A stretch of DNA of 64,000 nucleotides from Actinokineospora pegani. Its GTDB lineage: Bacteria; Actinomycetota; Actinomycetes; Mycobacteriales; Pseudonocardiaceae. Positions 1-64,000 of this stretch are shown here, in pieces; the first letter of the stretch is position 1, and each line of letters begins with the position of its first letter. A model generated the notes under the pieces. That model saw only the letters and a program-made list of their open reading frames with translations. It did not search any database and was not told where the DNA came from. Position numbers and translations under genes: made by a program. Location of the stretch: contig NZ_WHOL01000065.1 of assembly GCF_009745975.1 (NCBI RefSeq), positions 1 to 64,000 on the forward strand. Direction: 5' to 3'.

Positions 1-720
1 CGGTGGTCTGGTGGTGGCAGCGGGCGTCGCCCTGTTGGCCCGCATCCCGTCGAGCAAGCGAACAACCTCTGACCCGGTGCCCTAAACCCTGACCATCCCC
101 GCTCGTCGGGGCACACCGCTTGGCCGTCGCGCTGGCGGGGCGGTCCCACTGCGGGTTTCGCCGCTGCGGGTGCCGGTGGTCTGGTGGTGGCAGCGGGCGT
201 CGCCCTGTTGGCCCGCATCCCGTCGAGCGAGCGAACGATCCCGGACCCGGGGCCTCAACCCTGACCACCCCGCTCGCCGGGGCACACCGCTCAGCCGCTG
301 CGCCGGTGGTCTGCCAGCGCGAGTCCTCGCAAGCGGGCGGCCCCACCGCAGGTTTCGCCGCCGCGGGCGCCGGTGGCCTGGCGGTGGCAGCGGGCATCGC
401 CCTGCTGGCCCGAACCCCGTCGTGCAGGCGAACGATCTCGGACCCGGTGCCTCAACCCTGACTACCCCGCTCGTCGGGCCACACCGCTCGGCCGCCGCGC
501 TGGTGGTCTGCGTGCTCCCTGCCAGCGCGAGTTCGCGCAAGCGGGCAGTCCCACCGCGGGCGTCGCCCTGCTCGCCCGAACCCCGTCGTGCAGGCGAACG
601 ACCCCCGACCCGGGGCCCAACCCTGGCCACCCCCGCTCGCCGGGGCACACCGCTCAGCCGCCGCGCTGCTCCCTGCCAGCGCGAGTGCGCGCGAGCGGGG
701 CGGCCCCGCGGAGCCGCCCC
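1..720. repeat. four degenerate tandem copies of a ~180-bp GC-rich unit
   Basis: A unit containing the string gcgggcgtcgccctgttggc recurs, with substitutions, near positions 20, 194, 393 and 556. Each copy is followed by similar text (cccgtcg, gcgaac, acccggtgcc, aaccctga, a gctcgccggggcacaccgct-like block). Spacing is about 165-200 bp. Open frames cross it on both strands, but they follow the repeat, have Arg/Ala/Pro-biased composition and show no recognisable domain, so I treat the stretch as non-coding repeat DNA. The first copy is cut by the window edge. Confidence 0.6.
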
Positions 721-730
721 GCCCACCACG

Positions 731-1396
731 TCAGTCCGTGCGGCACCAGTGGGTCACGTAGGCCGAGGCCTGCGCCGCCAGCCAGGCGTCCAGCAGGTCC
801 ACGTTCACCGAGCGCGACAGCCGGTGCTGCTTCGCCCGCCGCACGTCCACCACCAACGGCACCGCGCCCGGCAGCAGGTCGAGCATGCACCGGTCGAGCA
901 CGCGCAAGGCGGCGTTCGCGGCGTCGCGGGCCAGCGGCGCCTCCTTGAGGTACAGCAGGACCGCGTGCTCCACCCCCGCCCGGTCGCGGAACCCCAGGTG
1001 CGGGCGCACCGCGACAGCGAGGCTGCCGAAACGCAGGACCGACTCGCCCACCGGGACCGGGGTCGCTCGTGCTGACTCCCACCAGCGGGAGAAGCCCGCT
1101 GCCACCTCGTCGAAGGCGCGGGCTTGGCCGTTCAACTCGGCCGACTCGGTCGCCGCGGCCAGCGGCGCGGCCGGGTCGGCCGCGGTGAGCGAGGCGGTGA
1201 TGGCCTCGGTGATCGGGCGGTAGAACGCGTGCGCGTAGTGCTCGGCGTCGGCCTGGCGGGCGTGCTGGTCGACGACGATCCCATTGCGGCCGCGCCGGTC
1301 GGCGGCGGCGTACTCGGCGAACGACGGGGCGGGGACGGTGATCGTCCCCAGATCGGTGGCGTCCGGTTCTGCGCTGGCCAAGACAGTGCTGCCCAT
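731..1396 (-). CDS. conserved hypothetical protein (221 aa)
   Basis: I do not recognise the family. The protein starts MGSTVLASAEPD and is soluble: no signal peptide or membrane segment. The middle contains RFGSLAVAVRPHLGFRDRAG followed by a hydrophobic strand and many Arg/Leu helices, so it looks like a compact alpha/beta protein. The ATG at 1396 was chosen over an upstream in-frame ATG at 1453 because GGGAGGA lies just before it. It is divergently arranged relative to the repeat and is followed on the same strand by the small 1497-1712 gene. The function is unknown. Confidence 0.7.
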   Translation of the reverse strand: MGSTVLASAEPDATDLGTITVPAPSFAEYAAADRRGRNGIVVDQHARQADAEHYAHAFYRPITEAITASLTAADPAAPLAAATESAELNGQARAFDEVAAGFSRWWESARATPVPVGESVLRFGSLAVAVRPHLGFRDRAGVEHAVLLYLKEAPLARDAANAALRVLDRCMLDLLPGAVPLVVDVRRAKQHRLSRSVNVDLLDAWLAAQASAYVTHWCRTD

Positions 1397-1496
1397 GCGG
1401 TCCTCCCTGGCTCGTCTTCCCAAGGTGAATTCTACCGCCGGGGTATGACACATGTGTTCGACTGAGCGGGTTGAAATCGCGATCAGGCCATATTTC

Positions 1497-1712
1497 TCAG
1501 CGCGCGGAGAGTTCGCTGTGCAATTTCAGGACGCGGTCGCCCCCGTCCTGTTCCAGCACGTACGCCGGGTTGTCCGGCGAACCCTTCCTGGTGATCTCCG
1601 TGCCCTTGATCTTCCTGGTCACGGGCTCCTCGTGCGACGAGACGACCTTGGCCTCGCCCTGGCCGGAGCCCCACTTCCAGGTCACCCACTGGCCCTTACG
1701 GTATTTGCTCAT
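1497..1712 (-). CDS. DUF2945 / HVA1-type TUDOR-domain small protein (71 aa)
   Basis: The sequence MSKYRKGQWVTWKWGSGQGE, then KVVSSHEEPVTRKIKGTEITR and a C-terminal DNPAYVLEQDGGDRVLKLHSEL, matches the small DUF2945 family (hypervirulence-associated protein with a TUDOR-like fold). Members are about 60-75 aa, so this one is full length. The precise role is unknown; a small SH3/Tudor-like barrel is expected. GGAGGAATTGCC precedes the ATG, an excellent ribosome binding site. It lies just upstream, on the same strand, of the hypothetical gene at 731-1396. Confidence 0.8.
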   Translation of the reverse strand: MSKYRKGQWVTWKWGSGQGEAKVVSSHEEPVTRKIKGTEITRKGSPDNPAYVLEQDGGDRVLKLHSELSAR

Positions 1713-1859
1713 GGCAATTCCTCCCTGTCTTCGGGCCGCGAGTACCCCGAACAGCGCTGCGGCATTCCGCTGCTGGCGCGGACAGTCTTTGTGGGTGAGC
1801 CCCGCGACCACGACAGCGGCGGGCGACGGGGAGGCGCGCGGCCTGGCAGGATCGACGGT

Positions 1860-3719
1860 GTGACCAACGACAACCAGCCAGCAACCCACCCGGCCGCCGC
1901 GGTCCCGGACCGCCTTTTCGACGACGCCGCGGCCGAGGCCCGCTGGCGGGCGCGCTTCCACGCCGCCCGGGTCACCCTGCCCGACTGGGCCTGGCAGGCC
2001 CCCGACCGCACCGTGTACGCGTCCAACGCCAGCGGCGTCTGGGAGATCTACGCCTGGGACCGGTCCACCGACACCCACCGCCAGGTCACCGACCGCCCCA
2101 ACGGCACCCTCAACGCCACCGTCGCCCCCGACGGCGACCACATCTGGTGGTTCAACGACACCGACGGCGACGAGTTCGGCACCTGGGTGCGCGAGCCCTT
2201 CGCGGGCCGCCCCGCCGACGAGCCGCCCGCCCCCGCCGTCCCCGGCGCCAAGGCCGGCTACCCCGCGGGCCTCGACATCGGCGACACCGTCGTCGCCGCG
2301 GGCGTGGCCGACGACGACGGCACCACGATCTACCTGTCCCGCGACGGCGCCGAGGCCGAGGTCGTCTACCGCAGCGAGCACGACGGCGGCGTCGCCGCGC
2401 TGTCGTTCGACGAGACCCTGCTGGCCATCTCCCACTCGGAGCACGGCGACAACCGCCACCCCGCCCTGCGCGTGCTCTCGGTCGCCGACGGCTCGGTCGT
2501 CGCGGAGAAGTGGGACGGCGAGGGCAAGGGCCTCGACGCCGTGGCCTTCAGCCCGGTCGAGGGCGACCAGCGCCTCCTGGTCGTGCACGAGCGCCGCGGC
2601 CGCGAGGAACTGCTCATCTGGGACGTCGCCGAGGACACCGAGACCGAGTTGACGTTCGACCTCCCCGGCGAGGTCTCCGCGGGCTGGTACACCAACGGCG
2701 CCGCCCTGCTGGTCGTGCACACCCACGAGGCCAGGAACACCCTGCACCGCTACGACATCGCGAGCGGTCAACTGTCAACTTTGGACACCCAGCCCGGCGT
2801 CATCGGCTCCGCCCACACCCGCCCGGACCACACCGTCGAGTACTCCTGGTCCAACGCCGCCTCCCCCGCCGCCGTCCGCGCACTGCACTCCGACGGCTCG
2901 GGCCGCGTCCTCCTCGAGGCCCCGGGGGAGAAGGCCCCGGAGTCGTCGCCACTGGTGGACGCCTTCGTCGAGTACGAGAACGGCCGCGTGCACGCCCTCG
3001 TCGCTCGTCCGGCGGATGCCCCTGACGGTCCACTCCCGACAGTCTTCGCCCTGCACGGCGGCCCGCACGCCGCGGACGAGGACCGCTTCTCGGCCTACCG
3101 CGCGCTCTGGCTCGACGCGGGATTCGCCGTGGTGCACGTGAACTACCGGGGCTCAACCGGCTACGGGTCGGCTTGGCGGGACGCGATCGAGGGCCGCCCC
3201 GGCCTGACCGAGCTGGAAGACGTCGCCGCGGTCCACGAGTGGGCGGTCTCCTCGGGCCTGGCCAACCCCGCGCAGTGCGTCGTCAACGGCGCTTCCTGGG
3301 GCGGATACCTGTCACTGCTGGCGTTGGGCACCCAGCCCGACCTGTGGGCGGCGGGCGTCGCCGGGGTGCCGGTAGCGGACTACTTCGCCGCCTACGAAGA
3401 CGAGATGGAACCCCTGCGCGCCTTCGACCGCGCCCTGTTCGGCGGCAGCCCCGCAGAGGTGCCCGACCGGTACACCGCCTGCTCCCCCCTGACCTACGTG
3501 GACAAGGTCAAGGTCCCGGTCCTGGTACTGGCGGGCGAGAACGACCCCCGCTGCCCCATCCGCCAGATCGACAACTACCTGGACCGCCTGGCAGCCCAGG
3601 GAACCACCTACGAGATGTACCGCTACGACGCAGGCCACGGGTCGCTAGTGGTCGCCGAGACCATCAAGCAGTCAGTGATCGAAGTCCACTTCGCCCAGCG
3701 AGCGCTGGGCCTGCGCTGA
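1860..3719 (+). CDS. S9 family prolyl oligopeptidase-like peptidase
   Basis: A 619-aa serine peptidase of family S9, probably cytoplasmic, cleaving short peptides. The N-terminal ~360 residues are a beta-propeller (repeats such as VAPDGDHIWWFND and FDETLLAISHSEHGDNRHP). The C-terminal alpha/beta-hydrolase domain carries the triad: Ser479 in GASWGGY, Asp562 in GENDPR and His593 in DAGHGS. HGGPHAADEDRF supplies the oxyanion region. There is no signal peptide. The GTG at 1860 (VTNDNQPATHP) is the first start that leaves out the implausible upstream Arg/Gly-rich extension. The gene stands alone and is followed by a large hairpin region. Acyl-aminoacyl-peptidase or dipeptidyl-peptidase activity is possible; the subfamily is not resolved. 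Confidence 0.9.
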   Translation: MTNDNQPATHPAAAVPDRLFDDAAAEARWRARFHAARVTLPDWAWQAPDRTVYASNASGVWEIYAWDRSTDTHRQVTDRPNGTLNATVAPDGDHIWWFNDTDGDEFGTWVREPFAGRPADEPPAPAVPGAKAGYPAGLDIGDTVVAAGVADDDGTTIYLSRDGAEAEVVYRSEHDGGVAALSFDETLLAISHSEHGDNRHPALRVLSVADGSVVAEKWDGEGKGLDAVAFSPVEGDQRLLVVHERRGREELLIWDVAEDTETELTFDLPGEVSAGWYTNGAALLVVHTHEARNTLHRYDIASGQLSTLDTQPGVIGSAHTRPDHTVEYSWSNAASPAAVRALHSDGSGRVLLEAPGEKAPESSPLVDAFVEYENGRVHALVARPADAPDGPLPTVFALHGGPHAADEDRFSAYRALWLDAGFAVVHVNYRGSTGYGSAWRDAIEGRPGLTELEDVAAVHEWAVSSGLANPAQCVVNGASWGGYLSLLALGTQPDLWAAGVAGVPVADYFAAYEDEMEPLRAFDRALFGGSPAEVPDRYTACSPLTYVDKVKVPVLVLAGENDPRCPIRQIDNYLDRLAAQGTTYEMYRYDAGHGSLVVAETIKQSVIEVHFAQRALGLR

Positions 3720-3770
3720 GTCGTCCCTAAAGAAGGGCCTGCCCTTCGGAGCCGCGAATTGTTTAACTCC

Positions 3771-3843
3771 GGGGGAGTGGCGTCAAGGGCGCCGCGCGTC
3801 GGCTTCGCCGATGGCCTGCGGCCACCCTTGACCCCACTCCCCC
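3771..3843. terminator. long imperfect hairpin downstream of the S9 peptidase
   Basis: The arms gggggagtggcgtcaaggg (3771-3789) and cccttgaccccactccccc (3825-3843) pair over 19 positions with one mismatch. The loop itself contains smaller stems (gtcggcttcgccgat and ggcctgcggcc). It lies about 50 bp after the peptidase stop. There is no T-run, so it may be an actinobacterial-style terminator or a dispersed repeat. Confidence 0.45.
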
Positions 3844-3886
3844 AGAGCTAACTGCGGCCAGGACTGAGTCCAGGCCAAAAACTGAC

Positions 3887-3915
3887 ACCCCCACCCCCAC
3901 CCCCACCCCCACCCC
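3887..3915. repeat. (ACCCCC)n simple repeat, G-quadruplex candidate on the minus strand
   Basis: There are four consecutive ACCCCC hexamers followed by ACCCC. On the minus strand this gives five G-runs of 4-5 separated by single T, which fits the pattern of a very stable G-quadruplex. Confidence 0.7.
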
Positions 3916-4157
3916 GCCCACAAGTCCTACGCACCAACTCCTGCGCTAGGCGAGTGCCGCTGGCGCCAGCCGTCCCGCCGCCCCAGCAAAGCCCGCAGGG
4001 CGAGCAACCAGCTCTCAACCCTGCTGGTATCCCCAAACCACTCGGCTCGCCAACGCAAGGAGCCAGCACCGTGGGGGTCCGGGGGGTCGCCCCCCGGGTA
4101 CAACAAAAGGACGATCCCAGCTCGCGCTTTCCGCGAGCAGGGATCGCCCAATCGTTC

Positions 4158-4202
<45 letters not shown>

Positions 4203-4602
4203 CGGTTGCCTTGTAGTCAACCGTGCCACCTGGTCACTCTGAGCTGGCGGGTTTTCCGGTCTAGGACTACCTCTAGGTGATGTGTGCCAGACCGTTCGCT
4301 GACTTCATGCTGACGACGGACCCGCTCCGCGACTTGTCATGGATCGTGGTTGGCTTTGGTCTCTCAGCAAGACTAAGGCATGGGTCGACTTGGCTGCCCT
4401 GTGTCTCGCGCGGCAGCGGCTGCTACTCCGCGCGTGCTTGCGGACACCGCGCGCGGATGCGCTCAACTGGTCATAATTGTTATGGAGTTGTATCAATTAA
4501 GGGTTGACATCTGCTCATCTGGGTGGGAGGAGGGGCTTTCGGTCTCACCTCATGCAACACTGCGGCGGCACGGCTAACCATCACTCAAGAGGCGAGGCGC
4601 AG
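4203..4602. other. leader region upstream of darT
   Basis: The 400 bp between attL and the DarT start hold no convincing gene. A small inverted repeat (cggttg...caaccg, 4203-4224) adjoins attL. A markedly AT-richer patch (about 4470-4510, including ttgaca at 4503-4508) is the likely promoter area of darT-darG, although no clear -10/-35 pair can be assigned. Confidence 0.45.
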
Positions 4603-5199
4603 GTGGATCGGGGCGATGTTGAGGAGTTTCACTACATCACACCCGTGGAGAATCTGACATCCGTTCTCACCTACGGCTTGCAAAGTCATGAGCGAGCAAA
4701 GGCGTATCAACACGTCTCGGTAGCGAGCGAGTCGGTCCAGGGCTTGCGCGCACCCAAACACATCCCCGGCCAAGGAAGGACTATTCACGATTACGTGAAC
4801 CTGTACTTTCATTGCCGGAATTCGATGATGTTCTTCCTGATGAGAAATGACAAGCGCAGGCTAGTTGTGGTTCGAGTTAGGCCATCCATTCTGGATCTTC
4901 CAGGCGCAATTATCGCTGATGGTAATGCAGCGTCACATGCAACAAGATTCATGCCAGTTGGAGCGGGTCTAAGGTCGCTCGACAAAGATCGTGTGTACGC
5001 GCGATCTTGGGATCATCCAGATTCTTTCGTTAAAACTGAACTGAAGCGACAAAGATCGGCAGAGTTGCTGGTCCCAGATCAGATTGCCGTGTCTTACATA
5101 ACAGGTTATTATGTATACAAACAACAGCAAATCGACTACTGTTCCAATCTAGCGCCCAACTGGCCCTGCGAGGTGAATGCTGATGTCTTCTTCGAGTAA
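4603..5199 (+). CDS. darT: DarT-type ssDNA thymidine ADP-ribosyltransferase toxin (DUF4433)
   Basis: DarT enzymes use NAD+ to ADP-ribosylate thymidine bases in single-stranded DNA, blocking replication; several DarT-DarG pairs act in phage defence. This 198-aa protein has the family signatures in order: FHYITPVENL (9-18), DYVNLYFHCRNSMMF (63-77, Arg72 being the predicted NAD-binding arginine), the DGNAAS motif (106-111) and SAELLVP (152-158, Glu154 the predicted catalytic glutamate). The GTG at 4603 is preferred over an in-frame ATG at 4504 because the family begins just before the His-Ile/Thr motif and a gagg sequence lies upstream. It overlaps darG by 17 bp. GC content is low for this genome, a sign of transfer. 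Confidence 0.88.
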   Translation: MDRGDVEEFHYITPVENLTSVLTYGLQSHERAKAYQHVSVASESVQGLRAPKHIPGQGRTIHDYVNLYFHCRNSMMFFLMRNDKRRLVVVRVRPSILDLPGAIIADGNAASHATRFMPVGAGLRSLDKDRVYARSWDHPDSFVKTELKRQRSAELLVPDQIAVSYITGYYVYKQQQIDYCSNLAPNWPCEVNADVFFE

Positions 5200-6328
5200 T
5201 AAGCAGGCTAACGTTACCCTCGCAAAGGGTAATATTTTGAACTCGAAAGCTCATGCGATTGTGAACACAGTCAATTGCGTGGGTGTTATGGGCAAGGGGG
5301 TCGCGCTGCTCTTCAAGCGCAAGTACCCCGAGATGTTCAAAGATTACGTGAGAAAGTGCGACCGTAAAGAGGTTGCGCTAGGTGCTCCGTATCCTTACTT
5401 CGAGGAAGATCACGTTATTGTCAACTTTCCCACTAAGCAGCACTGGAGGTCAGTAAGTCGATTGCAGGATATTGAGGATGGATTAATCTATCTGCGAGAT
5501 CATATCGCCTCGTGGGGCATTAAGTCCATAGCTCTTCCGCCTCTTGGGTGTGGGAATGGGCAGTTGGACTGGAATGTAGTTCGCCCAGTCCTCCTCAAGC
5601 ACTTGGAATCCTTCCCCGTAAAGGTGGAACTCTACGTACCCCTTGACGTCGAGCTCGACGACGATCAGCTGAGTTTCGACAACCTTCCCAATGCTAATTC
5701 GACTGCAAAGACGTCGCCTAGAATTGCCCCATCAATGCTTGCGTTGGTCGAAATTCTGAACGTGGTGGAGCAAGATTCGTACCATTGGCCAGTGGGTCGC
5801 GTGATGTTTCAAAAATTGGCCTATTTTGCAACGGTGGCGGGTATACCGACTCATCTAACGTATAAAGCTGGAAGTTACGGCCCCTTCGCTGAAGAGCTCA
5901 ATAAGTCTGTTGCTGTCTTGCAAAATAACGGATTGGTTCGCGAACAGCCGCGGGGAAAACGAATTGAAGTGTCAGTGGGGGACAGCTACAGGGCGTCGAG
6001 GGACGCATTGCTAGAGGATCTTGAGCCTGGCTGGCACGAAACGATATATCGCGTTGCTGACCTAGTTGCACGCTTCGATACGACTCAAGCCGAGGTTGCT
6101 GCAACAGTCCATTACTCGGCGAAGGCGCTCGCTAATCGGCACGCTCGAACCCCCTTTGCGCGAGAAGTAATTGATGCGGTTGAGAAATGGAAGATTCGCA
6201 GGCAGCCGCCACTACGTCGGGACGATATCGGCCGTTCAATTGTGAGCCTTGCGACACAGGGATGGATTTCCGTCGTGGCCGATGAGTCGGTCGAGCTTTA
6301 CCTCGACGAGGTTAATGAGTTCTGCTAG
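5183..6328 (+). CDS. darG: DarG-type macrodomain antitoxin (ADP-ribosyl-thymidine glycohydrolase)
   Basis: This 381-aa partner removes ADP-ribose from DNA and neutralises DarT. The N-terminal macrodomain (about 1-155) shows KGNILNSKAHAIVNTVNCVG, GVMGKGVALLFK and LPPLGCGNGQLDW, which are ADP-ribose-binding loops typical of DarG. The C-terminal part (about 185-381, with WPVGRVMFQKLAYFATVAG and YKAGSYGPFAEEL) matches the extra domain of long DarG proteins that binds and inhibits DarT. The ATG at 5183 is chosen over 5177 because of its spacing to gagg (5170-5173). It overlaps the darT end, implying translational coupling. Both catalytic motif regions look intact. Confidence 0.9.
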   Translation: MSSSSNKQANVTLAKGNILNSKAHAIVNTVNCVGVMGKGVALLFKRKYPEMFKDYVRKCDRKEVALGAPYPYFEEDHVIVNFPTKQHWRSVSRLQDIEDGLIYLRDHIASWGIKSIALPPLGCGNGQLDWNVVRPVLLKHLESFPVKVELYVPLDVELDDDQLSFDNLPNANSTAKTSPRIAPSMLALVEILNVVEQDSYHWPVGRVMFQKLAYFATVAGIPTHLTYKAGSYGPFAEELNKSVAVLQNNGLVREQPRGKRIEVSVGDSYRASRDALLEDLEPGWHETIYRVADLVARFDTTQAEVAATVHYSAKALANRHARTPFAREVIDAVEKWKIRRQPPLRRDDIGRSIVSLATQGWISVVADESVELYLDEVNEFC

Positions 6329-6380
6329 GACATCCCACCGCAGAACTTGGTAGTGCCATTCTTCCCCTAGGAGGGGGCTT

Positions 6381-6522
6381 CCTGCCTCGCCGCCGTCTGG
6401 GCGTTTTCAATCAGTCTGGTTACCAGGGCGCAGCCCTCGACGGACACCGGCGGCCGACCGTGCCGGGCTCTGCGCCCTGGTAACCAGACTGATAGCCCGG
6501 GCTTAGACGGGGGCGAGGCAGG
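6381..6522. repeat. 53-bp inverted repeat with 36-nt loop
   Basis: The left arm (6381-6433) and right arm (6470-6522) are complementary at about 44 of 53 positions. The inner 24 positions, including tctggttaccagggcgcag, pair perfectly, as do the outer ten (cctgcctcgc). Such a long stem is too large for a simple terminator and resembles a replication or transfer origin structure. Confidence 0.8.
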
Positions 6523-6733
6523 CAGCCACCGACGAACCGGCGGCCGAACGCCTGACCCTGCCTCGCTGCTGGCCTGCCCGCCTGGCGAAGGCAATCTTTT
6601 GTCGGTAGACCTGCCCGATCCGGTTCCCGCAGCTCCCCCCGCCCCGGTGCGGTGCTCGGCGGCTTGGTCCCTGTGACTTCCCCTCGTGCTGCTCTCCTGG
6701 TTGGCGGCCTGGTGCTCGTTGTGGCACGCCTCG

Positions 6734-6801
6734 CCGGTCGGTGCCCCCGCGGGGACCGGCCGCGTGCGGCCGCACGCCCCGCGGGGGATTGCGCCGACCG
6801 G
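6734..6801. repeat. second large hairpin
   Basis: The arm ccggtcggtgcccccgcgggg (6734-6754) pairs with a complementary arm at 6777-6801, with a small bulge. The loop is itself palindromic (ggccgcgtgcggcc). It lies 230 bp from the first inverted repeat in the same gene-free stretch. Confidence 0.65.
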
Positions 6802-6872
6802 GGAGAGCGCAGCGTGCCAGCGGGCCGCCGCAGGCGGGCCGCCTTGATGAAGAGAAGAAACTTTGAACACAA

Positions 6873-7706
6873 CTATGGACGGCCCTTCCACCAGGCTGAA
6901 CCTTCGGCGGAGTCCTTTGCGGCTGGCCCTACGGAGAGTGGGGGGACGTCAGCGCCACCGCCGGTGATGGACAGTCCTATTGCTCGGATTGCGCGGACGC
7001 GGTCCAGTGCGATCTGACGGCCATCTCGGCTGCGTTCTCGCCACTGCGCGCTTTTGTGGGTCTGTCGGTCATGGATTCGGTACAGCCAGGTGGTGGTTTT
7101 TTCGTTCATGCCTGCTGTGCATTCGGATAGCGCGCTGAACATGATTATGTCGTCATCGACAGGGCTTCCACCCCAGCCGCCGAATGCTCGAACCATTTGA
7201 GTGCGCATCAGAAGTCCCGCGCAATGAATTGGCCAGTTTCCGTCATGTTTAATGGCCCAGTCGTTCACGGCCCCGGGCTCTACTTTTCCAAATGGTAGGG
7301 CGCTTTCGTAGTTGCGACGTTCGCCGTTAGATAGGAGGTCGTCCGCTTGTCCGACCACCCAATGCGTATTCTCGTCTTCAAAATGGGGAAGCAGGGTCTC
7401 TAGCGCACCTGGGAGTAGGATGTCATCGTGATCGAGCATCTGGACCACGTCACCGGTTGCTCTGGTCAAGGCCAGGTTTCGCGTAGCAGCAATGCCGGTA
7501 TGAGCTTTGTTGCTAGTGTACTTGGCAAAGGGGACATCTATGAGCATTCCCTCTACGCCTGGCTTTTCGCCGTCCTCTTGGACAAGCCATTCCACATCCC
7601 ACCCCGATGGAAGTGTTTGCTGTTCGACACTCCTAATCGTTTCGTGGAAGTAGGCTGATAGAGGCGCGTATGCGGCAGTTATGATGGACAGTTTGCGGCG
7701 GATCAT
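6873..7706 (-). CDS. glycosyltransferase family 2-like protein
   Basis: This protein of about 277 aa has a GT-A fold: an N-terminal LSIITAAYAPLSAYFHETIRS nucleotide-sugar strand/helix, TGIAATRNLALTRATGD and the metal-binding DHDD in VVQMLDHDDILLPGALE. A later GGWGGSPVDDDIIMFSALSE region resembles the acceptor loop of GT2 enzymes. There is no membrane segment or signal peptide, so it acts in the cytoplasm on an unknown acceptor. The ATG at 7706 overlaps the stop of the GntR gene (TGATG); an alternative ATG at 7718 lies inside that gene. Co-transcription with a GntR regulator inside an AICE is unusual. GC content is low compared with the transfer genes. Confidence 0.8.
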   Translation of the reverse strand: MIRRKLSIITAAYAPLSAYFHETIRSVEQQTLPSGWDVEWLVQEDGEKPGVEGMLIDVPFAKYTSNKAHTGIAATRNLALTRATGDVVQMLDHDDILLPGALETLLPHFEDENTHWVVGQADDLLSNGERRNYESALPFGKVEPGAVNDWAIKHDGNWPIHCAGLLMRTQMVRAFGGWGGSPVDDDIIMFSALSECTAGMNEKTTTWLYRIHDRQTHKSAQWRERSRDGRQIALDRVRAIRAIGLSITGGGADVPPLSVGPAAKDSAEGSAWWKGRP

Positions 7707-8530
7707 CAGCGTTCCCATCGTTCGAGTTGAGAATGGAACGTTAGCATAGTTCTGTCTGCGGGATACTGGGCATCAGATACTTCGACTACGCGATCTGTTG
7801 TGTCAATTGAAACTCGTCGCACCCAGATGATGGGGGTTCCGTCCGACAGGTTCCATGCTTGTGATTCAACTGTTGTCGGCATGGCGGCGGTCACATGGTC
7901 GATTACCCTGTCGACTTCCACCCCCACTGTGTATAGCTGATGCATCGTGCCGCCTGCCCAAGCTTTTTTTCGCGGGTCAGGATCGGCTATGTCGGGGTTT
8001 TGCTTGGTGAATTCTGCCAATAGCCAAGATGTCGACCATGCAGCGAGTGTGCCATTTTTCTTGTCTTTATGTGTAAATTCCCTCCTAAAAAGCTCGGAAC
8101 CTTCCGGTATGCCGAAAGCGTCTGCTAGGCCAAGGTCTGCTGGAACAAATGAGTAAGACGCCTCGAAGTGCAGCTTATCCAACGAAGAATTGAGATCATC
8201 CTCGGCAAGTCCTCGGCTTCTACGCACTTCTTCGCTCGCAAGTACAAGATCCTTCTCGAACTGGTGACGGTCGTTGCTTCGCTCTACCCGTGCAGGAGCG
8301 GCGCGAACGAGGGGGGCTTTGCCTCGTCCGCCCGTTACGAGTCCTTGTGTCTTGAGCAACGCCACAGCGGACCGAGCTGTCGTGCTGGAGCAGTGGTAGG
8401 TGGTCATCAGCTCAACCATGGTCGGTATGGAGTCGCCTTCTCGCAGGTCACCAGACTCGATGCGGATGCGGATGTCGTCTGCGATCCGTAGCGCTACGGG
8501 TTGGCGGGCCTCGGTCCTCTGGGGGTTCAT
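7706..8530 (-). CDS. GntR family regulator with UTRA domain (KorSA-like)
   Basis: This 274-aa repressor-type protein has an N-terminal GntR winged helix (about 10-75: LRIADDIRIRIESGDLREGD, then YHCSSTTARSAVALLKTQGL) and a C-terminal UTRA ligand-binding domain (about 110-270, with FRREFTHKDKKNGTLAAWST). In pSAM2 the GntR protein KorSA represses its own gene and pra, and the gene position is equivalent here: divergent from a Pra-like gene. Two perfect 14-bp palindromes in the shared promoter region are its likely operators. The ATG at 8530 is chosen (GGGGG just upstream); the ATG at 8548 would add six residues. Confidence 0.85.
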   Translation of the reverse strand: MNPQRTEARQPVALRIADDIRIRIESGDLREGDSIPTMVELMTTYHCSSTTARSAVALLKTQGLVTGGRGKAPLVRAAPARVERSNDRHQFEKDLVLASEEVRRSRGLAEDDLNSSLDKLHFEASYSFVPADLGLADAFGIPEGSELFRREFTHKDKKNGTLAAWSTSWLLAEFTKQNPDIADPDPRKKAWAGGTMHQLYTVGVEVDRVIDHVTAAMPTTVESQAWNLSDGTPIIWVRRVSIDTTDRVVEVSDAQYPADRTMLTFHSQLERWER

Positions 8531-8556
8531 ACCCCCATCGTAGTGCATGTTTGCGG

Positions 8557-8570
8557 GTTTGCGCGCAAAC
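8557..8570. promoter_or_regulatory. operator palindrome 1 for the GntR regulator
   Basis: The site gtttgcgcgcaaac is a perfect 14-bp palindrome immediately upstream of the GntR gene. An extra half-site gtttgcg lies just before it (8549-8555). An identical copy occurs at 8618-8631. Confidence 0.8.
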
Positions 8571-8573
8571 CAC

Positions 8574-8602
8574 TTGCGTGGTGCCCAGCACCCGTGTAGC
8601 TT
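8574..8602 (+). promoter_or_regulatory. promoter of the Pra-like gene between the two operators
   Basis: A -35 TTGCGT (8574-8579), a 17-bp spacer and a -10 TAGCTT (8597-8602) lie between the two palindromes. The downstream palindrome would cover the transcription start, so repression by the GntR protein is expected. Confidence 0.5.
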
Positions 8603-8617
8603 CGATCAGGACAGCAA

Positions 8618-8631
8618 GTTTGCGCGCAAAC
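8618..8631. promoter_or_regulatory. operator palindrome 2 for the GntR regulator
   Basis: A second exact copy of gtttgcgcgcaaac, 61 bp from the first, followed by another half-site (cgcaaac, 8633-8639). It sits between the predicted -10 box and the start of the Pra-like gene. Confidence 0.8.
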
Positions 8632-8660
8632 ACGCAAACGCACTAACTTGGAGGATGGCC

Positions 8661-9020
8661 ATGTTGCGGAACCTGCCGGTCCTGTTGGACGGGTACAAGC
8701 TGATGGTGACCGAGGACCCGATGCTGAAGGTGTACGAGAAGGACGGCAAGCAGGTGATGGCGACGGACAGCGAGGGTGCGTCGTTGTACACGGTCACGCT
8801 GTTCGTGAAGCCTCCGGCGGACTCTTCGGGTCGGATCGGCAAGGGCATGGAGGTCAAGGTGACCTTGGAGACCGACCCGGGCGAGGTGGCGGAGGGATCC
8901 CGTGTGGAGTTGGTGAACCCCCGGATCTCGCAGTGGGAGATCGAGGGTCGGGCCGGGGTTTCGTGGAGGGCGACCGGGGTCAAGCCCGCCAGCCCGCAGC
9001 GTGCCGTGTCGGCCGCGTAG
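8661..9020 (+). CDS. Pra-like / SCO3933-family regulatory protein
   Basis: This 119-aa protein (MLRNLPVLLDGYKLMVTEDP... LYTVTLFVKP... GVSWRATGVKPA) resembles small AICE proteins annotated as SCO3933-family or plasmid replication, integration and excision activators (Pra in pSAM2). Pra switches on replication and int/xis expression when relieved of GntR repression. The position supports this: it is divergent from the GntR gene, with operators in between. The second ATG (8661) is chosen because GGAGG (8650-8654) is ideally spaced for it and abuts the first ATG (8655). The family call rests on overall pattern, not on a catalytic motif. Confidence 0.6.
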   Translation: MLRNLPVLLDGYKLMVTEDPMLKVYEKDGKQVMATDSEGASLYTVTLFVKPPADSSGRIGKGMEVKVTLETDPGEVAEGSRVELVNPRISQWEIEGRAGVSWRATGVKPASPQRAVSAA

Positions 9021-9030
9021 CTGATCTTCC

Positions 9031-9053
9031 GGGGTGCTGGCACCCCGTTGTTT
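9031..9053 (+). terminator. terminator after the Pra-like gene
   Basis: The stem ggggtg/cacccc with loop ctgg (9031-9046) is followed by gttgttt. It lies 10 bp after the stop codon and separates the regulatory gene from the transfer operon. Confidence 0.5.
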
Positions 9054-9238
9054 CACCGCCTTGGAGTCCCGGTTAACGAGAGTTCCGGTGTGATTCCTCG
9101 ATAAGCATTGCTGTTTGAGAATTCCATAGTGAGCCGATCCATGTCTTTTTCCGGTCGCTGAGGCCGGACAGGTTCGGTTGCCCCTGGGTGCTTGACGGGG
9201 GCTTCCGTGCCTGGTCACGACAGTGAAAGGAGGTGGGT

Positions 9239-9523
9239 GTGGGTGTTCGTGTCTGCGAGGGGGTGATGTACGCGGATTCGGGGCAGACGGCGCGGGAGTC
9301 ACCGGATGGGTGGTTGGTGTCGTTTCTGCCGGATCGCTACTTCTCGCGGAATGCGGCGGTGACGGCGTTGAACCTGGCCGAGCTGATCGCCTCGGGTGGG
9401 CACGGCGACCGAACCCGGTTGCGGCTGGCCGAGTCGTGGTTGGACGAGTTGGGACTTGGTTGGGAGGACGTGCGCTGCCTTCATCGGTGGCGTGGGTTCG
9501 TCGAGGACAACACTGAAAGGTAG
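9239..9523 (+). CDS. hypothetical small AICE protein
   Basis: This protein of about 94 aa contains DGWLVSFLPDRYFSRNAAVTAL and an acidic/Trp C-terminus (WLDELGLGWEDVRCLHRW). I do not recognise the family. The GTG at 9239 follows AAAGGAGG at an ideal spacing; an in-frame GTG at 9233 overlaps that ribosome binding site, and a Met codon follows a few residues later. It is the first gene of the transfer operon and ends 8 bp before the next gene. Confidence 0.6.
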   Translation: MGVRVCEGVMYADSGQTARESPDGWLVSFLPDRYFSRNAAVTALNLAELIASGGHGDRTRLRLAESWLDELGLGWEDVRCLHRWRGFVEDNTER

Positions 9524-9531
9524 GTGGGCTT

Positions 9532-9783
9532 GTGGCTGAGAAGAAGCCGGAGGCGCAGGAGAAGTACCTCGCGCTGGTGTCGGCGATGGACGCGGTTCAG
9601 GAGGGTCTGGACGGGTTGACCCGTCTGATCAAGAGCTACTCGCCGCCGCAGACGAACTGGCGGACGAAGTCCAAGCGGGAGTTGCAGGGGCTGCGCACCA
9701 ACGCGCAGAACAAGTTGGATGACCTGCGGCAGATCGCGAAGAACTACGAGGCCGAGATGGTCGCGAAGGAGTGGAGGCTCTGA
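9532..9783 (+). CDS. hypothetical small coiled-coil protein
   Basis: This 83-aa protein (MAEKKPEAQEKYLALVSAM...) is mostly charged helix: KSKRELQGLRTNAQNKLDDL followed by RQIAKNYEAEMVAKEWRL looks like a coiled coil. It starts with GTG after a gaaaggtag sequence. Its stop overlaps the next start (TGATG at 9781-9785), so the two are co-translated and may form a complex. The function is unknown. Confidence 0.6.
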   Translation: MAEKKPEAQEKYLALVSAMDAVQEGLDGLTRLIKSYSPPQTNWRTKSKRELQGLRTNAQNKLDDLRQIAKNYEAEMVAKEWRL

Positions 9784-9968
9784 TGTCGCACCAGGTGGAG
9801 AACACGCTGGCCGAGATGGACGCGGCGATGAACAAGCTCAAGGCCGCGTATGAGGACATCAAGATCCGACGGGAGTTCTTCGGCGTGCACCACAAGGTCC
9901 TGACGACGGCGGTGGCGCGGTTGACGGTCGAGGTGGCCGACAGCCAGGCGGGGTTCGAGTTCGGCTGA
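9783..9968 (+). CDS. hypothetical small helical protein
   Basis: This 61-aa protein (MSHQVENTLAEMDAAMNKLK...) is helical with heptad-like spacing and ends SQAGFEFG. It overlaps the previous gene at TGATG, and GGAGG lies just before the ATG, inside the end of that gene. I cannot assign a function; pairing with the preceding coiled-coil protein is inferred from coupling. Confidence 0.55.
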   Translation: MSHQVENTLAEMDAAMNKLKAAYEDIKIRREFFGVHHKVLTTAVARLTVEVADSQAGFEFG

Positions 9969-10094
9969 TCGACCCTGGCGGGTCCGGGGACAACTGAACA
10001 CGGTTAGACGGCATGGCGACCGGCCTCGTGCACCCCTTGGTGGTGTGTGGGGCCGGTCGCCGTTTCTCACCCCTTTCGGAAGGGAGGACGGCAG

Positions 10095-11489
10095 ATGAGC
10101 AAGCAGAGCAAGCGTCACCCCGGGGCGGAGTTCCGGGCGGCGGCGTGGTTGGTGCGGCACCCGGGGTGGTCGGGGGTGCCGGTGGCGTTGTCGACGTCGG
10201 CGGCGACGTTGGGTGTGGACGGGACCGCAGGGGTCGGGGGCGCGGTGCTGGGCGCGGGTTTGGTGGCGTGCGGGGGTTGGTATCGGGGTCACCCGGACAC
10301 GTGGGACCGGTTCGCGGCCCCGGTGTGGCGGGCGTGGCGGCGGCGCTGGTGGACCTATGTGGGGTGGCGGTGGCGGGACGCGGTCGAGGACTGCGGGTTG
10401 ACCACCACCAACGCCCGGACCGGGCAGGTGCGACGTCCTCGGGTGATCCGGGTCCGCTCCTGGTCCCCGTCCACGGACGTGATCACGGTGCGGATGGTCC
10501 CCGGTCAGGCGCTCTCGACCTGGGAGCAGCGGTTGCCGGAGCTGACGGAGTCGCTGCGCGCGGTCCGGCTCGGGGTGTCGAAGGTCAAGCCGCGGGTCAT
10601 CGCCCTGGTGGTGCAGCGCTCCGAGCCGTTCACCGACCTGATCCCGGCCCCGGCCATGGCCGCGATCGTCGGCGATGTCGACGTGTCGGCGGTCTACCTC
10701 GGCGAGACCGAGCACGGCCAAGACCTGACGGTGGACCTGTTGGGACAGCACGTGTTCATCGCGGGTGCCACCGGGGCGGGGAAGAACTCACTTGTCGCGT
10801 CGATGCTGCGGGTGATCGCCCCGTTGGTGCGGGACGGGTTGGTCCGGCTGTGGATTGCGGACCCCAAGAAAAGCGAGTTCGCCGCGCTGGAATCGATCGC
10901 GTACCGCTTCGCCACCGACACCGAGAAGGTCGACGAGGCCGGGGTGTACTCGATCGCGGACATGATCAAGCAGTTCCGGGCGGAGATGGAGGCCCGGCAG
11001 GCGGCGTTGGGAAAAGCCAAGAAGCGCAAGTTCACCATGTCGGCCGAGACCCCGTTGGACCTGCTGATCCTCGACGAGTTGGGCGCGATCACCGCCTACG
11101 GCGACATCGCCCGGGTGGTGCGCCGCGACCTGGCGGTGATCGCCACCCAGGGGCGTGCTTCGGGGCACCGCATGTGGGGGTTGGTGCAGGAGCCCTCCAA
11201 AGACGTTGTCCCGATCCGGGACCTGTTCACCTTCCGGGTCTGCCTGCGGGTCACCTCGGCCGCCCAGGTGGACATGGTCCTGGGGGAGAACGCCCGTGCC
11301 CGTGGGGCCCTGGCCGACGAGATCCCCAACATCGACGAGACCGCCGGGATCGGGTTCGTCATCGAGCCCCGTTCCCGCACCCCGGTTCGGGTCCGGGCCG
11401 CGTTCGTCTCCGACGCCGAGTTGACCGAGTTCGTCGAGTTCGTTTCCCACGGCCCCGACCTGGGGCCCTCACTGAGGGTGGTTGCCTGA
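10095..11489 (+). CDS. FtsK/SpoIIIE-type conjugal transfer ATPase (TraB/TraSA-like)
   Basis: In actinomycete elements a single FtsK-like hexameric translocase moves double-stranded DNA between mycelial cells. This 464-aa protein has two N-terminal hydrophobic stretches (about 25-65), then a RecA-like motor. Walker A is GATGAGKN (224-231), Walker B is LDLLILDELGAI, and an arginine-rich sensor region (VIATQGRASGHRMWGLVQ) follows. The residue after the Walker lysine is Asn, not Ser/Thr. The start follows GGGAGG at 10081-10086. It overlaps the next gene by one base. A C-terminal winged helix that would read the clt site is not obvious. Confidence 0.88.
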   Translation: MSKQSKRHPGAEFRAAAWLVRHPGWSGVPVALSTSAATLGVDGTAGVGGAVLGAGLVACGGWYRGHPDTWDRFAAPVWRAWRRRWWTYVGWRWRDAVEDCGLTTTNARTGQVRRPRVIRVRSWSPSTDVITVRMVPGQALSTWEQRLPELTESLRAVRLGVSKVKPRVIALVVQRSEPFTDLIPAPAMAAIVGDVDVSAVYLGETEHGQDLTVDLLGQHVFIAGATGAGKNSLVASMLRVIAPLVRDGLVRLWIADPKKSEFAALESIAYRFATDTEKVDEAGVYSIADMIKQFRAEMEARQAALGKAKKRKFTMSAETPLDLLILDELGAITAYGDIARVVRRDLAVIATQGRASGHRMWGLVQEPSKDVVPIRDLFTFRVCLRVTSAAQVDMVLGENARARGALADEIPNIDETAGIGFVIEPRSRTPVRVRAAFVSDAELTEFVEFVSHGPDLGPSLRVVA

Positions 11490-11662
11490 TGATCACGATT
11501 GTTCGCGTGGCTGTGGCCGCGCTGCTGCTGGTGCCGACCGCCGGGCAGATCGGCGGCGTGCCCGACGTGGGGGCGTGGGTGCTGTTCGCGGCCCTGGTGC
11601 TGACGGTCCTGTTCGGCACGACGCTGTTTCGCACCCGGACTGAGCGCGACGGCGGCGTGTGA
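11489..11662 (+). CDS. small membrane protein of the transfer operon
   Basis: A 57-aa protein with two hydrophobic segments (IVRVAVAALLLVP and VGAWVLFAALVLTVLFGTTLF) and a charged tail (RTRTERDGGV). Starts and stops overlap both neighbours (TGATG), which supports its reality despite its size. It probably sits in the membrane beside the transfer ATPase; the role is unknown. Confidence 0.6.
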   Translation: MITIVRVAVAALLLVPTAGQIGGVPDVGAWVLFAALVLTVLFGTTLFRTRTERDGGV

Positions 11663-12477
11663 TGGCCGGGCTGGTGTTCTACACCGGGGTGCATCACCCG
11701 AATTGGTTGTGGGACTTGGAGTTTGACGCGTTCGTGTCCCACCGCCGCTTGGTGGGCCGGTCGTTGCGCGGTCTGCGCAAGGCCCGTCGCCGGTTCGCGA
11801 TCGACTCGGGCGGGTTCACCGAGGTCAGCCAGTTCGGCGGGTGGCGCACCACCCCGGAGGACTACGTGACCTCGGTGCGTGCCTACACCGCCCGCCTGGG
11901 TCGCCCGGACTTCATCGCCCCGCAGGACTGGATGTGTGAGCCGTTCATCATCCGCCGCACCGGGCTGAGCGTGGCCGAGCACCAGCGCCGCACGGTGGCC
12001 AACTACCTGCGGTTGCGCGAGCTCGCACCGGACCTGCCGATCATCCCGGTCGTGCAGGGTTGGCAACTCGGCGACTACCTGCGCTGCGTGGACCTCTACG
12101 CCCGCGCCGGGGTCGACCTCGCTGACGCCCCCCTGGTGGGGTTGGGGTCGGTGTGCCGCCGCCAATCCACCGACGAGATAGCCCAGGTCGTCACCACCCT
12201 GGCCGCCGGGGGCCTGGGCCTGCACGGGTTCGGGGTCAAGACCGCCGGGCTCGCCCTCTACGGGGACCACCTGGTCTCGGCGGACTCCATGGCCTGGTCG
12301 TTCCGCGCCCGCCGCAGCCCCGCCCTACCCGGGTGCGTGACTCACCGCAACTGCGCCAACTGCCCGCGCTATGCCGCCCAGTGGCGCGACAACGTCCTGA
12401 CCGGTCTGCGCCACCGCCAGACCCGCCCCTGGCAGATGTCCTTCCTGGACCTGCCCAACCAAGGAGTTGCCCGATGA
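11662..12477 (+). CDS. DpdA-like protein of the tRNA-guanine transglycosylase superfamily
   Basis: This 271-aa protein has the TGT barrel signatures. FAIDSGGFTEV places Asp48 at the catalytic acid/base position of TGT (DSGGF). PQDWMCE, IPVVQGW and PLVGLGSV match substrate-loop strands. Asp208 in SADSMAW matches the nucleophile region. CVTHRNCANC (225-234) with downstream His resembles the zinc site. DpdA enzymes insert 7-deazaguanine bases into DNA. The protein is shorter than bacterial TGT (~375 aa), as in phage/AICE DpdA-like proteins. No preQ0 synthesis or dpdB/C genes lie nearby, so it would need host precursor. It overlaps the neighbours (TGATG before, ATGA after). DNA rather than RNA as substrate is inferred from context. 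Confidence 0.72.
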   Translation: MAGLVFYTGVHHPNWLWDLEFDAFVSHRRLVGRSLRGLRKARRRFAIDSGGFTEVSQFGGWRTTPEDYVTSVRAYTARLGRPDFIAPQDWMCEPFIIRRTGLSVAEHQRRTVANYLRLRELAPDLPIIPVVQGWQLGDYLRCVDLYARAGVDLADAPLVGLGSVCRRQSTDEIAQVVTTLAAGGLGLHGFGVKTAGLALYGDHLVSADSMAWSFRARRSPALPGCVTHRNCANCPRYAAQWRDNVLTGLRHRQTRPWQMSFLDLPNQGVAR

Positions 12478-12713
12478 CCGCGATCCTGCCCGCCCCCGGG
12501 TCCCTGGGCTCCGCCCTGGACCTGGTCGACCTGCTCGACACCTGCGACACCTGCACCGGTACCGGCCTGGTGGCCGTCCCGCGCGGGGTCGAGGGCTGCA
12601 CGGTGTGCCTCGGGGCTGGGCTGGCCCGTGTGTGCGGCGACTGCCTCGGCCCCGGCCACACCTGCGGCGGCTTGCCGTGCGACACCTGCGACGGTGCCGG
12701 GCAGGTGGCCTGA
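12474..12713 (+). CDS. small CxxC-rich (DnaJ-type zinc knuckle) protein
   Basis: This 79-aa protein has four Cys pairs: CDTCTGTG, CTVCLGAG, CGDCLGPGHTC and CDTCDGAG. These match the CxxCxGxG repeats of the DnaJ zinc-finger domain, which binds two zinc ions, but there is no J domain. It overlaps the DpdA-like gene by 4 bp (ATGA) and the next gene at TGATG. Tight coupling suggests it may serve the DpdA-like enzyme or the transfer operon; no direct evidence exists. Confidence 0.7.
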   Translation: MTAILPAPGSLGSALDLVDLLDTCDTCTGTGLVAVPRGVEGCTVCLGAGLARVCGDCLGPGHTCGGLPCDTCDGAGQVA

Positions 12714-13039
12714 TGCCGCAGGACAGCATCATCGTGGGCGGGCAGCGGGTGGCCGTCGAGTACGCGCACTCGCTGCTGTCCTACGCCGGGGCCGGGCGAC
12801 TGTTCAGCGACCACCACACGGCCTGGGCCGAGACGGAGAGCGGGTTGCTGCGCCGCTACTTCGCGCACGCCTGCGAGGTGGCCCGACTGCTGCGCCAGAC
12901 GGGGAACCTGGTTCTGGACCACTCCGGCCTGATGACCCGGCTGTCCGAGGACGGGGAGCGGGCACAGGTCGTGCCCGTCGCGCTGAGCCGGTCCGGGCGC
13001 GACCTGCTCGATGCCCTCGACGTCGACTCGCTGGGCTGA
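12713..13039 (+). CDS. hypothetical protein with winged-helix-like C-terminus
   Basis: A 108-aa soluble protein (MPQDSIIVGGQRVAVEYAHS...). The C-terminal PVALSRSGRDLLDAL resembles the LTxxGxxLL wing motif seen in several other small proteins of this element (13698, 14019 and 16696). The start overlaps the upstream stop. No family is recognised; a DNA-binding role is only a guess. Confidence 0.6.
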   Translation: MPQDSIIVGGQRVAVEYAHSLLSYAGAGRLFSDHHTAWAETESGLLRRYFAHACEVARLLRQTGNLVLDHSGLMTRLSEDGERAQVVPVALSRSGRDLLDALDVDSLG

Positions 13040-13105
13040 CCGCCCCGGCACCAGCACTTCATCGCACATCCCTGATCAATTCTGACCATTGTGGAAGGTG
13101 ACCTA

Positions 13106-13339
13106 ATGTCGTTGTGGCGCATCGGTTTCAAGATCTGGTCAACCCTCAAGATCGCCAGGGTGGTGGTGTTCGGCGCGGTCGCCGCGCTGGTGGCCCTGCT
13201 GCTCACCGGCCCCGGCCCGGTGTTCTGGGTGGTGGTCGGCTCCACGGTCCTGGTCGGCGCGGGAGCCTGGTCGGTGCTCGCCGAGTTGGAACAGCGCGAG
13301 ACCGGCGGCAAGCCCACCCCGGACAAGGCCCGCAAGTGA
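13106..13339 (+). CDS. small two-helix membrane protein
   Basis: This 77-aa protein has two adjacent hydrophobic helices (VVVFGAVAALVALLLTG and VFWVVVGSTVLVGAGAW) and a charged C-terminus (QRETGGKPTPDKARK). It starts at ATG 13106 after GGAAGG. It overlaps the next gene by GTGA. It may belong to the mating or spread apparatus like other small Spd proteins; unproven. Confidence 0.6.
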   Translation: MSLWRIGFKIWSTLKIARVVVFGAVAALVALLLTGPGPVFWVVVGSTVLVGAGAWSVLAELEQRETGGKPTPDKARK

Positions 13340-13686
13340 GCGTGTGGAGCCCGGTCGACACCGCCGAAAAGGACCTGGTGCTGAGGTTGCTCGACCTCGC
13401 CCATCACGACGGGGTGGTGCTGACCCATACCGACACCGTGTTCATGCGAGACGAACACCGGCGGTGCTGGCGGCGGGCCACCCCCGACGAGACCGACGCC
13501 GTGGTGGTCCTGCACGGCGGCCACGAGCTGTGGGCCGACGACAGCTACTTCCCGGTCAGCGACGAGGGCAGCGCCGAGTACCACCAGGCCACCCCGGTGT
13601 ACCCGACTGTGTCGGGCCGCTACCTCGCCGAGCACCTGCGGGGATGCACCCCCGCCAACCAGACCGACCAGACCACGCTGTGGTGA
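13336..13686 (+). CDS. hypothetical AICE protein (116 aa)
   Basis: The sequence MSVWSPVDTAEKDLVLRLLD... contains a His/Asp-rich middle (HTDTVFMRDEHRRCWRRATP) and ends QTDQTTLW. It starts with GTG overlapping the previous stop (GTGA). No family recognised. The gene order suggests one long transfer operon from 9239 to 18397. Confidence 0.6.
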   Translation: MSVWSPVDTAEKDLVLRLLDLAHHDGVVLTHTDTVFMRDEHRRCWRRATPDETDAVVVLHGGHELWADDSYFPVSDEGSAEYHQATPVYPTVSGRYLAEHLRGCTPANQTDQTTLW

Positions 13687-13697
13687 CAGGAGCCGAC

Positions 13698-13985
13698 ATG
13701 ACCACCGAAACCGAGCTGATCCCGATCGGGGTCGGCATCACCCGCCGCGTGCTCGAATGCGCCGAGCGCGGTCGCCTCTACTGGGTAACCGCCGAAGCGT
13801 TGGAGGGCCCGGAGTTCGTCGACTACCCGCCGCTGCCCTCGGTCGAGCACTGGTGCGCGACCTACCTCGCCGAGACCGGCGAACTCGTCGCAGACGACCC
13901 CGGGTGGCTGTGCCCGGAAGGCGTCACCCCCTACCGGCTCTCCGAGACCGGCAAGACCCTGCTCGCCGACCTGCGCGGGCAGTAA
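13698..13985 (+). CDS. hypothetical AICE protein with winged-helix-like C-terminus
   Basis: A 95-aa protein starting MTTETELIPIGVGITRRVLE after AGGAG. The end, VTPYRLSETGKTLLADLRGQ, shares the LTxTGxxLL pattern with the products at 14019 and 16696, suggesting small paralogous winged-helix-like proteins. The function is unknown. Confidence 0.6.
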   Translation: MTTETELIPIGVGITRRVLECAERGRLYWVTAEALEGPEFVDYPPLPSVEHWCATYLAETGELVADDPGWLCPEGVTPYRLSETGKTLLADLRGQ

Positions 13986-14018
13986 CCGCCCACCACCCCT
14001 CGTTGACGGGAGCACCCG

Positions 14019-14429
14019 ATGCGACGGACCACCCCCACCAACATCCACCAGGTCGACCTGTTCGACCCCGACACCCCCGCACCACCCGCACCGGAGCCCA
14101 CGCCCATCCCGCGCCGACGTCGACCACCCCGCACCCCGAACCCGAAGGCCGCGCAGGAAATCCTCGACTTCGCCACCACCGGCCGTCTGGGCGTCCTCGA
14201 CGACAGCGACCGCATCGTGGCCATCAACCGCGACGACGACCGCGCCCGCGAAGTCCCCGACTCCGACACCGTCCACGCGCTGATCGCCTCCGGCTACCTC
14301 GAACCCGGCCCCAACCGCGACGTCGTCGACGCCCGATGGGGCATCACCCGAAAGCCCGTGACCCCGCTGCGGCTGACCAAGACCGGTCGGGCCCTGCTCG
14401 GCCGCTGGGCCGCGCTCAAACCCATTTGA
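14019..14429 (+). CDS. hypothetical AICE protein with winged-helix-like C-terminus
   Basis: A 136-aa protein with a Pro/Arg-rich N-terminus (about 18-42), then IDxATTG-like and ALIASGYLEPG helices and a terminal PLRLTKTGRALLGRWAAL. The C-terminal pattern repeats that of 13698-13985 and 16696-16971. It was called from ATG 14019 after ttgacgggag. The function is unknown. Confidence 0.6.
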   Translation: MRRTTPTNIHQVDLFDPDTPAPPAPEPTPIPRRRRPPRTPNPKAAQEILDFATTGRLGVLDDSDRIVAINRDDDRAREVPDSDTVHALIASGYLEPGPNRDVVDARWGITRKPVTPLRLTKTGRALLGRWAALKPI

Positions 14430-14446
14430 TCCCCCTGGGAGGAACC

Positions 14447-15283
14447 ATGTCCACCAAGGACAGCAGGAAGGAGGGCAACACCGCTGCGGTGCGCCGCCTC
14501 GGTCACGACCTGGCCGAGGCCCGCCGCCTGGCACCGCTGATGGCTGACCCGCTGCTCAACGCCATCCGGGTCGAGCGGCTGCGCGCCAGCATCACCCGCT
14601 GGCTGTGGATGTTCCTGGTCTGCGGCCTCGGGTACACCACCCCCGGCGTCCAGGAGTTCCTCGCCGTGGGCCGGACCATGGCGGACCCGACCTGGTGGGC
14701 GGCGTGGCTGGTCGAACCGGCGTTCGGCGGCATCCTGGTCACCCTGCTGCGCTGGGAAGCCGAGATGCTCGCCCGGGGCGTGGAGATCACCGCCCGCGCC
14801 GCGACCATCCTCAAACGAACCCTGCTCACCGCCACGCTGTTCATGAACGTCTACCCCACCATCCATCGCCCCGAGGGCGAACCGTTCTCCCTCGGTTCGA
14901 TGTTCGTGCACGCGGTGATCCCGCTGATCGTGTTCTTCCTGGCCGAGGTCATGCCCGTGGTCCAGCAGACCTGCGCCGCCGCCAAACACCCACCGGCAGC
15001 CCCGGCACCGGCCGTCGACCCCGTGGTCGAGGTGGGCATCGACGACACCCCCGCCGCCTCGACCGAGCCCCCGGCACCGGCACCACCGTTGATCGAGGCA
15101 GCCCCGCCCCCGTCGCCGACGACACCTGTTCCGAGGCTGCCTCCGGCTGTCCTGGCCACCATCCGCCAGCGCTTGGCCGCCGCCCGCGCCGAGGGCCGGG
15201 CACCCACCACAGCGGACGTGACCGGGGTGGTCGACCTCCCCGCCGACACCGCCGCCCGGCTCCTGGCCGACCTGGCCGCCTGA
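14447..15283 (+). CDS. membrane protein, Spd-like (plasmid spread) candidate
   Basis: This 278-aa protein has an N-terminal cytoplasmic helix, about four hydrophobic segments between residues 45 and 180 (ITRWLWMFLVCGLGY, WWAAWLVEPAFGGILVTLL, LLTATLFMNVYP, HAVIPLIVFFLAEVMPVV), a Pro/Ala-rich linker (about 185-235) and a C-terminal helical domain (LPPAVLATIRQRLAAARAEG... DVTGVVDLPADTAARLL) that looks like a helix-turn-helix. This arrangement and its place before repSA fit the Spd/DUF2637-like proteins needed for intramycelial spread. It starts after GGGAGGAACC. The family call is by architecture. Confidence 0.6.
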   Translation: MSTKDSRKEGNTAAVRRLGHDLAEARRLAPLMADPLLNAIRVERLRASITRWLWMFLVCGLGYTTPGVQEFLAVGRTMADPTWWAAWLVEPAFGGILVTLLRWEAEMLARGVEITARAATILKRTLLTATLFMNVYPTIHRPEGEPFSLGSMFVHAVIPLIVFFLAEVMPVVQQTCAAAKHPPAAPAPAVDPVVEVGIDDTPAASTEPPAPAPPLIEAAPPPSPTTPVPRLPPAVLATIRQRLAAARAEGRAPTTADVTGVVDLPADTAARLLADLAA

Positions 15284-15370
15284 ACCACCCACCGGGGTCG
15301 GCCACGCCCGCACACCGCGACGTGGCCGACCCCTGCCACACCCCGACCACTCCGAAGGGAGCTGACACCT

Positions 15371-16699
15371 GTGCTGACCCTGGAAGACCGCATCACCGAC
15401 CGCATCCGCTCGGCGGGCTACCGCGACTGGCGGGCCAAGGTCGAGGCCATCGGCGGGTGCGCCAAGCCCGTGCACCTGACCGGGGGCTACCACCTGGTCG
15501 ACACCACCACCAACCGCGTCATCCACCGCCACCGCGGCGATGTCCTCATGCCCTGCAACAACCGCCGCGAGTCGGTGTGCCCGACCTGCTCGTCCCGCTA
15601 CGCCGCTGACGCCTTCCACCTCGTGCGCGCGGGCCTGTCCGGTGGCCACAAGGGCGTCCCCGCAGAAGTCACCACCCACCCGAGGGCGTTCGTCACCCTC
15701 ACCGCCCCCAGCTTCGGACCGGTCCACAACCGGGTGCTGACCGCGTCGGGCAAGACCCGCCGCTGCCCGTGCGGAGAGACCCACCACGAAGCCGACACCC
15801 GACTCGGCGCACCGGTCGACCCCGAGGCATACGACTACACCGGGTCGGTGCTCTGGCAGGCCAACACCGGCAAGCTGTGGTCGGTCTTCACCCGCCGCCT
15901 GGTCCGCGCCGTGGCCGACCTGGCCGGGATCAGAGTCCGCGACTTCCGCGATCACGCCCGCGTCTCCTACGGCAAGGTCGCCGAGTACCAGCGTCGCGGC
16001 CTGGTTCACTTCCACGCCGTGGTCCGCATCGACGGCCCAGACGGCCCCGACAAGCGCCCACCCTCCTGGGCGACCCGCGACCTGCTCGACGCGGCCGTGC
16101 GCGTCGCCGCGTCCCTGACCGAGGTCAACACTGCCCGCCCTGACGGGGCCGTCCTGGTGCTGCGGTGGGGAAAGCAGGTCGACGTGCGCCCCGTCGTCGC
16201 CGAGGACGTCGAGGACACCGAAGGGCAGATCAGCGAGGCCAAGCTCGCCGGGTACGTGGCCAAGTACGCCACCAAGGGCACCGGCAAGTCCGAGGCCGCA
16301 GACCGCCCGATCCGCTCCCAACTCGACATCGACCTGCTACGGGTCACCCCGCACCACCGCCGCATCATCCAAACCGCCTGGGACCTGGGCGAGCTGGCCC
16401 AGTACGACGACCTCAAGCTGCGCCGCTGGGCACACATGCTCGCCTTCCGTGGCCACTTCCTCACCAAGTCCCGCGCCTACTCCACCACCTTCAAAGCCAT
16501 CCGGGGCGACCGCCGCGAACACCGCCGCCGCGAGTCGCTGACCGCCGCAGACCTCGACCCCGACATCACCTTGCTGGTCGGGGACTGGACCTTCACCGGC
16601 ACCGGCTACGCCAACGACGCCGAGAGCGAGCTCGCCGCAGGCATCGCCGAACGCACCCACCACGACCGCGCACGCAAGCACCGGAAGGACACACCATGA
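15371..16699 (+). CDS. repSA: RepSA-type rolling-circle replication initiator
   Basis: This 442-aa protein nicks the element's origin and starts rolling-circle replication after excision. It has a Cys-rich N-terminal region (CNNRRESVCPTCSSRYAADAF), the HUH metal motif in GLVHFHAVVRIDGP (His213, His215) and a catalytic tyrosine candidate in GYVAKYATKGTGKS (Tyr295/Tyr299), as in pSAM2 RepSA. The length is typical. GTG at 15371 follows aaggga. It overlaps the next gene by ATGA. Host context (Xis and Int immediately downstream) matches pSAM2 repSA-xis-int order. Confidence 0.9.
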   Translation: MLTLEDRITDRIRSAGYRDWRAKVEAIGGCAKPVHLTGGYHLVDTTTNRVIHRHRGDVLMPCNNRRESVCPTCSSRYAADAFHLVRAGLSGGHKGVPAEVTTHPRAFVTLTAPSFGPVHNRVLTASGKTRRCPCGETHHEADTRLGAPVDPEAYDYTGSVLWQANTGKLWSVFTRRLVRAVADLAGIRVRDFRDHARVSYGKVAEYQRRGLVHFHAVVRIDGPDGPDKRPPSWATRDLLDAAVRVAASLTEVNTARPDGAVLVLRWGKQVDVRPVVAEDVEDTEGQISEAKLAGYVAKYATKGTGKSEAADRPIRSQLDIDLLRVTPHHRRIIQTAWDLGELAQYDDLKLRRWAHMLAFRGHFLTKSRAYSTTFKAIRGDRREHRRRESLTAADLDPDITLLVGDWTFTGTGYANDAESELAAGIAERTHHDRARKHRKDTP

Positions 16700-16971
16700 C
16701 CGACACCCCCGTCGACCTCGACCGCGACGTGCCCCCGTGGGTCGACCTCACCGCCCTGGCCCAGATCCTCACCCACGCCTACAACGGGCTCCTTCTCTCC
16801 TCGGGCGGGGAGGGACCCAAGGCCCTCGACGGTGCCCACAAGACCGACCTGTCCCGAAGCCAGCAGGAGGCCCTCAACTTCGCCCGCGACAACGGCCACG
16901 TCCACGACGGCACCTACCACCGCCTCACCGGGACCGGCTACGCCCTGTTCAACGAGTTGAAGGAGTGGTGA
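16696..16971 (+). CDS. hypothetical protein between repSA and xis
   Basis: A 91-aa protein (MTDTPVDLDRDVPPWVDLTA...) with a C-terminal HDGTYHRLTGTGYALFNELK resembling the small LTxTGxxLL proteins upstream. It overlaps repSA by ATGA and ends 2 bp before xis. It may be an accessory of excision or replication; unproven. Confidence 0.6.
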   Translation: MTDTPVDLDRDVPPWVDLTALAQILTHAYNGLLLSSGGEGPKALDGAHKTDLSRSQQEALNFARDNGHVHDGTYHRLTGTGYALFNELKEW

Positions 16972-16973
16972 GA

Positions 16974-17159
16974 ATGTCCCAGATCGACACACGAGCGTTG
17001 ACCTACACGGTCGACGAAGTGGCCGAGCTGTTGAAGATCTCCCGGGCGTCGGCATACGCGGCGGTCCGTAGTGGAGCGCTGCCGAGTGTTCGGCTGGGTC
17101 GGCGCTGGCTGGTGCCCCGGGCGCGGCTGGCGCAGTTCCTGAACGGGGAGGCGGCCTGA
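16974..17159 (+). CDS. xis: excisionase (Xis), MerR-like helix-turn-helix
   Basis: A 61-aa protein with the HTH_17 pattern: YTVDEVAELLKISRASAYAA, GALPSVRLGRRWLVPRARL. It is the usual size of AICE excisionases, which bend the att sites and direct the integrase to excision. Its stop overlaps the int start (TGATG), so the two are co-translated. Confidence 0.88.
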   Translation: MSQIDTRALTYTVDEVAELLKISRASAYAAVRSGALPSVRLGRRWLVPRARLAQFLNGEAA

Positions 17160-18397
17160 TGGCGCACGTCTCCAAGACCCCGGCGGGCAAGTTCCGGGCC
17201 AACTGGCGCGACCCGTCCGGCACGCAGCGGGCGAAGACCTTCCCCACCAAGCGCGAGGCGATGGCGTTCCTGGTCCAAGTCGAGGCGTCCAAGGCGAAGG
17301 GCAACTACGTCTCGCCGGACGGTGGCCGGGTGCTGTTCTCCGACCATGCTGGGCTGTGGATGGCCGCGTGGAACACGGAAAAGACCACCGCCGCCCGCGA
17401 CGGCTCCGTCATGCGGAACCACGTGCTGCCGCAGTGGGGGGCGTGGAAGCTTGGCGGGATTGACCAGATGCACGCGCAGCAGTGGATCACCGACATCAGC
17501 AGGGTTCGGAGCGCGGCGACGGTGTTCGAGTGCCACCGGCTGGCCTCGGCGGTCATGCGCTCGGCCATCGCGAATCGCCTTGTCGGCGTGAACCCGTTCG
17601 CGGGCCTGCGCTTGCCTCCGCGACGCAAGCGCGAGACCGAGCAGGTGATCAGCCGGGAGAGTCTCCGCCGGTACCTGCTGCCTGCGGTTCCCGACCGGTT
17701 TCGCGCCCTGGTGGCGGTCGCGGGCGGGGCAGGGCTGCGCTGGGGCGAGGCCATCGGGCTGTGCGAAGACGCGGTCAACCTCGACAAGGGGCAACTGTCG
17801 GTGGTCCGGACCGTGATCGAGGTCAGCGGCCACACCGAGTTCAAGCCCTACCCCAAGAGCGGGGCCGGGCGTCGCGTCGTCCCGCTGCCGGGCTGGGTGG
17901 TGGAACTGCTGCGCGAGCACATGGCCCAGCACGAGCGCGGCCCTGCCGGGCTCATCTTCACCAACGCCGCTGGTGGTGCGCTGCGCCGGACGCTGTTCCG
18001 GGCCCGGGTGTGGAAGCGGGCCCTCGTTCGTGCCGGGTTGCTCGGCGACCTGGTGCAGCTCGGCGAGATGGTGGAGGGGACTTGGGCCGACGAGACCGGC
18101 GGCGTGCACTCCGAGCTGTTCAAGCGCCGCGAACAGGCCATCGCCTACGTTGCCAAACACCAGGGCGGCGGGCTGCGCTTCCACGACCTGCGTCACTCCT
18201 ACGCGACTTGGCTCGTAGACGACGGAGTGCCTGTCAACATGGTCCAGCGCGTCCTCGGACACGAGCGGCCGGAGACTACGCTGGCGCTCTACACCCGCCG
18301 CACCGACGACGCGGAGCGCATCCTCCGGGCGCTGACCGGCGGCGACCAGGACGACGACGAAGGCGACGACTCAGGGGCCGTGCTGACTCCCTGCTGA
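17159..18397 (+). CDS. int: tyrosine recombinase integrase
   Basis: This 412-aa site-specific recombinase integrates the element into the 3' end of tRNA-Pro. The N-terminal arm-binding domain (1-60) and core-binding domain (60-160) precede the catalytic domain, with Arg194 (AGLRWGEA), His342 and Arg345 (HDLRHSYATW), His368 (LGHERPETTLALYTR) and nucleophile Tyr378. All essential residues are present. The stop is 74 bp from attR. A strong hairpin follows. ATG overlaps the xis stop. Confidence 0.95.
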   Translation: MAHVSKTPAGKFRANWRDPSGTQRAKTFPTKREAMAFLVQVEASKAKGNYVSPDGGRVLFSDHAGLWMAAWNTEKTTAARDGSVMRNHVLPQWGAWKLGGIDQMHAQQWITDISRVRSAATVFECHRLASAVMRSAIANRLVGVNPFAGLRLPPRRKRETEQVISRESLRRYLLPAVPDRFRALVAVAGGAGLRWGEAIGLCEDAVNLDKGQLSVVRTVIEVSGHTEFKPYPKSGAGRRVVPLPGWVVELLREHMAQHERGPAGLIFTNAAGGALRRTLFRARVWKRALVRAGLLGDLVQLGEMVEGTWADETGGVHSELFKRREQAIAYVAKHQGGGLRFHDLRHSYATWLVDDGVPVNMVQRVLGHERPETTLALYTRRTDDAERILRALTGGDQDDDEGDDSGAVLTPC

Positions 18398-18418
18398 CTG
18401 GGCGGCTTCGAAAGCGGT

Positions 18419-18465
18419 GAAGGCCAGGTCGATGACTCTCAAATGGAGTCGCTGACCTGGCCTTC
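18419..18465 (+). terminator. terminator hairpin after int
   Basis: A 12-bp perfect stem (gaaggccaggtc 18419-18430 / gacctggccttc 18454-18465) encloses a 5-bp inner stem (gactc/gagtc). It lies between the int stop and attR and can stop transcription in either direction, shielding the tRNA. Confidence 0.7.
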
Positions 18466-18471
18466 TGCCGT

Positions 18472-18546
<75 letters not shown>

Positions 18547-18562
18547 GTGGAACGAGGTAAGC

Positions 18563-19540
18563 CTACCTGACGCTGGCGCCGGGGTTGAAGCGGGTTCCCC
18601 TTGCGGCTTCGTTGGCGGGGTTTGTGCTGGTGGTCCGGGGTACGAGGGTCAGCAGGCTGGCTTCGGGGGGGCAGGCGAAGCGGACGGGGGCGTAGGGGCT
18701 GGTGCCCAGGCCCGCGGAGACGTGGAGCCAGGTGTGGGAGCCCCAGCGGGAGGTGCCCCGGGCTCGGGAGCGGTCCAGGTCGCAGTTGGTGACGATGGCG
18801 CCGTAGCCGGGGATGCGGAGTTGGCCGCCGTGGGTGTGGCCTGCCATGACCAGGTCGTAGCCGTCGTCGGCGAACTTGTCCAGGACTCGGGGTTCGGGGG
18901 AGTGGGTGACGCCGAGGCGGAGGGTGGCTTGGCGGTCGGGTTTGCCCTGGATCTCGTCGTAGCGGTCGCGCTTGAGGTGGGGGTCGTCCACGCCCGCGGC
19001 GGCGATGGTGCGGCCGTCGACGGTGAACAGGGTGCGGGTGTGGGTGAGGTCGTGCCAGCCGCGCTCGAGGAAGGCGGCGCGCAGGTCCCGCCAGGGCAGG
19101 GGGGTGCCGTGGATGCGCTTGTTCGAGGGGACCAGGTAGCGCGCCGGGTTCTTCGGCTTGGGGGCGAAGTAGTCGTTGCTGCCGAAGACGAACACGCCGG
19201 GGCGGTTGAGCAGGGGGCCCAGGGCGCGCACGACGGCGGGGACGGCCTGCTTGTGGGCGAGGTTGTCGCCGGTGTTGACCACCAGGTCGGGGTTGAGCTC
19301 GTCGAGGGCGGCGACCCAGCGCTGCTTGGACTGCTGCCCGGGGAGCATGTGCAGGTCGGAGATGTGCAGCACGCGCAGCGGGCGCGCGCCCTCGGCCAGC
19401 ACCGGCAGGGTGGCCTGGCGCAGCGTCCAGCGCGTGCGCTCGTAGCCCGCCGCGTAGGCGAGGGTGGCGGCCCCGAGGGCGGCGGTGCCGACCGCGACCC
19501 GGCTGAGGTTCCTGACCGTGTTGCTCACGCTGTCACTCAC
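18563..19540 (-). CDS. calcineurin-like metallophosphoesterase (Rv3683-like)
   Basis: A protein of about 325 aa with one N-terminal membrane-anchoring helix (VAVGTAALGAATLAYAAGY) and the phosphoesterase metal motifs in order: HISDLHM, NTGDN, FGSNDYF, and GHTHGGQL. The substrate is unknown; relatives hydrolyse phosphodiesters at the membrane. The gene next to ponA2 matches Rv3683 beside ponA2 in M. tuberculosis. GTG at 19540 (VSDSVSNTV) is chosen; an ATG-type alternative upstream would add 13 residues. Confidence 0.88.
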   Translation of the reverse strand: MSDSVSNTVRNLSRVAVGTAALGAATLAYAAGYERTRWTLRQATLPVLAEGARPLRVLHISDLHMLPGQQSKQRWVAALDELNPDLVVNTGDNLAHKQAVPAVVRALGPLLNRPGVFVFGSNDYFAPKPKNPARYLVPSNKRIHGTPLPWRDLRAAFLERGWHDLTHTRTLFTVDGRTIAAAGVDDPHLKRDRYDEIQGKPDRQATLRLGVTHSPEPRVLDKFADDGYDLVMAGHTHGGQLRIPGYGAIVTNCDLDRSRARGTSRWGSHTWLHVSAGLGTSPYAPVRFACPPEASLLTLVPRTTSTNPANEAARGTRFNPGASVR

Positions 19541-19611
19541 ACCCAAGAGGGTACGGGGCGCCCCCGTCGGCCCGGGCAAACCGTTTGGCCAGGACCGATA
19601 GGCTCGTGGCC

Positions 19612-20082
19612 ATGGCTGAGCTGAAGAACCGGCTGCAGGCGGACCTCACCGCCGCGATGAAGGCCCGGGAGAAGACCAGGGTCGCGACCCTGCGCATGGC
19701 GCTGGCCGCGATCACCACCGCCGAGGTCGCGGGCACCGAGGCCGTGCAGCTCACCGACGACGAGGTGCTCAAGGTCCTGACCCGCGAGGTCAAGAAGCGC
19801 AAGGAGGCCTCGACGGCCTTCGCCGACGCGGGCCGCACCGAGCAGGCCCAGTTGGAGTTGGACGAGGCCGAGGTCCTGTCCGAGTACCTGCCTCAGCAAC
19901 TCGACGAAGCCGTCCTGGCCGACCTGGTCGCCCAAGCCGTCGCCGAGGTGACCGAGCAGCTCGGCGAGGCCCCGGGGCCGCGCCAGATGGGCCAGGTCAT
20001 GAAGGTCGCCAACACGAAGGTGGCGGGCCGTGCCGAGGGCGGCCGGGTGGCCGCCGCGGTGAAGGCCAAGCTGGCCGGATGA
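19612..20082 (+). CDS. GatB/YqeY domain protein
   Basis: A 156-aa protein of the YqeY family (MAELKNRLQADLTAAMKARE... LSEYLPQQLDEAVLADLVAQ... GPRQMGQVMKV). It is related to the tail domain of the GatB amidotransferase subunit, which contacts tRNA; the free-standing protein's role is not settled. Length is typical. It is divergent from the metallophosphoesterase and convergent with ponA2, with a terminator between. Confidence 0.9.
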   Translation: MAELKNRLQADLTAAMKAREKTRVATLRMALAAITTAEVAGTEAVQLTDDEVLKVLTREVKKRKEASTAFADAGRTEQAQLELDEAEVLSEYLPQQLDEAVLADLVAQAVAEVTEQLGEAPGPRQMGQVMKVANTKVAGRAEGGRVAAAVKAKLAG

Positions 20083-20174
20083 CCTGCTCCGCGGACAGCG
20101 GCTCCCGGAACACGGCCTAGCGCTTCACGGCGGGGACAACCCCGGGCCCGTCCACCTTCATCCCGATGACATGG

Positions 20175-20212
20175 CGGTGGGGTGCCCCTTGCTCGCGAGG
20201 GGCACCCCACCG
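20175..20212. terminator. bidirectional terminator between yqeY and ponA2
   Basis: A perfect 15-bp stem, cggtggggtgcccct (20175-20189) with aggggcaccccaccg (20198-20212) and an 8-nt loop. It sits between two convergent genes. Confidence 0.8.
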
Positions 20213-20228
20213 ATCGTTCTCACGGGCC

Positions 20229-22790
20229 TTATGGTGCGGGCGGAGCGTTGCCCGGGTCGCCGGTGTTGCCGCCGCCACGGCCGCCTGGGCCTCGGCCGCC
20301 CTGGCCGGGGCCGGTTTGGCCGGGGGGCGGGGTGCCCTGGTCGTCCGCGGGCGGGGGCTGCTGGGGCTCGTCCGTCGACTGGTCGGAGGTCTGCGGTGGC
20401 GGGACGTAGCCGGTGCTGACCGAGATGGTGATGGTCTCGCTGGTCAGTGCGGCGCCGCGCGGGGTCTGGCTGATGACGGTGCCCTTCTTGACCGCGTTGT
20501 TGCGCTCCTTGACCACGACCTTGTAGCCGGCCTCCTGGAGGATCTGGGTGGCCTCCTCGCGGCTCTTGCCCATGACGTCGGGCACCCGGATCTCCTCGCC
20601 GCCGTCCATGTAGCGGGGGTCGGTCGGGGGCAGGGGGAGGGCGGGCTGGCCATCGAGCAGCGGGCTCATCGTCTTGAACCAGGTGCGGGCGGGCGTCTTG
20701 CCGCCGTAGATGCCGTTGCGGCCCACGTTGGCACACAGGCGGGGCGGGGTGCCGTCGCAGATGGGCTGGGTGCGGGGGCTGTCGTTGAAGGTCAGCACCG
20801 CCGCGGCGTACTGCGGGGTGGCGCCGAGGAAGCCCGCCGACTTGTACCCCTGGGTGGTGCCGGTCTTGCCCATCATCGGTCGGGCCCAGTTCGCGGCCGC
20901 GGCCGCGGCGCGCGCGGTGCCGGTGATGTCGTCCTTGGACAGGGCGGTGACCAGCGTGTTGGCCAGCGGCTCGGCGACGGCCTGCTCGCACGGGGCCTCG
21001 TTGAGATCGATCTTCTTGCCGTTGCGGTCGGTGACCTCGAGCAGCGGGGTCGGCGGGCACCAGACGCCGCCGCTCATCAGGGTGGCCCCGACGTTGGCCA
21101 GTTCCAGGGTGCTCACCGGGCCGGGGCCCAGGGTGAACGACGCCTTGCCCGGACTGTTGGCCGAGGGCTTGTAGTAGTCGCTCTGGCTGATCCGGTACAG
21201 GTCGTCCTTGGATTCGGGCTCGGGGTCGGTGCCCCCGGAGTTGGCGGCCATGGTGGTGCGCAGGCCGAGGCGGGAGGCCATGTCGACGACCGGGCCCATG
21301 CCGACCCGCTCCTCCAGGATGATGAAGGCGGTGTTCGGGGAGGTGGCGAGCGCGTCCTGCAGCGTCATCTTCGACGGGTAGTCGGCCGCGTTCTCCACGC
21401 AGTACTTCTTGACGCCGTTCGCGCCCGTCGGGCAGGAGGCGCCGCCGCCGCCGAACACGTTGGAGGTGTACTTCTCCGGCACGTCGATCTGGTTCATGAT
21501 GCCGCCCCCCTTCTCCAGGTAGGCGGCAGAGGTGAACAGCTTGAAGATCGAGCCCGCGCCGAACTTGTTCGCGACCCGGCTGGGCAGGCCGTAGGTGGTC
21601 TGGCCCGCGCCCGCGTCGAGGCCGTAGTCGCGGTTGGCGACCAGGGCCACGACCTGGTGGCGCTCCTTGCCCGGCTGGACGATGGCCATCGTGTTCGCGA
21701 TGCCCGGCTGGGTCTTGGGCACCTCGTCCATCGCCGCCTGCTTGGCCAACTGGGTGGCGCGGGCGTCGAAGCTGGTCTTGATCGTGTAGCCGCCGGTCTT
21801 GATCTGGTCCTCGGAGAAGCCGAGCCGCTCGAGGTACTCGAAGACGTACTGGCAGTAGAAGCCGTACTCCGGTCCGGCGCCGACGCAGTTGGCCGCGGGC
21901 TTGTTCGGGGTGGGCAGGATGCCCAGCGGCTCGGCCTTCGCGGCCTCGGCGGCCTCCAGGCTGACCTTCTGGTTCTCCACCATCTTGTCGATCACGACGT
22001 TGCGGCGTTCCAGGGTCTGCGCGGGCTTGCGCCACGGGTTGTAGAGCACCGGGTTGTTGACCGCGCCCGCGAGCAGGGCGGCCTGCGCGACGGTGAGCTT
22101 GTCGGCGGTGGTCCCGAAGTAGGCGTTGGACGCCGCGCCGATCCCGTAGACCTCGTAGGCGAACTCGACGACGTTGAGGTAGCCGGAGAGGATGTCCTCC
22201 TTGGACATCTTCTGCTCGAGCTGGACGGCGATGCGCGCCTCGCGCAGCTTGCGCGCGATCGTCTGCTCCTGGGCCTTGGACTGCTCGGTCTTGTTGTCCC
22301 GGTTGACCACGTTGATCAAGTAGTTCTTGACGTACTGCTGGGTCAGCGTGGACGCGCCCTGGGTGTCGCCACCGCTCTGGTTGGAGATCGCGGCGCGGAT
22401 GGTCCCCTTCCAGTCCACGCCGTGGTGCTCGTAGAAGCGGCGGTCCTCGATCGAGACCAGCGCCGCCTTCATGGTCGGCGAGATCTGTTCCGCCGAAACG
22501 GGGATGCGGTACTGGTCATAAAGCGACGCGATGGGATTCCCGGCGCTGTCGGTGATCGTGGTGATCAACGGCGGTGGGGTCGCGACCAGGTCCGCGGACA
22601 CGCTGTCGACGGTGTCGCTGGCCTTGCTCGACGCCACCCCCACCGCTCCGACCAGCGGGAACAGCATGCCCGCGACGAGGACACCCGCCAACAAGCACAG
22701 ACCGAGCATCTTCAGCAAGCTGTCTCCGGCACGCACGTCCACCAGGGTACGCGTCACCCGGTCGGCGCACCGGGCGCAGGACTGGCGCAT
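20229..22790 (-). CDS. ponA2: bifunctional penicillin-binding protein with PASTA domain (PonA2-like)
   Basis: A class A PBP (about 853 aa) that polymerises and cross-links peptidoglycan outside the membrane. After a cytoplasmic Arg-rich tail it has one membrane helix (LLGLCLLAGVLVAGMLFPLV), a GT51 domain (SIEDRRFYEHHGVD, GASTLTQQYVKN), and a transpeptidase domain with Ser414 in GSIFKLF, SPN in ATSPNTAF and KTG in MGKTGTTQG. One PASTA domain follows (IRVPDVMGKSREEATQILQE), then a Pro/Gly-rich tail. ATG 22790 is chosen; a GTG at 22844 would add 18 residues. It is divergent from whiB4 as in M. tuberculosis. Confidence 0.92.
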   Translation of the reverse strand: MRQSCARCADRVTRTLVDVRAGDSLLKMLGLCLLAGVLVAGMLFPLVGAVGVASSKASDTVDSVSADLVATPPPLITTITDSAGNPIASLYDQYRIPVSAEQISPTMKAALVSIEDRRFYEHHGVDWKGTIRAAISNQSGGDTQGASTLTQQYVKNYLINVVNRDNKTEQSKAQEQTIARKLREARIAVQLEQKMSKEDILSGYLNVVEFAYEVYGIGAASNAYFGTTADKLTVAQAALLAGAVNNPVLYNPWRKPAQTLERRNVVIDKMVENQKVSLEAAEAAKAEPLGILPTPNKPAANCVGAGPEYGFYCQYVFEYLERLGFSEDQIKTGGYTIKTSFDARATQLAKQAAMDEVPKTQPGIANTMAIVQPGKERHQVVALVANRDYGLDAGAGQTTYGLPSRVANKFGAGSIFKLFTSAAYLEKGGGIMNQIDVPEKYTSNVFGGGGASCPTGANGVKKYCVENAADYPSKMTLQDALATSPNTAFIILEERVGMGPVVDMASRLGLRTTMAANSGGTDPEPESKDDLYRISQSDYYKPSANSPGKASFTLGPGPVSTLELANVGATLMSGGVWCPPTPLLEVTDRNGKKIDLNEAPCEQAVAEPLANTLVTALSKDDITGTARAAAAAANWARPMMGKTGTTQGYKSAGFLGATPQYAAAVLTFNDSPRTQPICDGTPPRLCANVGRNGIYGGKTPARTWFKTMSPLLDGQPALPLPPTDPRYMDGGEEIRVPDVMGKSREEATQILQEAGYKVVVKERNNAVKKGTVISQTPRGAALTSETITISVSTGYVPPPQTSDQSTDEPQQPPPADDQGTPPPGQTGPGQGGRGPGGRGGGNTGDPGNAPPAP

Positions 22791-22968
22791 TGACTTTCTG
22801 TAACGGCTGGGTCTCCAGAGCTTCTCGATGGAACCGCGGGCCACTAATGTCCGTCAACGTCTCACGACAGCGTCGATCAGCCCCGTCGCTCCCGCGGCGG
22901 GAGATCGGCAGCCGGTACCGGGGGGTACCGGTTTCAAGGTCGCTGACGACGACAGGGGTGGGGGATAC

Positions 22969-23280
22969 ATGTACCTCGAACAGCAACAGGTCGATTGGCG
23001 GGTTCGCGCGACGTGCCGTGACGAGGACCCGGACGGGCTCTTCGTCCGCGGCGCCGAGCAGCGCAAGGCCAAGCTGGTGTGCATCGCGTGCCCGGTGCGG
23101 ACCGAGTGCCTCGCCGAAGCGCTGGACAACCGCATCGAGTTCGGTGTGTGGGGCGGTATGACGGAGCGGGAGCGCCGCGCGCTGCTGCGCAGGCGCCCCG
23201 ACGTCGACAACTGGCGCGTGCTGCTCGACGACGCCCGTCGCAGGCACTCCTACGACGACGAGGACGCCCGCGTCGGTTAG
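22969..23280 (+). CDS. whiB4: WhiB-family iron-sulfur regulator (WhiB4-like)
   Basis: A 103-aa Fe-S cluster protein. The four ligand cysteines are in TCRDEDPDGLF and CIACPVRTECLAEAL (CxxCxxxxxC), followed by the Wbl signature FGVWGGMTERERR. In mycobacteria WhiB4 is a redox-responsive regulator. Gene order (ponA2 divergent, two ArsA-like ATPases convergent) matches the Rv3679-Rv3682 locus, which supports the WhiB4 subgroup. ATG 22969 follows ggggtggggg. Confidence 0.9.
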   Translation: MYLEQQQVDWRVRATCRDEDPDGLFVRGAEQRKAKLVCIACPVRTECLAEALDNRIEFGVWGGMTERERRALLRRRPDVDNWRVLLDDARRRHSYDDEDARVG

Positions 23281-23320
23281 GCCGCCATCGGCCGACCTCG
23301 GCCCGCCCCACGGCGGCGGG

Positions 23321-24448
23321 TCAGGTCGCCGACCCGGCCAACCGCTCGCCGATCGCGCGCAGGCCGTGGATGTCGTGCACGTCGGTCGCCATGGCGGGCA
23401 CGTGCGCCAACGCCACTGACGGGTGCGCCTTGGTGAACCTGTTGACCAGCCTGCGCTCCCGCTGCGCGAGGGCCACCCGGTCCGCGTGCAGCCGGAGCAC
23501 GGCCGAGGCCAGTGGCGCCTTGCCCGCCGCCTCCAGGTTCTCGGCCGCGGCCAGCGCCTTGGCCGAGGGCAGGTGCGCCAGCACGGGGTGGGTGCGGTTG
23601 ACCACGAGACCGGCCAGCGGCATGGACTCCGCCTCCAGCCGCTCGACGAAGTAGCTGGCCTCGCGCAGCGCGTCCGGCTCCGGCGCGGCGACCACGATGA
23701 ACGCGGTGCCGCTGGAGCGCAGCAGCTCGTAGGTCTTGCGCGCCCGCTCCCGGAAACCGCCGAACATCCCGTCGAACGCCTGCACGAACGCCGAGGCGTC
23801 GGCCAGCAACTGCCCGCCGACGATGGTCGACACCGCCTTGGCGAACAGCCCGAAGGCCCCGCTGACCACCTTGCGCAGGCCCCAGCCGCCCGCCTTCACC
23901 GGCCCGGTCAGCAGTTTGATCATCCGACCGTCCAGCGCGGTGGACAGCCGCTGCGGCGCGTCGAGGAAGTCCAGCGCCGAGCGCGACGGCGGGGTGTCCA
24001 CGATGATCAGGTCCCAGGTCCCCTCTGCGGCGAGCTGGCCGAGCTTCTCCATCGCCATGTACTCCTGCGTCCCGGAGAACGACGAGGAGATGGTCTTGTA
24101 GAAGGGGTTCGACAGCACCTCGTCGGCCCGGACCTCGCCCGCGTGCGCGATCACCATGTCGTCGAAGGTGCGGCGCATGTCCAGCATCATCGCGCTCAGC
24201 CCACCGGTCGGGGTGAAGCCGTCGACCGCCACCTGCTTCGGGGTGTTGCCCAGCTCCTCCAGCCCGAGCGCCTGCGCCAGCCGCCGCGCCGGGTCGATGG
24301 TCAGCACGACCGTCTTGCGGCCCCGCTCGGCCGCGCGCACGGCGATCGACGCCGCCGTCGTGGTCTTGCCCACACCGCCGGACCCGCAGCACACGAGCAC
24401 GTGCGTCCGCGGGTCGTCGATCAGCGCGTCGACGTCCAGGACGCTCAT
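23321..24448 (-). CDS. ArsA-like anion-transporting ATPase (Rv3680-like)
   Basis: A 375-aa P-loop ATPase of the ArsA/Get3 class. It has a Walker A GSGGVGKTTTAASIAVRAAE, switch I TIDPARRLAQAL and switch II IIVDTPPSRSALDFL. No membrane segment is present. Mycobacterial homologues Rv3679/Rv3680 form a pair with a redox- or metabolite-linked role that is not fully resolved. It overlaps the upstream gene by ATGA, so the two ATPases are made together and may form a hetero-complex. Confidence 0.9.
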   Translation of the reverse strand: MSVLDVDALIDDPRTHVLVCCGSGGVGKTTTAASIAVRAAERGRKTVVLTIDPARRLAQALGLEELGNTPKQVAVDGFTPTGGLSAMMLDMRRTFDDMVIAHAGEVRADEVLSNPFYKTISSSFSGTQEYMAMEKLGQLAAEGTWDLIIVDTPPSRSALDFLDAPQRLSTALDGRMIKLLTGPVKAGGWGLRKVVSGAFGLFAKAVSTIVGGQLLADASAFVQAFDGMFGGFRERARKTYELLRSSGTAFIVVAAPEPDALREASYFVERLEAESMPLAGLVVNRTHPVLAHLPSAKALAAAENLEAAGKAPLASAVLRLHADRVALAQRERRLVNRFTKAHPSVALAHVPAMATDVHDIHGLRAIGERLAGSAT

Positions 24449-25449
24449 CGGACCCCCTGCTCGACCATGGCCTCGGCCAGTTCGTACAGCGCGGCCGGGT
24501 CGACGCCGTCGACCAGGTCGGCCAGCTCGACGGCGGGCAGGTCAACCTCGGCGAGCTGCTCACGCGCCCGCTGCTCGGCCTGCACCCGCACCGCGTGCTC
24601 CACGGTCTCGGCGACCAGCCCCTCGACCACGTCGTCGGCCAGCGCCAGCCCGGCGGCGACCAGCCCGTCGCGCACCCGGCCCGCGTCCACGCGCCCGTCG
24701 GCCGCGGCGGTCACCGAGCGGGTGGGCAGCCGGTGCGGGCGGACCCGGTTGAGGATGATCGCGCCCGGCCGCAGGTCGGCCCCGTCGAGCTCCCCGACGG
24801 CCTCGACCGTCTCGCGCACCGGCATCTCCTCGAGCAGGGTGACCAGGTGCACGGCGGTGTCCCCGGAGTGCAGCAGCCGGACCACGCCGTCGCTCTGGCC
24901 CTTGATCGGCCCGACCTTGGCCAGGTCGGCCATCGCCTTGGTCACGTCGAGGAACTTCACGATCCGCCCGGTCGGCGGCGCGTCGACCACGACGGCGTCG
25001 TAGACGTGGCGGCCGGTGTCGTCGGTGCGCGTCACGCACTCCTTGATCTTGCCGGTGAGCAGCACGTCGCGCAGGCCGGGCGCGAGCGTGGTGGCGAACT
25101 CGATGGCGCCCATCTTGCGCAGCGTGCGCCCGGCGAAGCCCAGGTTGTAGAACATCGCGAGGTACTCCATCAGCGCCGCCTCGACGTCGACGTGCAGCGC
25201 CCGCACCTCGCCCCCGCCCGGGGTGGTGGCGACCTTCTCCTCGGAGTACGGCAGCGGCTGGGTGTCGAAGAGCTGGGCGATGCCCTGCCTGCCCTCCACC
25301 TCGACCAGCAGCACGCGTCTGCCCCCGGTGGACAGCGCCAGCGCCAGCGCGCCCGCGACGGTGCTCTTGCCGGTACCGCCCTTGCCGCTCACCACGTGCA
25401 GCCGGGCACGGGCGATCTGCTCGGTCCAGCCGACGACGGGTGTGGTCAC
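24445..25449 (-). CDS. ArsA-like ATPase (Rv3679-like)
   Basis: A 334-aa partner of the downstream ATPase. The deviant Walker motif is SGKGGTGKSTVAGALALALS, with the signature lysine, and AVVVDAPPTGRIVKFLDV follows. The N-terminus VTTPVVGWTEQIARARLHVV begins at GTG 25449, which is preferred because the sequence upstream is Arg/Trp-rich and atypical. First gene of a two-gene operon running towards whiB4. Confidence 0.9.
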   Translation of the reverse strand: MTTPVVGWTEQIARARLHVVSGKGGTGKSTVAGALALALSTGGRRVLLVEVEGRQGIAQLFDTQPLPYSEEKVATTPGGGEVRALHVDVEAALMEYLAMFYNLGFAGRTLRKMGAIEFATTLAPGLRDVLLTGKIKECVTRTDDTGRHVYDAVVVDAPPTGRIVKFLDVTKAMADLAKVGPIKGQSDGVVRLLHSGDTAVHLVTLLEEMPVRETVEAVGELDGADLRPGAIILNRVRPHRLPTRSVTAAADGRVDAGRVRDGLVAAGLALADDVVEGLVAETVEHAVRVQAEQRAREQLAEVDLPAVELADLVDGVDPAALYELAEAMVEQGVR

Positions 25450-25486
25450 CGTTTCAGCGTAATTGCCCCGAGCGCCCCACCGCCGC

Positions 25487-25735
25487 TCAACCCACCAGCA
25501 CGAGCACCGCCGCCGCCGTCCCGACCACCGCGACAGCACCCCAGGCGACCGGTTCCGGCAGCACCGTCATGGCCAGCAGGCACAGCAGCGCGAGCACGGT
25601 GAAGGCCACCGCGCCCGCCATCGCGGTGGGCCCCGGCCGCCCTGTTCGGTCCCGCACTTTGGCCATGACCACCAGCAACAACACCAGTCCGGCCACGACC
25701 AGCAGGGCGGTCGCGAACAAGCGCCAGGGCTCCAT
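25487..25735 (-). CDS. small membrane protein
   Basis: An 82-aa protein with three hydrophobic segments (LFATALLVVAGLVLLLVVM, AMAGAVAFTVLALLCLLAM and AWGAVAVVGTAAAVLVLV). It lies just upstream of the ATPase pair on the same strand. No family is recognised; the regular hydrophobic pattern and high coding bias support it. Confidence 0.6.
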   Translation of the reverse strand: MEPWRLFATALLVVAGLVLLLVVMAKVRDRTGRPGPTAMAGAVAFTVLALLCLLAMTVLPEPVAWGAVAVVGTAAAVLVLVG

Positions 25736-25785
25736 AACAGGCCACCGTACCGAGCCGTAACGCGCTCGTGATCTAGGCTGCGACC

Positions 25786-25944
25786 ATGACGACTTGGGAG
25801 TACGCCACCGTGCCGCTGCTCACGCACGCGACCAAGCAGATCCTCGACCAGTGGGGCGCCGACGGCTGGGAGCTGGTCACCGTCATGCCGGGGCCGACGG
25901 GCGAGCAGCTCGTGGCCTACCTCAAGCGTCCCAAGGGCGCCTGA
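25786..25944 (+). CDS. DUF4177-like small protein
   Basis: A 52-aa protein, MTTWEYATVPLLTHATKQIL... QWGADGWELVTVMPGP... VAYLKRPKGA. The WEYATV...L...GADGWELVTV pattern is that of DUF4177 proteins, and the equivalent small gene sits beside the RidA gene in mycobacteria. Its stop overlaps the ridA start (TGATG). Confidence 0.8.
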   Translation: MTTWEYATVPLLTHATKQILDQWGADGWELVTVMPGPTGEQLVAYLKRPKGA

Positions 25945-26399
25945 TGACCTGGCGCGACCGGATGGCCGAACTGGGGGTCGAGCTGCCGCCGGTGGCCGCC
26001 CCGGCAGGCTCGTACGTGCCCGCCGTGCGCACCGGCTCACTGGTGTTCACCTCGGGCCAGGTGCCGATCGTGGACGGCACGGTCGCCGCGACCGGCAAGG
26101 TCGGCGGCGAGGTCAGCCCCGAGGAGGCCCAGCGCCTGGCCCGGGTGTGCGCGCTCAACGCCCTGGCCGCGGTCGACTCCCTGGTCGGCCTGGACGCGGT
26201 CGTGCGCGTGGTCAAGGTGGTCGGCTTCGTGGCCTCCGCCGAGGGCTTCACCGGCCAGCCCGCCGTCCTCAACGGGGCGTCCGACCTGCTCGCCGAGGTG
26301 TTCGGCGAGGCGGGCAGGCACGCCAGGTCAGCGGTCGGGGTCGCCGAGCTGCCGCTCGGGGTCCCGGTCGAGGTCGAGATCGTCGTGGAGGTCCGATGA
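25944..26399 (+). CDS. RidA-family protein (Rv3678c-like)
   Basis: A 151-aa YjgF/YER057c/UK114-type protein; RidA enzymes deaminate reactive imine/enamine intermediates. Signature strands are FTSGQVPIVDG and the C-terminal PLGVPVEVEIVVEVR. A classic RidA has a catalytic Arg before its PPxR-like end; here SAVGVAELPLG replaces it, so this is a subgroup with uncertain deaminase activity. It is flanked by overlapping starts on both sides. Confidence 0.88.
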   Translation: MTWRDRMAELGVELPPVAAPAGSYVPAVRTGSLVFTSGQVPIVDGTVAATGKVGGEVSPEEAQRLARVCALNALAAVDSLVGLDAVVRVVKVVGFVASAEGFTGQPAVLNGASDLLAEVFGEAGRHARSAVGVAELPLGVPVEVEIVVEVR

Positions 26400-27013
26400 G
26401 CGGCACCAGTGGTGCGGCGCAGATCGCCGAGGCGCACGAGCTGCTGCTGCGGCTCGCGGGCAGGCTGGACGACCGGCACCTGTGGCGCTACCGGGACTGG
26501 CTCGCCGCCGGGGCGGTGGACGCGGTGGCCAGGGTGCTGCCGCTGACCCTGCTCCGCGAGCGGGTGTCGATCACACCGGACGAGTCGCGCCTGGTCGGAG
26601 CGGTCCTGCTGCCCGCTGGCGCGGACGCCGAGCGGCTCAACGCCATCCCGTGGGTAGACGAAATCTCCGAAACGGACTACACATTTTCCGCGGAGTCCCC
26701 TGACCGGGTGAACCTGGGGGATTCCACCGCGGTGGTGCTCGGGGCGATCCTCCGGGGACGGCCCGAGGTGGTGGCGGCGCGCACGACCTGGCGCCGGGTC
26801 CGGGGAGCGGGTTCAGCCGCCCGGGTCGTGCTGGTCACCACCACCGGGGACGCCGCCCGGCTCACCGGAGAGCTGCAGCGCGTGCTGCGGGCCCTGGGAA
26901 CGGCGGAGCCGGTGGTCGAGGTGCTGCCCGCGGGCTTCGAGTCCACGGAGTACCACCGCGCCGCGCTGGCCGCCGCCGAGCCGCTGGTCGAGGGACACCT
27001 GGTCGCGAGCTAG
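26396..27013 (+). CDS. hypothetical protein, paralogue of the next gene
   Basis: A 205-aa soluble protein. The N-terminal AHELLLRLAGRLDDRHLWRY resembles VHDLLLGLAGRLDDDALADA in the product at 27041, and the C-terminal VEVLPAGFESTEYHRAALAAA resembles VEVLRDGAEPTDYHQTAMRY. The two are therefore tandem duplicates. No family recognised. It overlaps ridA by ATGA. Confidence 0.7.
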   Translation: MSGTSGAAQIAEAHELLLRLAGRLDDRHLWRYRDWLAAGAVDAVARVLPLTLLRERVSITPDESRLVGAVLLPAGADAERLNAIPWVDEISETDYTFSAESPDRVNLGDSTAVVLGAILRGRPEVVAARTTWRRVRGAGSAARVVLVTTTGDAARLTGELQRVLRALGTAEPVVEVLPAGFESTEYHRAALAAAEPLVEGHLVAS

Positions 27014-27040
27014 CCGCCAGGAACGAGGAGGGGTTCGATC

Positions 27041-28081
27041 GTGACGCAGATCGCCGCAGGCAAGGGTGCCGCGTGGCCCGGGGTGGCCTTGCCGGTCCGG
27101 GTGCACGACCTGCTGCTGGGACTCGCGGGCAGGCTGGACGACGACGCGCTGGCAGACGCGCGCGAGCTGCTGGCCTCGGCCGAGGTGGACCGCGCGCTCG
27201 ACCTGGTCGCGGGCTGCCTGGCCGCGGGCCCGGTCCCGGTCAGCCGCGGTGAGCACGACGAGCTGACCGAGCTGTTCCTGGCCGCGCACGCCGACACCGC
27301 GGTCATCCAGCGGGTCGCCATCGCCGAGCCGGACCTGGTCACCCGGCACCGCTTCGCCTCCGGCCCGGTGGGCGGGACGCCCCCGGAGACCGGGGTCGCC
27401 GACGCCGCCAACCGAGTGCTGGACGTGCTGCCCGACATCCGCGCGGTCTGGGCCGTGTGGCGGCTGACCCCCGCGGGCCCGTCGACCGGTCCGGTGCCGC
27501 ACCTGATGGTGCTCATCGGCGTGGGCCAGTCCGGGTCCGCCCCGGCCACGGCCTACCGGGTCGGGCACGCGCTGCGCCGCGCGGGCATCACCGCCTCGGT
27601 CGAGGTGCTGCGCGACGGCGCCGAGCCGACCGACTACCACCAGACGGCGATGCGCTACGCCACCGAGGTCACCGCGGCGCGCACCAACACCGCCTCCGCC
27701 GCCGAACCGGAGCCGGTGGCCCCGTCGAGGGCCGAGCGCCGCGAGCCGGAGCTGACCGCGCCGACCATCCCGTCGCCGCCCACGATCCCCTCGGCCACCG
27801 AGCCGGAGCCCCCGTCGTGGTCGTCCACCCCGAGCGCCCCGGCCGAGGAGGCCAAGGCCGAGCCCAAGGGCTCGCCCACAGACGAGTCGCTCAACGACCA
27901 GGAGCTCGACCTGCTGCGCCAGTTGCAGGAGGAGCTCGCCCGCCGGGAGCAGACCGAGCCCGGCCAGTCCAGCGCCTGGCAGGGCGACCTGGGCAGCAGC
28001 ACCCCGTTCGACTGGTCGGAGGCCAACAGCTCCACCATGGTCAACGGGATGCCCCTGCAACCGCCGGACACCCGCGCCTAG
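27041..28081 (+). CDS. hypothetical protein with disordered C-terminal half
   Basis: A 346-aa paralogue of the preceding gene product over its first ~220 residues. It is followed by a Pro/Ser/Glu-rich, probably disordered segment (about 225-285), an acidic coiled-coil (DQELDLLRQLQEELARREQ) and a terminal SSTPFDWSEANSSTMVNGM. GTG 27041 is chosen (GAGGAGGGG upstream). Function unknown; its duplication implies a pairwise role. Confidence 0.7.
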   Translation: MTQIAAGKGAAWPGVALPVRVHDLLLGLAGRLDDDALADARELLASAEVDRALDLVAGCLAAGPVPVSRGEHDELTELFLAAHADTAVIQRVAIAEPDLVTRHRFASGPVGGTPPETGVADAANRVLDVLPDIRAVWAVWRLTPAGPSTGPVPHLMVLIGVGQSGSAPATAYRVGHALRRAGITASVEVLRDGAEPTDYHQTAMRYATEVTAARTNTASAAEPEPVAPSRAERREPELTAPTIPSPPTIPSATEPEPPSWSSTPSAPAEEAKAEPKGSPTDESLNDQELDLLRQLQEELARREQTEPGQSSAWQGDLGSSTPFDWSEANSSTMVNGMPLQPPDTRA

Positions 28082-28135
28082 CACGACGACCCGCACACGG
28101 CCCCCGCTCCCACCAGGACCGGGGGCCGTCGTGCG

Positions 28136-29050
28136 TCAGCGCTCCTCGACGGCGAGCAGGATCGCCTCGAGGGTGCGCTGGATGTGCAGGCCGTGCCACA
28201 CGTCCAGCGGGTGGTGGGTGTGCCCGGTGTGGACCAGGGCCAGGAAGTCGTCGAGCAGGCGCGCGTAGCACTCGGGCGCCTGGGTCGTCCGACCGACCAG
28301 TTCCCGCTGCCCGGCCTGGCCGAAGACGGACACGCTGGTCACCGTGGGCCGCATCGGCAGCCGCATGGACAGGGTCACGGTGCTGCTCGCCCCGCCCTCG
28401 TGCCCGAGCACCAGTTGCCACAGGTCCGGCTCACCCCGGTGCGCGGACAGCACCCGCGTCACCGGCCCCAGCGCGGCGTCGAGCAGGTCGAGCACGTGCG
28501 GGCCCACGTCCCCCAGCGCCCCGCCCGCCTGCCGCCACGGGGAGGACGAGTAGTCCCCGCCCAGCAGCGCCCCGGAGAGCCACTGCGCGGTCCCACCCGC
28601 CCACCCGCCCTCGGCCCGCACGTCCGCCAACCACTGCTCGGTCTCCGGCGCGAACCGCCGGATGAACACGACCATCGACGCCACCCCCGCCGCCTCGACC
28701 GCCGCGACCACGTCCTCCGCCGCCGCGACCGAGTCGGCCACCGGCTTCTCGAGCAGCACGTGCCTGCCCGCTCGCACCGCGCGCACCGCCAGCGCGCCCT
28801 GCACCGACGGCGGCACCGCGAACGCCACCGCGTCCACCCGGCCGAGCAGCTCGTCGAAGTCGGCGACCGCCACCGCCCCCACCCCGGCGGCCACCTCGAC
28901 GGCCGCCGCGGGCCTGCGCGCCCACACCCCGACCAGCTCGACCCCCGGGTGGGCGGCCAACCCCGGCGCGTGCACCGCGCGCGCCCACGGCCCAGCCCCG
29001 ACAAGACCGATCCGCACCGCCGCGTTCGTCCCACTGGTCACGGCGGACAT
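28136..29050 (-). CDS. Gfo/Idh/MocA-family oxidoreductase
   Basis: A 304-aa NAD(P)-dependent dehydrogenase. The N-terminal Rossmann fold has RIGLVGAGPWARAVHAPGLA (GxGxxA-like), and the family's EKP signature is present in HVLLEKPVADSV. The C-terminal domain has GGALGDVGPHVLDLLDAALG, which aligns with the catalytic GG-DxGxHxxD region. The substrate (sugar or inositol-like) cannot be told. It is convergent with the gene at 27041. Confidence 0.85.
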   Translation of the reverse strand: MSAVTSGTNAAVRIGLVGAGPWARAVHAPGLAAHPGVELVGVWARRPAAAVEVAAGVGAVAVADFDELLGRVDAVAFAVPPSVQGALAVRAVRAGRHVLLEKPVADSVAAAEDVVAAVEAAGVASMVVFIRRFAPETEQWLADVRAEGGWAGGTAQWLSGALLGGDYSSSPWRQAGGALGDVGPHVLDLLDAALGPVTRVLSAHRGEPDLWQLVLGHEGGASSTVTLSMRLPMRPTVTSVSVFGQAGQRELVGRTTQAPECYARLLDDFLALVHTGHTHHPLDVWHGLHIQRTLEAILLAVEER

Positions 29051-29167
29051 CTTCTGACAACCGGTTCTCACCCCCGCACGCGGCCCGCGCGGTGCGTCCG
29101 ATGTGCACGTTGGTTGTCGCCGACAGCACGTGCCGCGGGGGGCCCGTTGGCGGTTAGGGTCGGATTC

Positions 29168-29986
29168 ATGTCCGAGCTGCCCGACGAACTGCGCCTGCCC
29201 GCGGGCTTCGCCCCCACCGACCCGGCCGCCGCGCCCGCCGTCCCGCGTGACGCGGCCACGGTGATGCTGGTGCGCGACACCTCCGGGCCGCTCGAGGTGT
29301 TCCTGCTGCGCAGGGTCGTGGGCATGGCCTTCGCCGGGGGGATGACGGTGTTCCCCGGCGGCGGCGTGGACGAGCGCGACATGGACGCCTCCGTCGCCTG
29401 GCACGGCCCGGCCCCGCGGTGGTGGGCCGAGCGGTTCGGCTGCGACCCCGCGCTGGCCATGGCGCTGGTGTGCGCGGCGGTGCGGGAGACGTTCGAGGAG
29501 TCCGGTGTGCTGCTCGCCGGGCCGGACGCGGGGTCGATCGTCTCCGACACCACCCCGTACCACTCGGCGCGGGCCGCGCTGGTGGCCAAGGAGTACTCGT
29601 TCGCCGAGTTCCTGGCGGCCAACGGCCTGGTGCTGCGGGCCGACCTGCTGCGCCCGTGGTCGAACTGGATCACCCCGGCCCAGGAGCCGCGCCGCTACGA
29701 CACCCGGTTCTTCCTCGCCGCCCTGCCCGAGGGCCAGCTCGCCGACGGGGCCACCACCGAGGCCGACGACGCGGGCTGGCAGCGCCCGGCCGAGGCCATC
29801 GCCGAGTGGCGCCGGGGCGAGCGCGCGCTGATGCCGCCCACCTGGCTCACCCTGGCCGACCTGGACCGCTGCGCGACGGTGGCCGACGCGATGGCCGTCG
29901 AGCGGGTGATCGACCCCATCCACCCCGACATCGTCAGCGACGGCGAGTCGTTCCGCGTCGTCCTGCCCACCGACCCGGAGTGCTGA
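29168..29986 (+). CDS. NUDIX hydrolase
   Basis: A 272-aa protein with an N-terminal half of a Nudix fold (VMLVRDTSGPLEVFLLRRV, FPGGGVDERD) and the box completed after an insertion (AAVRETFEESGVLL). The REx2EExGV core is intact. This long-insert layout is common in actinobacterial Nudix proteins near the MBL-fold gene. Its stop overlaps the next start (TGATG). Confidence 0.85.
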   Translation: MSELPDELRLPAGFAPTDPAAAPAVPRDAATVMLVRDTSGPLEVFLLRRVVGMAFAGGMTVFPGGGVDERDMDASVAWHGPAPRWWAERFGCDPALAMALVCAAVRETFEESGVLLAGPDAGSIVSDTTPYHSARAALVAKEYSFAEFLAANGLVLRADLLRPWSNWITPAQEPRRYDTRFFLAALPEGQLADGATTEADDAGWQRPAEAIAEWRRGERALMPPTWLTLADLDRCATVADAMAVERVIDPIHPDIVSDGESFRVVLPTDPEC

Positions 29987-30768
29987 TGACCCACCCCGCC
30001 TACGGCCAGGTCCGCCAGGTCACCCCCTTCGCCGCCGTCGTGCTCGAGGACAACCCCGGCCCGATGACCCTCGACGGCACCAACACCTGGCTCCTGCGCG
30101 CCCCCGGCGCCGAGGGCAGCGTCGTCGTGGACCCCGGCTACGAGGACATCCCCCACCTGACCCGGGTGGTGGAGGCCGCGGGCCGGGTCGACGCCGTGCT
30201 CATCACCCACCACCACGCCGACCACGTCGAGGGCGCCGCCTGGCTGGCCGCCCGCACGGGCGCCCCGGTGCGCGCGTTCGACACCGCCCTGTGCGCGGGC
30301 GAGGGCCCGCTGGTCGACGGCGAGGTCGTGACAGCGGGTGGGCTGGAACTGGAGGTGCTGCACACGCCCGGCCACACGGCCGACTCGATCTGCCTCACGG
30401 TGGCCCACGACGGGGTGCTGGCCGTGCTGACCGGGGACACCGTGCTGGGCCGCGGGACGACGGTGATCATCCCGCCGGACGGCGAGCTGGGGCAGTACCT
30501 GGACTCCCTGCGGCGGTTGGAGCGGTTGTCGGGGGTCGTGCTGCCGGGGCACGGGCCCGACCTGCCCGATGTCTCCCTGGTGTCGCGGGAGTACCTGGCG
30601 CACCGGGAGCAGCGGTTGGCGCAGGTCCAGGCGGCGTTGGACGTGCTGGGCGCGGACGCCTCGGCCAGGGCGGTGGTCGAGGTCGTCTACGCGGACGTGG
30701 ACCAGTCGCTGTGGGGCGCGGCTGAGCTGTCCGTCGTCGCCCAGGTGGAGTACCTGCGCGGGCGGTAG
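29986..30768 (+). CDS. metallo-beta-lactamase-fold hydrolase (Rv3677c-like)
   Basis: A 260-aa MBL-fold protein. Metal-binding motifs are THHHADHVEG (HxHxDH), the His in HTPGHTADS, the Asp in LTGDTVLGRG and the His in VLPGHGPD. The C-terminal helices (about 195-255) match the LACTB2-like winged tail. The gene matches Rv3677c in the conserved backbone; the following conserved gene there is crp, but here it is 6 kb away. Confidence 0.9.
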   Translation: MTHPAYGQVRQVTPFAAVVLEDNPGPMTLDGTNTWLLRAPGAEGSVVVDPGYEDIPHLTRVVEAAGRVDAVLITHHHADHVEGAAWLAARTGAPVRAFDTALCAGEGPLVDGEVVTAGGLELEVLHTPGHTADSICLTVAHDGVLAVLTGDTVLGRGTTVIIPPDGELGQYLDSLRRLERLSGVVLPGHGPDLPDVSLVSREYLAHREQRLAQVQAALDVLGADASARAVVEVVYADVDQSLWGAAELSVVAQVEYLRGR

Positions 30769-30805
30769 CCGCGCGGCGCCACGAAATCGGGAGACACGAC
30801 GCGGG

Positions 30806-31654
30806 TCAGGTTTTCGTGGCGATGACCCAGCGGTTGGTCGCCAGTGCGTCGTGGGGTTCGGGGAGTGGTCCGCGTCCGTGGTGGTGGGTGAAGTCGAACG
30901 GGGTGTGGACCCGCGTGGTCCAGCCGCGGGCCGAGAGGGTGGCGGCCGAGTCGGGTCGGGGTTCGTCGCTGAACAGGGCGAGCAGGTCAATGCCGGTCTG
31001 GGCCTTGGTCGAGGTGTAGACGGGGTTGTCGCGCACCGCGGGGTGTTCCCGGACCAGTTTGACCTCGTAGGCCAGGGTGCTGCCGGGCGTGGACAAGCGG
31101 TCCACGGTGTCGATCAACCGGCGTTCGGCGTCGCCGGGCAGGTACAGCAGCAGGCCCTCGGCCAGCCAGGTCGTGGGTTCGCCGGGTCGGAATCCGGGCA
31201 GCAGTCGCGCCCACTCGTCGCGGAGGTCGGCGGCCACCGGGTGGCGGGTGACGTGCGGGTGTGCCCCGAGGCTGTCCAGGACCTGTTGCTTGAAGGCCAG
31301 CACCGCGGCCCGGTCGAGTTCGAACACGACGGAGTCGGGTGGCCAGTCGAGGCGGAAAGCCCTCGTGTCCAGGCCTGCGCCCAGCAGCACGACTTGGCGG
31401 TTGCCCGCGGCGAGCACGACGTCGTCCAGCACCCTGGTGCGCAGCCCGAAGTAGCGGGCGAGCCTGCCCCACAGGGGGTTCGCGTCGCCTGCCGGGACCT
31501 GCCGCGGGTGCACGGGCCAGTTCGCGGACGCCGGTGCGGCTCGCACGAAGTGCTCGGCGTAGTCGTCGCGGGCGAGGGAGTCCGGGCGGTGGGTCTCGAT
31601 CGCGCGAGCCGCCGCGACCATGAGCGCGGTCAGTTCGACGCCGTCACCGAGCAC
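30806..31654 (-). CDS. SAM-dependent methyltransferase (TIGR00027 / PPM1-like family)
   Basis: A 282-aa methyltransferase of the leucine carboxyl methyltransferase-like family. Signatures are ALMVAAARAIETHRPDSLAR, QVVLLGAGLDTRAFRLDWP (SAM motif I), VVFELDRAAVLAFKQ and TTWLAEGLLLYLPGDAERRL. These are O-methyltransferases of unknown substrate. GTG 31654 is chosen because GAGGGGA lies upstream; an ATG at 31621 starts inside the conserved N-terminus. It overlaps the upstream isochorismatase gene. Last gene of the four-gene operon. Confidence 0.85.
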   Translation of the reverse strand: MLGDGVELTALMVAAARAIETHRPDSLARDDYAEHFVRAAPASANWPVHPRQVPAGDANPLWGRLARYFGLRTRVLDDVVLAAGNRQVVLLGAGLDTRAFRLDWPPDSVVFELDRAAVLAFKQQVLDSLGAHPHVTRHPVAADLRDEWARLLPGFRPGEPTTWLAEGLLLYLPGDAERRLIDTVDRLSTPGSTLAYEVKLVREHPAVRDNPVYTSTKAQTGIDLLALFSDEPRPDSAATLSARGWTTRVHTPFDFTHHHGRGPLPEPHDALATNRWVIATKT

Positions 31655-32259
31655 CGGTCGTCCCCTCGGCCGAGGGGATCGCACCACGTGTCCGGGTGGT
31701 CGTGGGTGGTGGTGCGGGCCCCGTACAGCTCGGCCATGAACCGCACGGTGTCCTCGTCGCGTTGCAGCAGGCTGGTGGTGCAGTCGACCAGGAGCGTGAT
31801 GTGCCAGCCCTTCTGGAAGGCGGTGCGGGCGGTTGAGTCCAGGCACACGTCCGCGTACACCCCGGCGAACACCAGGTGTTCGATGCCGCGCCGCAGCAGG
31901 TGTTCTTCGAAGCCCGCGGTCAGGAACGCGTCGAAGCACGCCTTCTTGGTGACCACGAACTCTCCCGGCGCGGGCGCGACCTTGTGGAACTGCGCGCCCC
32001 AGGTGCCCTCGCGGCACGTCGGCGCCCAGCCGTTGCGCTCGTTGCGGCGGCGCCAGCTCGGGCCTTGGTGCTCGACGTCGCCGACGAAGCGGACGAACAC
32101 CACCTCGATGCCGCGGTCCCGCGCCAGGTCGACCGCGCGTGCGGCGTTGGTCGTCACCGCGTCCAGGCGTGCGGGGTCCTGGCGGTACCTGGCCGCGGCG
32201 ACCGGTCCGGTGCAGAAGTCGTTCTGCGAGTCCACGACGATCAACGCCGTCGGGGTCAC
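31630..32259 (-). CDS. isochorismatase-like cysteine hydrolase
   Basis: A 209-aa protein with the cysteine hydrolase triad Asp10 (IVVDSQNDF), Lys105 (VVTKKACFD) and Cys139 (VYADVCLDSTART). Family members hydrolyse isochorismate, nicotinamide or carbamoyl compounds; the substrate is unknown. GTG at 32259 overlaps the stop of the dehydrogenase gene (GTGA), and its own 3' end overlaps the methyltransferase start. Confidence 0.88.
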   Translation of the reverse strand: MTPTALIVVDSQNDFCTGPVAAARYRQDPARLDAVTTNAARAVDLARDRGIEVVFVRFVGDVEHQGPSWRRRNERNGWAPTCREGTWGAQFHKVAPAPGEFVVTKKACFDAFLTAGFEEHLLRRGIEHLVFAGVYADVCLDSTARTAFQKGWHITLLVDCTTSLLQRDEDTVRFMAELYGARTTTHDHPDTWCDPLGRGDDRCSVTASN

Positions 32260-33350
32260 GAACTGGCCTCCAGCGTTACCGGCCGCCCGGCGTGCCGCTG
32301 GGGCAGCTCGGCGAGCAGTGCGTCGACCACGGCCGTGGTCGAGTGCTCCCCACCGAGGTCGGGGGTGCGCACGCCACGGGCAGTCACGGCGGCGAGCGCG
32401 CGTTCGGTCGACTCGATCGCGCCCGTGCCGCCGCAGTGCCGTTCGACGATGGCCGCCGCTGCCCGTACGGTGGCCACCGGGTTGACGGTGTCGCGGTCGG
32501 TCAGGTCGTCGGCGGAGCCGTGCACGGTCTGGTACTCCACGAGCCCGGCCAGGTCGGGGTGCAGGTAGACGTTCTCGGTGCAGCGGTTCTCCTGCTTGTC
32601 CACGCCGTAGCGGTCCAGCAGGACGACGTGCATGATGTCGCCCCACTCGTTGCCCGCGACGATGACGGTCCGCCTGGGCAGCCCGTGCTGGATCAGGTTC
32701 CTGTTCACGGTGTCGGGCTGGCTCAGTTCGATCCGCACGCCGTGGCGTTCGGCCGCGGCGTGCACCCAGCCGTCGAGGGCGCCGTCGAGCAGGTGGTGCT
32801 TGTAGGCCATGACGATCCGGTCGGCGCCGCCGTCCGGCCACTGCTGCCGCCCGCGTGCCAGGGCGTGGGCGATGACGTCGTCGGTGACGTCCTGGCTGAA
32901 CCGCATCGTGCGGGTGAACACACCCGGCGTGTGCTGGTTCTCACCGGTGTAGAAGCCCTGGGCCTGGTCCCGGACGAGCAGCAGCGCCGCGTCGGGCGAC
33001 GAACCGGGCGCCGAGATCACATCGACCTTCACCGCCCGCAGGCGCTGCCGCACCAGGTACAGCGACTGCGCGTTGATGGCCGTGCGGAACACCGCGGTGG
33101 CGCCCCGCCGGGCCAGCGTCCGGCAGAACCGCTCGTAGTGCTCGGCGTCGTCCTCGGTGAGCCTGCGCATGTCCTCGACGCCGTCGGTTTCGGCGCGCAG
33201 CGAGAAGTAGGAGTGGTAGACCTGGGGCGAGCGGGTGATGGCCGGCTCGACGCCGTGGAGCTCGGCGAGCCGGTCCACCACCCGTTCGAAGACGACCGCG
33301 AGTTCGGGGCCCGTGCCCCGTCCCACGGCGAGTCCGATGTCCGTCGTCAT
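32256..33350 (-). CDS. isocitrate/isopropylmalate dehydrogenase family protein
   Basis: A 364-aa protein of the IDH/IPMDH beta-decarboxylating dehydrogenase family. The N-terminus LAVGRGTGPELAVV replaces the usual GDGIGPE. FRTAINAQSLYLVRQRLRAV corresponds to the substrate-arginine loop, NEWGDIMHVVLLD to the metal aspartates, and HGSADDLTDRDTVNPVATVR to the coenzyme loop. It diverges from housekeeping LeuB and Icd, so a specialised hydroxy-acid substrate is likely. It overlaps both neighbours by 4 bp. Confidence 0.85.
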   Translation of the reverse strand: MTTDIGLAVGRGTGPELAVVFERVVDRLAELHGVEPAITRSPQVYHSYFSLRAETDGVEDMRRLTEDDAEHYERFCRTLARRGATAVFRTAINAQSLYLVRQRLRAVKVDVISAPGSSPDAALLLVRDQAQGFYTGENQHTPGVFTRTMRFSQDVTDDVIAHALARGRQQWPDGGADRIVMAYKHHLLDGALDGWVHAAAERHGVRIELSQPDTVNRNLIQHGLPRRTVIVAGNEWGDIMHVVLLDRYGVDKQENRCTENVYLHPDLAGLVEYQTVHGSADDLTDRDTVNPVATVRAAAAIVERHCGGTGAIESTERALAAVTARGVRTPDLGGEHSTTAVVDALLAELPQRHAGRPVTLEASS

Positions 33351-33883
33351 CCGGCGCTCGACACCAGGTGGTCGCCGGGGATGTCGGCCGCGTCCGGCCG
33401 GTAGAAGTCCTTGATGCTGACCACCCAGTTCGCCACGGAGATCCGGTCGTCCCGATCGGGCTCCAGGGCGTCGAAGAGCGTCTCGATGTTCTGCCGCTCG
33501 AACCCGATGGCGGACATCAGCGCGGTGAACACCTGCCGCTCGATCATGCCGTCACCGTCCGGGTCACCCAACCGGGCCAGCGATCGGGCGAACTCGTCGA
33601 TCGTGGATTCGAACAGCTCGGGGGACAGCACGCTGTTCTCGTACTCGTTCCGGTCGATGCGGCCGTTGCGGTCGTCGTCCAACTCCGCGGCCAGGTTCTT
33701 CCAGTACCGGCGGAACGCCGCGGTCATGGCCTCCTTCGCGTCATCTTCGGACTGCGGCGCGGCCTCGACCACCCGGCGGGCCATGACCTCGAAGTCGTTC
33801 GCCTCGAGCGCGCCGGAGCCATCGGCGTCGAACAGGTCGAAGACGAGATCGACTCGGCTCAGTGCCGCCTGGGGGTGGTTCAT
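33347..33883 (-). CDS. EF-hand calcium-binding protein (calerythrin-like)
   Basis: A 178-aa protein with four EF-hand segments. Loops 1 (19-30, DADGSGALEAND) and 2 (69-80, DDDRNGRIDRNE) are near canonical; loops 3 (107-118) and 4 (141-152) are degenerate at the last position. The architecture resembles the sarcoplasmic-type calcium-binding protein calerythrin from Saccharopolyspora. ATG 33883 follows GGGAG. It is the first gene of the operon, so calcium may gate or buffer the pathway; this is inference. Confidence 0.88.
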   Translation of the reverse strand: MNHPQAALSRVDLVFDLFDADGSGALEANDFEVMARRVVEAAPQSEDDAKEAMTAAFRRYWKNLAAELDDDRNGRIDRNEYENSVLSPELFESTIDEFARSLARLGDPDGDGMIERQVFTALMSAIGFERQNIETLFDALEPDRDDRISVANWVVSIKDFYRPDAADIPGDHLVSSAG

Positions 33884-33990
33884 GAATTTTCTCCCGTCGA
33901 GAGACGACGCGACTCCGGGTGGGATCACGCCGTTGTCCGCTGTCAGCGGTTCCCATGATGTCGAAGGTCGCGCCTGTCCGGTCGAAAGAT

Positions 33991-34033
33991 CCACTTGTTC
34001 ACTGGATAGTGTGAATTACTGGACTTCAAGTGG
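33991..34033. promoter_or_regulatory. palindromic AT-rich region upstream of the EF-hand operon
   Basis: The outer arms ccacttg (33991-33997) and caagtgg (34027-34033) flank a second inverted repeat (cact-ggat-agtg). It sits about 110 bp upstream of the EF-hand start codon and is distinctly AT-richer than its surroundings, as expected for a promoter/operator. Confidence 0.4.
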
Positions 34034-34146
34034 AATTATCCGCTAAGGCCAGCGTCGTCAATGAGAAATATCTGCGGAGAATTCCGGGGCGGTGTTGTCC
34101 ACTGTGGAGTTGTCAAGCAGCGTCGTGTCGCGTGGCCGGTTGCCCG

Positions 34147-35250
34147 TCAGCTCTGCGGGCGGATGGGGACGAGGATGTAGGTGATCTTCACCTCCCCCGG
34201 TTCCGGTGTGGTCAGGATGGTGGCGCGCATCCCGGGCTGGATGGCGAGGGTGACCGGGCCGCCCGCGAAGGGGCGGAGGGCGTCGACGAGGTAGCGGGAT
34301 TGGTAGGAGGGGCTGGTCCGGCCGCCGGTGGGGGTGGCTTTGAGGTGTTCTTCTGCTTCTCCCTCAGCGTCGGGGGTGGTGCGGACCTTGAGGTGGGTGT
34401 CGCCGACCTCGAGGGTGACGACGCCGCGGGGGTTGGTGTGCAGCGCTACCCGACGGGCGGCGGCGGAGAGCGCGTCCGCGTCGGTTTCGACGGTTGTGTC
34501 GACCTTGGACAGGACGATGTTGGCCTCGCTGACGAAGGTGCCGTCCAGGACCGCGGTGGTGGCTGTGGAATGCGGCCAGGTGGCGGTGAAGGAGTTGGCC
34601 GAGGTGCGCAGCTCGACGGCGGGTTCGGCGGCGACCTGCTTGCCGATCTCCTGCAGCAGCGCGGCGGGGACCAGGGCGTCGAGGTCGGTCTCGCCCGCCG
34701 GGGTCCACGGGATGGTGGCGATGGCCATCCGGTACCGGTCGGTGGCGCGCAGGACCAGCTCGCGGCCCTCTGCCCGGACCCGGACGCCGGTGAACAGCGG
34801 GAGGGCGTCGTCGCGGGAGGCGGTGCCCGCGACGGTGGCCAGGGCCTCGGCCAGGTGGGCGCCGGAGACGGTGCCGTGCGCGGTCTCCTGGTTGGCGGGG
34901 ACGCCCGGGTGCAGGTCGATGTCCAGCAGGGGCAGGGCGAAGCGGGCGGTGTCGGTGCGGATGGCGAGCCGGGAGCCCTCGACGACCAGGCGGACGCGGT
35001 CGTCGCCGAGGGCGCGCAGGGTCTCGGCCAGGGGCTTGGCCGGGACGAGGACCCGGCCCTCGGTGTGCACGATGGCCGGGCTCTCGACGGACGCGGACCG
35101 TTCGCGGTCGGTCGCCGACAGCGTCAGGCCCGCGGGCGCGGCGGTCAGCACGACGCCCGCGAGCACCGGGTCGACCAGCTTGGCTGGCACGAGGCGCACC
35201 AGGTCGGCCGAGGCCGCGGCCAGGTGGGCGGTGGTGGCTGTCAGATCCAT
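34147..35250 (-). CDS. DnaN-like sliding clamp paralogue
   Basis: A 367-aa protein with the three-domain architecture of the DNA polymerase III beta clamp (MDLTATTAHLAAASADLVRL... GRVLVPAKPLAETLRAL... LPLFTGVRVRAEGRELVLRATDRYRMA... YLVDALRPFAGGPVTLAIQPGMRATIL). No dnaA or recF is nearby, so this is probably a second clamp gene, not the housekeeping one. ATG 35250 is chosen; an ATG at 35280 would add ten residues. It is preceded on the same strand by an MFS gene. Confidence 0.88.
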   Translation of the reverse strand: MDLTATTAHLAAASADLVRLVPAKLVDPVLAGVVLTAAPAGLTLSATDRERSASVESPAIVHTEGRVLVPAKPLAETLRALGDDRVRLVVEGSRLAIRTDTARFALPLLDIDLHPGVPANQETAHGTVSGAHLAEALATVAGTASRDDALPLFTGVRVRAEGRELVLRATDRYRMAIATIPWTPAGETDLDALVPAALLQEIGKQVAAEPAVELRTSANSFTATWPHSTATTAVLDGTFVSEANIVLSKVDTTVETDADALSAAARRVALHTNPRGVVTLEVGDTHLKVRTTPDAEGEAEEHLKATPTGGRTSPSYQSRYLVDALRPFAGGPVTLAIQPGMRATILTTPEPGEVKITYILVPIRPQS

Positions 35251-35318
35251 GTGGCGAAAGGTAGCGGCGAGCACCGACATCGTCGAACAGTTGTCCACAG
35301 GCCGGGGAAAACCCCAGG

Positions 35319-36554
35319 TCAGGCGGCCAGCGCGACCTCGTCGGCGGCCGGGCTCGGCTCCGGGATGGTCGACCGGCGCAGGTACACCAGCCCCGCGATC
35401 AGCACCCCGGCCACCGCGCCGACCAGGTACGCCGACCAGATGCTGACGTGCTCGACGAGCTGCCCGCTGACCGACTGGCCCAGCGCCAGCCCCAGCGTCA
35501 CCGCCGTGATCACCCAGGCGAACGCCTCCGTGGCGCCGCTGGGCGGGGCGACCTGGTCGATGGCCGCCGAGTGCGCGGTGGCCTGCGGGGTCACCAGCGT
35601 GCCCGCGACGAACATCGCCACGCCCAGGCCGATGAGCGAGGTCGGGATGGCCAGCAGGGCCACCAGCAGCGCGAACCCGCCCAGCAGCACCGGCAGCCGC
35701 AGCGCCATCGGCCGCGGCCACGGGCGCACCCCGTAGAGCAGGCCGAACGCCACCGAGCTGATCGACCACAGGCCCAGCAGCAGCCCACCGACCGGGGCGT
35801 GCCCGGCCGCGGTCGCCGCCGCGGGGGCGGCCACCTCGATGAACCCGATGGTCACGCCGAAGCCGAAGGAGGCGAGGGCCACCGTCTGCACCCCGGGGCG
35901 GGCGATCATGCCCAGGAGCTTGCCCGCGGGCGCGCCCCGCTCCGGCCTGCGCGCCCGGATGGTCGGCGTCAGCGCGAACCCGACGGCGCCGGTGATCATG
36001 CAGACCGCGCCCGCGACCACGCCGGTCCCGCCCCACGGCGCGGCGACCAGCAGGCCGGACATCGCCGGGCCGAGGATGAAGAAGACCTCCATGCTGATCG
36101 CCTCGTAGGCGTAGGCGGCGTTGCGCACCGGGCCCGCGGGCACCAGGTAGGTCCACATGGCCCGGGAGGCCGAGCCGATCATGGGTTCGGTCAAGCCGAC
36201 CCCGAACCCGACGGCGATCAGCACCGGCGCCGCCGCGGCGTTCTCCACGCACAGGACCGCGGTCACGATCATCGCGCTGAACAGCGCGGTGGTGATCAGC
36301 AGCGGCCACGTCGGCCCCACCCGGTCGATGATCCGGCCCTGCAGAACCGATCCGACCGCGACACCGACCAGGGCGGCGGCGGAGACCAGGCCGGCCGTGG
36401 CGAACGAGCCGGTCGCCCGCTGGACGTAGAACAGCATCGCCAGCCCGATCATCGCCACCGGCAGCCTGGCCAGCAGCGACGTCAGGACGGGGCCGCGGGC
36501 CCCCGGGGTGGTCAGGGCAGCGCGGTAGTCGGCGAGGCCAGCGGAGTGGGACAT
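35319..36554 (-). CDS. MFS transporter
   Basis: A 411-aa, 12-helix major facilitator transporter of the drug-efflux type. MSHSAGLADYRAALTTPG precedes the first helix. A motif-A-like loop follows helix 2 (GRIIDRVGP), and GLTEPMIGSASRAMWT lies in the N-half. The substrate is unknown. It shares a strand with the DnaN paralogue. A palindrome lies 20 bp upstream of the ATG. Confidence 0.88.
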   Translation of the reverse strand: MSHSAGLADYRAALTTPGARGPVLTSLLARLPVAMIGLAMLFYVQRATGSFATAGLVSAAALVGVAVGSVLQGRIIDRVGPTWPLLITTALFSAMIVTAVLCVENAAAAPVLIAVGFGVGLTEPMIGSASRAMWTYLVPAGPVRNAAYAYEAISMEVFFILGPAMSGLLVAAPWGGTGVVAGAVCMITGAVGFALTPTIRARRPERGAPAGKLLGMIARPGVQTVALASFGFGVTIGFIEVAAPAAATAAGHAPVGGLLLGLWSISSVAFGLLYGVRPWPRPMALRLPVLLGGFALLVALLAIPTSLIGLGVAMFVAGTLVTPQATAHSAAIDQVAPPSGATEAFAWVITAVTLGLALGQSVSGQLVEHVSIWSAYLVGAVAGVLIAGLVYLRRSTIPEPSPAADEVALAA

Positions 36555-36573
36555 GCGTACCAGTATGTCAATG

Positions 36574-36589
36574 TGGTACTGCCGTACCA
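36574..36589. promoter_or_regulatory. operator-like palindrome upstream of the MFS gene
   Basis: The 16-bp tggtactgccgtacca has 6-bp perfect arms (tggtac/gtacca). Another gtacca half-site lies at 36558-36563 (cgtaccag), next to the start codon. Such spacing suits a TetR or MarR-type repressor, but no regulator gene adjoins. Confidence 0.45.
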
Positions 36590-36953
36590 AATCGATTCCC
36601 AGCCTGCGGTGTTTGAATAGCGTTAAAGTGGGGTAAGTCTCAGTTGTGTAACAGCTGTCCGGATCTCTCTGGAACCGGGCAACGAAACGCAGCCTCGGCG
36701 AGTCTTGAGAGAAGAGGCTCGAGATCGAGGCGAGGGTTCTTGTGACCCTCGCACACCTAGAGGTTCCCTCCGGCGGAAGGTTCGGGGCCTGGTCGGAGGG
36801 GCGGGGAGCGTGGGCCGTCGGGGGATGTCCCACGCACGACGAGAGGTCGGTACGCCGCGTCGGGGGCGGCGACCGACCTCTCGTCATGTCTCGGGCACGT
36901 CTTGAGTTGTTCGAGCTGCGCCAGCCCGGAGTCGCACGCGAAAGAGTGAACGC
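36590..36953. other. non-coding stretch between the MFS gene and crp
   Basis: No gene can be supported. The stretch contains the MFS upstream region and, near crp, a strong hairpin that is the likely crp terminator. Confidence 0.5.
36838..36885 (-). terminator. terminator downstream of crp
   Basis: A 14-bp perfect stem, gacgagaggtcggt (36838-36851) with accgacctctcgtc (36872-36885), lies about 70 bp downstream of the crp stop codon on the minus strand. The loop is GC rich. Confidence 0.65.
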
Positions 36954-37628
36954 CTACCGGGCGCGTCGCGCCAGCCGCTCCGGGTCCAGGATCAGCACGC
37001 TCTTGCCCTCGAGCCGCAGCCAGCCGCGGTGCGCGAAGTCGGCCAGCGCCTTGTTCACGGTCTCGCGGGAGGCCCCGACGTACTGGGCGATCTCCTCCTG
37101 CGTCAGGTCGTGGGTGACCCGCAGCAGGCCCGCCTCCTGGGAGCCGAAGCGCTGTGCGAGCTGCAGCAGCGCCTTGGCCACGCGGCCGGGCACGTCCGTG
37201 AAGATCAGATCGGCCAACATGCCGTTGGTCCGGCGCAGCCTGCGGGCGATGACCCGCAGCAACTGCTCGGCGATCTCCGGGCGGTTGCCGATCCACTGCC
37301 GCAGCGCGGGCCGGTCCATCGTGACCGCGCGGACCTCGGTGACCGTGGTCGCCGTTGACGTGCGCGGTCCTGGGTCGAAGATGGACAGCTCACCGAACAT
37401 GTCCGACGGGCCGAAGATCCCCAGCAGGTTCTCCCTGCCGTCCGGCGACTTGCGGCCGAGCTTCACCTTGCCGGACTGGATGATGTACAGCCGGTCGCCG
37501 GGCTCGCCCTCCGCGAAGATCACGTGTCCTCGCGGGAACTCGACCGACTCCAATGTCTGAGCGAGCGCTTCGGCCGCGGCCGGCTCGACCCCTTGGAAGA
37601 TGCCCGCACGGGCCAGGGTCTCATCCAC
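36954..37628 (-). CDS. crp: Crp/Fnr family transcription regulator (Rv3676-like)
   Basis: A 224-aa global regulator responding to cAMP in mycobacteria. The N-terminal cNMP-binding domain shows [17 protein letters not shown] and [20 protein letters not shown] (phosphate-binding cassette, FGELSIFD...RTST). The C-terminal winged helix has [24 protein letters not shown] at 37628 follows GGAGGACCGAG. Neighbours nth, the TlpA-like gene and marP match the M. tuberculosis crp locus. Confidence 0.93.
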
Positions 37629-37783
37629 CTCGGTCCTCCTGTTTCCACCCGGTGGCCAAGGTTGCGCCACCGATCACTACCGACAGTGTAGGGGTTCCCC
37701 GGGTCTGCACCCGAGGGCGCGCCGACTGACCGGTAACAAACTTCCGGCGCAGGTCACCGCCCCAACCGGTGAACCTTAGCGCT

Positions 37784-38041
37784 CTACCCCCGGCCCCGGC
37801 GACCGCGCAGTTTCGCGGCCCGCCCGCCCAGGCGGCGCAGGCGGAACAGTTCCAGGGCCCGGCCGATGCCGTGGCCGTACAGCGCCCGGACCTCGTCTGG
37901 CCTGGCCTGCTCCAGGAACTCCTCGACGTCGGTCTCCTGCACCGAGCTCGACGCGTGGCGCAGCCTGGCCTCGACGCGTTCCATGATCAGCGCGAAGAAC
38001 ATGATGACAATCGGTACCGCGAACACGAACCAGACAGCCAT
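37784..38041 (-). CDS. small membrane protein (Rv3675-like)
   Basis: An 85-aa protein with one N-terminal membrane helix (VWFVFAVPIVIMFFALIMERV) and a basic cytoplasmic tail ending KLRGRRGRG. It lies between crp and nth, the position of Rv3675 in mycobacteria. Function unknown. Confidence 0.75.
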   Translation of the reverse strand: MAVWFVFAVPIVIMFFALIMERVEARLRHASSSVQETDVEEFLEQARPDEVRALYGHGIGRALELFRLRRLGGRAAKLRGRRGRG

Positions 38042-38153
38042 GGCGTCGTCGATCCTCGCTCGATCTCGCGACCGGGTCGACCGGTCGGGGTGGTCTCCTC
38101 GAGAGACGTCTGGTGCACATCTCGGGTTGTCGGTCGGCCCGTAGGCTATCGAG

Positions 38154-38945
38154 GTGCCTCCCACCACCCGACGCCCGGTCCCGTCGGACGGCGAGTCCGA
38201 GCTCTCCCTCACCCGCCGCGCCCGGCGCACCGTGCGCGCGCTGGCCGAGGGCTACCCGGACGCCCACTGCGAGCTGGATTTCACCACGCCGCTGGAACTC
38301 GCCGTCGCCACGATCCTGTCGGCGCAATGCACTGACAAGAAGGTCAACGAGACCACCCCCGCCCTCTTCGCGAAGTACAAGACCGCCGCTGACTACGCGG
38401 GCGCGGACCGCGTGGAGGTGGAGGAGCTGATCCGACCGACGGGGTTCTACCGGAACAAGACCAGCTCCCTGCTCAACCTCGGCGCCGCCCTGGTCGACAA
38501 GCACGCCGGTGTCCTGCCCGGCACCCTCGACGAGCTGGTGAAGCTGCCCGGCATCGGCCGCAAGACCGCCAACGTCATCCTCGGCAACGCCTTCGACATC
38601 CCCGGCATCACCGTCGACACGCACTTCGGCAGGCTGGTCCGCCGGTGGAAGTGGACCGACCTGGAGGACCCGGTCAAGGTCGAGCACGCCGTCGGCGCGC
38701 TGATCCCGCGCAAGGACTGGACGATGGCCTCGCACTGGATCATCTTCCACGGCAGGCGCGTCTGCCACGCCAAGAAGCCCGCCTGCGGCGCGTGCTTCAT
38801 CGCCCCGGAGTGCCCGTCGTTCGGCGAGGGCCCGACCGAGCCGGACAAGGCGGCCAAGCTGGTAAAGGGTGACGAGGCCCCGCACCTGCTGCGGTTGGCC
38901 GAGAAGGTGCGCGGGGGCTACAAGCCGGGGAAGACCGGCGCGTGA
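38154..38945 (+). CDS. nth: endonuclease III
   Basis: A 263-aa DNA glycosylase/AP lyase for oxidised pyrimidines. The helix-hairpin-helix is [12 protein letters not shown], with catalytic Lys nearby and the Asp in VDTHFGRL. The [4Fe-4S] cysteines are [17 protein letters not shown] (C-x6-C-x2-C-x5-C). GTG start at 38154. It overlaps the following gene by 4 bp (GTGA), as in the mycobacterial locus. Confidence 0.95.
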
Positions 38946-39541
38946 GCCCTCGGCTGCGCTGGGCCCTGGTCGCGGTGATCCTGCTGGTCGCCGGGGCGGT
39001 GGCGGTGTGGCCCCCCGGCGAGGACGCGCCCGCGTCCCGGCCCGCGGTCCCCACCCCCGACCTCGACGCGGCGCGCGCCAAGGCCGCGCTGGAGCCGTGC
39101 GCCGACGCCGGGGGCGGACCCGCTGAGCTGGCCTCGATCCAGACGACCTGCCTGGGCACCGGGCGGCCCGTCGACGCTGCGGCGGCGCTGGGCGGCGGGC
39201 CGGTGCTGGTCAACGTCTGGGCGACGTGGTGCGTCCCGTGCCGCGAGGAGCTGCCGGTGCTGGCCGAGTACGCCGCGAGCGAGGGCGCGGTCCCGGTGGT
39301 CGCGCTGACGGTCCAGAGCCCCGAGGCCGACGCCCTGGACCTGCTGTCCGCGATCGACGTGCGGCTGCCCGCGCTCTACGACGACGACGGCCGCGTGGCC
39401 AAGGCGCTCAAGGTCCCCGACGCGCTGCCCGCCTCGTATGTGATCTCCGCCGGGGGTGTGGCCCGGTTCGTGACCCAGCCCCGGTTGTTGCGCACAGTGG
39501 AGGAAGTCCGCGCCGCGGTGGCGCGCTTCGGAGGGGAATGA
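38942..39541 (+). CDS. TlpA/ResA-like membrane-anchored thioredoxin (Rv3673c-like)
   Basis: A 199-aa protein with a signal-anchor ([19 protein letters not shown]) and an exported thioredoxin fold. The active site is [12 protein letters not shown] (CxxC). The extracytoplasmic domain probably reduces or isomerises disulfides in envelope proteins such as the neighbouring MarP. It overlaps nth and the next gene. Confidence 0.88.
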
Positions 39542-40230
39542 TGACGCACGGACCGCTGGTCGACCCGGCGACGCTGCCCGACTGGCTGGCCCCGTTGGTG
39601 GCCGCGACCGCTGAGCTGGACGCCGAGGTGTGGCGCCGCTTCTCCGAGCCGAGCGGGGAGCCGAGGGAGGCCGCCGTGCTGATCCTGCTCGGCGAGGACC
39701 CCGAGCACGGCCCTGACCTGCTGTTCCAGCTCCGCGCCGAGACCGGTGGCAGCCACTCCGGCCAGGTCGCCTTCCCCGGCGGTTCGGCCGACCCGGGGGA
39801 TGGCGGACCGGTCGGCACGGCGCTGCGCGAGGCGGTGGAGGAGACCGGGCTCGACCCGGGCGGCGTCGTCCCGGTGGCCACGCTGCCGCCGCTGTTCGTC
39901 CCGGTGTCCGGCTTCCAGGTGACCCCGGTGCTGGGCTGGTGGCGCGAGCCGAGCCCGGTCCGCGCGGTCGACCAGGCGGAGTCGCAGGCGGTGGCCCGCG
40001 TCCCCGTGTCGCACCTCGTCGACCCGGCCAACCGCTTCCGGGTCAGCCACCCGTCGGGGTTCGTCGGGCCCGCGTTCGCCGCACCGGGCATGCTGGTGTG
40101 GGGCTTCACCGCCGGGCTGTTGACCATGGTCTTGTCCACCGCCGGGTGGGACCGCCCCTGGGACGCCTCCGACGTGCGCGACCTCGCCGCGGCGTGGCGC
40201 TCCGTCGGGTCCCGAGGCGCGGAGGTCTGA
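39541..40230 (+). CDS. NUDIX hydrolase, CoA pyrophosphatase type
   Basis: A 229-aa protein with GGSHSGQVAFPGGSADPGD and REAVEETGLDPGG, the NuBox and the CoA-pyrophosphatase LLxxR/SxHxGQ-like region. It probably hydrolyses CoA or related dinucleotides. Two ATG codons stand in tandem at 39538 and 39541; the second fits the GGAGGGG spacing better. It ends exactly before marP. Confidence 0.85.
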   Translation: MTHGPLVDPATLPDWLAPLVAATAELDAEVWRRFSEPSGEPREAAVLILLGEDPEHGPDLLFQLRAETGGSHSGQVAFPGGSADPGDGGPVGTALREAVEETGLDPGGVVPVATLPPLFVPVSGFQVTPVLGWWREPSPVRAVDQAESQAVARVPVSHLVDPANRFRVSHPSGFVGPAFAAPGMLVWGFTAGLLTMVLSTAGWDRPWDASDVRDLAAAWRSVGSRGAEV

Positions 40231-41415
40231 GTGAACTGGGTCGACGTCCTCGTCGTCGCGCTCGCGGTGCTGGCCGCGGTGTCCGGCGCGCGCCAGGGGG
40301 TGATCACCGCGCTGCCCGCTTTCCTGGGGGTGCTGCTCGGCGCGATCGCCGGGATCAAGGTCGCCCCGCTGGTGGTGGCGCAGATCGACTCGACGCCGAC
40401 CAGGGTGGCCTTCGCGGTGGCGGTGTTCGTGCTGCTCGTGGCGCTGGGCGAGACGTTCGGGGTGTGGATCGGCCGCACCGTCCGGCAGAAGATCGACTCG
40501 CCGCGGCTGGCCGGGGTGGACAGCGCGCTGGGCGCGGTGGTGCAGGGCGCCGTCGTGTTCGTGGTCTCCTGGCTGATCGCGCTGCCGCTGACCTCGGTCG
40601 GCGGTCTGCCCGGCCTGGCCTCGGCGATCAACAACTCGACGATCCTCGGCGGGGTCAACGAGGTGATGCCGCAGGCCGCCCGCGGCCTGCCCAACGAGCT
40701 GCGCGAGCTGCTCGACGTCTCCGGCTTCCCGGCCGCGGTCGACCCGTTCAACCGCACGCCGAACAAGGAGGTCGACCCGCCGGACCCGGCGCTGCAGGCC
40801 AGCGACGTCGTGCAGCGGGTGCGCGGCAGCGTGCTCAAGATCAACGCCCGGGCCCCCTCCTGCGAGCGGGCGCTGGAGGGCAGCGGGTTCGTCATCGCCC
40901 CGCAGCGGGTGATGACCAACGCGCACGTGGTCGCGGGCACCGACGAGGTGGCCGTGGAGTCGCAGGGCCGGTCGCTGCGGGCCCGGGTCGTGCTCTACGA
41001 CCCGGCGACCGATGTCGCGGTCCTGTCCGTGCCCGGCCTGTCCGCCGAGCCGCTGCCGTTCGCCCCCGGTGACGCCGTCAGCGGCCAGGACGGCATCGTC
41101 CTGGGCTACCCGCTCGACGGCCCCTACACCTCCTCGCCCGCCCGGGTGCGCGACCGCATCCCGCTGCGCGGACCGGACATCTACGACGCCGCCACGGTCA
41201 ACCGCGACGTGTTCACGCTGCGCGCCAAGGTGCTCAGCGGCAACTCCGGTGGCCCGCTGGTCGACACGCAGGGCCGGGTGATCGGGGTGGTGTTCGGCGC
41301 CGCTGTGGACAACTCCGAGACCGGTTTCGCCCTCACCGCCGCCGAGGTGCGCGAGGAGGTCGGGCAGGCCCCGTCGCTGACCCAGCCGGTCGGCACCGGC
41401 CGCTGCGCGACCTGA
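40231..41415 (+). CDS. marP: membrane serine protease MarP
   Basis: A 394-aa protein with four N-terminal membrane helices (about 1-130, CvpA-like) and a periplasmic chymotrypsin-like protease domain. The triad is His232 (TNAHVV), Asp261 (ATDVAVL) and Ser339 (SGNSGGPL). Two cysteines, in SCERALEG and at the C-terminus (GRCAT), match the disulfide that locks MarP. In M. tuberculosis MarP supports acid resistance. GTG start directly follows the NUDIX stop. Confidence 0.93.
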   Translation: MNWVDVLVVALAVLAAVSGARQGVITALPAFLGVLLGAIAGIKVAPLVVAQIDSTPTRVAFAVAVFVLLVALGETFGVWIGRTVRQKIDSPRLAGVDSALGAVVQGAVVFVVSWLIALPLTSVGGLPGLASAINNSTILGGVNEVMPQAARGLPNELRELLDVSGFPAAVDPFNRTPNKEVDPPDPALQASDVVQRVRGSVLKINARAPSCERALEGSGFVIAPQRVMTNAHVVAGTDEVAVESQGRSLRARVVLYDPATDVAVLSVPGLSAEPLPFAPGDAVSGQDGIVLGYPLDGPYTSSPARVRDRIPLRGPDIYDAATVNRDVFTLRAKVLSGNSGGPLVDTQGRVIGVVFGAAVDNSETGFALTAAEVREEVGQAPSLTQPVGTGRCAT

Positions 41416-41433
41416 CGGGGCCCGCCCGCCCCA

Positions 41434-42681
41434 TCAGGGGGCGAGGCGGTTGAGGTCGCGCGGGAACAGGGTCGTCTCCCTGACGTTGCGCAACCCCAGC
41501 AGCCGGGCCGTCCACCGCTCCAGCCCAATGGCGAAACCACCGTGCGGGGGCATCCCGTGCGCGAACGCCTCCAAGTAGGAGGCGTACGGCTCCGGGTCGT
41601 CCAGCACGGCCAGGTAGTCGGCGTGGCGGTGCAGCCGCTGTCCGCCTGTCACCAGCTCCACGCCCCGGAAGAGCAGGTCGAAGCTGTTGGAGCTGTCTGG
41701 CCGCTCGGGGTCGGGATGGGTGTAGAACGGCCTCTTGCTCATTGGGTAGCCGGTGACGAAGAGGAAGTCCGAGCCGTGTTCCCGGAGGGCCCACTCGGAC
41801 AGCCACCGCTCATGCGCGGGGGCGAGGTCGGGCTCCCCACGCGGGTCTTCGTCTGTGTGCTCCGCCAGCAGCTCTTGGGCTTCCAGGAAATGCACGGCCG
41901 GGATCTCCGGCGGTGATATCGGCACCTCGGTCAGCTCAGACGCCGCTGCGAGCATCCCCGCGATCACCTGCGTCAGCAGGACCATGACGTCGCGGTGGTC
42001 GCGGATGAAGCCGAGTTCGGCGTCCAGGCTCGTGTACTGCGCGAGGTGCCGGGTCGTGTCGTGCGGTTCGGCGCGGAACACCGGACCGACCTCGTAGACC
42101 CGTTCGAACACGCCGACAAGCGTTTGCTTGTAGAGCTGCGGCGACTGGGCCAGGTGGGCGCGGCGACCGAAGAAGTCCACGTCGAAGACGTTGGCGCCGG
42201 ACTCGGTGGCCGTGCCGACCAGCTTGGGCGTGTGCGTCTCGGTGAAGCCCAGCCCGTCCAGCACGGACCGGAACCCGGCCACGCTCGCCGCCGCCACCGC
42301 GAACCGGCGCCGCAGCTCCGGGTGCCGCAGGGCCACGGGGGCGTGGTCGAGCAGCACCGGCAGGCCGACCGGCAGCGTCGGCCGGTACAGGTCGAACGGC
42401 GGGGGCTGGGCCTCGGCGAGCACCTCGACGCGCGCCTCGGCCACCTCGACCCCACCAGGCGCCTGCGGGTTGGCCGTCGCGACGCCGAGGACTTCGACCA
42501 CCGACTCCTCGCCCGGCGCGTCCGCCTCCGGGGGCAGGACCACCTGGGCCAGGCCGGACCGGTCGCGCACGACCAGGAATGTCACGGACTTCAACTGCCG
42601 CCTGCGCTGGACCCAGCCGGCGATGCGAACGGGCTCGCCGACGTGCGAAGGCAGGTCGACGGCAAGAGAACGTGAGATCAT
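41434..42681 (-). CDS. aspS: aspartyl-tRNA synthetase, short archaeal-type
   Basis: A 415-aa class II synthetase, much shorter than bacterial AspRS (~590 aa). It has an N-terminal OB-fold anticodon domain (VRIAGWVQRRRQLKSVTFLV), motif 2 (PVFRAEPHDTTRHLAQYTSL) and motif 3 (GFAIGLERWTARLLGLRNV, then RDLNRLAP). Such enzymes may be discriminating or may also charge tRNA-Asn. Genomes like this usually also have a bacterial-type AspRS elsewhere, so this may be an extra, inducible or resistance copy; inference. A T-box leader precedes it. ATG 42681 follows GTG GTG codons. Confidence 0.9.
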   Translation of the reverse strand: MISRSLAVDLPSHVGEPVRIAGWVQRRRQLKSVTFLVVRDRSGLAQVVLPPEADAPGEESVVEVLGVATANPQAPGGVEVAEARVEVLAEAQPPPFDLYRPTLPVGLPVLLDHAPVALRHPELRRRFAVAAASVAGFRSVLDGLGFTETHTPKLVGTATESGANVFDVDFFGRRAHLAQSPQLYKQTLVGVFERVYEVGPVFRAEPHDTTRHLAQYTSLDAELGFIRDHRDVMVLLTQVIAGMLAAASELTEVPISPPEIPAVHFLEAQELLAEHTDEDPRGEPDLAPAHERWLSEWALREHGSDFLFVTGYPMSKRPFYTHPDPERPDSSNSFDLLFRGVELVTGGQRLHRHADYLAVLDDPEPYASYLEAFAHGMPPHGGFAIGLERWTARLLGLRNVRETTLFPRDLNRLAP

Positions 42682-42789
42682 CACCACTGCTTCCTTCTCC
42701 CACCCGCCCCCTCGTCCCCACCCGGCACGGTTCCCGGCGTGGCAGGACGGCTGCCGGTTGGGCGGGGGAGCGGTTGAGAGATGTGGACG

Positions 42790-43060
42790 CTGATCCCTTG
42801 GGAGTGCGGGCGAGAAGGGTGCTCGCGGTGCCACCGCACTTTCACCGCCAGGGGCGGCCTCGTTCAGGCCCGTTACGCGGGCCAACCGGCAGGGCATGGG
42901 GCGGGCCACCGACTGCGACCGCCGTTCCTCCCCGCGCTCAGGAGTGTCTTCACCATGGGGCGCGAGGCCGCCTCCCAGCCGACGGCGGCTCTCTCCGGCT
43001 CGCGGGCTCCCCTGGCTACTTGTCTCCTTCTTCGCGTTGCGGAGAAGGGTAGCGAGACGG
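42790..43060 (-). promoter_or_regulatory. T-box leader with Asp (GAC) specifier
   Basis: On the minus strand, upstream of aspS, the leader shows T-box elements in order: AGTA (43020-43017), a distal GGAGAGAG motif (42996-42989), a specifier loop GAA-GAC-AC with GAC at 42948-42946, and the T-box TGGCACCGCG within 42835-42824. GAC is an aspartate codon, matching the gene it precedes. In T-boxes the uncharged tRNA base-pairs with specifier and T-box and switches expression on. Boundaries are approximate; the downstream expression platform was not resolved. Confidence 0.82.
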
Positions 43061-43076
43061 GCTGTCGGTCCGCGCG

Positions 43077-43997
43077 TCAGTTTCGGGCGAGGAACTCGGT
43101 GAGAAGGGTGTTGACGCTGTCCGGGGTCTCTTCGTGGGGGAAATGACCCGCACCGGGGATGTCGTGGCGCTGTCCACCGCGAGAGGCGTCGCGGGTGCGC
43201 TTGAGGATGAGCGGGTCGTCCGCGCCGTAGAGCTGTTGCAACGGGGTGGTGATGTCCTTGCTCATCGCCTCGGTGTAGCGGCGGCCCTCGTTGCGCAACT
43301 GGGAGCGGGCGGCCCAGCGGTAGTACTCCATCGAGCAGTGCGCGGCGCCGGGGACCAGCGCGGCGTCCCGGCAGCGGCTCACCGACTCGACGAAGTCCGC
43401 CGAGGTCTGCCAGCGCGGCCCCGACCAGGACCGGATCATGGTCTCGACGACCGCGCCGCGCTCGCGGACCAGCCACCGCTCCGGCAGCACCGGGACCTGC
43501 GCCCGGAACACGTGGCCCAGCGCGAAGGCCTGGTTGCGGGAGCGCCCGCGCAGCGCGGTGCGGCGGATCTGGTCGCGCAGCACGAGCGGGTGCGGGGCGC
43601 CGATGGCCGTGACGGACCGGGTGACCCTGGGGTGCAGCGCGGCCACCGACCAGCCCAGCAGACCACCCCACCCGTGCCCGACCAAGTGCGCGCGCGGCTC
43701 ACCGAGGGAGCGGACCAGCCCGGCCACGTCGCCTGCCAGCGTCCAGGCGTCGTAACCGCGCGGGGGCTTGTCGGAGTCGCCGTAGCCGCGCAGGTCCACC
43801 GCCACCGCCCGGTACCCGGCGTCGGCCAGGGCGGGCAACTGGTGGCGCCACGTCCACCAGAACTGGGCGAACCCGTGCAGCAGCAGCACCAGCGGACCCG
43901 ACCCGGCCTCGGCGACGTGCAGCCGGATGCCGTTGGCGTGCACGTCGCGGTGCGCCCACGGCCCGGCCACGCGGACCGACGACGGGTCGGGCGGCAC
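43077..43997 (-). CDS. alpha/beta hydrolase, epoxide hydrolase-like (EphE position)
   Basis: A 306-aa alpha/beta-hydrolase with the epoxide-hydrolase pattern: LLLHGFAQFWWTWRHQLPAL and GYGDSDKP. At the nucleophile elbow the sequence is VGHGWGGLLGW: Gly109 stands where epoxide hydrolases carry Asp (GHDWGG). The acid (YGADDPL) and base His (PGAGHFPHEE) regions are present. Without the nucleophile classical hydrolysis is unlikely. The position between holin-like gene and marP matches ephE (Rv3670). GTG start at 43997. Confidence 0.82.
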   Translation of the reverse strand: MPPDPSSVRVAGPWAHRDVHANGIRLHVAEAGSGPLVLLLHGFAQFWWTWRHQLPALADAGYRAVAVDLRGYGDSDKPPRGYDAWTLAGDVAGLVRSLGEPRAHLVGHGWGGLLGWSVAALHPRVTRSVTAIGAPHPLVLRDQIRRTALRGRSRNQAFALGHVFRAQVPVLPERWLVRERGAVVETMIRSWSGPRWQTSADFVESVSRCRDAALVPGAAHCSMEYYRWAARSQLRNEGRRYTEAMSKDITTPLQQLYGADDPLILKRTRDASRGGQRHDIPGAGHFPHEETPDSVNTLLTEFLARN

Positions 43998-44005
43998 GGC
44001 GGCCG

Positions 44006-44506
44006 TCAGTCGGAGTGCTCGTCGCCGCGGCGCGAGAACGCGGCGGCGGTGTCCTTGACCGAGTCGATGGTGCGCTGGGGGGCGCGGATGGCCTTGACCT
44101 TGCGCAGCCCGAGGAAGGCGAACAGGCCCGCGGTGACCAGCATCAGCCCGAAGACGATGCCGAACGCGCCGGAGCGGACGACGCCGAGGTCGGCGAGCAG
44201 CTCGGCCAGCGCGAAGAACAGGAAGAACGAGCTGTAGAGCACCACCACCAGGGCGACGATGAAGAAGATCGACCCCTTGAGGCCCTTCTTGACCTCCTTG
44301 GTGACCTCCGACTTCGCCAGCTCGACCTCGGCTCTGACCAAGGTCGACAGGTGCCCTGTCGCGTCCTTGACCAGGGTCCCGATGGACTGGTCGGCCAACC
44401 CCGCCCTGGCGTAGTCGTCGGAGAGGGGGATCGAGGGGACGGGCGGCAGTCCCGAGCCGTCGCGGTCCCCGCCTGCGTTTCCGTGCGCGCTGGTCACCTG
44501 CGTCAT
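44006..44506 (-). CDS. phage holin family protein (Rv3669-like)
   Basis: A 166-aa membrane protein with a soluble N-terminus, an amphipathic helix (TLVRAEVELAKSEVTKEVKK) and two hydrophobic helices (IFFIVALVVVLYSSFFLFFA, GAFGIVFGLMLVTAGLFAFL). This is the actinobacterial Phage_holin_3_6-type family, not a lysis protein by context. Gene order fits Rv3669-Rv3670. Confidence 0.85.
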   Translation of the reverse strand: MTQVTSAHGNAGGDRDGSGLPPVPSIPLSDDYARAGLADQSIGTLVKDATGHLSTLVRAEVELAKSEVTKEVKKGLKGSIFFIVALVVVLYSSFFLFFALAELLADLGVVRSGAFGIVFGLMLVTAGLFAFLGLRKVKAIRAPQRTIDSVKDTAAAFSRRGDEHSD

Positions 44507-44570
44507 CGTGCCATGTCCGCGCCCGCGCTACCGGGCGGGCGGCCCCCGCGTGTTTCTTGTCGTCGACAGA

Positions 44571-45722
44571 TCAATCCACCCGGTGCGCCTTGCCGCGCCG
44601 GATCAACAGCGCCGCGGCGACGAGCGCGGCCGTCCCGGAGGCCAGCAGCACCGCCGCCTTGGCCAGCTCCGCGTCCGGCCCGCTCAGCGCCAGATCGGCG
44701 ATGAGCAGGCTGACGGTGAACCCGACGCCGCCGAGCACCCCGACCGCGGCCAGGTCGCGGCGGCCCAGGCCCGCGGGCAGCTCCGCCACCCGCAGCCGCA
44801 CCGCCAGCAGCGTCGCCCCGGTGATGCCGAGGACCTTGCCGACCAGCAGCCCGGCGCCGATCGCGAGCGCCGCCCGGTCGGCGAACAGCGCGCTCAGGGC
44901 GTCGCCACCCACCGGGACCCCGGCGGCGAACAGCGCGAACAACGGCACGGCGAGCCCGGCCGACCACGGTTGCAGCCGGTGCTCGAGCCGCTCGCTCGGC
45001 GACTCCGCCTCACCCGGGTCGCGCCGCACCCTGGTCAGCAGCCCCAGCGCGACACCGGCGATGGTGGCGTGGACACCTGACTCGTGGACCGCGAACCACA
45101 CCGCCCCCGCGAGCGGGACGTAGAGCAGCGGGGTGCGGACCCTGCGGTGCTGCAAGAGCCAGTACGCCGCCAGCAGCAGCAGCGCGGCACCGAACCACAG
45201 CAGGTCGAACGTCGCGGTGAACAGCACGGCGATGACCAAGATCGCGCCGAGGTCGTCCACCACGGCCAGGCTGAGCAGGAACACCCGCAGCCCGCTGGGC
45301 AGCCCAGAGCCGACGATCGCGAGGACTCCGAGCGCGAACGCGATGTCCGTGGCCATCGGGATCGCCCAGACGTCCCCCGCGCGTGGGTCGCCCCACGCCA
45401 CCGACAGCGCTACCACCGCCGGGACGGCCATACCCCCGAAAGCGGCGATGACAGGCAGGATCGCCGCCTTGAACCGCGACAGCTCGCCCACGACCAGTTC
45501 GCGCTTGAGCTCCAGGCCGGCGACGAAGAAGAAGACAGCGAGCAGACCGTCCTTGGCCCAGTCGCCCACGGACAGGCCCACCAGCTCGTGGTCGCGGATT
45601 CCGGTGTAGCTGCCCGCCCAGGGGGAGTTCGCCCAGACCAGCGCGACCGCGGTGACGACCAGCAGGACGGCGCCGCCGACGGTCTCGGTGCGCAGGTACC
45701 GGGCGAAAGGGGTGGTCAAATC
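44571..45722 (-). CDS. nhaA: Na+/H+ antiporter NhaA
   Basis: A sodium/proton antiporter (about 383 aa, 11-12 membrane helices) for pH and sodium homeostasis. Signatures are AVFFFVAGLELKRELVVGEL, AIPMATDIAFALGVLA and the ion-binding AspAsp pair in LAVVDDLGAILVIAVLF. TTG 45722 (after GGGAG) gives a typical NhaA N-terminus (TTPFARYLRTETVGG); a GTG at 45773 would add 17 residues. Confidence 0.92.
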   Translation of the reverse strand, partial: DLTTPFARYLRTETVGGAVLLVVTAVALVWANSPWAGSYTGIRDHELVGLSVGDWAKDGLLAVFFFVAGLELKRELVVGELSRFKAAILPVIAAFGGMAVPAVVALSVAWGDPRAGDVWAIPMATDIAFALGVLAIVGSGLPSGLRVFLLSLAVVDDLGAILVIAVLFTATFDLLWFGAALLLLAAYWLLQHRRVRTPLLYVPLAGAVWFAVHESGVHATIAGVALGLLTRVRRDPGEAESPSERLEHRLQPWSAGLAVPLFALFAAGVPVGGDALSALFADRAALAIGAGLLVGKVLGITGATLLAVRLRVAELPAGLGRRDLAAVGVLGGVGFTVSLLIADLALSGPDAELAKAAVLLASGTAALVAAALLIRRGKAHRVD

Positions 45723-45828
45723 AGCTCCCAGGCATCGTCGACTACGACTGCCAGGCCCCTTTGCCCACCGCACAGCACTTTACCAGGGGGTTTACCGCTT
45801 TACGGCCGTCCGGGGAGAAGATGGGGGC

Positions 45829-46569
45829 GTGAGAGACGAACCGCCGATGAGCCTCTGGCGTGCGCTGACCACCATGTTCCGCGTGCCCCGGCGAGGCCGC
45901 GGGTTCTGGTACAGCTTCGCCATCGACGTGCTCTGGCCGCTGATGGCCCTCAGCGCCAGGCTCCGCTTCCGCGGCACGTTGCCGCCGGGCCCGCTGCTGC
46001 TCGCCTCGAACCACCTCTCCTACGCCGACCCGGTCACCGTGACGGCGTTCGCGCTGTCGCGCGGCCGCATCCCGCGCTACCTGGCCCGCGCGGACCTGTG
46101 GACCATCCCGGTGATCGGCAAGGTCGTCTCCGGCGGCGGGCACATCGCCGTCGAGCGCAACACCGCCCGCGCCCGCGACGCCTTCGCGGGCGCTGTCGAC
46201 GCGGTCCGCCGCGGCGAGTGCGTCGCCTTCTTCCCCGAGGCGGGCTTCTCCGACAACCAGGACTTCTGGCCCTCGGAGAAGGTCAAGAACGGCATCGCCC
46301 GCGTCGCGCTGGAGACCGGGGCGCCGGTCGTGCCCGTCGTGAACTGGGGGACCCACCTCATGCTGCCGGAGGAGGCCCGCTTCCCCCGCCTGTTCCCCCG
46401 CGTCACGGTGGACATCGTCGCCGCCGAGCCCGTCGACCTCTCCGACCTCGTCCCCGCCGACCCGGAGCAGATCGACCGCGCCCTGCTCGACGAGGCCACC
46501 AAGCGGATCATGCACGCCATCACGACCCTCCTCGCCGACCTGCGCGACGAGCAGCCACCCCAACGCTGA
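45829..46569 (+). CDS. PlsC-type lysophospholipid acyltransferase family protein
   Basis: A 246-aa 1-acylglycerol-3-phosphate acyltransferase-like enzyme, membrane-associated. The catalytic HX4D is in ASNHLSYADPV; the substrate motif is CVAFFPEAGFSDN (FPEx). VIGKVVSGGGHIAVER is a further family strand. GTG at 45829 is chosen; an ATG at 45847 removes six residues. Divergent from nhaA. Confidence 0.88.
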   Translation: MRDEPPMSLWRALTTMFRVPRRGRGFWYSFAIDVLWPLMALSARLRFRGTLPPGPLLLASNHLSYADPVTVTAFALSRGRIPRYLARADLWTIPVIGKVVSGGGHIAVERNTARARDAFAGAVDAVRRGECVAFFPEAGFSDNQDFWPSEKVKNGIARVALETGAPVVPVVNWGTHLMLPEEARFPRLFPRVTVDIVAAEPVDLSDLVPADPEQIDRALLDEATKRIMHAITTLLADLRDEQPPQR

Positions 46570-46765
46570 CCCACCGGCCCGCCCACCTCGATCCCGTTCG
46601 CGCCCACCCCGCGCGACACAAACCCCGCCACACCACTGGGGGCGTCCCGATGCCCATTCTACCGGCCGAGGCTCTGTGCCACCCCGAAGTGGATCTTGCC
46701 TGTGGATGATTCCGCGGCGGTTTCCTGGGCGTGTTCCCGGCCGTCAAATCAATCGCCCAGCGCAC

Positions 46766-46803
46766 AGCGAGGCCCCGAGGACCCAAGTCCCCGGGGCCTC
46801 GCT
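46766..46803. terminator. terminator between plsC-like gene and acs
   Basis: The arms agcgaggccccgagga (46766-46781) and tccccggggcctcgct (46788-46803) pair over 16 positions with one wobble-type mismatch. It lies between convergent genes and can serve acs. Confidence 0.7.
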
Positions 46804-46813
46804 GCGAACGGGT

Positions 46814-48793
<1,980 letters not shown>

Positions 48794-49067
48794 GGACTCG
48801 ACCTCCTCGGTGGGTGTCCGGCGTTCGTGGCGGGCGCGGGCCGGTCACCACCGAATCTAGTCAGATCGCCGACGTGGCGACACCCCAGCGACCCGTTGGT
48901 CTATACCAATGCAGACGGCTGTCGTGGTTCGTCCGATCGGGGGCCCGCCTGCTCCGTTCGGCTGTGCTCATCACAACCACCGGAAAGTAGCCTGGTGGGG
49001 ACCTACCGTGGCCGGGGTGGGCGCCCGGCCGGTGGCCGGGCCCGAGCGACGGGAGGCGAGGGGGCCG

Positions 49068-50264
49068 ATGGGGGGTGAGCGCGTGGCTTCATCGCTCAAG
49101 GGGCCGGAGTTCCGGGCGCTGTGGATCGCCGAGGCGCAGTCGGTCGCGGGCGACCAGCTCGCCAGGGTCGCGATCTCCGTGCTGGTCTACCAGCGGACCG
49201 CGTCGGCGGCGCTGACCGCGCTGACCTACGCGCTGACCTTCCTGCCGGACATCGTCGCCGGGCCGCTGCTCTCCGGCCTGGCCGACCGCTTCCCGCGCCG
49301 CGAGGTCATGGTCGTGGCCACCGCGAGCCAGGCCGTCCTGGTGGCGGTGATGGCCATACCGGGGGCCCCGATCGCCCTGGTCGCCGCCTGCGTCGCGCTG
49401 GAGGCCGCCGCCCAGGCGCCGTTCAAGGCCGCGCAGATCGCGCAGGCGCGGGTCATCCTCGGCAACGACGAGCTCGCCGCCGGGCAGGCCCGGCTGACCA
49501 CGCTGCGCGAGGTCGGCCAGCTCGCCGGGCTCGCGGGCGCCGCCGCCGTCGTGGGCCTGCTGGGCACCACGCCCGCCCTGGTCCTCGACGCGGTCACCTT
49601 CGTCGCCGCCGCTCTGCTGCTGCGCTTCGGCCTCAAGGCCCGCCCGCCCGCGCGCACCAAGACGCAGTCCGCGCGCGCGGCGCTGCCGCCGGACCGCCAC
49701 CGCCGGGCGGTGGCGGTGCTGTCGCTGCTGGCCGCGCTGACCGTCATGCCGCACGGGTTGATCGTGCCGCTGGTCGACGAGCTGAACGCGCCGACGTGGA
49801 CGATCGGGCTGATCCTCGCCGCCGACCCGCTGGGACTGGTGATCGGCGCCTACATCTTCTGCCGCTCCAGTCGGCCCAAGGCCTCCCGCAACGCCCTCAT
49901 CGCGCCGCTGTCCATCGTCTGCCTGGGCGCGATGGTGTTCTTCGCCACCAAGCCCCACCCGGTCTTCGCCGCGCTGCTGCTCGCCGTCTCCGGCCTCGGC
50001 GCGGCCTACCAGATCCTCGCCAAGTCGGCCTACGTCGAACTGGTCCCGGACGCCGTCACCGGCCGGGCGACGGGCATGGTGCGGACCGGCCTGCGGGCGG
50101 GCCAGGGGCTGACCGTCCTGGTCGGGGGCGTCCTGGCCGAGGTCTTCGGGTCTGCCGCGCTGGCGATCGCGCTGGCGGGCGCGGTGGGCACCGTAGGCTG
50201 CGCCATAGCGGGCTTCGTGTGGCACCAGGGGAGGTCCGAGGCACCCAGGGAGGCGTTGGCATGA
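49068..50264 (+). CDS. MFS transporter
   Basis: A 398-aa transporter of about 12 helices, starting VASSLKGPEFRALWIAEAQS after a short Gly/Glu lead. The motif-A-like segment is SGLADRFPRREVMVVATAS. It resembles actinobacterial MFS exporters with the MFS_3-like enterobactin-exporter topology; substrate unknown. ATG 49068 is preceded by GGGAGG; an internal GTG at 49083 is an alternative. Two micro-ORFs lie just downstream on the opposite strand. Confidence 0.85.
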   Translation: MGGERVASSLKGPEFRALWIAEAQSVAGDQLARVAISVLVYQRTASAALTALTYALTFLPDIVAGPLLSGLADRFPRREVMVVATASQAVLVAVMAIPGAPIALVAACVALEAAAQAPFKAAQIAQARVILGNDELAAGQARLTTLREVGQLAGLAGAAAVVGLLGTTPALVLDAVTFVAAALLLRFGLKARPPARTKTQSARAALPPDRHRRAVAVLSLLAALTVMPHGLIVPLVDELNAPTWTIGLILAADPLGLVIGAYIFCRSSRPKASRNALIAPLSIVCLGAMVFFATKPHPVFAALLLAVSGLGAAYQILAKSAYVELVPDAVTGRATGMVRTGLRAGQGLTVLVGGVLAEVFGSAALAIALAGAVGTVGCAIAGFVWHQGRSEAPREALA

Positions 50265-50343
50265 CCGTCGACTCCACTACCGGGTGGCTGCGGGCGCGGG
50301 CAGCGCCCACACGGCGTCGGTCGGCCTCTTGTGAACCCGTCGC

Positions 50344-50364
50344 TCAGTACTCGCGGTTGCGCAT
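50344..50364 (-). CDS. micro-ORF encoding MRNREY (copy 2)
   Basis: ATG to TGA encodes the hexapeptide MRNREY. AAAGGAGG (50380-50373) precedes it by an ideal spacing. An almost identical ORF with its own ribosome binding site lies about 90 bp upstream. Its function is unknown and its reality is inferred only from the duplicated peptide and strong binding sites. Confidence 0.4.
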   Translation of the reverse strand: MRNREY

Positions 50365-50435
50365 GGCGGTGTCCTCCTTTTCGGGGGCTCTGCCTTTCGG
50401 ATCGTCGACGAGAACACCCCGGTGGGGGGTGCGAA

Positions 50436-50456
50436 TCAGTACTCGCGGTTCCGCAT
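50436..50456 (-). CDS. micro-ORF encoding MRNREY (copy 1)
   Basis: ATG to TGA encodes the same hexapeptide, MRNREY, with one synonymous codon difference (CGG for CGC). GGAGG (50468-50464) lies upstream. The pair is in the gene-free stretch between the MFS and GGEEF genes and transcribed against both. Confidence 0.4.
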   Translation of the reverse strand: MRNREY

Positions 50457-50547
50457 GGCGTTTCCTCCAACCAGGGGCCGGGCTTCCCGGCACGGGCATC
50501 ATGTCCGCACGTCGCAACCAGTGTCCCGGCTGTTGCAAAGGGGGACA

Positions 50548-51939
50548 ATGCCCAGTCTGACAAGGCCCTCGCGGGGACGCTTGTCCGGTGTCCCCCTATC
50601 GCAACGGGTCCGCGCTCTGGATCTGGTCGCGCACACAACGAGTCTCGGCCTTATTTGGATTGTTCTCACCGAGTTGGGAACTCTCACTTGGGCGGTGCTG
50701 GGCAGCGTCGCCGAGGGTGCCCCGGATTCGTTGTCGCTGCGGTTGTTCGCACTGCTGATCGGTTTCGCGATACTCCACATGGAGGCGACCCGTCCGGCCG
50801 AGGAGCGCCGCCGCGCGGCCCACCTCGGTGGCGAGCACATCGACCACACCGGCGTCTGGACGTGCGCGGGCGCGTTCGTCCTGCCCATCTCGCTGGTGGT
50901 GGCGCTCGTGGTCGCCATCCGGCTGCGCCGCTACTTCATCGCCCGCAAGCCGCCGGGCCGCTACCTGTTCACCACCTGCGCGATCCTGATGTCCGTGCTC
51001 GCGACCCAGGCCCTGGCCACCGCCACCCCGGTGCACGCCTGGATCAGGGGAGCCCCCGTCCCGCCCGACAAGGTCGTCGCCGCGGGCGCGGCTGTGCTGG
51101 CCGCGTTCGCCGCCTACTACGCGGGCCAGACCGTGGTGATCGGCGTCGCCCGCGGCCTGCGCGGCAACTGGGAGTGGGTGTCGATCCTGGGCGACCGCAA
51201 GGAGAACCTCGACCTGGTCATCACGCTCTGCATGGGCCTGATCGCCGCCTGGGCCTCCGGCGTGGCCTACGGCCTGCTGCTGTTCGCCCTCACCGCCGTC
51301 GTCATCGGCTACACCCGCCACACCCAGCGCATCGAGCAGCTGGAGCAGGAACGCGACCGCCTCGAGGTCGACGCCCTGCACGACCCCCTCACCGGCCTGG
51401 CCAACCAGCGCGGCTTCAACCCCGCCGCCGCCTTGGCCCTGGTCGCCGACCAGGCCCGCCGCCGCCCGACCGCGGTGATGATGTTCGACCTTGACCGCTT
51501 CAAGCAGGTCAACTCCCGCCTCGGCCACCTCGGCGCCAACGAGGTCCTCAAGGCCCTCGCCGTCATCCTCCGCACCAGCGTCCGCCGCGACGACCTGGTC
51601 TGCCGCTGGGGCGGCGAGGAGTTCACCGTCCTGCTCCCCAGCACCTCCCGCGTCGACGCCTGGGCCATCGCCGAACGCATCCGCGCCACCGTGGAGGAGA
51701 TGAAGGTCGAACTGACCCGGGCAGCGGGCGGCCGCACCGAACTGGTGGGCGGCTTCACCATCTCCGGCGGGATCGCCCTGTCCCCCGACCACGGCACCGA
51801 CCTGGCCAGCCTCCAGGAACAGGCCGACCAAGCCCTGGCCGAGGCCAAGGACAACGGTCGCAACCAGGTCCGCATCACCCCCGCCTTCCCCCTCCCCGGC
51901 CCCCGCACCTCCCGCGAACGCACCCTCGACCGCCCGTAG
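50548..51939 (+). CDS. membrane diguanylate cyclase (GGDEF)
   Basis: A 463-aa protein that makes cyclic-di-GMP. The N-terminal sensor has about 6-7 membrane helices (27-260), a short coiled coil (IEQLEQERDRLEVDALHD) and a C-terminal GGDEF domain (about 285-445). The active site is RWGGEEF and the inhibitory I-site RRDD lies five residues before it, so feedback control is likely. No EAL domain. ATG 50548 follows aaaggggga. Confidence 0.9.
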   Translation: MPSLTRPSRGRLSGVPLSQRVRALDLVAHTTSLGLIWIVLTELGTLTWAVLGSVAEGAPDSLSLRLFALLIGFAILHMEATRPAEERRRAAHLGGEHIDHTGVWTCAGAFVLPISLVVALVVAIRLRRYFIARKPPGRYLFTTCAILMSVLATQALATATPVHAWIRGAPVPPDKVVAAGAAVLAAFAAYYAGQTVVIGVARGLRGNWEWVSILGDRKENLDLVITLCMGLIAAWASGVAYGLLLFALTAVVIGYTRHTQRIEQLEQERDRLEVDALHDPLTGLANQRGFNPAAALALVADQARRRPTAVMMFDLDRFKQVNSRLGHLGANEVLKALAVILRTSVRRDDLVCRWGGEEFTVLLPSTSRVDAWAIAERIRATVEEMKVELTRAAGGRTELVGGFTISGGIALSPDHGTDLASLQEQADQALAEAKDNGRNQVRITPAFPLPGPRTSRERTLDRP

Positions 51940-52148
51940 GAGGACAGCCGCCGTCAAGGGGTCGACGGGCCCTGGGGATGACTGGAACCCCCTGTGGACA
52001 CCCCACCGCCAACGAGCCGTTCCTGTCCGCCCCCTTGGGTAACGTTGAAATCGGGGGTCCCCGGAGCAAGTTGATCTTTCCCTCGCACCCGGCCGCTGCG
52101 CGCGGGCTCACCTACTGGCGAGTCGGGTGCGGCGGTAGGGTCCGGGGC

Positions 52149-52883
52149 GTGACCGATCCACTGGCCCCGCTGCTGGACCTGCCCGGGATCGCCGATGCTG
52201 TGGCCTCGGCGCGTGATGCCGTGGCGCAAGTGCACCGGCACCCGACCAACCGGCGGGGGTGGCCCGCTACGGCGGCTGAGGCGTCGGTGCGGGCGGCTCG
52301 GGCGTCGGCTGTGGTCGAGGGGGGCAACCCGGAGATCCCCGACGAGGGCGGGGTCAGCGATCCCGTGACGGCGGGGGCGCTGCGGGTGGCTGAGGCGTTG
52401 GGGCCGTTGTTGGGGGCGTGGGAGCGGGCGCCGATGCAGGCGTTGGCCCGGTTGCACGTGCTCGCGGCGGCTGACCTGGTCGAGGACGACGAGGGGCTGG
52501 GGCGGCCGCGGCCCGGGGCGGGTGTGGCCGAACGCCTCGACATGCTGGCGGGTCTGGTCGTCGGCGGGACGAAGGTGCCGGGGCCCGTGCTGGTGGCCGT
52601 CGTGCACGGGGAGTTGCTGGCGCTGGCGCCGTTCGGGGTCGCCGATGGTGTGGTGGCCCGTGCGGCGGCGCGGCTGACGAGCATCCAGACCGGTTTGGAC
52701 CCCAAGGGGCTCGCCGTGCCCGAGGTGTTCTTCATGCGGCAGGCGCCCCGCTACCGGGAGTCGGCGCAGGCCTTCGCGACCGGCACGCCAGAAGGCGTGG
52801 CGCAGTGGCTGACCTTCTGCTGCGAGGCCCTCGACGCCGGGGCCAAGGAGGCCACCAGCATCGCCGAGGCGGCAGCGACCTAG
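52149..52883 (+). CDS. Fic-like protein with degenerate active site
   Basis: A 244-aa protein resembling the Fic fold. The N-terminal helix ASVRAARASAVVEGGNPEIP resembles the Fic start (SSAIEG). The position of the catalytic HPFxxGNGRxxR loop reads APFGVADGVVARAAAR: the His is Ala and the GNGR is lost. It is therefore probably not an AMPylator. GTG at 52149. The stop overlaps the murQ stop (convergent). The family call is moderate. Confidence 0.6.
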   Translation: MTDPLAPLLDLPGIADAVASARDAVAQVHRHPTNRRGWPATAAEASVRAARASAVVEGGNPEIPDEGGVSDPVTAGALRVAEALGPLLGAWERAPMQALARLHVLAAADLVEDDEGLGRPRPGAGVAERLDMLAGLVVGGTKVPGPVLVAVVHGELLALAPFGVADGVVARAAARLTSIQTGLDPKGLAVPEVFFMRQAPRYRESAQAFATGTPEGVAQWLTFCCEALDAGAKEATSIAEAAAT

Positions 52884-53809
52884 GCCGAGGCGGTCGCGTT
52901 CAGCATGCCCAGCGCCTGGCGCACGTGCCCGTTGGTGTCCGACAGCGCCTTGCTCGCTCGCTCGACGGGCGCCCCCGACAGCAGGTGGACCATGGCCACC
53001 TTGAGGTCGCCCTGGGCCAGCATCAGCGCCGCCGAGCACTCCTGGTGGTCGAGGCCGGTGGCCTCGCGCAGGATGCGCAGCGTGCGGCCGCGCAGCTTGG
53101 CGTTGCTGGCGCGCACGCTGACCATGAGGTTCGAGTAGGTGCGGCCCATCTTGATCATCACGGCGCTGGAGAACGCGGTCAGCACGATCTTCTGCGACGT
53201 GCCAGCCTTCATCCGGGTGGAGCCGGAGATCGCCTCGGGGCCGGTGTCGACGGTGACGTGGATGTCGACGCCCGGCGGGCGGACCGCGTCGGGGTTGTTC
53301 GACACCAGGGCGGTGTGCGCGCCCAGGTCGTGCGCCGTGGCCAGCGCGCCCAGCACGAACGGGGTGCGACCGGAGGCGGCGAGGCCGAGCACGAAGTCGC
53401 CGGGGCGCACGTCGCGCATCATCGCCGCCGCGCCCGCCCGGTCGTCGTCCTCGGCGCCCTCGGCGGCGTTGGCGATCGCGCCCGCGCCACCGGCGTGGTG
53501 CACCTGGAACCAGGTGTCCGGGATGTTGAAGGTCGGCTTGAGCTCGGCGGCGTCGAGGGTGGCCAGGCGCCCGGAGGTGCCCGCCCCCACGTAGTGCACG
53601 CGGTGCCCGTCGCGCAGCGCCTCGGTGGCGAGGTCGACCGCGCGGCTGAGCTGCGGCAGCGCGGCGGCGACGGCCCCGGGGACCTGGTGGTCCTCGGAGT
53701 TGATGGTGCGCAGGATGTCCAGCGTGGACATCCGGTCGATCTCGGCGGTGCGCGGGTTCCGCCGCTCGGTGGGGGACTCGACGTGGACCACCTGGCGCGG
53801 CACGGTCAT
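52880..53809 (-). CDS. murQ: N-acetylmuramic acid 6-phosphate etherase
   Basis: A 309-aa etherase converting MurNAc-6-phosphate to GlcNAc-6-phosphate and D-lactate in peptidoglycan recycling. Family signatures are AEIDRMSTLDILRTINSEDH, YVGAGTSGRLATLDAAELKP, GAEDDDRAG (catalytic Glu region) and GPEAISGSTRMKAGTSQKIVL. ATG 53809 matches the E. coli N-terminus; a GTG/ATG at 53857 overlapping murR is possible. Next to murR. Confidence 0.93.
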   Translation of the reverse strand: MTVPRQVVHVESPTERRNPRTAEIDRMSTLDILRTINSEDHQVPGAVAAALPQLSRAVDLATEALRDGHRVHYVGAGTSGRLATLDAAELKPTFNIPDTWFQVHHAGGAGAIANAAEGAEDDDRAGAAAMMRDVRPGDFVLGLAASGRTPFVLGALATAHDLGAHTALVSNNPDAVRPPGVDIHVTVDTGPEAISGSTRMKAGTSQKIVLTAFSSAVMIKMGRTYSNLMVSVRASNAKLRGRTLRILREATGLDHQECSAALMLAQGDLKVAMVHLLSGAPVERASKALSDTNGHVRQALGMLNATASA

Positions 53810-53853
53810 GGACGCGTCCCCCTTCTTCGCGGCGTGAACCCGCGCACCCTCGA

Positions 53854-54789
53854 TCATTTCCCGGTCTCCCTGGCCTTGCGGCGGCCGTCGTGGCGGGTCT
53901 CCAGACGGTGTGAACCGACAGCGTCGCGGGTGGAGTCCAGCGCCGCGATCGACTTGTCGAGGTGGTGCTGGGCGACGCCGATGAACAGGCAGTCGACGAC
54001 GGTGAGCTGCGCGATGCGGCTGGCGGTCGCGCCCGAGCGGAAGGTGGTCTCCCGCGCGGCGGTGGTCAGCACCAGGTCCGACACCTCGGCGATCGGCGAG
54101 GTGGGGTAGTTGGTGAGCGCGATGGTGGTCGCCCCGTGCTCGCGGGCCACCCGCAGCGCCTCGACGGTGTCGGCGGTGGCCCCCGTGTGCGAGATGCCGA
54201 TCGCCACGTCGCCCCCGCTGAGCACGGCGGCCGAGGTGAGCATGATGTGCGTGTCGTTCCAGGCGAAGCTGACCCGGCCGATGCGGTGCAGCTTCTGCTG
54301 CAGGTCGGCGGCGACGAAGGCGCTGGCGCCCACGCCGTAGACGTCGACCCGGCCCGCGACGGCCACGGCGTCGATGACCTTGGACAGGATGGCGACGTCG
54401 AGCTGGTCGGCGGTCTCCTCGACCGCGCGGGCGTCGGCGAAGGTCACCTTGCCGACGACGGTCTTGAGGTCGTCCTCCGGGGCGATCTCGCCGCCGAGGT
54501 CGCGGTCCACGCGGGCCTCGGAGCGGGCGGTGTCGGCCGCGAGCGCGATGCGCAGCTCGGGGTAGCCGCCAACGCCGATCGCCTTGCAGAAGCGGGTGAC
54601 CGTGGTCTCACTGGTCCCCGCGGCTTCGGCGACCTCGGTGATGCTGCGTCGGGCCACGGTGTGGGGGCTGTCGAGCACGACCTTGGCGACCCGCTGCTCC
54701 GCTCGTGCCAGGCCGGGCAGGAGCGAGCGAATGCGGACCAACGGGCTGGACTCGCTGTGTTCTGTCGTCGTCATTTCACTCGCACTCAC
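53854..54789 (-). CDS. murR: RpiR/MurR-family regulator
   Basis: A 311-aa regulator with an N-terminal HTH_6 (LPGLARAEQRVAKVVLDSPH... SITEVAEAAGTSETTVTRFC) and a C-terminal SIS sugar-phosphate-binding domain (AVAGRVDVYGVGASAFVAAD). MurR represses murQ-type genes and is relieved by MurNAc-6-P. GTG at 54789 coincides with the predicted transcription start from the promoter at 54796-54824, suggesting a leaderless message. Alternative ATG 54774. Confidence 0.88.
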   Translation of the reverse strand: MSASEMTTTEHSESSPLVRIRSLLPGLARAEQRVAKVVLDSPHTVARRSITEVAEAAGTSETTVTRFCKAIGVGGYPELRIALAADTARSEARVDRDLGGEIAPEDDLKTVVGKVTFADARAVEETADQLDVAILSKVIDAVAVAGRVDVYGVGASAFVAADLQQKLHRIGRVSFAWNDTHIMLTSAAVLSGGDVAIGISHTGATADTVEALRVAREHGATTIALTNYPTSPIAEVSDLVLTTAARETTFRSGATASRIAQLTVVDCLFIGVAQHHLDKSIAALDSTRDAVGSHRLETRHDGRRKARETGK

Positions 54790-54795
54790 GTCGGA

Positions 54796-54824
54796 AACTT
54801 ACTAACAGGTAGGTGATATATCAA
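54796..54824 (-). promoter_or_regulatory. murR promoter
   Basis: On the minus strand a -35 TTGATA (54824-54819), 17-bp spacer and -10 TAAGTT (54801-54796). The predicted start lands about 7 nt on, near the GTG of murR. The gatatatc palindrome overlaps the -35. Confidence 0.55.
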
Positions 54825-54940
54825 GGCGGTGCGTGACATCCGCGGCAACGCTACTCGGATGCGTCTGCGACCGCCGGGCTCCACGAGCGGGGCTTGCCCT
54901 CGGAATCGCTGGTGGAGCACTGTTTGTTAGCGTCCAACCC

Positions 54941-56680
54941 TCACCGAGTTTGGACGCGCCAGCCAACTGGCCGCAGCAGGTGGGGTTCTTTCTCACCGTT
55001 GAGGAGCAACCGGTCACCCTCGGTGATGAAGATGCCGTCGATCGAGATTTTCCGGCCCGTGAAGCGACTATCCGTACTTGATCGCCACCGGACCGTCACA
55101 GGTCTCGTGCTGGTCACGATTGTGTCAGCGGTCCACCAACTGCGGTGTCCTGAGCCCGTGAGCGAGGCGGTCTCGCCCGCGGGCGCGCCCGGTCCGCCGA
55201 CCCGCAGCGGGACCGGTTCCCACGCGGTCCCGTCGCTACTCGTCTCCACAACGAGCGCGTCGGCGTCACCGGTGTCGACGAACGCGGCGAAGCGCACCCG
55301 GATCGGCCCCCTCGCGGCCAACGGCGGACTGGTCAACGTCGCCGTGGTCGGGCTGGCAGGCGGGACGGACCAGGCTGTCCGCCCGTGTCTGGGCCGCACA
55401 GCCATGGCCAGGGCGAGGCTGGATGCCACCCGTTCGCGCGCCATGTTCACGGATGCCCCGTCACGCGCCGGGTGAACCCTGTTCGTCAACAAGATCGCGA
55501 TTGAACGCGAGGCCGGGTCGATGACCAGCGATGTCCCGGTGAACCCCGTGTGGCCCGCCGTGCCGGGCCCGGACAGGCCGCCCATGTACCAGCGCTGGTC
55601 CAGTTCGAAGCCGAGACCGTGCTCGTCGCCGGGGAAGGCCTGGTTGTAGTTGGTCAACATCGCGCGCACCGACTCCGCCGTCAGCACCCGCCGCCCCCGG
55701 TAGGTGCCGCCGTTGAGGATCGTCTGCCCCAGCACAGCGAGGTCGTGGGCGGTCGAGAACACCCCGGCGTGCCCGGCCACCCCGCCCAACGACCAGGCGT
55801 TCTCGTCGTGGACCTGCCCCCGGACCATCCCGCGCGGCGGCGTCGCCTGGAACTCCGTGGCCGCGATCCGGTCGAGCTTGGCCGCGGGTGGGTTGTAGCC
55901 GGTGTCGGCCATGCCCAACGGCCGGGTGACCCACTCGGTGACGACCTGGTCCAGGCCCTTCCCGGTCAGCCGCTCGACCAGCACGCCGAGGGTGATGAGG
56001 TTCAGGTCGGAGTAGGTGTAGGCGGTGCCGGGCGGGGTGGCGGGTGCGCGGTCGAGCACGGCCCTGATCCGGGATGCCTCGTCCGGCCAGTCGCGCCAGA
56101 GGGGGATGAACGGCTCGAAGCCCGAGGTGTGGGTCAGCAGCTGCCGGACGGTGATCGCGTCCTTGCCGTTGGCCGCGAACTCGGGCAGGTGGGCGGCCAC
56201 CCGCTCGTCGACGTCGACCAGGCCCCGGTCGACCAGGCCCATCACCGCCATCGAGGTGAACAGCTTGCTCACCGAGGCCACGTCGAAGATCGTGTCCGGC
56301 CGCACCGGGGCCTGGGAGGCCGCGGGCAGCTCGGTGCCGTTCCCGTCGGCGTAGCGCAGCGCCTTGCCCGTCGCGGTCCGGCTGACGGCGACGCCGTGGT
56401 GGGCCAACAGCGACACAGCACCGGGGAACAGCGGCGGAGACGCCGTGGCCCAGCCCGCGAGCGCCTCGGCCGCGGCGTCGATGGGTCCCGGGTCCAGCCC
56501 GACCGACCGGGGCGTGCCCGAGCGCAGCACCGTGTCCGCCGGGGCGAACCCGGACTGGGGGAGGTCGAACCGCCCCACCGCGGACGGTCTGCCCCGATCG
56601 TCCAGGTCAGCCACCGCTACCGCGCTGCTCGTGGTCGTGACCACGACCAGTGCCGCGCACGCCACCCGTCTCCACACCAC
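54941..56680 (-). CDS. exported serine hydrolase, AmiE-like (beta-lactamase fold)
   Basis: A 579-aa protein with signal peptide (VACAALVVVTTTSSAVAVA). A class C beta-lactamase-type domain (about 60-440) has SxxK (VASVSKLF, Ser136/Lys139), YSD (YTYSDLN) and HTG (GHTGFTG). A C-terminal beta-rich domain (about 450-579) is extra. In Bacillus, AmiE of this fold is a MurNAc-L-Ala amidase in the NamZ/NagZ pathway. Located after namZ in the same operon, so stem-peptide removal is likely; inference. GTG start. Confidence 0.82.
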   Translation of the reverse strand: MVWRRVACAALVVVTTTSSAVAVADLDDRGRPSAVGRFDLPQSGFAPADTVLRSGTPRSVGLDPGPIDAAAEALAGWATASPPLFPGAVSLLAHHGVAVSRTATGKALRYADGNGTELPAASQAPVRPDTIFDVASVSKLFTSMAVMGLVDRGLVDVDERVAAHLPEFAANGKDAITVRQLLTHTSGFEPFIPLWRDWPDEASRIRAVLDRAPATPPGTAYTYSDLNLITLGVLVERLTGKGLDQVVTEWVTRPLGMADTGYNPPAAKLDRIAATEFQATPPRGMVRGQVHDENAWSLGGVAGHAGVFSTAHDLAVLGQTILNGGTYRGRRVLTAESVRAMLTNYNQAFPGDEHGLGFELDQRWYMGGLSGPGTAGHTGFTGTSLVIDPASRSIAILLTNRVHPARDGASVNMARERVASSLALAMAVRPRHGRTAWSVPPASPTTATLTSPPLAARGPIRVRFAAFVDTGDADALVVETSSDGTAWEPVPLRVGGPGAPAGETASLTGSGHRSWWTADTIVTSTRPVTVRWRSSTDSRFTGRKISIDGIFITEGDRLLLNGEKEPHLLRPVGWRVQTR

Positions 56681-56695
56681 CGCCCGACCCCCACA

Positions 56696-57964
56696 TCACC
56701 GGTACAGCAGGTACTTGCGGCGGAGACCGCGGAAAGCGGCCTCCTCCCCGGCCCACGCGCCGATCAACTCGTCCACCCCGGCGCCCGCGTCGACCATCCG
56801 GCGCAGTCGGTCGGAGCCGGAGAGCTTGTCGATGAAGTTGTCCGGTCGCCAGCCGAACGCGTCCGGGTGCACCCGCCGGGCGGTCACGATCATGGCCACA
56901 CCCACCCGGATGGCGGGGAAGCGGCGGGGGTCGGTCACGTGCACCTGCACCCCGCCGCACGCCTCGCCGACGAACTTGCCGAACGTCGGCGTGAAGTACT
57001 GCTCGCGGAACCGCGCCCCCGGCAGCCGCAGCGCGTTCAGCGCCTCGGCCCACCGCCAGTCCAGCCCCGGCGCGCCGATGATCTCGAACGGGCGCGTGGT
57101 GCCCCGGCCCTCGGAGAACACGGTGCCCTCGAACAGGCACGTGCCCGGGTAGGCCAGCGCTGTCGTCTCGGTCGGCACGTTCGGGCTGGGCAGCACCCAC
57201 CGCAGCCCGGTCTCGCCGAAGAGCTGATCGCGCCGCCACCCGCGCACCTTCACGACCTCGAGCCCCGGCAAGAGCTTGCCCCCGGTGTCACCGGGCAGGA
57301 ACTCCGCGGCGAACAGGCCCGCCAGCTCGCCCACCGTCATCCCGTGCTGCTGGGCGATCGGTTTGCGGCCGACCCCGGACGCGTACGCCGGGTCGAGGGT
57401 CGGCCCGAACGCCTCGCCGCCGATGGGGTTGGGCCGGTCGAGCACGACGAACCGCGAGCCCGCCAGCGCCGCCGCGTGCATCGCGGTGTAGAGCGACCAG
57501 ATGTAGGTGTAGAAGCGCGCACCGATGTCGGCGATGTCGAAGACCACCGTGTCGACCCCGGCGGCGCGGTACTGGTCGGCCAGCTTCTCCGCGGTGATCC
57601 CGTAGGCGTCGTACACGGGGAGCTGGGTGCGCGGGTCGAGGTAGTCGCCCTCGGACCCGCCTGCCTGCGCCGTCCCGCGGAACCCGTGCTCGGGGCCGAA
57701 GACCGCCACCGGGGCCACCCCGGCGGCAACCATCGAATCGACCAGGTGCGTGCCGTCGCGCAGAACGCCGGTCGGGTTGGAGACCACGCCGATCCGCGCG
57801 TTCGCGAGTGGTCGCCAGCGCCGCGCCGCGAGCTGGTCGGCCCCCGGCTCGACCGGTCCGCCGCCGTGGGCGGCCTCCGGGGAGCCCGCCAGCGCGGGGG
57901 CGGCTGAGGCGGTGAGCAGCGGGGCGGCCAGCGCGGAGGTGGCGAGGAACTTGCGTCGGTCCAT
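56696..57964 (-). CDS. namZ: exo-N-acetylmuramidase NamZ (DUF1343)
   Basis: A 422-aa exported enzyme that removes terminal MurNAc from peptidoglycan chains. A Tat-type signal (MDRRKFLATSALAAPLLTAS) begins it. The DUF1343 motifs include GVVSNPTGV, FGPEHGFRGTAQAG, DTVVFDIADIGARFYTYIWS, DRPNPIGGE and SPNVPTETTALAYPGTCLFE. It ends 15 bp before the amiE-like gene and follows nagZ closely. Confidence 0.92.
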   Translation of the reverse strand: MDRRKFLATSALAAPLLTASAAPALAGSPEAAHGGGPVEPGADQLAARRWRPLANARIGVVSNPTGVLRDGTHLVDSMVAAGVAPVAVFGPEHGFRGTAQAGGSEGDYLDPRTQLPVYDAYGITAEKLADQYRAAGVDTVVFDIADIGARFYTYIWSLYTAMHAAALAGSRFVVLDRPNPIGGEAFGPTLDPAYASGVGRKPIAQQHGMTVGELAGLFAAEFLPGDTGGKLLPGLEVVKVRGWRRDQLFGETGLRWVLPSPNVPTETTALAYPGTCLFEGTVFSEGRGTTRPFEIIGAPGLDWRWAEALNALRLPGARFREQYFTPTFGKFVGEACGGVQVHVTDPRRFPAIRVGVAMIVTARRVHPDAFGWRPDNFIDKLSGSDRLRRMVDAGAGVDELIGAWAGEEAAFRGLRRKYLLYR

Positions 57965-57968
57965 GGCG

Positions 57969-59786
57969 CTACCAGCTCAGACCGTGGTCGAACGGGTACC
58001 GCACCTTCGTCGGGTCGGTGGCCTCCGGCACGTCCACCGGGAGCTTTCCGCGCGGCGAGACCTCGCCGAGGATCACCTTGGCCAGCGACTCCAGCGACAC
58101 CGCCCGCCAGGAGTAGGTCGCGACCCAGGTCGGCGCGTCGACGAAACCGGCGTCGTAGGGCACCTGCGAGGCGACCGCGACGACCGGCTTGCCGGTGGCG
58201 AGCAGCTCGGTCAGCAGGGTCCGCTGCCCGGCGTTGCCGGACAGGTTGTTGGTCAGCACGACGACGAGGTCCGAGTCCTGGGCGGCGGCGACCGCGCCCG
58301 CGATGGCCGCCGGGGTCGGTTTCAGCCCGGTGGCCAGCGGTGTCGCCGTCGATCCGCGCGCGCGGATGCTGTTGGCCAGGTTGGTCGGCGAGTTCGCCGG
58401 GGTGACCGTGTCGCCGACGCCCGCGACCAGCACCTTCCCCGGGGCGCTCGACACGGGCAGGACCGCGTCGTCGTTGCGCAGGACAGTCACTGTCTTGTCG
58501 GTGAGCCGCTGGATGGATGCCTTGTTGGCGGGCGTGCCCACCACCCTGTCCACGGCCCGCTCATCGACGAACGGGCGGGCGAGGATGCCCCGCTTCCACT
58601 TCAGCTCCAGCACGCGCAGCACGCTCTCGTTGACGCGCTGCTCGGTGATCCGGCCGCTGCGCACCGCCTCGATCACCGCGTTCTTGGCCAGCTCGAGGTC
58701 AGGGGGCATGAGCAGTTGGTCGACCCCCGCCTCGACGGCCCGCACCGCCACCTCGGCATCGCCGAACATCTCCCGCACGCCCTGCATGCCCAGCGAGTCG
58801 GTGACGATGACGCCCCGGTAGCCCAGCTCCTCGCGCAACAGCCCGGTGAGGATCGGCCGGGACAGGGTCGCGGGCACGCCGGACGGGTCCAGGCTGGGGA
58901 ACTGGATGTGCGCGGTCATGATCGAGTCGATGCCCGCCTCGATCGCGGCCTGGAACGGCGGCAGGTCGACCGCGCGCCACTGCTCGGCCGTCCGGGTGAT
59001 CACCGGGAGCCCGGTGTGGCTGTCGGTGGCGGCGTCGCCGTGGCCGGGGAAGTGCTTGGCGGAGGAGGACACGGTCTCGGTCGGCCTGCCGGAGGCCTGG
59101 TATCCGCGCACCTGGGCGGCGACCAACTGGGCCGACAGCTCCGGGTCCGCCGAGAACGACCGCGCGCCGATGACCGGGTTGAGCGGGTTGGAGTTGACGT
59201 CGGCGACCGGGGCGAAGTCCTGGTTGATGCCCATCGCCCGCAGCTCGCGGCCGTTCACCGTGGCCAACACCTTGGCGTCGGCCGGGCTGCGGCCCGCCCC
59301 GACGGCCATGCTGCTGGGGTACTCGGTGGCCGGGGCCTCGATCCGGGTGACGTTGCCGCCCTCCTGGTCGATGCTGACCACGAGCGGCAGGTGCGGGGCC
59401 GAGGTCAGCGCGGCGCGCTGCAACCCGTTGGAGAACGCGGCCATCTGCCGGGGGTTGTCGACGTTGTCGGTGCCGCTGTTGTTGAAGTAGATGACGCCGC
59501 CGACCTGGTGGCGCCGCACGACCTGCGCGGCGGTGTCCACCCCGTACTTCTCGCGGTTGGTCGGGTGCGCCTCGTCCGCGGACTTGCCCCACACGGTCGC
59601 GACGAACATCTGCCCGACCCGCTGTTCCAGCGGCATCCCGCGCAGCACCGCCTCCGCCCAGCCGCGCGCCACCGACTCCGCGCTGGGCGGCCCCGGCGCG
59701 GCCGAGGCGGGCAACGCGAGGCCCACGACCGTCAGGGAGATGACGGACGTGGTGAGGGCGCGGCGGAAAAGGTCGTGAACGGGCAC
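57969..59786 (-). CDS. nagZ: beta-N-acetylglucosaminidase NagZ (GH3)
   Basis: A 605-aa exported GH3 enzyme that removes GlcNAc. It has a signal peptide (SVISLTVVGLALPASAA) and the GH3 core: SIDQEGGNVTR, SSSAKHFPGHGDAATDSHTG (general acid His/Asp loop of NagZ) and nucleophile Asp in GVIVTDSLGM. A C-terminal GH3_C-type domain follows (RNDDAVLPVSS...). GTG 59786 follows GGAGGACTCG. First gene of the nagZ-namZ-amiE operon. Confidence 0.92.
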   Translation of the reverse strand: MPVHDLFRRALTTSVISLTVVGLALPASAAPGPPSAESVARGWAEAVLRGMPLEQRVGQMFVATVWGKSADEAHPTNREKYGVDTAAQVVRRHQVGGVIYFNNSGTDNVDNPRQMAAFSNGLQRAALTSAPHLPLVVSIDQEGGNVTRIEAPATEYPSSMAVGAGRSPADAKVLATVNGRELRAMGINQDFAPVADVNSNPLNPVIGARSFSADPELSAQLVAAQVRGYQASGRPTETVSSSAKHFPGHGDAATDSHTGLPVITRTAEQWRAVDLPPFQAAIEAGIDSIMTAHIQFPSLDPSGVPATLSRPILTGLLREELGYRGVIVTDSLGMQGVREMFGDAEVAVRAVEAGVDQLLMPPDLELAKNAVIEAVRSGRITEQRVNESVLRVLELKWKRGILARPFVDERAVDRVVGTPANKASIQRLTDKTVTVLRNDDAVLPVSSAPGKVLVAGVGDTVTPANSPTNLANSIRARGSTATPLATGLKPTPAAIAGAVAAAQDSDLVVVLTNNLSGNAGQRTLLTELLATGKPVVAVASQVPYDAGFVDAPTWVATYSWRAVSLESLAKVILGEVSPRGKLPVDVPEATDPTKVRYPFDHGLSW

Positions 59787-59938
59787 CGAGTCCTCCAGGG
59801 TGTGCCAAAACTTGTTCACGAAGAACAAGTGTTCACCGGCAAGTTACCCACGACGCCAGGGTACGTGTCAACGGCCGAACGGATCATGTGGACAACTCGG
59901 CCGCGTCCGTGCGGCCCTGTGGGCAACCGGACACGACA

Positions 59939-59974
59939 AGGGCGGCCCCGCTCCCGTGGGAGCAGGACCGCCCT
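59939..59974 (-). terminator. terminator of the Ms1-like RNA
   Basis: The stem agggcgg... / ...ccgccct (59939-59974) has one unpaired pair and a second stem (gctccc/gggagc) inside the loop; TTGTC follows on the minus strand. Confidence 0.5.
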
Positions 59975-60186
59975 GGCGTCATCTGCGCGGACATCGCGGG
60001 TTACCAAGCGTGCAACCAAGTCGTACAAAGCTGGCCTCGGCGCCCGGCGTCCCGGTACGCAGGCCCCGGACGACATGCCTTACGCGGCGTGCTGCGCGTG
60101 GGTACTCCGGTGTCCGCGCACGGAGCTCGGGTCAAGGTGGCTTCCGGACTTCTCTTCGTCCGGTCCTTGGCTGACTCGAGGTCCGC
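59939..60186 (-). ncRNA. Ms1-like (6S-like) small RNA candidate
   Basis: A ~250-nt transcript is framed by a promoter at 60193-60221 and a terminator hairpin at 59939-59974. The 5' GCGGAC (60186-60181) pairs with GTCCGC (59992-59987), closing the molecule, and CCGGAC/GTCCGG forms an internal hairpin (60144-60163). In M. tuberculosis MTS2823 (Ms1, which binds RNA polymerase core) lies directly downstream of Rv3661, and Streptomyces scr3559 holds the same position. Here it follows the HAD gene on the same strand. Sequence homology was not tested. Confidence 0.6.
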
Positions 60187-60192
60187 ATCTCC

Positions 60193-60221
60193 TTTCTACC
60201 CAGTGAAGAAGGTCACTTCAA
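60193..60221 (-). promoter_or_regulatory. promoter of the Ms1-like RNA
   Basis: Minus strand: -35 TTGAAG (60221-60216), exactly 17-bp spacer, -10 TAGAAA (60198-60193). The start falls near 60186, at the 5' pairing arm. Confidence 0.6.
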
Positions 60222-60335
60222 GAGCTCGTTCGGGTGCACCGGTCAAGGTCGCGCGAACCCTCGACTTGAACACCGCGTGTTCCTAGACTCCGCCGTTCGT
60301 GGGAGTTTCTCCCTTGCGGGGCACCGCATCCGCGT

Positions 60336-61145
60336 TCAACGCTTGCGCCTGCGCTGCAATCCGTACCAAGCGGCGCCGGTCGCGGCCATGGCACCCAGTC
60401 CGATCGCTACCACCGGGGTGGCCGAGCGCGGTCTCGGCGGCACCGGCTTGGTGAACGCCAGCACCGGCCACTCCCGCTCCACGGCCACCTTGCGCAGCGC
60501 CCGGTCCGGGTTGACCACCGACGGCCGCCCGACCGCCTCGAGCATCGGCAGGTCCGTGCTGGAGTCGGAGTAGGCGTGGCTGCGGCTGAGGTCGTAGCCG
60601 TTGCGCTCGGCCAGCTCGCGCACCGCCGCGGCCTTGTTGGGCCCGTAGCAGTAGAACGCGATCTCCCCGGTGTAGCGGCCGTCCACGGCCACCATCTCGG
60701 TCCCGACGCTGTGCGTCGCGCCGATCATCGACGCGATCGGGGCGACGATCTCCGCCCCGGACGCGGACACGACCACCACGTCGTGCCCGTCGGCCTTGTG
60801 CGCGGCCACCAGGTCCGCTGCCTCGGCGTAGACGAGCGGGTGGACGATGTCGTGCAGCGTCTCCTCCACGATCGCCCGCACCTGCGCCACGTCCCACCCG
60901 GCGCACAGCGAGGTCAGGTGCGCCCGCATCCGCTCCACCTGGTCGGCGTCGGCCCCGGAGGCGACGAAGACGAACTGGGCGTAGGCGCTCTTGAGCACCC
61001 CGCGCCGGTTGATCAGACCGCCGTGCCGGAAGGGCTTGCTGAACGCGAGGGTGCTCGAGGTGGCGATGACCGTCTTGTCGAGGTCGAAGAACGCGGCTAT
61101 CCGACCTGTCCCCGCCGTGGTCCCGGGGCTACCTGCGTCGCTCAC
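60336..61145 (-). CDS. HAD-IB family phosphatase (Rv3661-like)
   Basis: A 269-aa phosphoserine-phosphatase-like HAD hydrolase. It has motif I FFDLDKTVIATSS, motif II VVVSASGAEIV and motif III YSDSSTDLPML; a hydrophobic C-terminal helix (VAIGLGAMAATGAAW) may anchor it. GTG at 61145. The locus matches Rv3661 beside ssd and tadA. Confidence 0.9.
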   Translation of the reverse strand: MSDAGSPGTTAGTGRIAAFFDLDKTVIATSSTLAFSKPFRHGGLINRRGVLKSAYAQFVFVASGADADQVERMRAHLTSLCAGWDVAQVRAIVEETLHDIVHPLVYAEAADLVAAHKADGHDVVVVSASGAEIVAPIASMIGATHSVGTEMVAVDGRYTGEIAFYCYGPNKAAAVRELAERNGYDLSRSHAYSDSSTDLPMLEAVGRPSVVNPDRALRKVAVEREWPVLAFTKPVPPRPRSATPVVAIGLGAMAATGAAWYGLQRRRKR

Positions 61146-61696
61146 CCGGTCAGCATAGGGAAGCAGTGGTGTGGACCGGATGGCCGAGGCGAACGGGGGA
61201 CGTACACAGCACGGATGAGCCGCGGTGCATCTTGGCGGCACTTCTGCTCCGAACTCGCCCCCGGGGTGGCGCGGACGAGATACAGTATGCGCAGCCCGGC
61301 TTCGAGCCGGGCGGTTCAGTCCGACCCCCCGGGGCTGAACCTCTGACGACCCCCGCCCCTCCCCCCTGGCGGGGGTCGTCCCTTTTTCGGGTCCGATCCG
61401 CCTTCTTCGCAGGTCTTGGTCTTGGTCAACACCGATTGGTGAACTCTCGTCGGGTGCTGGCGTTCGCCCAATCGGGTCTTCGTGTCCTGGCGCGCTTTCC
61501 TTGTCCGCTGCGGGTTTGAGGGTCCCCAGGGGATCGTCGCACCCCGGTCTGACGGAAACCCGCTCGCGCCCGCGAGTTGTCCACAAGCCCCATCGGTGGT
61601 CCACAGAAGTCGAGGACGTCTTCCCCGGCCCCCTCCGCCGCTCCGATGCTGTTTGCGACGGCCCGAACAGGCGGGCTCGGAGGGGGAGGCAAGGGC
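61146..61696. other. intergenic region upstream of ssd
   Basis: No gene supported apart from a small structured RNA candidate (61281-61388). The rest contains the divergent promoters of the HAD gene and ssd. Confidence 0.5.
61281..61388 (+). ncRNA. three-hairpin small RNA candidate with intrinsic terminator
   Basis: Three hairpins follow each other: gcccggc/gccgggc (61294-61312), ggttcag/ctgaacc (61313-61341) and gacgacccccgcc/ggcgggggtcgtc (61345-61380, 13 perfect pairs), then ccttttt. A TACAGT -10-like box lies at 61281-61286; no clear -35 is seen. No plus-strand gene precedes it, so the terminator suggests a short transcript. Confidence 0.5.
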
Positions 61697-62794
61697 ATGG
61701 ACAAGCCGGTCGTCTCGGTGCGGGACAGCGGAGTGCTCGACGACGTGCTGCGGCTCGCGGCGGCGGCGGGCACGGAGGTCGAGCGCGCGGACGGGGCGGA
61801 GGAGCTGCGGGCGCGGTGGGCGACAGCGCCGCTCGTCGTGCTCGACGACACCGCCGTGGCCGAGTGCGTCGGCGCCGCGTTGCCCCGGCGGGAATCCGTC
61901 GTCCTCGTCGCGACGGGCCCGCCCCCGCCCCCGTTGTGGGAGAAGGCGGTCGCGCTGGGGGTCAGCCGGGTGGTGGAGCTGCCCGACGGCCGCGAGTGGC
62001 TGACCGACGCGCTCGCCGACGCGGCCGACGCCCCGGCGGGGGCCGCGGGCCGGGTGCTCGCGGTCATCGGTGGTCGGGGTGGCGCGGGTGCTTCGGTGTT
62101 CGCGGCGGCGGTCGCGCTGTCCGCGCTCGAACTGGGCAGCGGCGCCCTGCTGATCGACTGCGACCCGCTCGGCGGCGGGCTGGACCTCGTGCTCTGCACC
62201 GAGGAACAGCCGGGTCTGCGCTGGCCCGACGTCCGGCTCCGCTCCGGCCGGGTGCCGGTCGCGAGCCTGCGCTCCGCACTGCCCGGACGGACCAGGGCCG
62301 GTGCGCGGCTCACCCTCCTGTCCAGCGCCCGCGACGGTGACGGCCCGGCCCCGGAGGCGGTGGCGGCCGTCGTCGACGCGGGCCGCCGGGGCGGCGAGAC
62401 CGTCGTCTGCGACCTGCCCAGGGCACCGGACCCGGCCGCGGACGCCGCTCTCGACCGGGCCGACCTGGTGGTCGTGGTGGCGCCCGCCGACCTGCGTTCC
62501 GCCGCGGCGACCCGGCGGGTGGTCGCCCACCTCACCTCCCGGGGTGTCCGCCCGTCCCTCGTGGTCCGCACGCCCGGCACCGCGACCCTGCGACCGCAGG
62601 CCATCGCCGAGGCCGTGGAACTGCCGCTGCTCACCACCATCCGCTCCGACGCGGCCCTGGCCCGTTCCATCGACACCGGGGAGTTCCGGCTCCGGCCGTC
62701 CATCGCCCGCGCCGCCCGCGCCACGCTCAGGTCCCTGGCCGACCCACCGCTGGCAAAGGTCCCCCGCGCCCGGCCGTTCGCGATGCGGTTCTAG
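61697..62794 (+). CDS. ssd: septum site-determining-like protein (Ssd, Rv3660c-like), CpaE/MinD family
   Basis: A 365-aa protein with an N-terminal receiver-like domain (1-110) and a C-terminal MinD/CpaE ATPase-like domain. The Walker region reads VIGGRGGAGASVFAAAVAL: the KGGxGKS lysines are missing. LLIDCDPLGGGLDLVL and VVCDLPRAPDP are conserved. In mycobacteria Ssd affects septation and dormancy genes. ATG 61697 follows GGAGGC. It is 22 bp from tadA. Confidence 0.85.
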   Translation: MDKPVVSVRDSGVLDDVLRLAAAAGTEVERADGAEELRARWATAPLVVLDDTAVAECVGAALPRRESVVLVATGPPPPPLWEKAVALGVSRVVELPDGREWLTDALADAADAPAGAAGRVLAVIGGRGGAGASVFAAAVALSALELGSGALLIDCDPLGGGLDLVLCTEEQPGLRWPDVRLRSGRVPVASLRSALPGRTRAGARLTLLSSARDGDGPAPEAVAAVVDAGRRGGETVVCDLPRAPDPAADAALDRADLVVVVAPADLRSAAATRRVVAHLTSRGVRPSLVVRTPGTATLRPQAIAEAVELPLLTTIRSDAALARSIDTGEFRLRPSIARAARATLRSLADPPLAKVPRARPFAMRF

Positions 62795-62816
62795 AACGAT
62801 CCACAGGAGACACAAG

Positions 62817-63980
62817 ATGTCCACATCAGATCTGGTCGACCGCGTCCGCGGCAGGCTCGCCGGTCTCGGGGCGGGGATCAGCCCGTCCGCCGTCGCCTCC
62901 GCCGTCCGGGCCGAGGCGGGCGGCGTGGTCGGCGACGGCGACGTGCTGGCGGCGCTGACCCTGCTGGAGCAGGAGTTCGTCGGCGCGGGCCCGCTCGACC
63001 CGCTGCTGCGCGACCCGACCACGACCGACGTCCTCGTGACCGCGCCGGACGAGGTCTGGGTCGACGGCGCGGGCGGGCTGCGGCGGACCGCGGTCGCCTT
63101 CGCCGACGAGGACGCCGTCCGCAGGCTCGCGCAGCGGCTGGCGATGGCGGGCGGGCGCAGGCTCGACGACGCCCAGCCCTACGTCGACGGGTGGCTGCCC
63201 GCGGTCGCGGTCGGCAGCCGCGTCCGCCTGCACGCCGTCCTGCCGCCGATCGCGGAAGCGGGCACCTGCCTTTCGCTGCGGGTGCTGCGACCCGCGTCGC
63301 ACGGCCTGACCGACCTGCGCGACCTGGGGACGTTCGACGCCGAGGTGCACGACTTCCTCGCCGCCGTCGTCCGAGCCCGCTTGGCCTTCCTGGTCACCGG
63401 GGGCACGGGGTCCGGGAAGACCACGCTGCTCGCTGCCCTGCTCGGGCAGGTCCCAGCCGGGGAGCGGGTCGTCTGCGTCGAGGACGCGGGGGAGTTGCAA
63501 CCCGACCACCCCCAGTTCGTGCGCCTGCTCGCCCGGCCCGCGAACATCGAGGGGGCGGGCGAGGTCACCCTTCGCGACCTGGTCCGCCAAGCGCTGCGGA
63601 TGCGTCCCGACCGAATCGTCGTCGGCGAGGTCCGGGGGCCCGAGGTCTGCGACCTGCTCTCCGCGCTCAACACCGGACACGACGGTGGTGCCGGGACCGT
63701 CCACGCCAACGCCCCCTCGGAGGTCCCCGCCAGGCTGGAAGCCCTGGCCGCGCTGGGTGGCTTGTCCCGCGGCGCCCTGCACAGCCAACTGGCCGCCGCC
63801 ATCCACCTCATCCTCCACATGCGACGAACCCCCGACGGTCACCGCACCCTCACCGACATCGCAGCCTTGACGAGGACACCCACGTCGGTCACGACAACCC
63901 CCGTTTGGACCGCGGGTTGTTGGCAGCCCGGCCGGGTCCAGATCGATGGGCTTCTCGGGTCTCGGACTGCGCCATGCTGA
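62817..63980 (+). CDS. tadA: TadA-type secretion ATPase (CpaF family)
   Basis: A 387-aa ATPase that powers a Tad pilus / type II-like assembly. It has Walker A GGTGSGKTTLLAALL, the Asp box region CVEDAGELQPDHPQF, Walker B RPDRIVVGEVRG and the His box HDGGAGTVHAN. ATG after CAGGAGACACAAG. Its 3' end overlaps tadB. Confidence 0.93.
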   Translation: MSTSDLVDRVRGRLAGLGAGISPSAVASAVRAEAGGVVGDGDVLAALTLLEQEFVGAGPLDPLLRDPTTTDVLVTAPDEVWVDGAGGLRRTAVAFADEDAVRRLAQRLAMAGGRRLDDAQPYVDGWLPAVAVGSRVRLHAVLPPIAEAGTCLSLRVLRPASHGLTDLRDLGTFDAEVHDFLAAVVRARLAFLVTGGTGSGKTTLLAALLGQVPAGERVVCVEDAGELQPDHPQFVRLLARPANIEGAGEVTLRDLVRQALRMRPDRIVVGEVRGPEVCDLLSALNTGHDGGAGTVHANAPSEVPARLEALAALGGLSRGALHSQLAAAIHLILHMRRTPDGHRTLTDIAALTRTPTSVTTTPVWTAGCWQPGRVQIDGLLGSRTAPC

Positions 63981-64000
63981 GCCTCTTGCTGCTCGCGGGG
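63974..64000 (+). CDS. tadB: start of TadB-like gene (cut by window end)
   Basis: ATG at 63974 overlaps the tadA stop by 7 bp and opens MLSLLLLAG, hydrophobic as expected for the first TadB helix. Only nine codons are visible, so the call rests on position. Confidence 0.5.

Follow-up and report, generated by a model that had tools for sequence, protein, structure and literature searches.

A T-box leader with an aspartate specifier precedes an archaeal-type second aspartyl-tRNA synthetase gene in Actinokineospora pegani and in scattered other bacteria

The window analysed here, a stretch of 64,000 nt from Actinokineospora pegani, carries a gene for a short aspartyl-tRNA synthetase (aspS2, product AspRS2) that is preceded by a long leader and enclosed by genes for a MarP-family protease and an alpha/beta hydrolase (Table 1). 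Comparison of the protein with family models revealed 489.4 bits for NF003483 (cut-off 353), a family named aspartate--tRNA(Asn) ligase, and 302.3 bits for TIGR00458, which is under the cut-off of 368.4. The best PDB sequence was the Thermus AspRS2 (1n9w; E 1.1e-105), which is collinear with the 415 aa of the window's protein. The GAD insertion of bacterial enzymes is absent, as is characteristic of archaeal-type AspRS. A normal bacterial AspRS of 616 aa is encoded elsewhere in the genome (contig C50; NF001750: 836.8 bits, cut-off 443). The sequence-only reading of this DNA had predicted a longer second aspS in the genome and had suggested that the archaeal-type gene of this actinobacterium may be an inducible or inhibitor-resistant spare; the family score and the 616-aa gene bear out the archaeal type and the presence of a normal AspRS beside it. 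A T-box at the normal AspRS gene was considered and rejected, since the 4.3-kb stretch L001 showed no Rfam match (E <= 0.1) and no T-box core.

Table 1. Positions of the features at the aspS2 locus (numbering of the window).
Feature	Position	Strand	Basis or remark
MarP-family protease gene, convergent, downstream of aspS2; unit boundary	40231..41415	+	NF033740, 494 bits
aspS2, archaeal-type (non-discriminating-type) AspRS, 415 aa, ATG at 42681	41434..42681	-	NF003483, 1n9w
TGATCTC, 3' strand of candidate sequestrator, overlaps start codon	42674..42680	-	
94-nt insert, long hairpin with repeat core, between T-box and start codon	42689..42782	-	boundaries by eye
AAGGA, likely Shine-Dalgarno	42692..42696	-	inferred from sequence and spacing
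GGGATCA, 5' strand of candidate start-codon sequestrator	42791..42797	-	pairs with TGATCTC
Full-length T-box leader (Stem I, II, IIA/B, III, antisequestrator)	42803..43041	-	RF00230 match and covariation, 22 leaders
Antisequestrator GUGCGG/CCGCAC + GCGAG/CUCGC with T-box bulge	42804..42839	-	helices 10 and 11, 100% paired
TGGCACCGCG, T-box sequence	42824..42833	-	letters; upstream of aspS2 (42681-41434)
UGGC of T-box bulge, complementary to tRNA-Asp acceptor end (discriminator G + CCA)	42830..42833	-	
Stem III	42844..42859	-	helix 9
Stem IIA/B pseudoknot region CCGG..GGCCC..CG..GGGCC	42867..42889	-	helices 7 and 8
Specifier codon GAC (Asp), in GAA-GAC-AC	42946..42948	-	RF00230 alignment and letters
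Distal Stem I hairpin CCGCC...GGCGG	42968..42988	-	helix 4, 98.2% of cells paired
GGAGAGAG, AG-bulge element of long Stem I	42989..42996	-	letters and alignment A1
AGTA, specifier-loop motif, 5' side	43017..43020	-	letters; invariant in alignment A1
TACCCT, candidate -10 element directly before the leader	43046..43051	-	position only; inferred
Alpha/beta hydrolase gene upstream of leader; other unit boundary	43077..43997	-	sub-cut-off hydrolase-family matches only

The same reading had placed an Asp-specific T-box riboswitch at 42682-43076 and had proposed a covariance search with RF00230 as a check. Searching 751 nt with cmscan revealed a match on the minus strand at 42803-43041 that covers the whole model (1-219 of 219; 47.7 bits, E 2.6e-9), the T-box part of that span stopping near 42803. 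The score is about half the Rfam gathering score of 93 and thus below the membership cut-off, which explains why a default Rfam scan of the whole window gave no RF00230 entry. Across the 6.4-Mb host genome the leader is the sole RF00230 match at E <= 1e-3. Elsewhere in the window, at 61310-61384, lies a 6C RNA (RF01066; 80.5 bits, gathering score 47). The motifs of the leader follow one another on the minus strand as had been claimed, with AGTA, GGAGAGAG, GAA-GAC-AC and TGGCACCGCG preceding aspS2. By analogy with other T-boxes, the distal Stem I hairpin would be the elbow-binding region.

The GAC specifier matches both the amino acid of the gene product and the anticodon GUC of the host tRNA. 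A tRNA-Asp arm pattern, which would miss a departing gene, was found at one place in the host genome, and ARAGORN called the gene there tRNA-Asp(gtc). Reading of this gene showed a G after the acceptor stem, and because the discriminator is G, the UGGC bulge of the leader fits the host tRNA-Asp.

Our comparison included 37 relatives, 31 loci from one AspRS2 protein scan of genome contigs and six from the window's order. A T-box core was present upstream of the gene in 34 of them, 27 detected by a strict pattern and seven, which have TGGCACCACG or TGGCACAGCG, by reading; the exceptions were L041 (about 40% identity), L072 (29%) and L071, whose gene start lies off the contig. With the window's own, these are 35 leaders, 26 with a long and nine with an ultrashort Stem I, the latter class being defined by reading and a conserved bulge and not by Rfam. 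L056, the one of the nine ultrashort leaders that was searched with Rfam at E <= 0.1, gave no match, which counts against the T-box reading. For the ultrashort leaders a specifier one triplet further on was also considered; the first GAC was preferred because UGAC-G is invariant in 9/9 and the triplet that follows is variable (GAC, GAU, GCC). Of the 35 leaders, 34 have an Asp codon as specifier (GAC, and GAU once) and one has AAC; the specifiers of L061 (GAC) and L068 (GAT) were read by eye and the others by script. The AAC (Asn) codon is a probable, tentatively read specifier in a Chloroflexi MAG (locus L065). The AspRS2 leader of this locus extends over 9655-9923 and has a terminator-like hairpin by eye. 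Four of the 35 leaders display UGGU instead of UGGC, which counts against the switch: assuming that their tRNA-Asp has G as discriminator, they would pair with it only by wobble.

An alignment of 22 long actinobacterial leaders (A1) was scored against a structure written by hand from the same sequences. In total, 96.1% of 1234 cells were paired over 57 pairs, a percentage that is favoured by the origin of the structure in the aligned sequences themselves, and two-sided changes were found at 18 of the 57 pairs, in nine of the 12 helices. No shuffle out of 500 reached any of five covariation measures, in a test in which related sequences can beat shuffles, and slid versions of the structure paired 44-52%. 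All cells of the antisequestrator are paired, and two pairs of its lower helix (helix 10) show two-sided changes. On the negative side, helices 1 and 11 are invariant and helix 7 has no two-sided change; the weakest is helix 2 in lower Stem I with 74.2% of cells paired. A loop helix, CCCUU/AAGGG (helix 12), pairs in 22/22 leaders, its two-sided changes coming from one sequence. It was considered as a pseudoknot with the antisequestrator and would compete for GGG with the start-codon hairpin. The window's leader itself has one mismatched IIA/B pair (G-G), with the other pairs intact by reading.

Stem I, Stem II, IIA/B, Stem III and the antisequestrator are therefore found in order and with covariation support. 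The Rfam score under the gathering score is what a chance resemblance without any riboswitch would account for, but the ordered motifs, the failure of all 500 shuffles, the core before the homologous gene in 34/37 relatives and the RF00230 matches of relatives at 90.5, 119.5, 63.5 and 43.2 bits speak against it; the covariation makes this explanation untenable, and we rejected it as virtually inconceivable. The RF00230 match, the covariation in 22 leaders and the fit of GAC and UGGC to tRNA-Asp uphold the claim of an Asp-specific T-box. The leader before aspS2 is a real T-box, of an ordinary kind in an unusual place.

The pairing of leader and AspRS2 was detected in Pseudonocardiaceae, Streptosporangiaceae, Streptomycetaceae and several Micrococcales families, and also in MAGs placed by their binning in Chloroflexi (two) or Bacillota (two). 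A tree was calculated from 39 protein rows, leaving out L055, in which the N-terminal part is out of frame, and L071 with its gene start off the contig. The rows without T-box had been checked by Rfam and pattern (L041 through L012, L081, L082, L083) or by pattern only (L072). All 34 T-box rows lie on one side of a branch with 100/99 support and the nine ultrashort rows form one clade (100/99); the program warned of long branches coming together at the outermost rows of the tree. Streptacidiphilus, contrary to its taxonomy, is placed together with Sphaerisporangium within Streptosporangiaceae (97/91). With a long Stem I before some of these homologues and an ultrashort one before others, the family offers a direct test of the purpose of the tRNA-elbow contact. 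In the Fodinicola locus (L055, about 10001-11288) the best AspRS2 segment covers residues 91-415 and the leader motifs are intact; the gene is possibly frameshifted or a pseudogene.

The family name of AspRS2 raises the question of its substrate. As in Thermus and Deinococcus, the enzyme might mainly make Asp-tRNA-Asn for GatCAB, and thus serve tRNA-dependent asparagine formation. The host genome has four PF00152 genes, including LysRS, and also GatB; among these four hits no AsnRS was recognised, and no fifth PF00152 gene was found. Residue 25 is H in 33 of the 34 T-box-clade rows with a letter there, and most rows of this clade have P in the L1 loop, two features that we take to mark non-discriminating AspRS. 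Together with the probable AAC specifier of the Chloroflexi MAG, these observations favour such a role. The window's enzyme, however, is the one row with Q at position 25, the Asp codons read in 34/35 leaders do not suggest a response to tRNA-Asn, and nearly all sampled actinobacteria are without AspRS2. We therefore regard a main role in Asp-tRNA-Asn synthesis as unlikely. The fourth PF00152 gene (L004, contig C70) appears by eye to be an asparagine-synthetase-type paralogue beside a glutamate-synthase-like frame; this class II synthetase-like paralogue perhaps belongs to a biosynthetic cluster.

A pattern scan of 42600-43150 revealed no terminator-like site (shuffles average 0.2). Because the window's leader shows no intrinsic terminator, control is probably translational. 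Other actinobacterial leaders were likewise judged terminator-less by eye; in two leaders from Chloroflexi, by contrast, long GC hairpins lie at this place. A hairpin of the GGGATCA/TGATCTC type around Shine-Dalgarno and start codon can form in 21 of the 22 long leaders; in the remaining one (L040) its place is taken by an unrelated hairpin, GCGTTGCG/TGCAACGC. The coding sequence (Met-Ile-Ser) may explain part of the conservation of this hairpin. For most Pseudonocardiaceae, strong pairing of the Shine-Dalgarno sequence with the 3' strand of the antisequestrator was predicted, for Streptosporangiaceae weak pairing. The minimum-energy fold of the window's leader, like that of the majority of the other long leaders, contains the antisequestrator together with the start-codon hairpin; this was counted against the model, and the switch is thus not explained by simple strand competition. 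The same pattern scan of 42600-43150 found no sigma-70-like promoter, also a negative point. Upstream of other long actinobacterial leaders, TA(N)3T hexamers are seen by eye at the place of the candidate -10 element.

The start region of the window is exceptional in its insert, whose limits were set against L036 and which amounts to an extra 94 nt relative to the sister genome G004. The fold of 42686-42786 has -56.6 kcal/mol, and this hairpin is missing from the 21 other aligned long actinobacterial leaders. A 36-nt core of the insert gave 10 matches in the host genome (up to 3 mismatches; control 0), from fewer than 10 distinct sites because the end of contig C65 and the start of C113 look like the same stretch. 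Ten of the 16 genomes of the genus contain a 28-nt core (control 0 throughout). The core TGCCGGGYGGGGACGAGGGGGYGGGTGG (window 42700-42735) is a G-rich interspersed repeat with 45 matches in the genus member G012, and its copies have the core in common and not the whole hairpin. A similar G-rich stretch is seen by eye in the MarP-hydrolase gap of G012.

The insert may change or uncouple control in the window. If it disconnected the start region, the T-box would be a decayed one and the gene constitutive or silent here, and both the restriction of the 94-nt hairpin to this one leader and the mismatched IIA/B pair point that way. Against this stand the intact other pairs, the intact and conserved aspS2 reading frame and the position of the insert, which falls into the loop of the putative start-codon hairpin and leaves its two strands GGGATCA and TGATCTC in place. 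An uncoupled T-box thus seems distinctly improbable to us.

The distribution of the gene is patchy. Besides the window, close copies (at least 67% identity) were found in five of 60 searched relatives, with a copy of 42% in a further genome (G013). In a phylum sample of 396 genomes, two have close copies, the window's included, and three more have distant ones (38-41% identity). The sequence-only reading had called an AspRS leader of this kind unusual; with 2/396 genomes it is indeed rare, but not unique, as the same pairing occurs in several families and in MAGs binned to other phyla.

Of the 14 members of the genus whose corresponding site has no aspS2, 13 have the MarP and hydrolase genes directly side by side (gap of -3 to 89 nt); in the 14th the hydrolase was not found in the fetched stretch. 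Leader and gene fill this gap with 1661 nt in the window and about 1668 nt in the sister G004. In G012 the aspS2 copy lies on another contig and the MarP-hydrolase junction is empty. On good evidence, then, leader and gene are gained and lost jointly. Since such a site has either both regulator and synthetase or neither, the spread of spare synthetases as inducible protection becomes testable.

A search of a plasmid collection revealed 17 records at E <= 1e-60. They include a 1.39-Mb Rhodococcus plasmid, a 1.8-Mb plasmid of Streptantibioticus cattleyicolor (match to residues 3-327 only), an 11.85-Mb Nonomuraea record labelled as a plasmid, and Paraclostridium plasmids with copies at about 40% identity. 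RF00230 matches precede three of the four plasmid copies examined (119.5, 63.5 and 43.2 bits). The Rhodococcus plasmid leader (L120), ultrashort by reading only, gave no RF00230 match at E <= 0.01, which likewise counts against the T-box reading; a frame upstream of it is, by eye, presumably transposase-like. Upstream of the Paraclostridium bifermentans plasmid aspS (L122, 2100-2450), a GAC T-box (119.5 bits) is followed by a second antiterminator-like T-box sequence by reading.

Taken as a whole, we consider it highly probable that a tRNA-Asp-specific T-box controls a back-up archaeal-type AspRS2, and that leader and gene travel as a unit which is gained and lost sporadically. The lack of widely shared neighbour genes and the copies on megaplasmids of Rhodococcus and S. 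cattleyicolor speak for this view. Since they look like a portable unit scattered in distant bacteria, AspRS2 is likely an emergency enzyme, and an inducible back-up is the likeliest reason for keeping a spare. Levels of Asp-tRNA-Asp would drop when aspartate runs short or when the normal AspRS fails or is inhibited. Uncharged tRNA-Asp would then bind the leader through its GUC anticodon at the GAC specifier and its GCCA end at the UGGC bulge; the antisequestrator would be stabilised, the Shine-Dalgarno and start region freed and AspRS2 made. With tRNA-Asp charged, the start region would remain sequestered.

A narrower form of the back-up role, compatible with it, is inducible self-protection, in which AspRS2 would replace the normal enzyme when a natural AspRS inhibitor raises uncharged tRNA-Asp. 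The spare is of a different subtype, patchy and apparently spread horizontally, and the host families are rich in antibiotic producers. Resistant spare SerRS, IleRS and TrpRS have been published and provide precedents (PMC9437257). The neighbourhood, on the other hand, gives no hint of an inhibitor: in a comparison of frames with third-position GC of at least 0.8, the widest neighbour family besides the gene and antisense frames occurs in 6/36 loci, 3-6 kb away, the flanking genes of 10 loci look unrelated by eye, and no inhibitor is known here. Locus L065 was emptied in this comparison because frames with third-position GC below 0.8 were excluded. We hold self-protection to be possible, though somewhat less likely than not. 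In the Solihabitans locus (L069) a divergent PheRS-type paralogue-like frame lies beside AspRS2 by eye, with no further T-box core next to it.

A broader version would see in leader and gene a mobile cassette of tRNA-Asp alarm and spare AspRS that protects Actinomycetota, Chloroflexota and Bacillota against AspRS inhibition, that changed once from long to ultrashort Stem I, and whose sequestrator loop tolerates a repeat. This version is possible but rather doubtful.

Comparison with known systems showed that the window's leader corresponds to T-box leaders of RF00230 in its AGTA/AGAGAG Stem I, specifier loop, Stem II, IIA/B, Stem III, UGGN and the aminoacyl-tRNA synthetase gene downstream, and differs from typical members in being GC-rich, in scoring under the gathering score and in that no terminator was found. 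In Clostridium acetobutylicum, a T-box-controlled aspS/gatCAB reportedly connects tRNA-dependent amidation and asparagine, to go by the titles of Saad 2012/2013. The locus described here differs from aspS/gatCAB in its GAC specifier, its stand-alone gene and its actinobacterial host. The two cases share a genome with several AspRS genes and a T-box before one of these; C. acetobutylicum has three aspS genes, one with a T-box (PMC2494555).

AspRS2 of Thermus thermophilus (1n9w, 3kfu) belongs to the same family as the window's enzyme, aligns with it over residues 4-415 and also occurs beside a bacterial AspRS, Thermus having two AspRS (PMC4206432). In contrast to Thermus, the gene described here is preceded by a T-box, and at position 25 the window's enzyme carries Q in place of the H of its relatives. 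For Actinomycetales, additional AspRS genes with GatCAB, mostly without AsnRS, were noted in 2014, and the second AspRS, the GatB and the lack of a recognised AsnRS in our host agree with that description; the word 'T-box' appears twice in PMC4206432, both times in its reference list, so that these genes are not connected with a T-box there. Our literature search found no description of an Asp T-box at an aspS gene of Actinobacteria. The aspS mentioned in PMC7927825 concerns a histidine T-box before hisS-aspS. TBDB, which scanned actinobacterial reference genomes (PMC7778990), may list these leaders unremarked.

A parallel within the phylum is provided by the translational ileS T-boxes of Actinobacteria (PMC1262725), which have a start-region hairpin instead of a terminator, as is predicted for our leaders, and which the ultrashort Stem I of our Micrococcales members resembles. 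Unlike them, the leaders described here have an Asp specifier, precede an AspRS2 gene and mostly display a full-length Stem I, a feature of only a few translational T-boxes according to PMC7583486. The family would add tRNA-Asp sensing, mostly with a full-length Stem I, to the actinobacterial T-boxes described before ileS.
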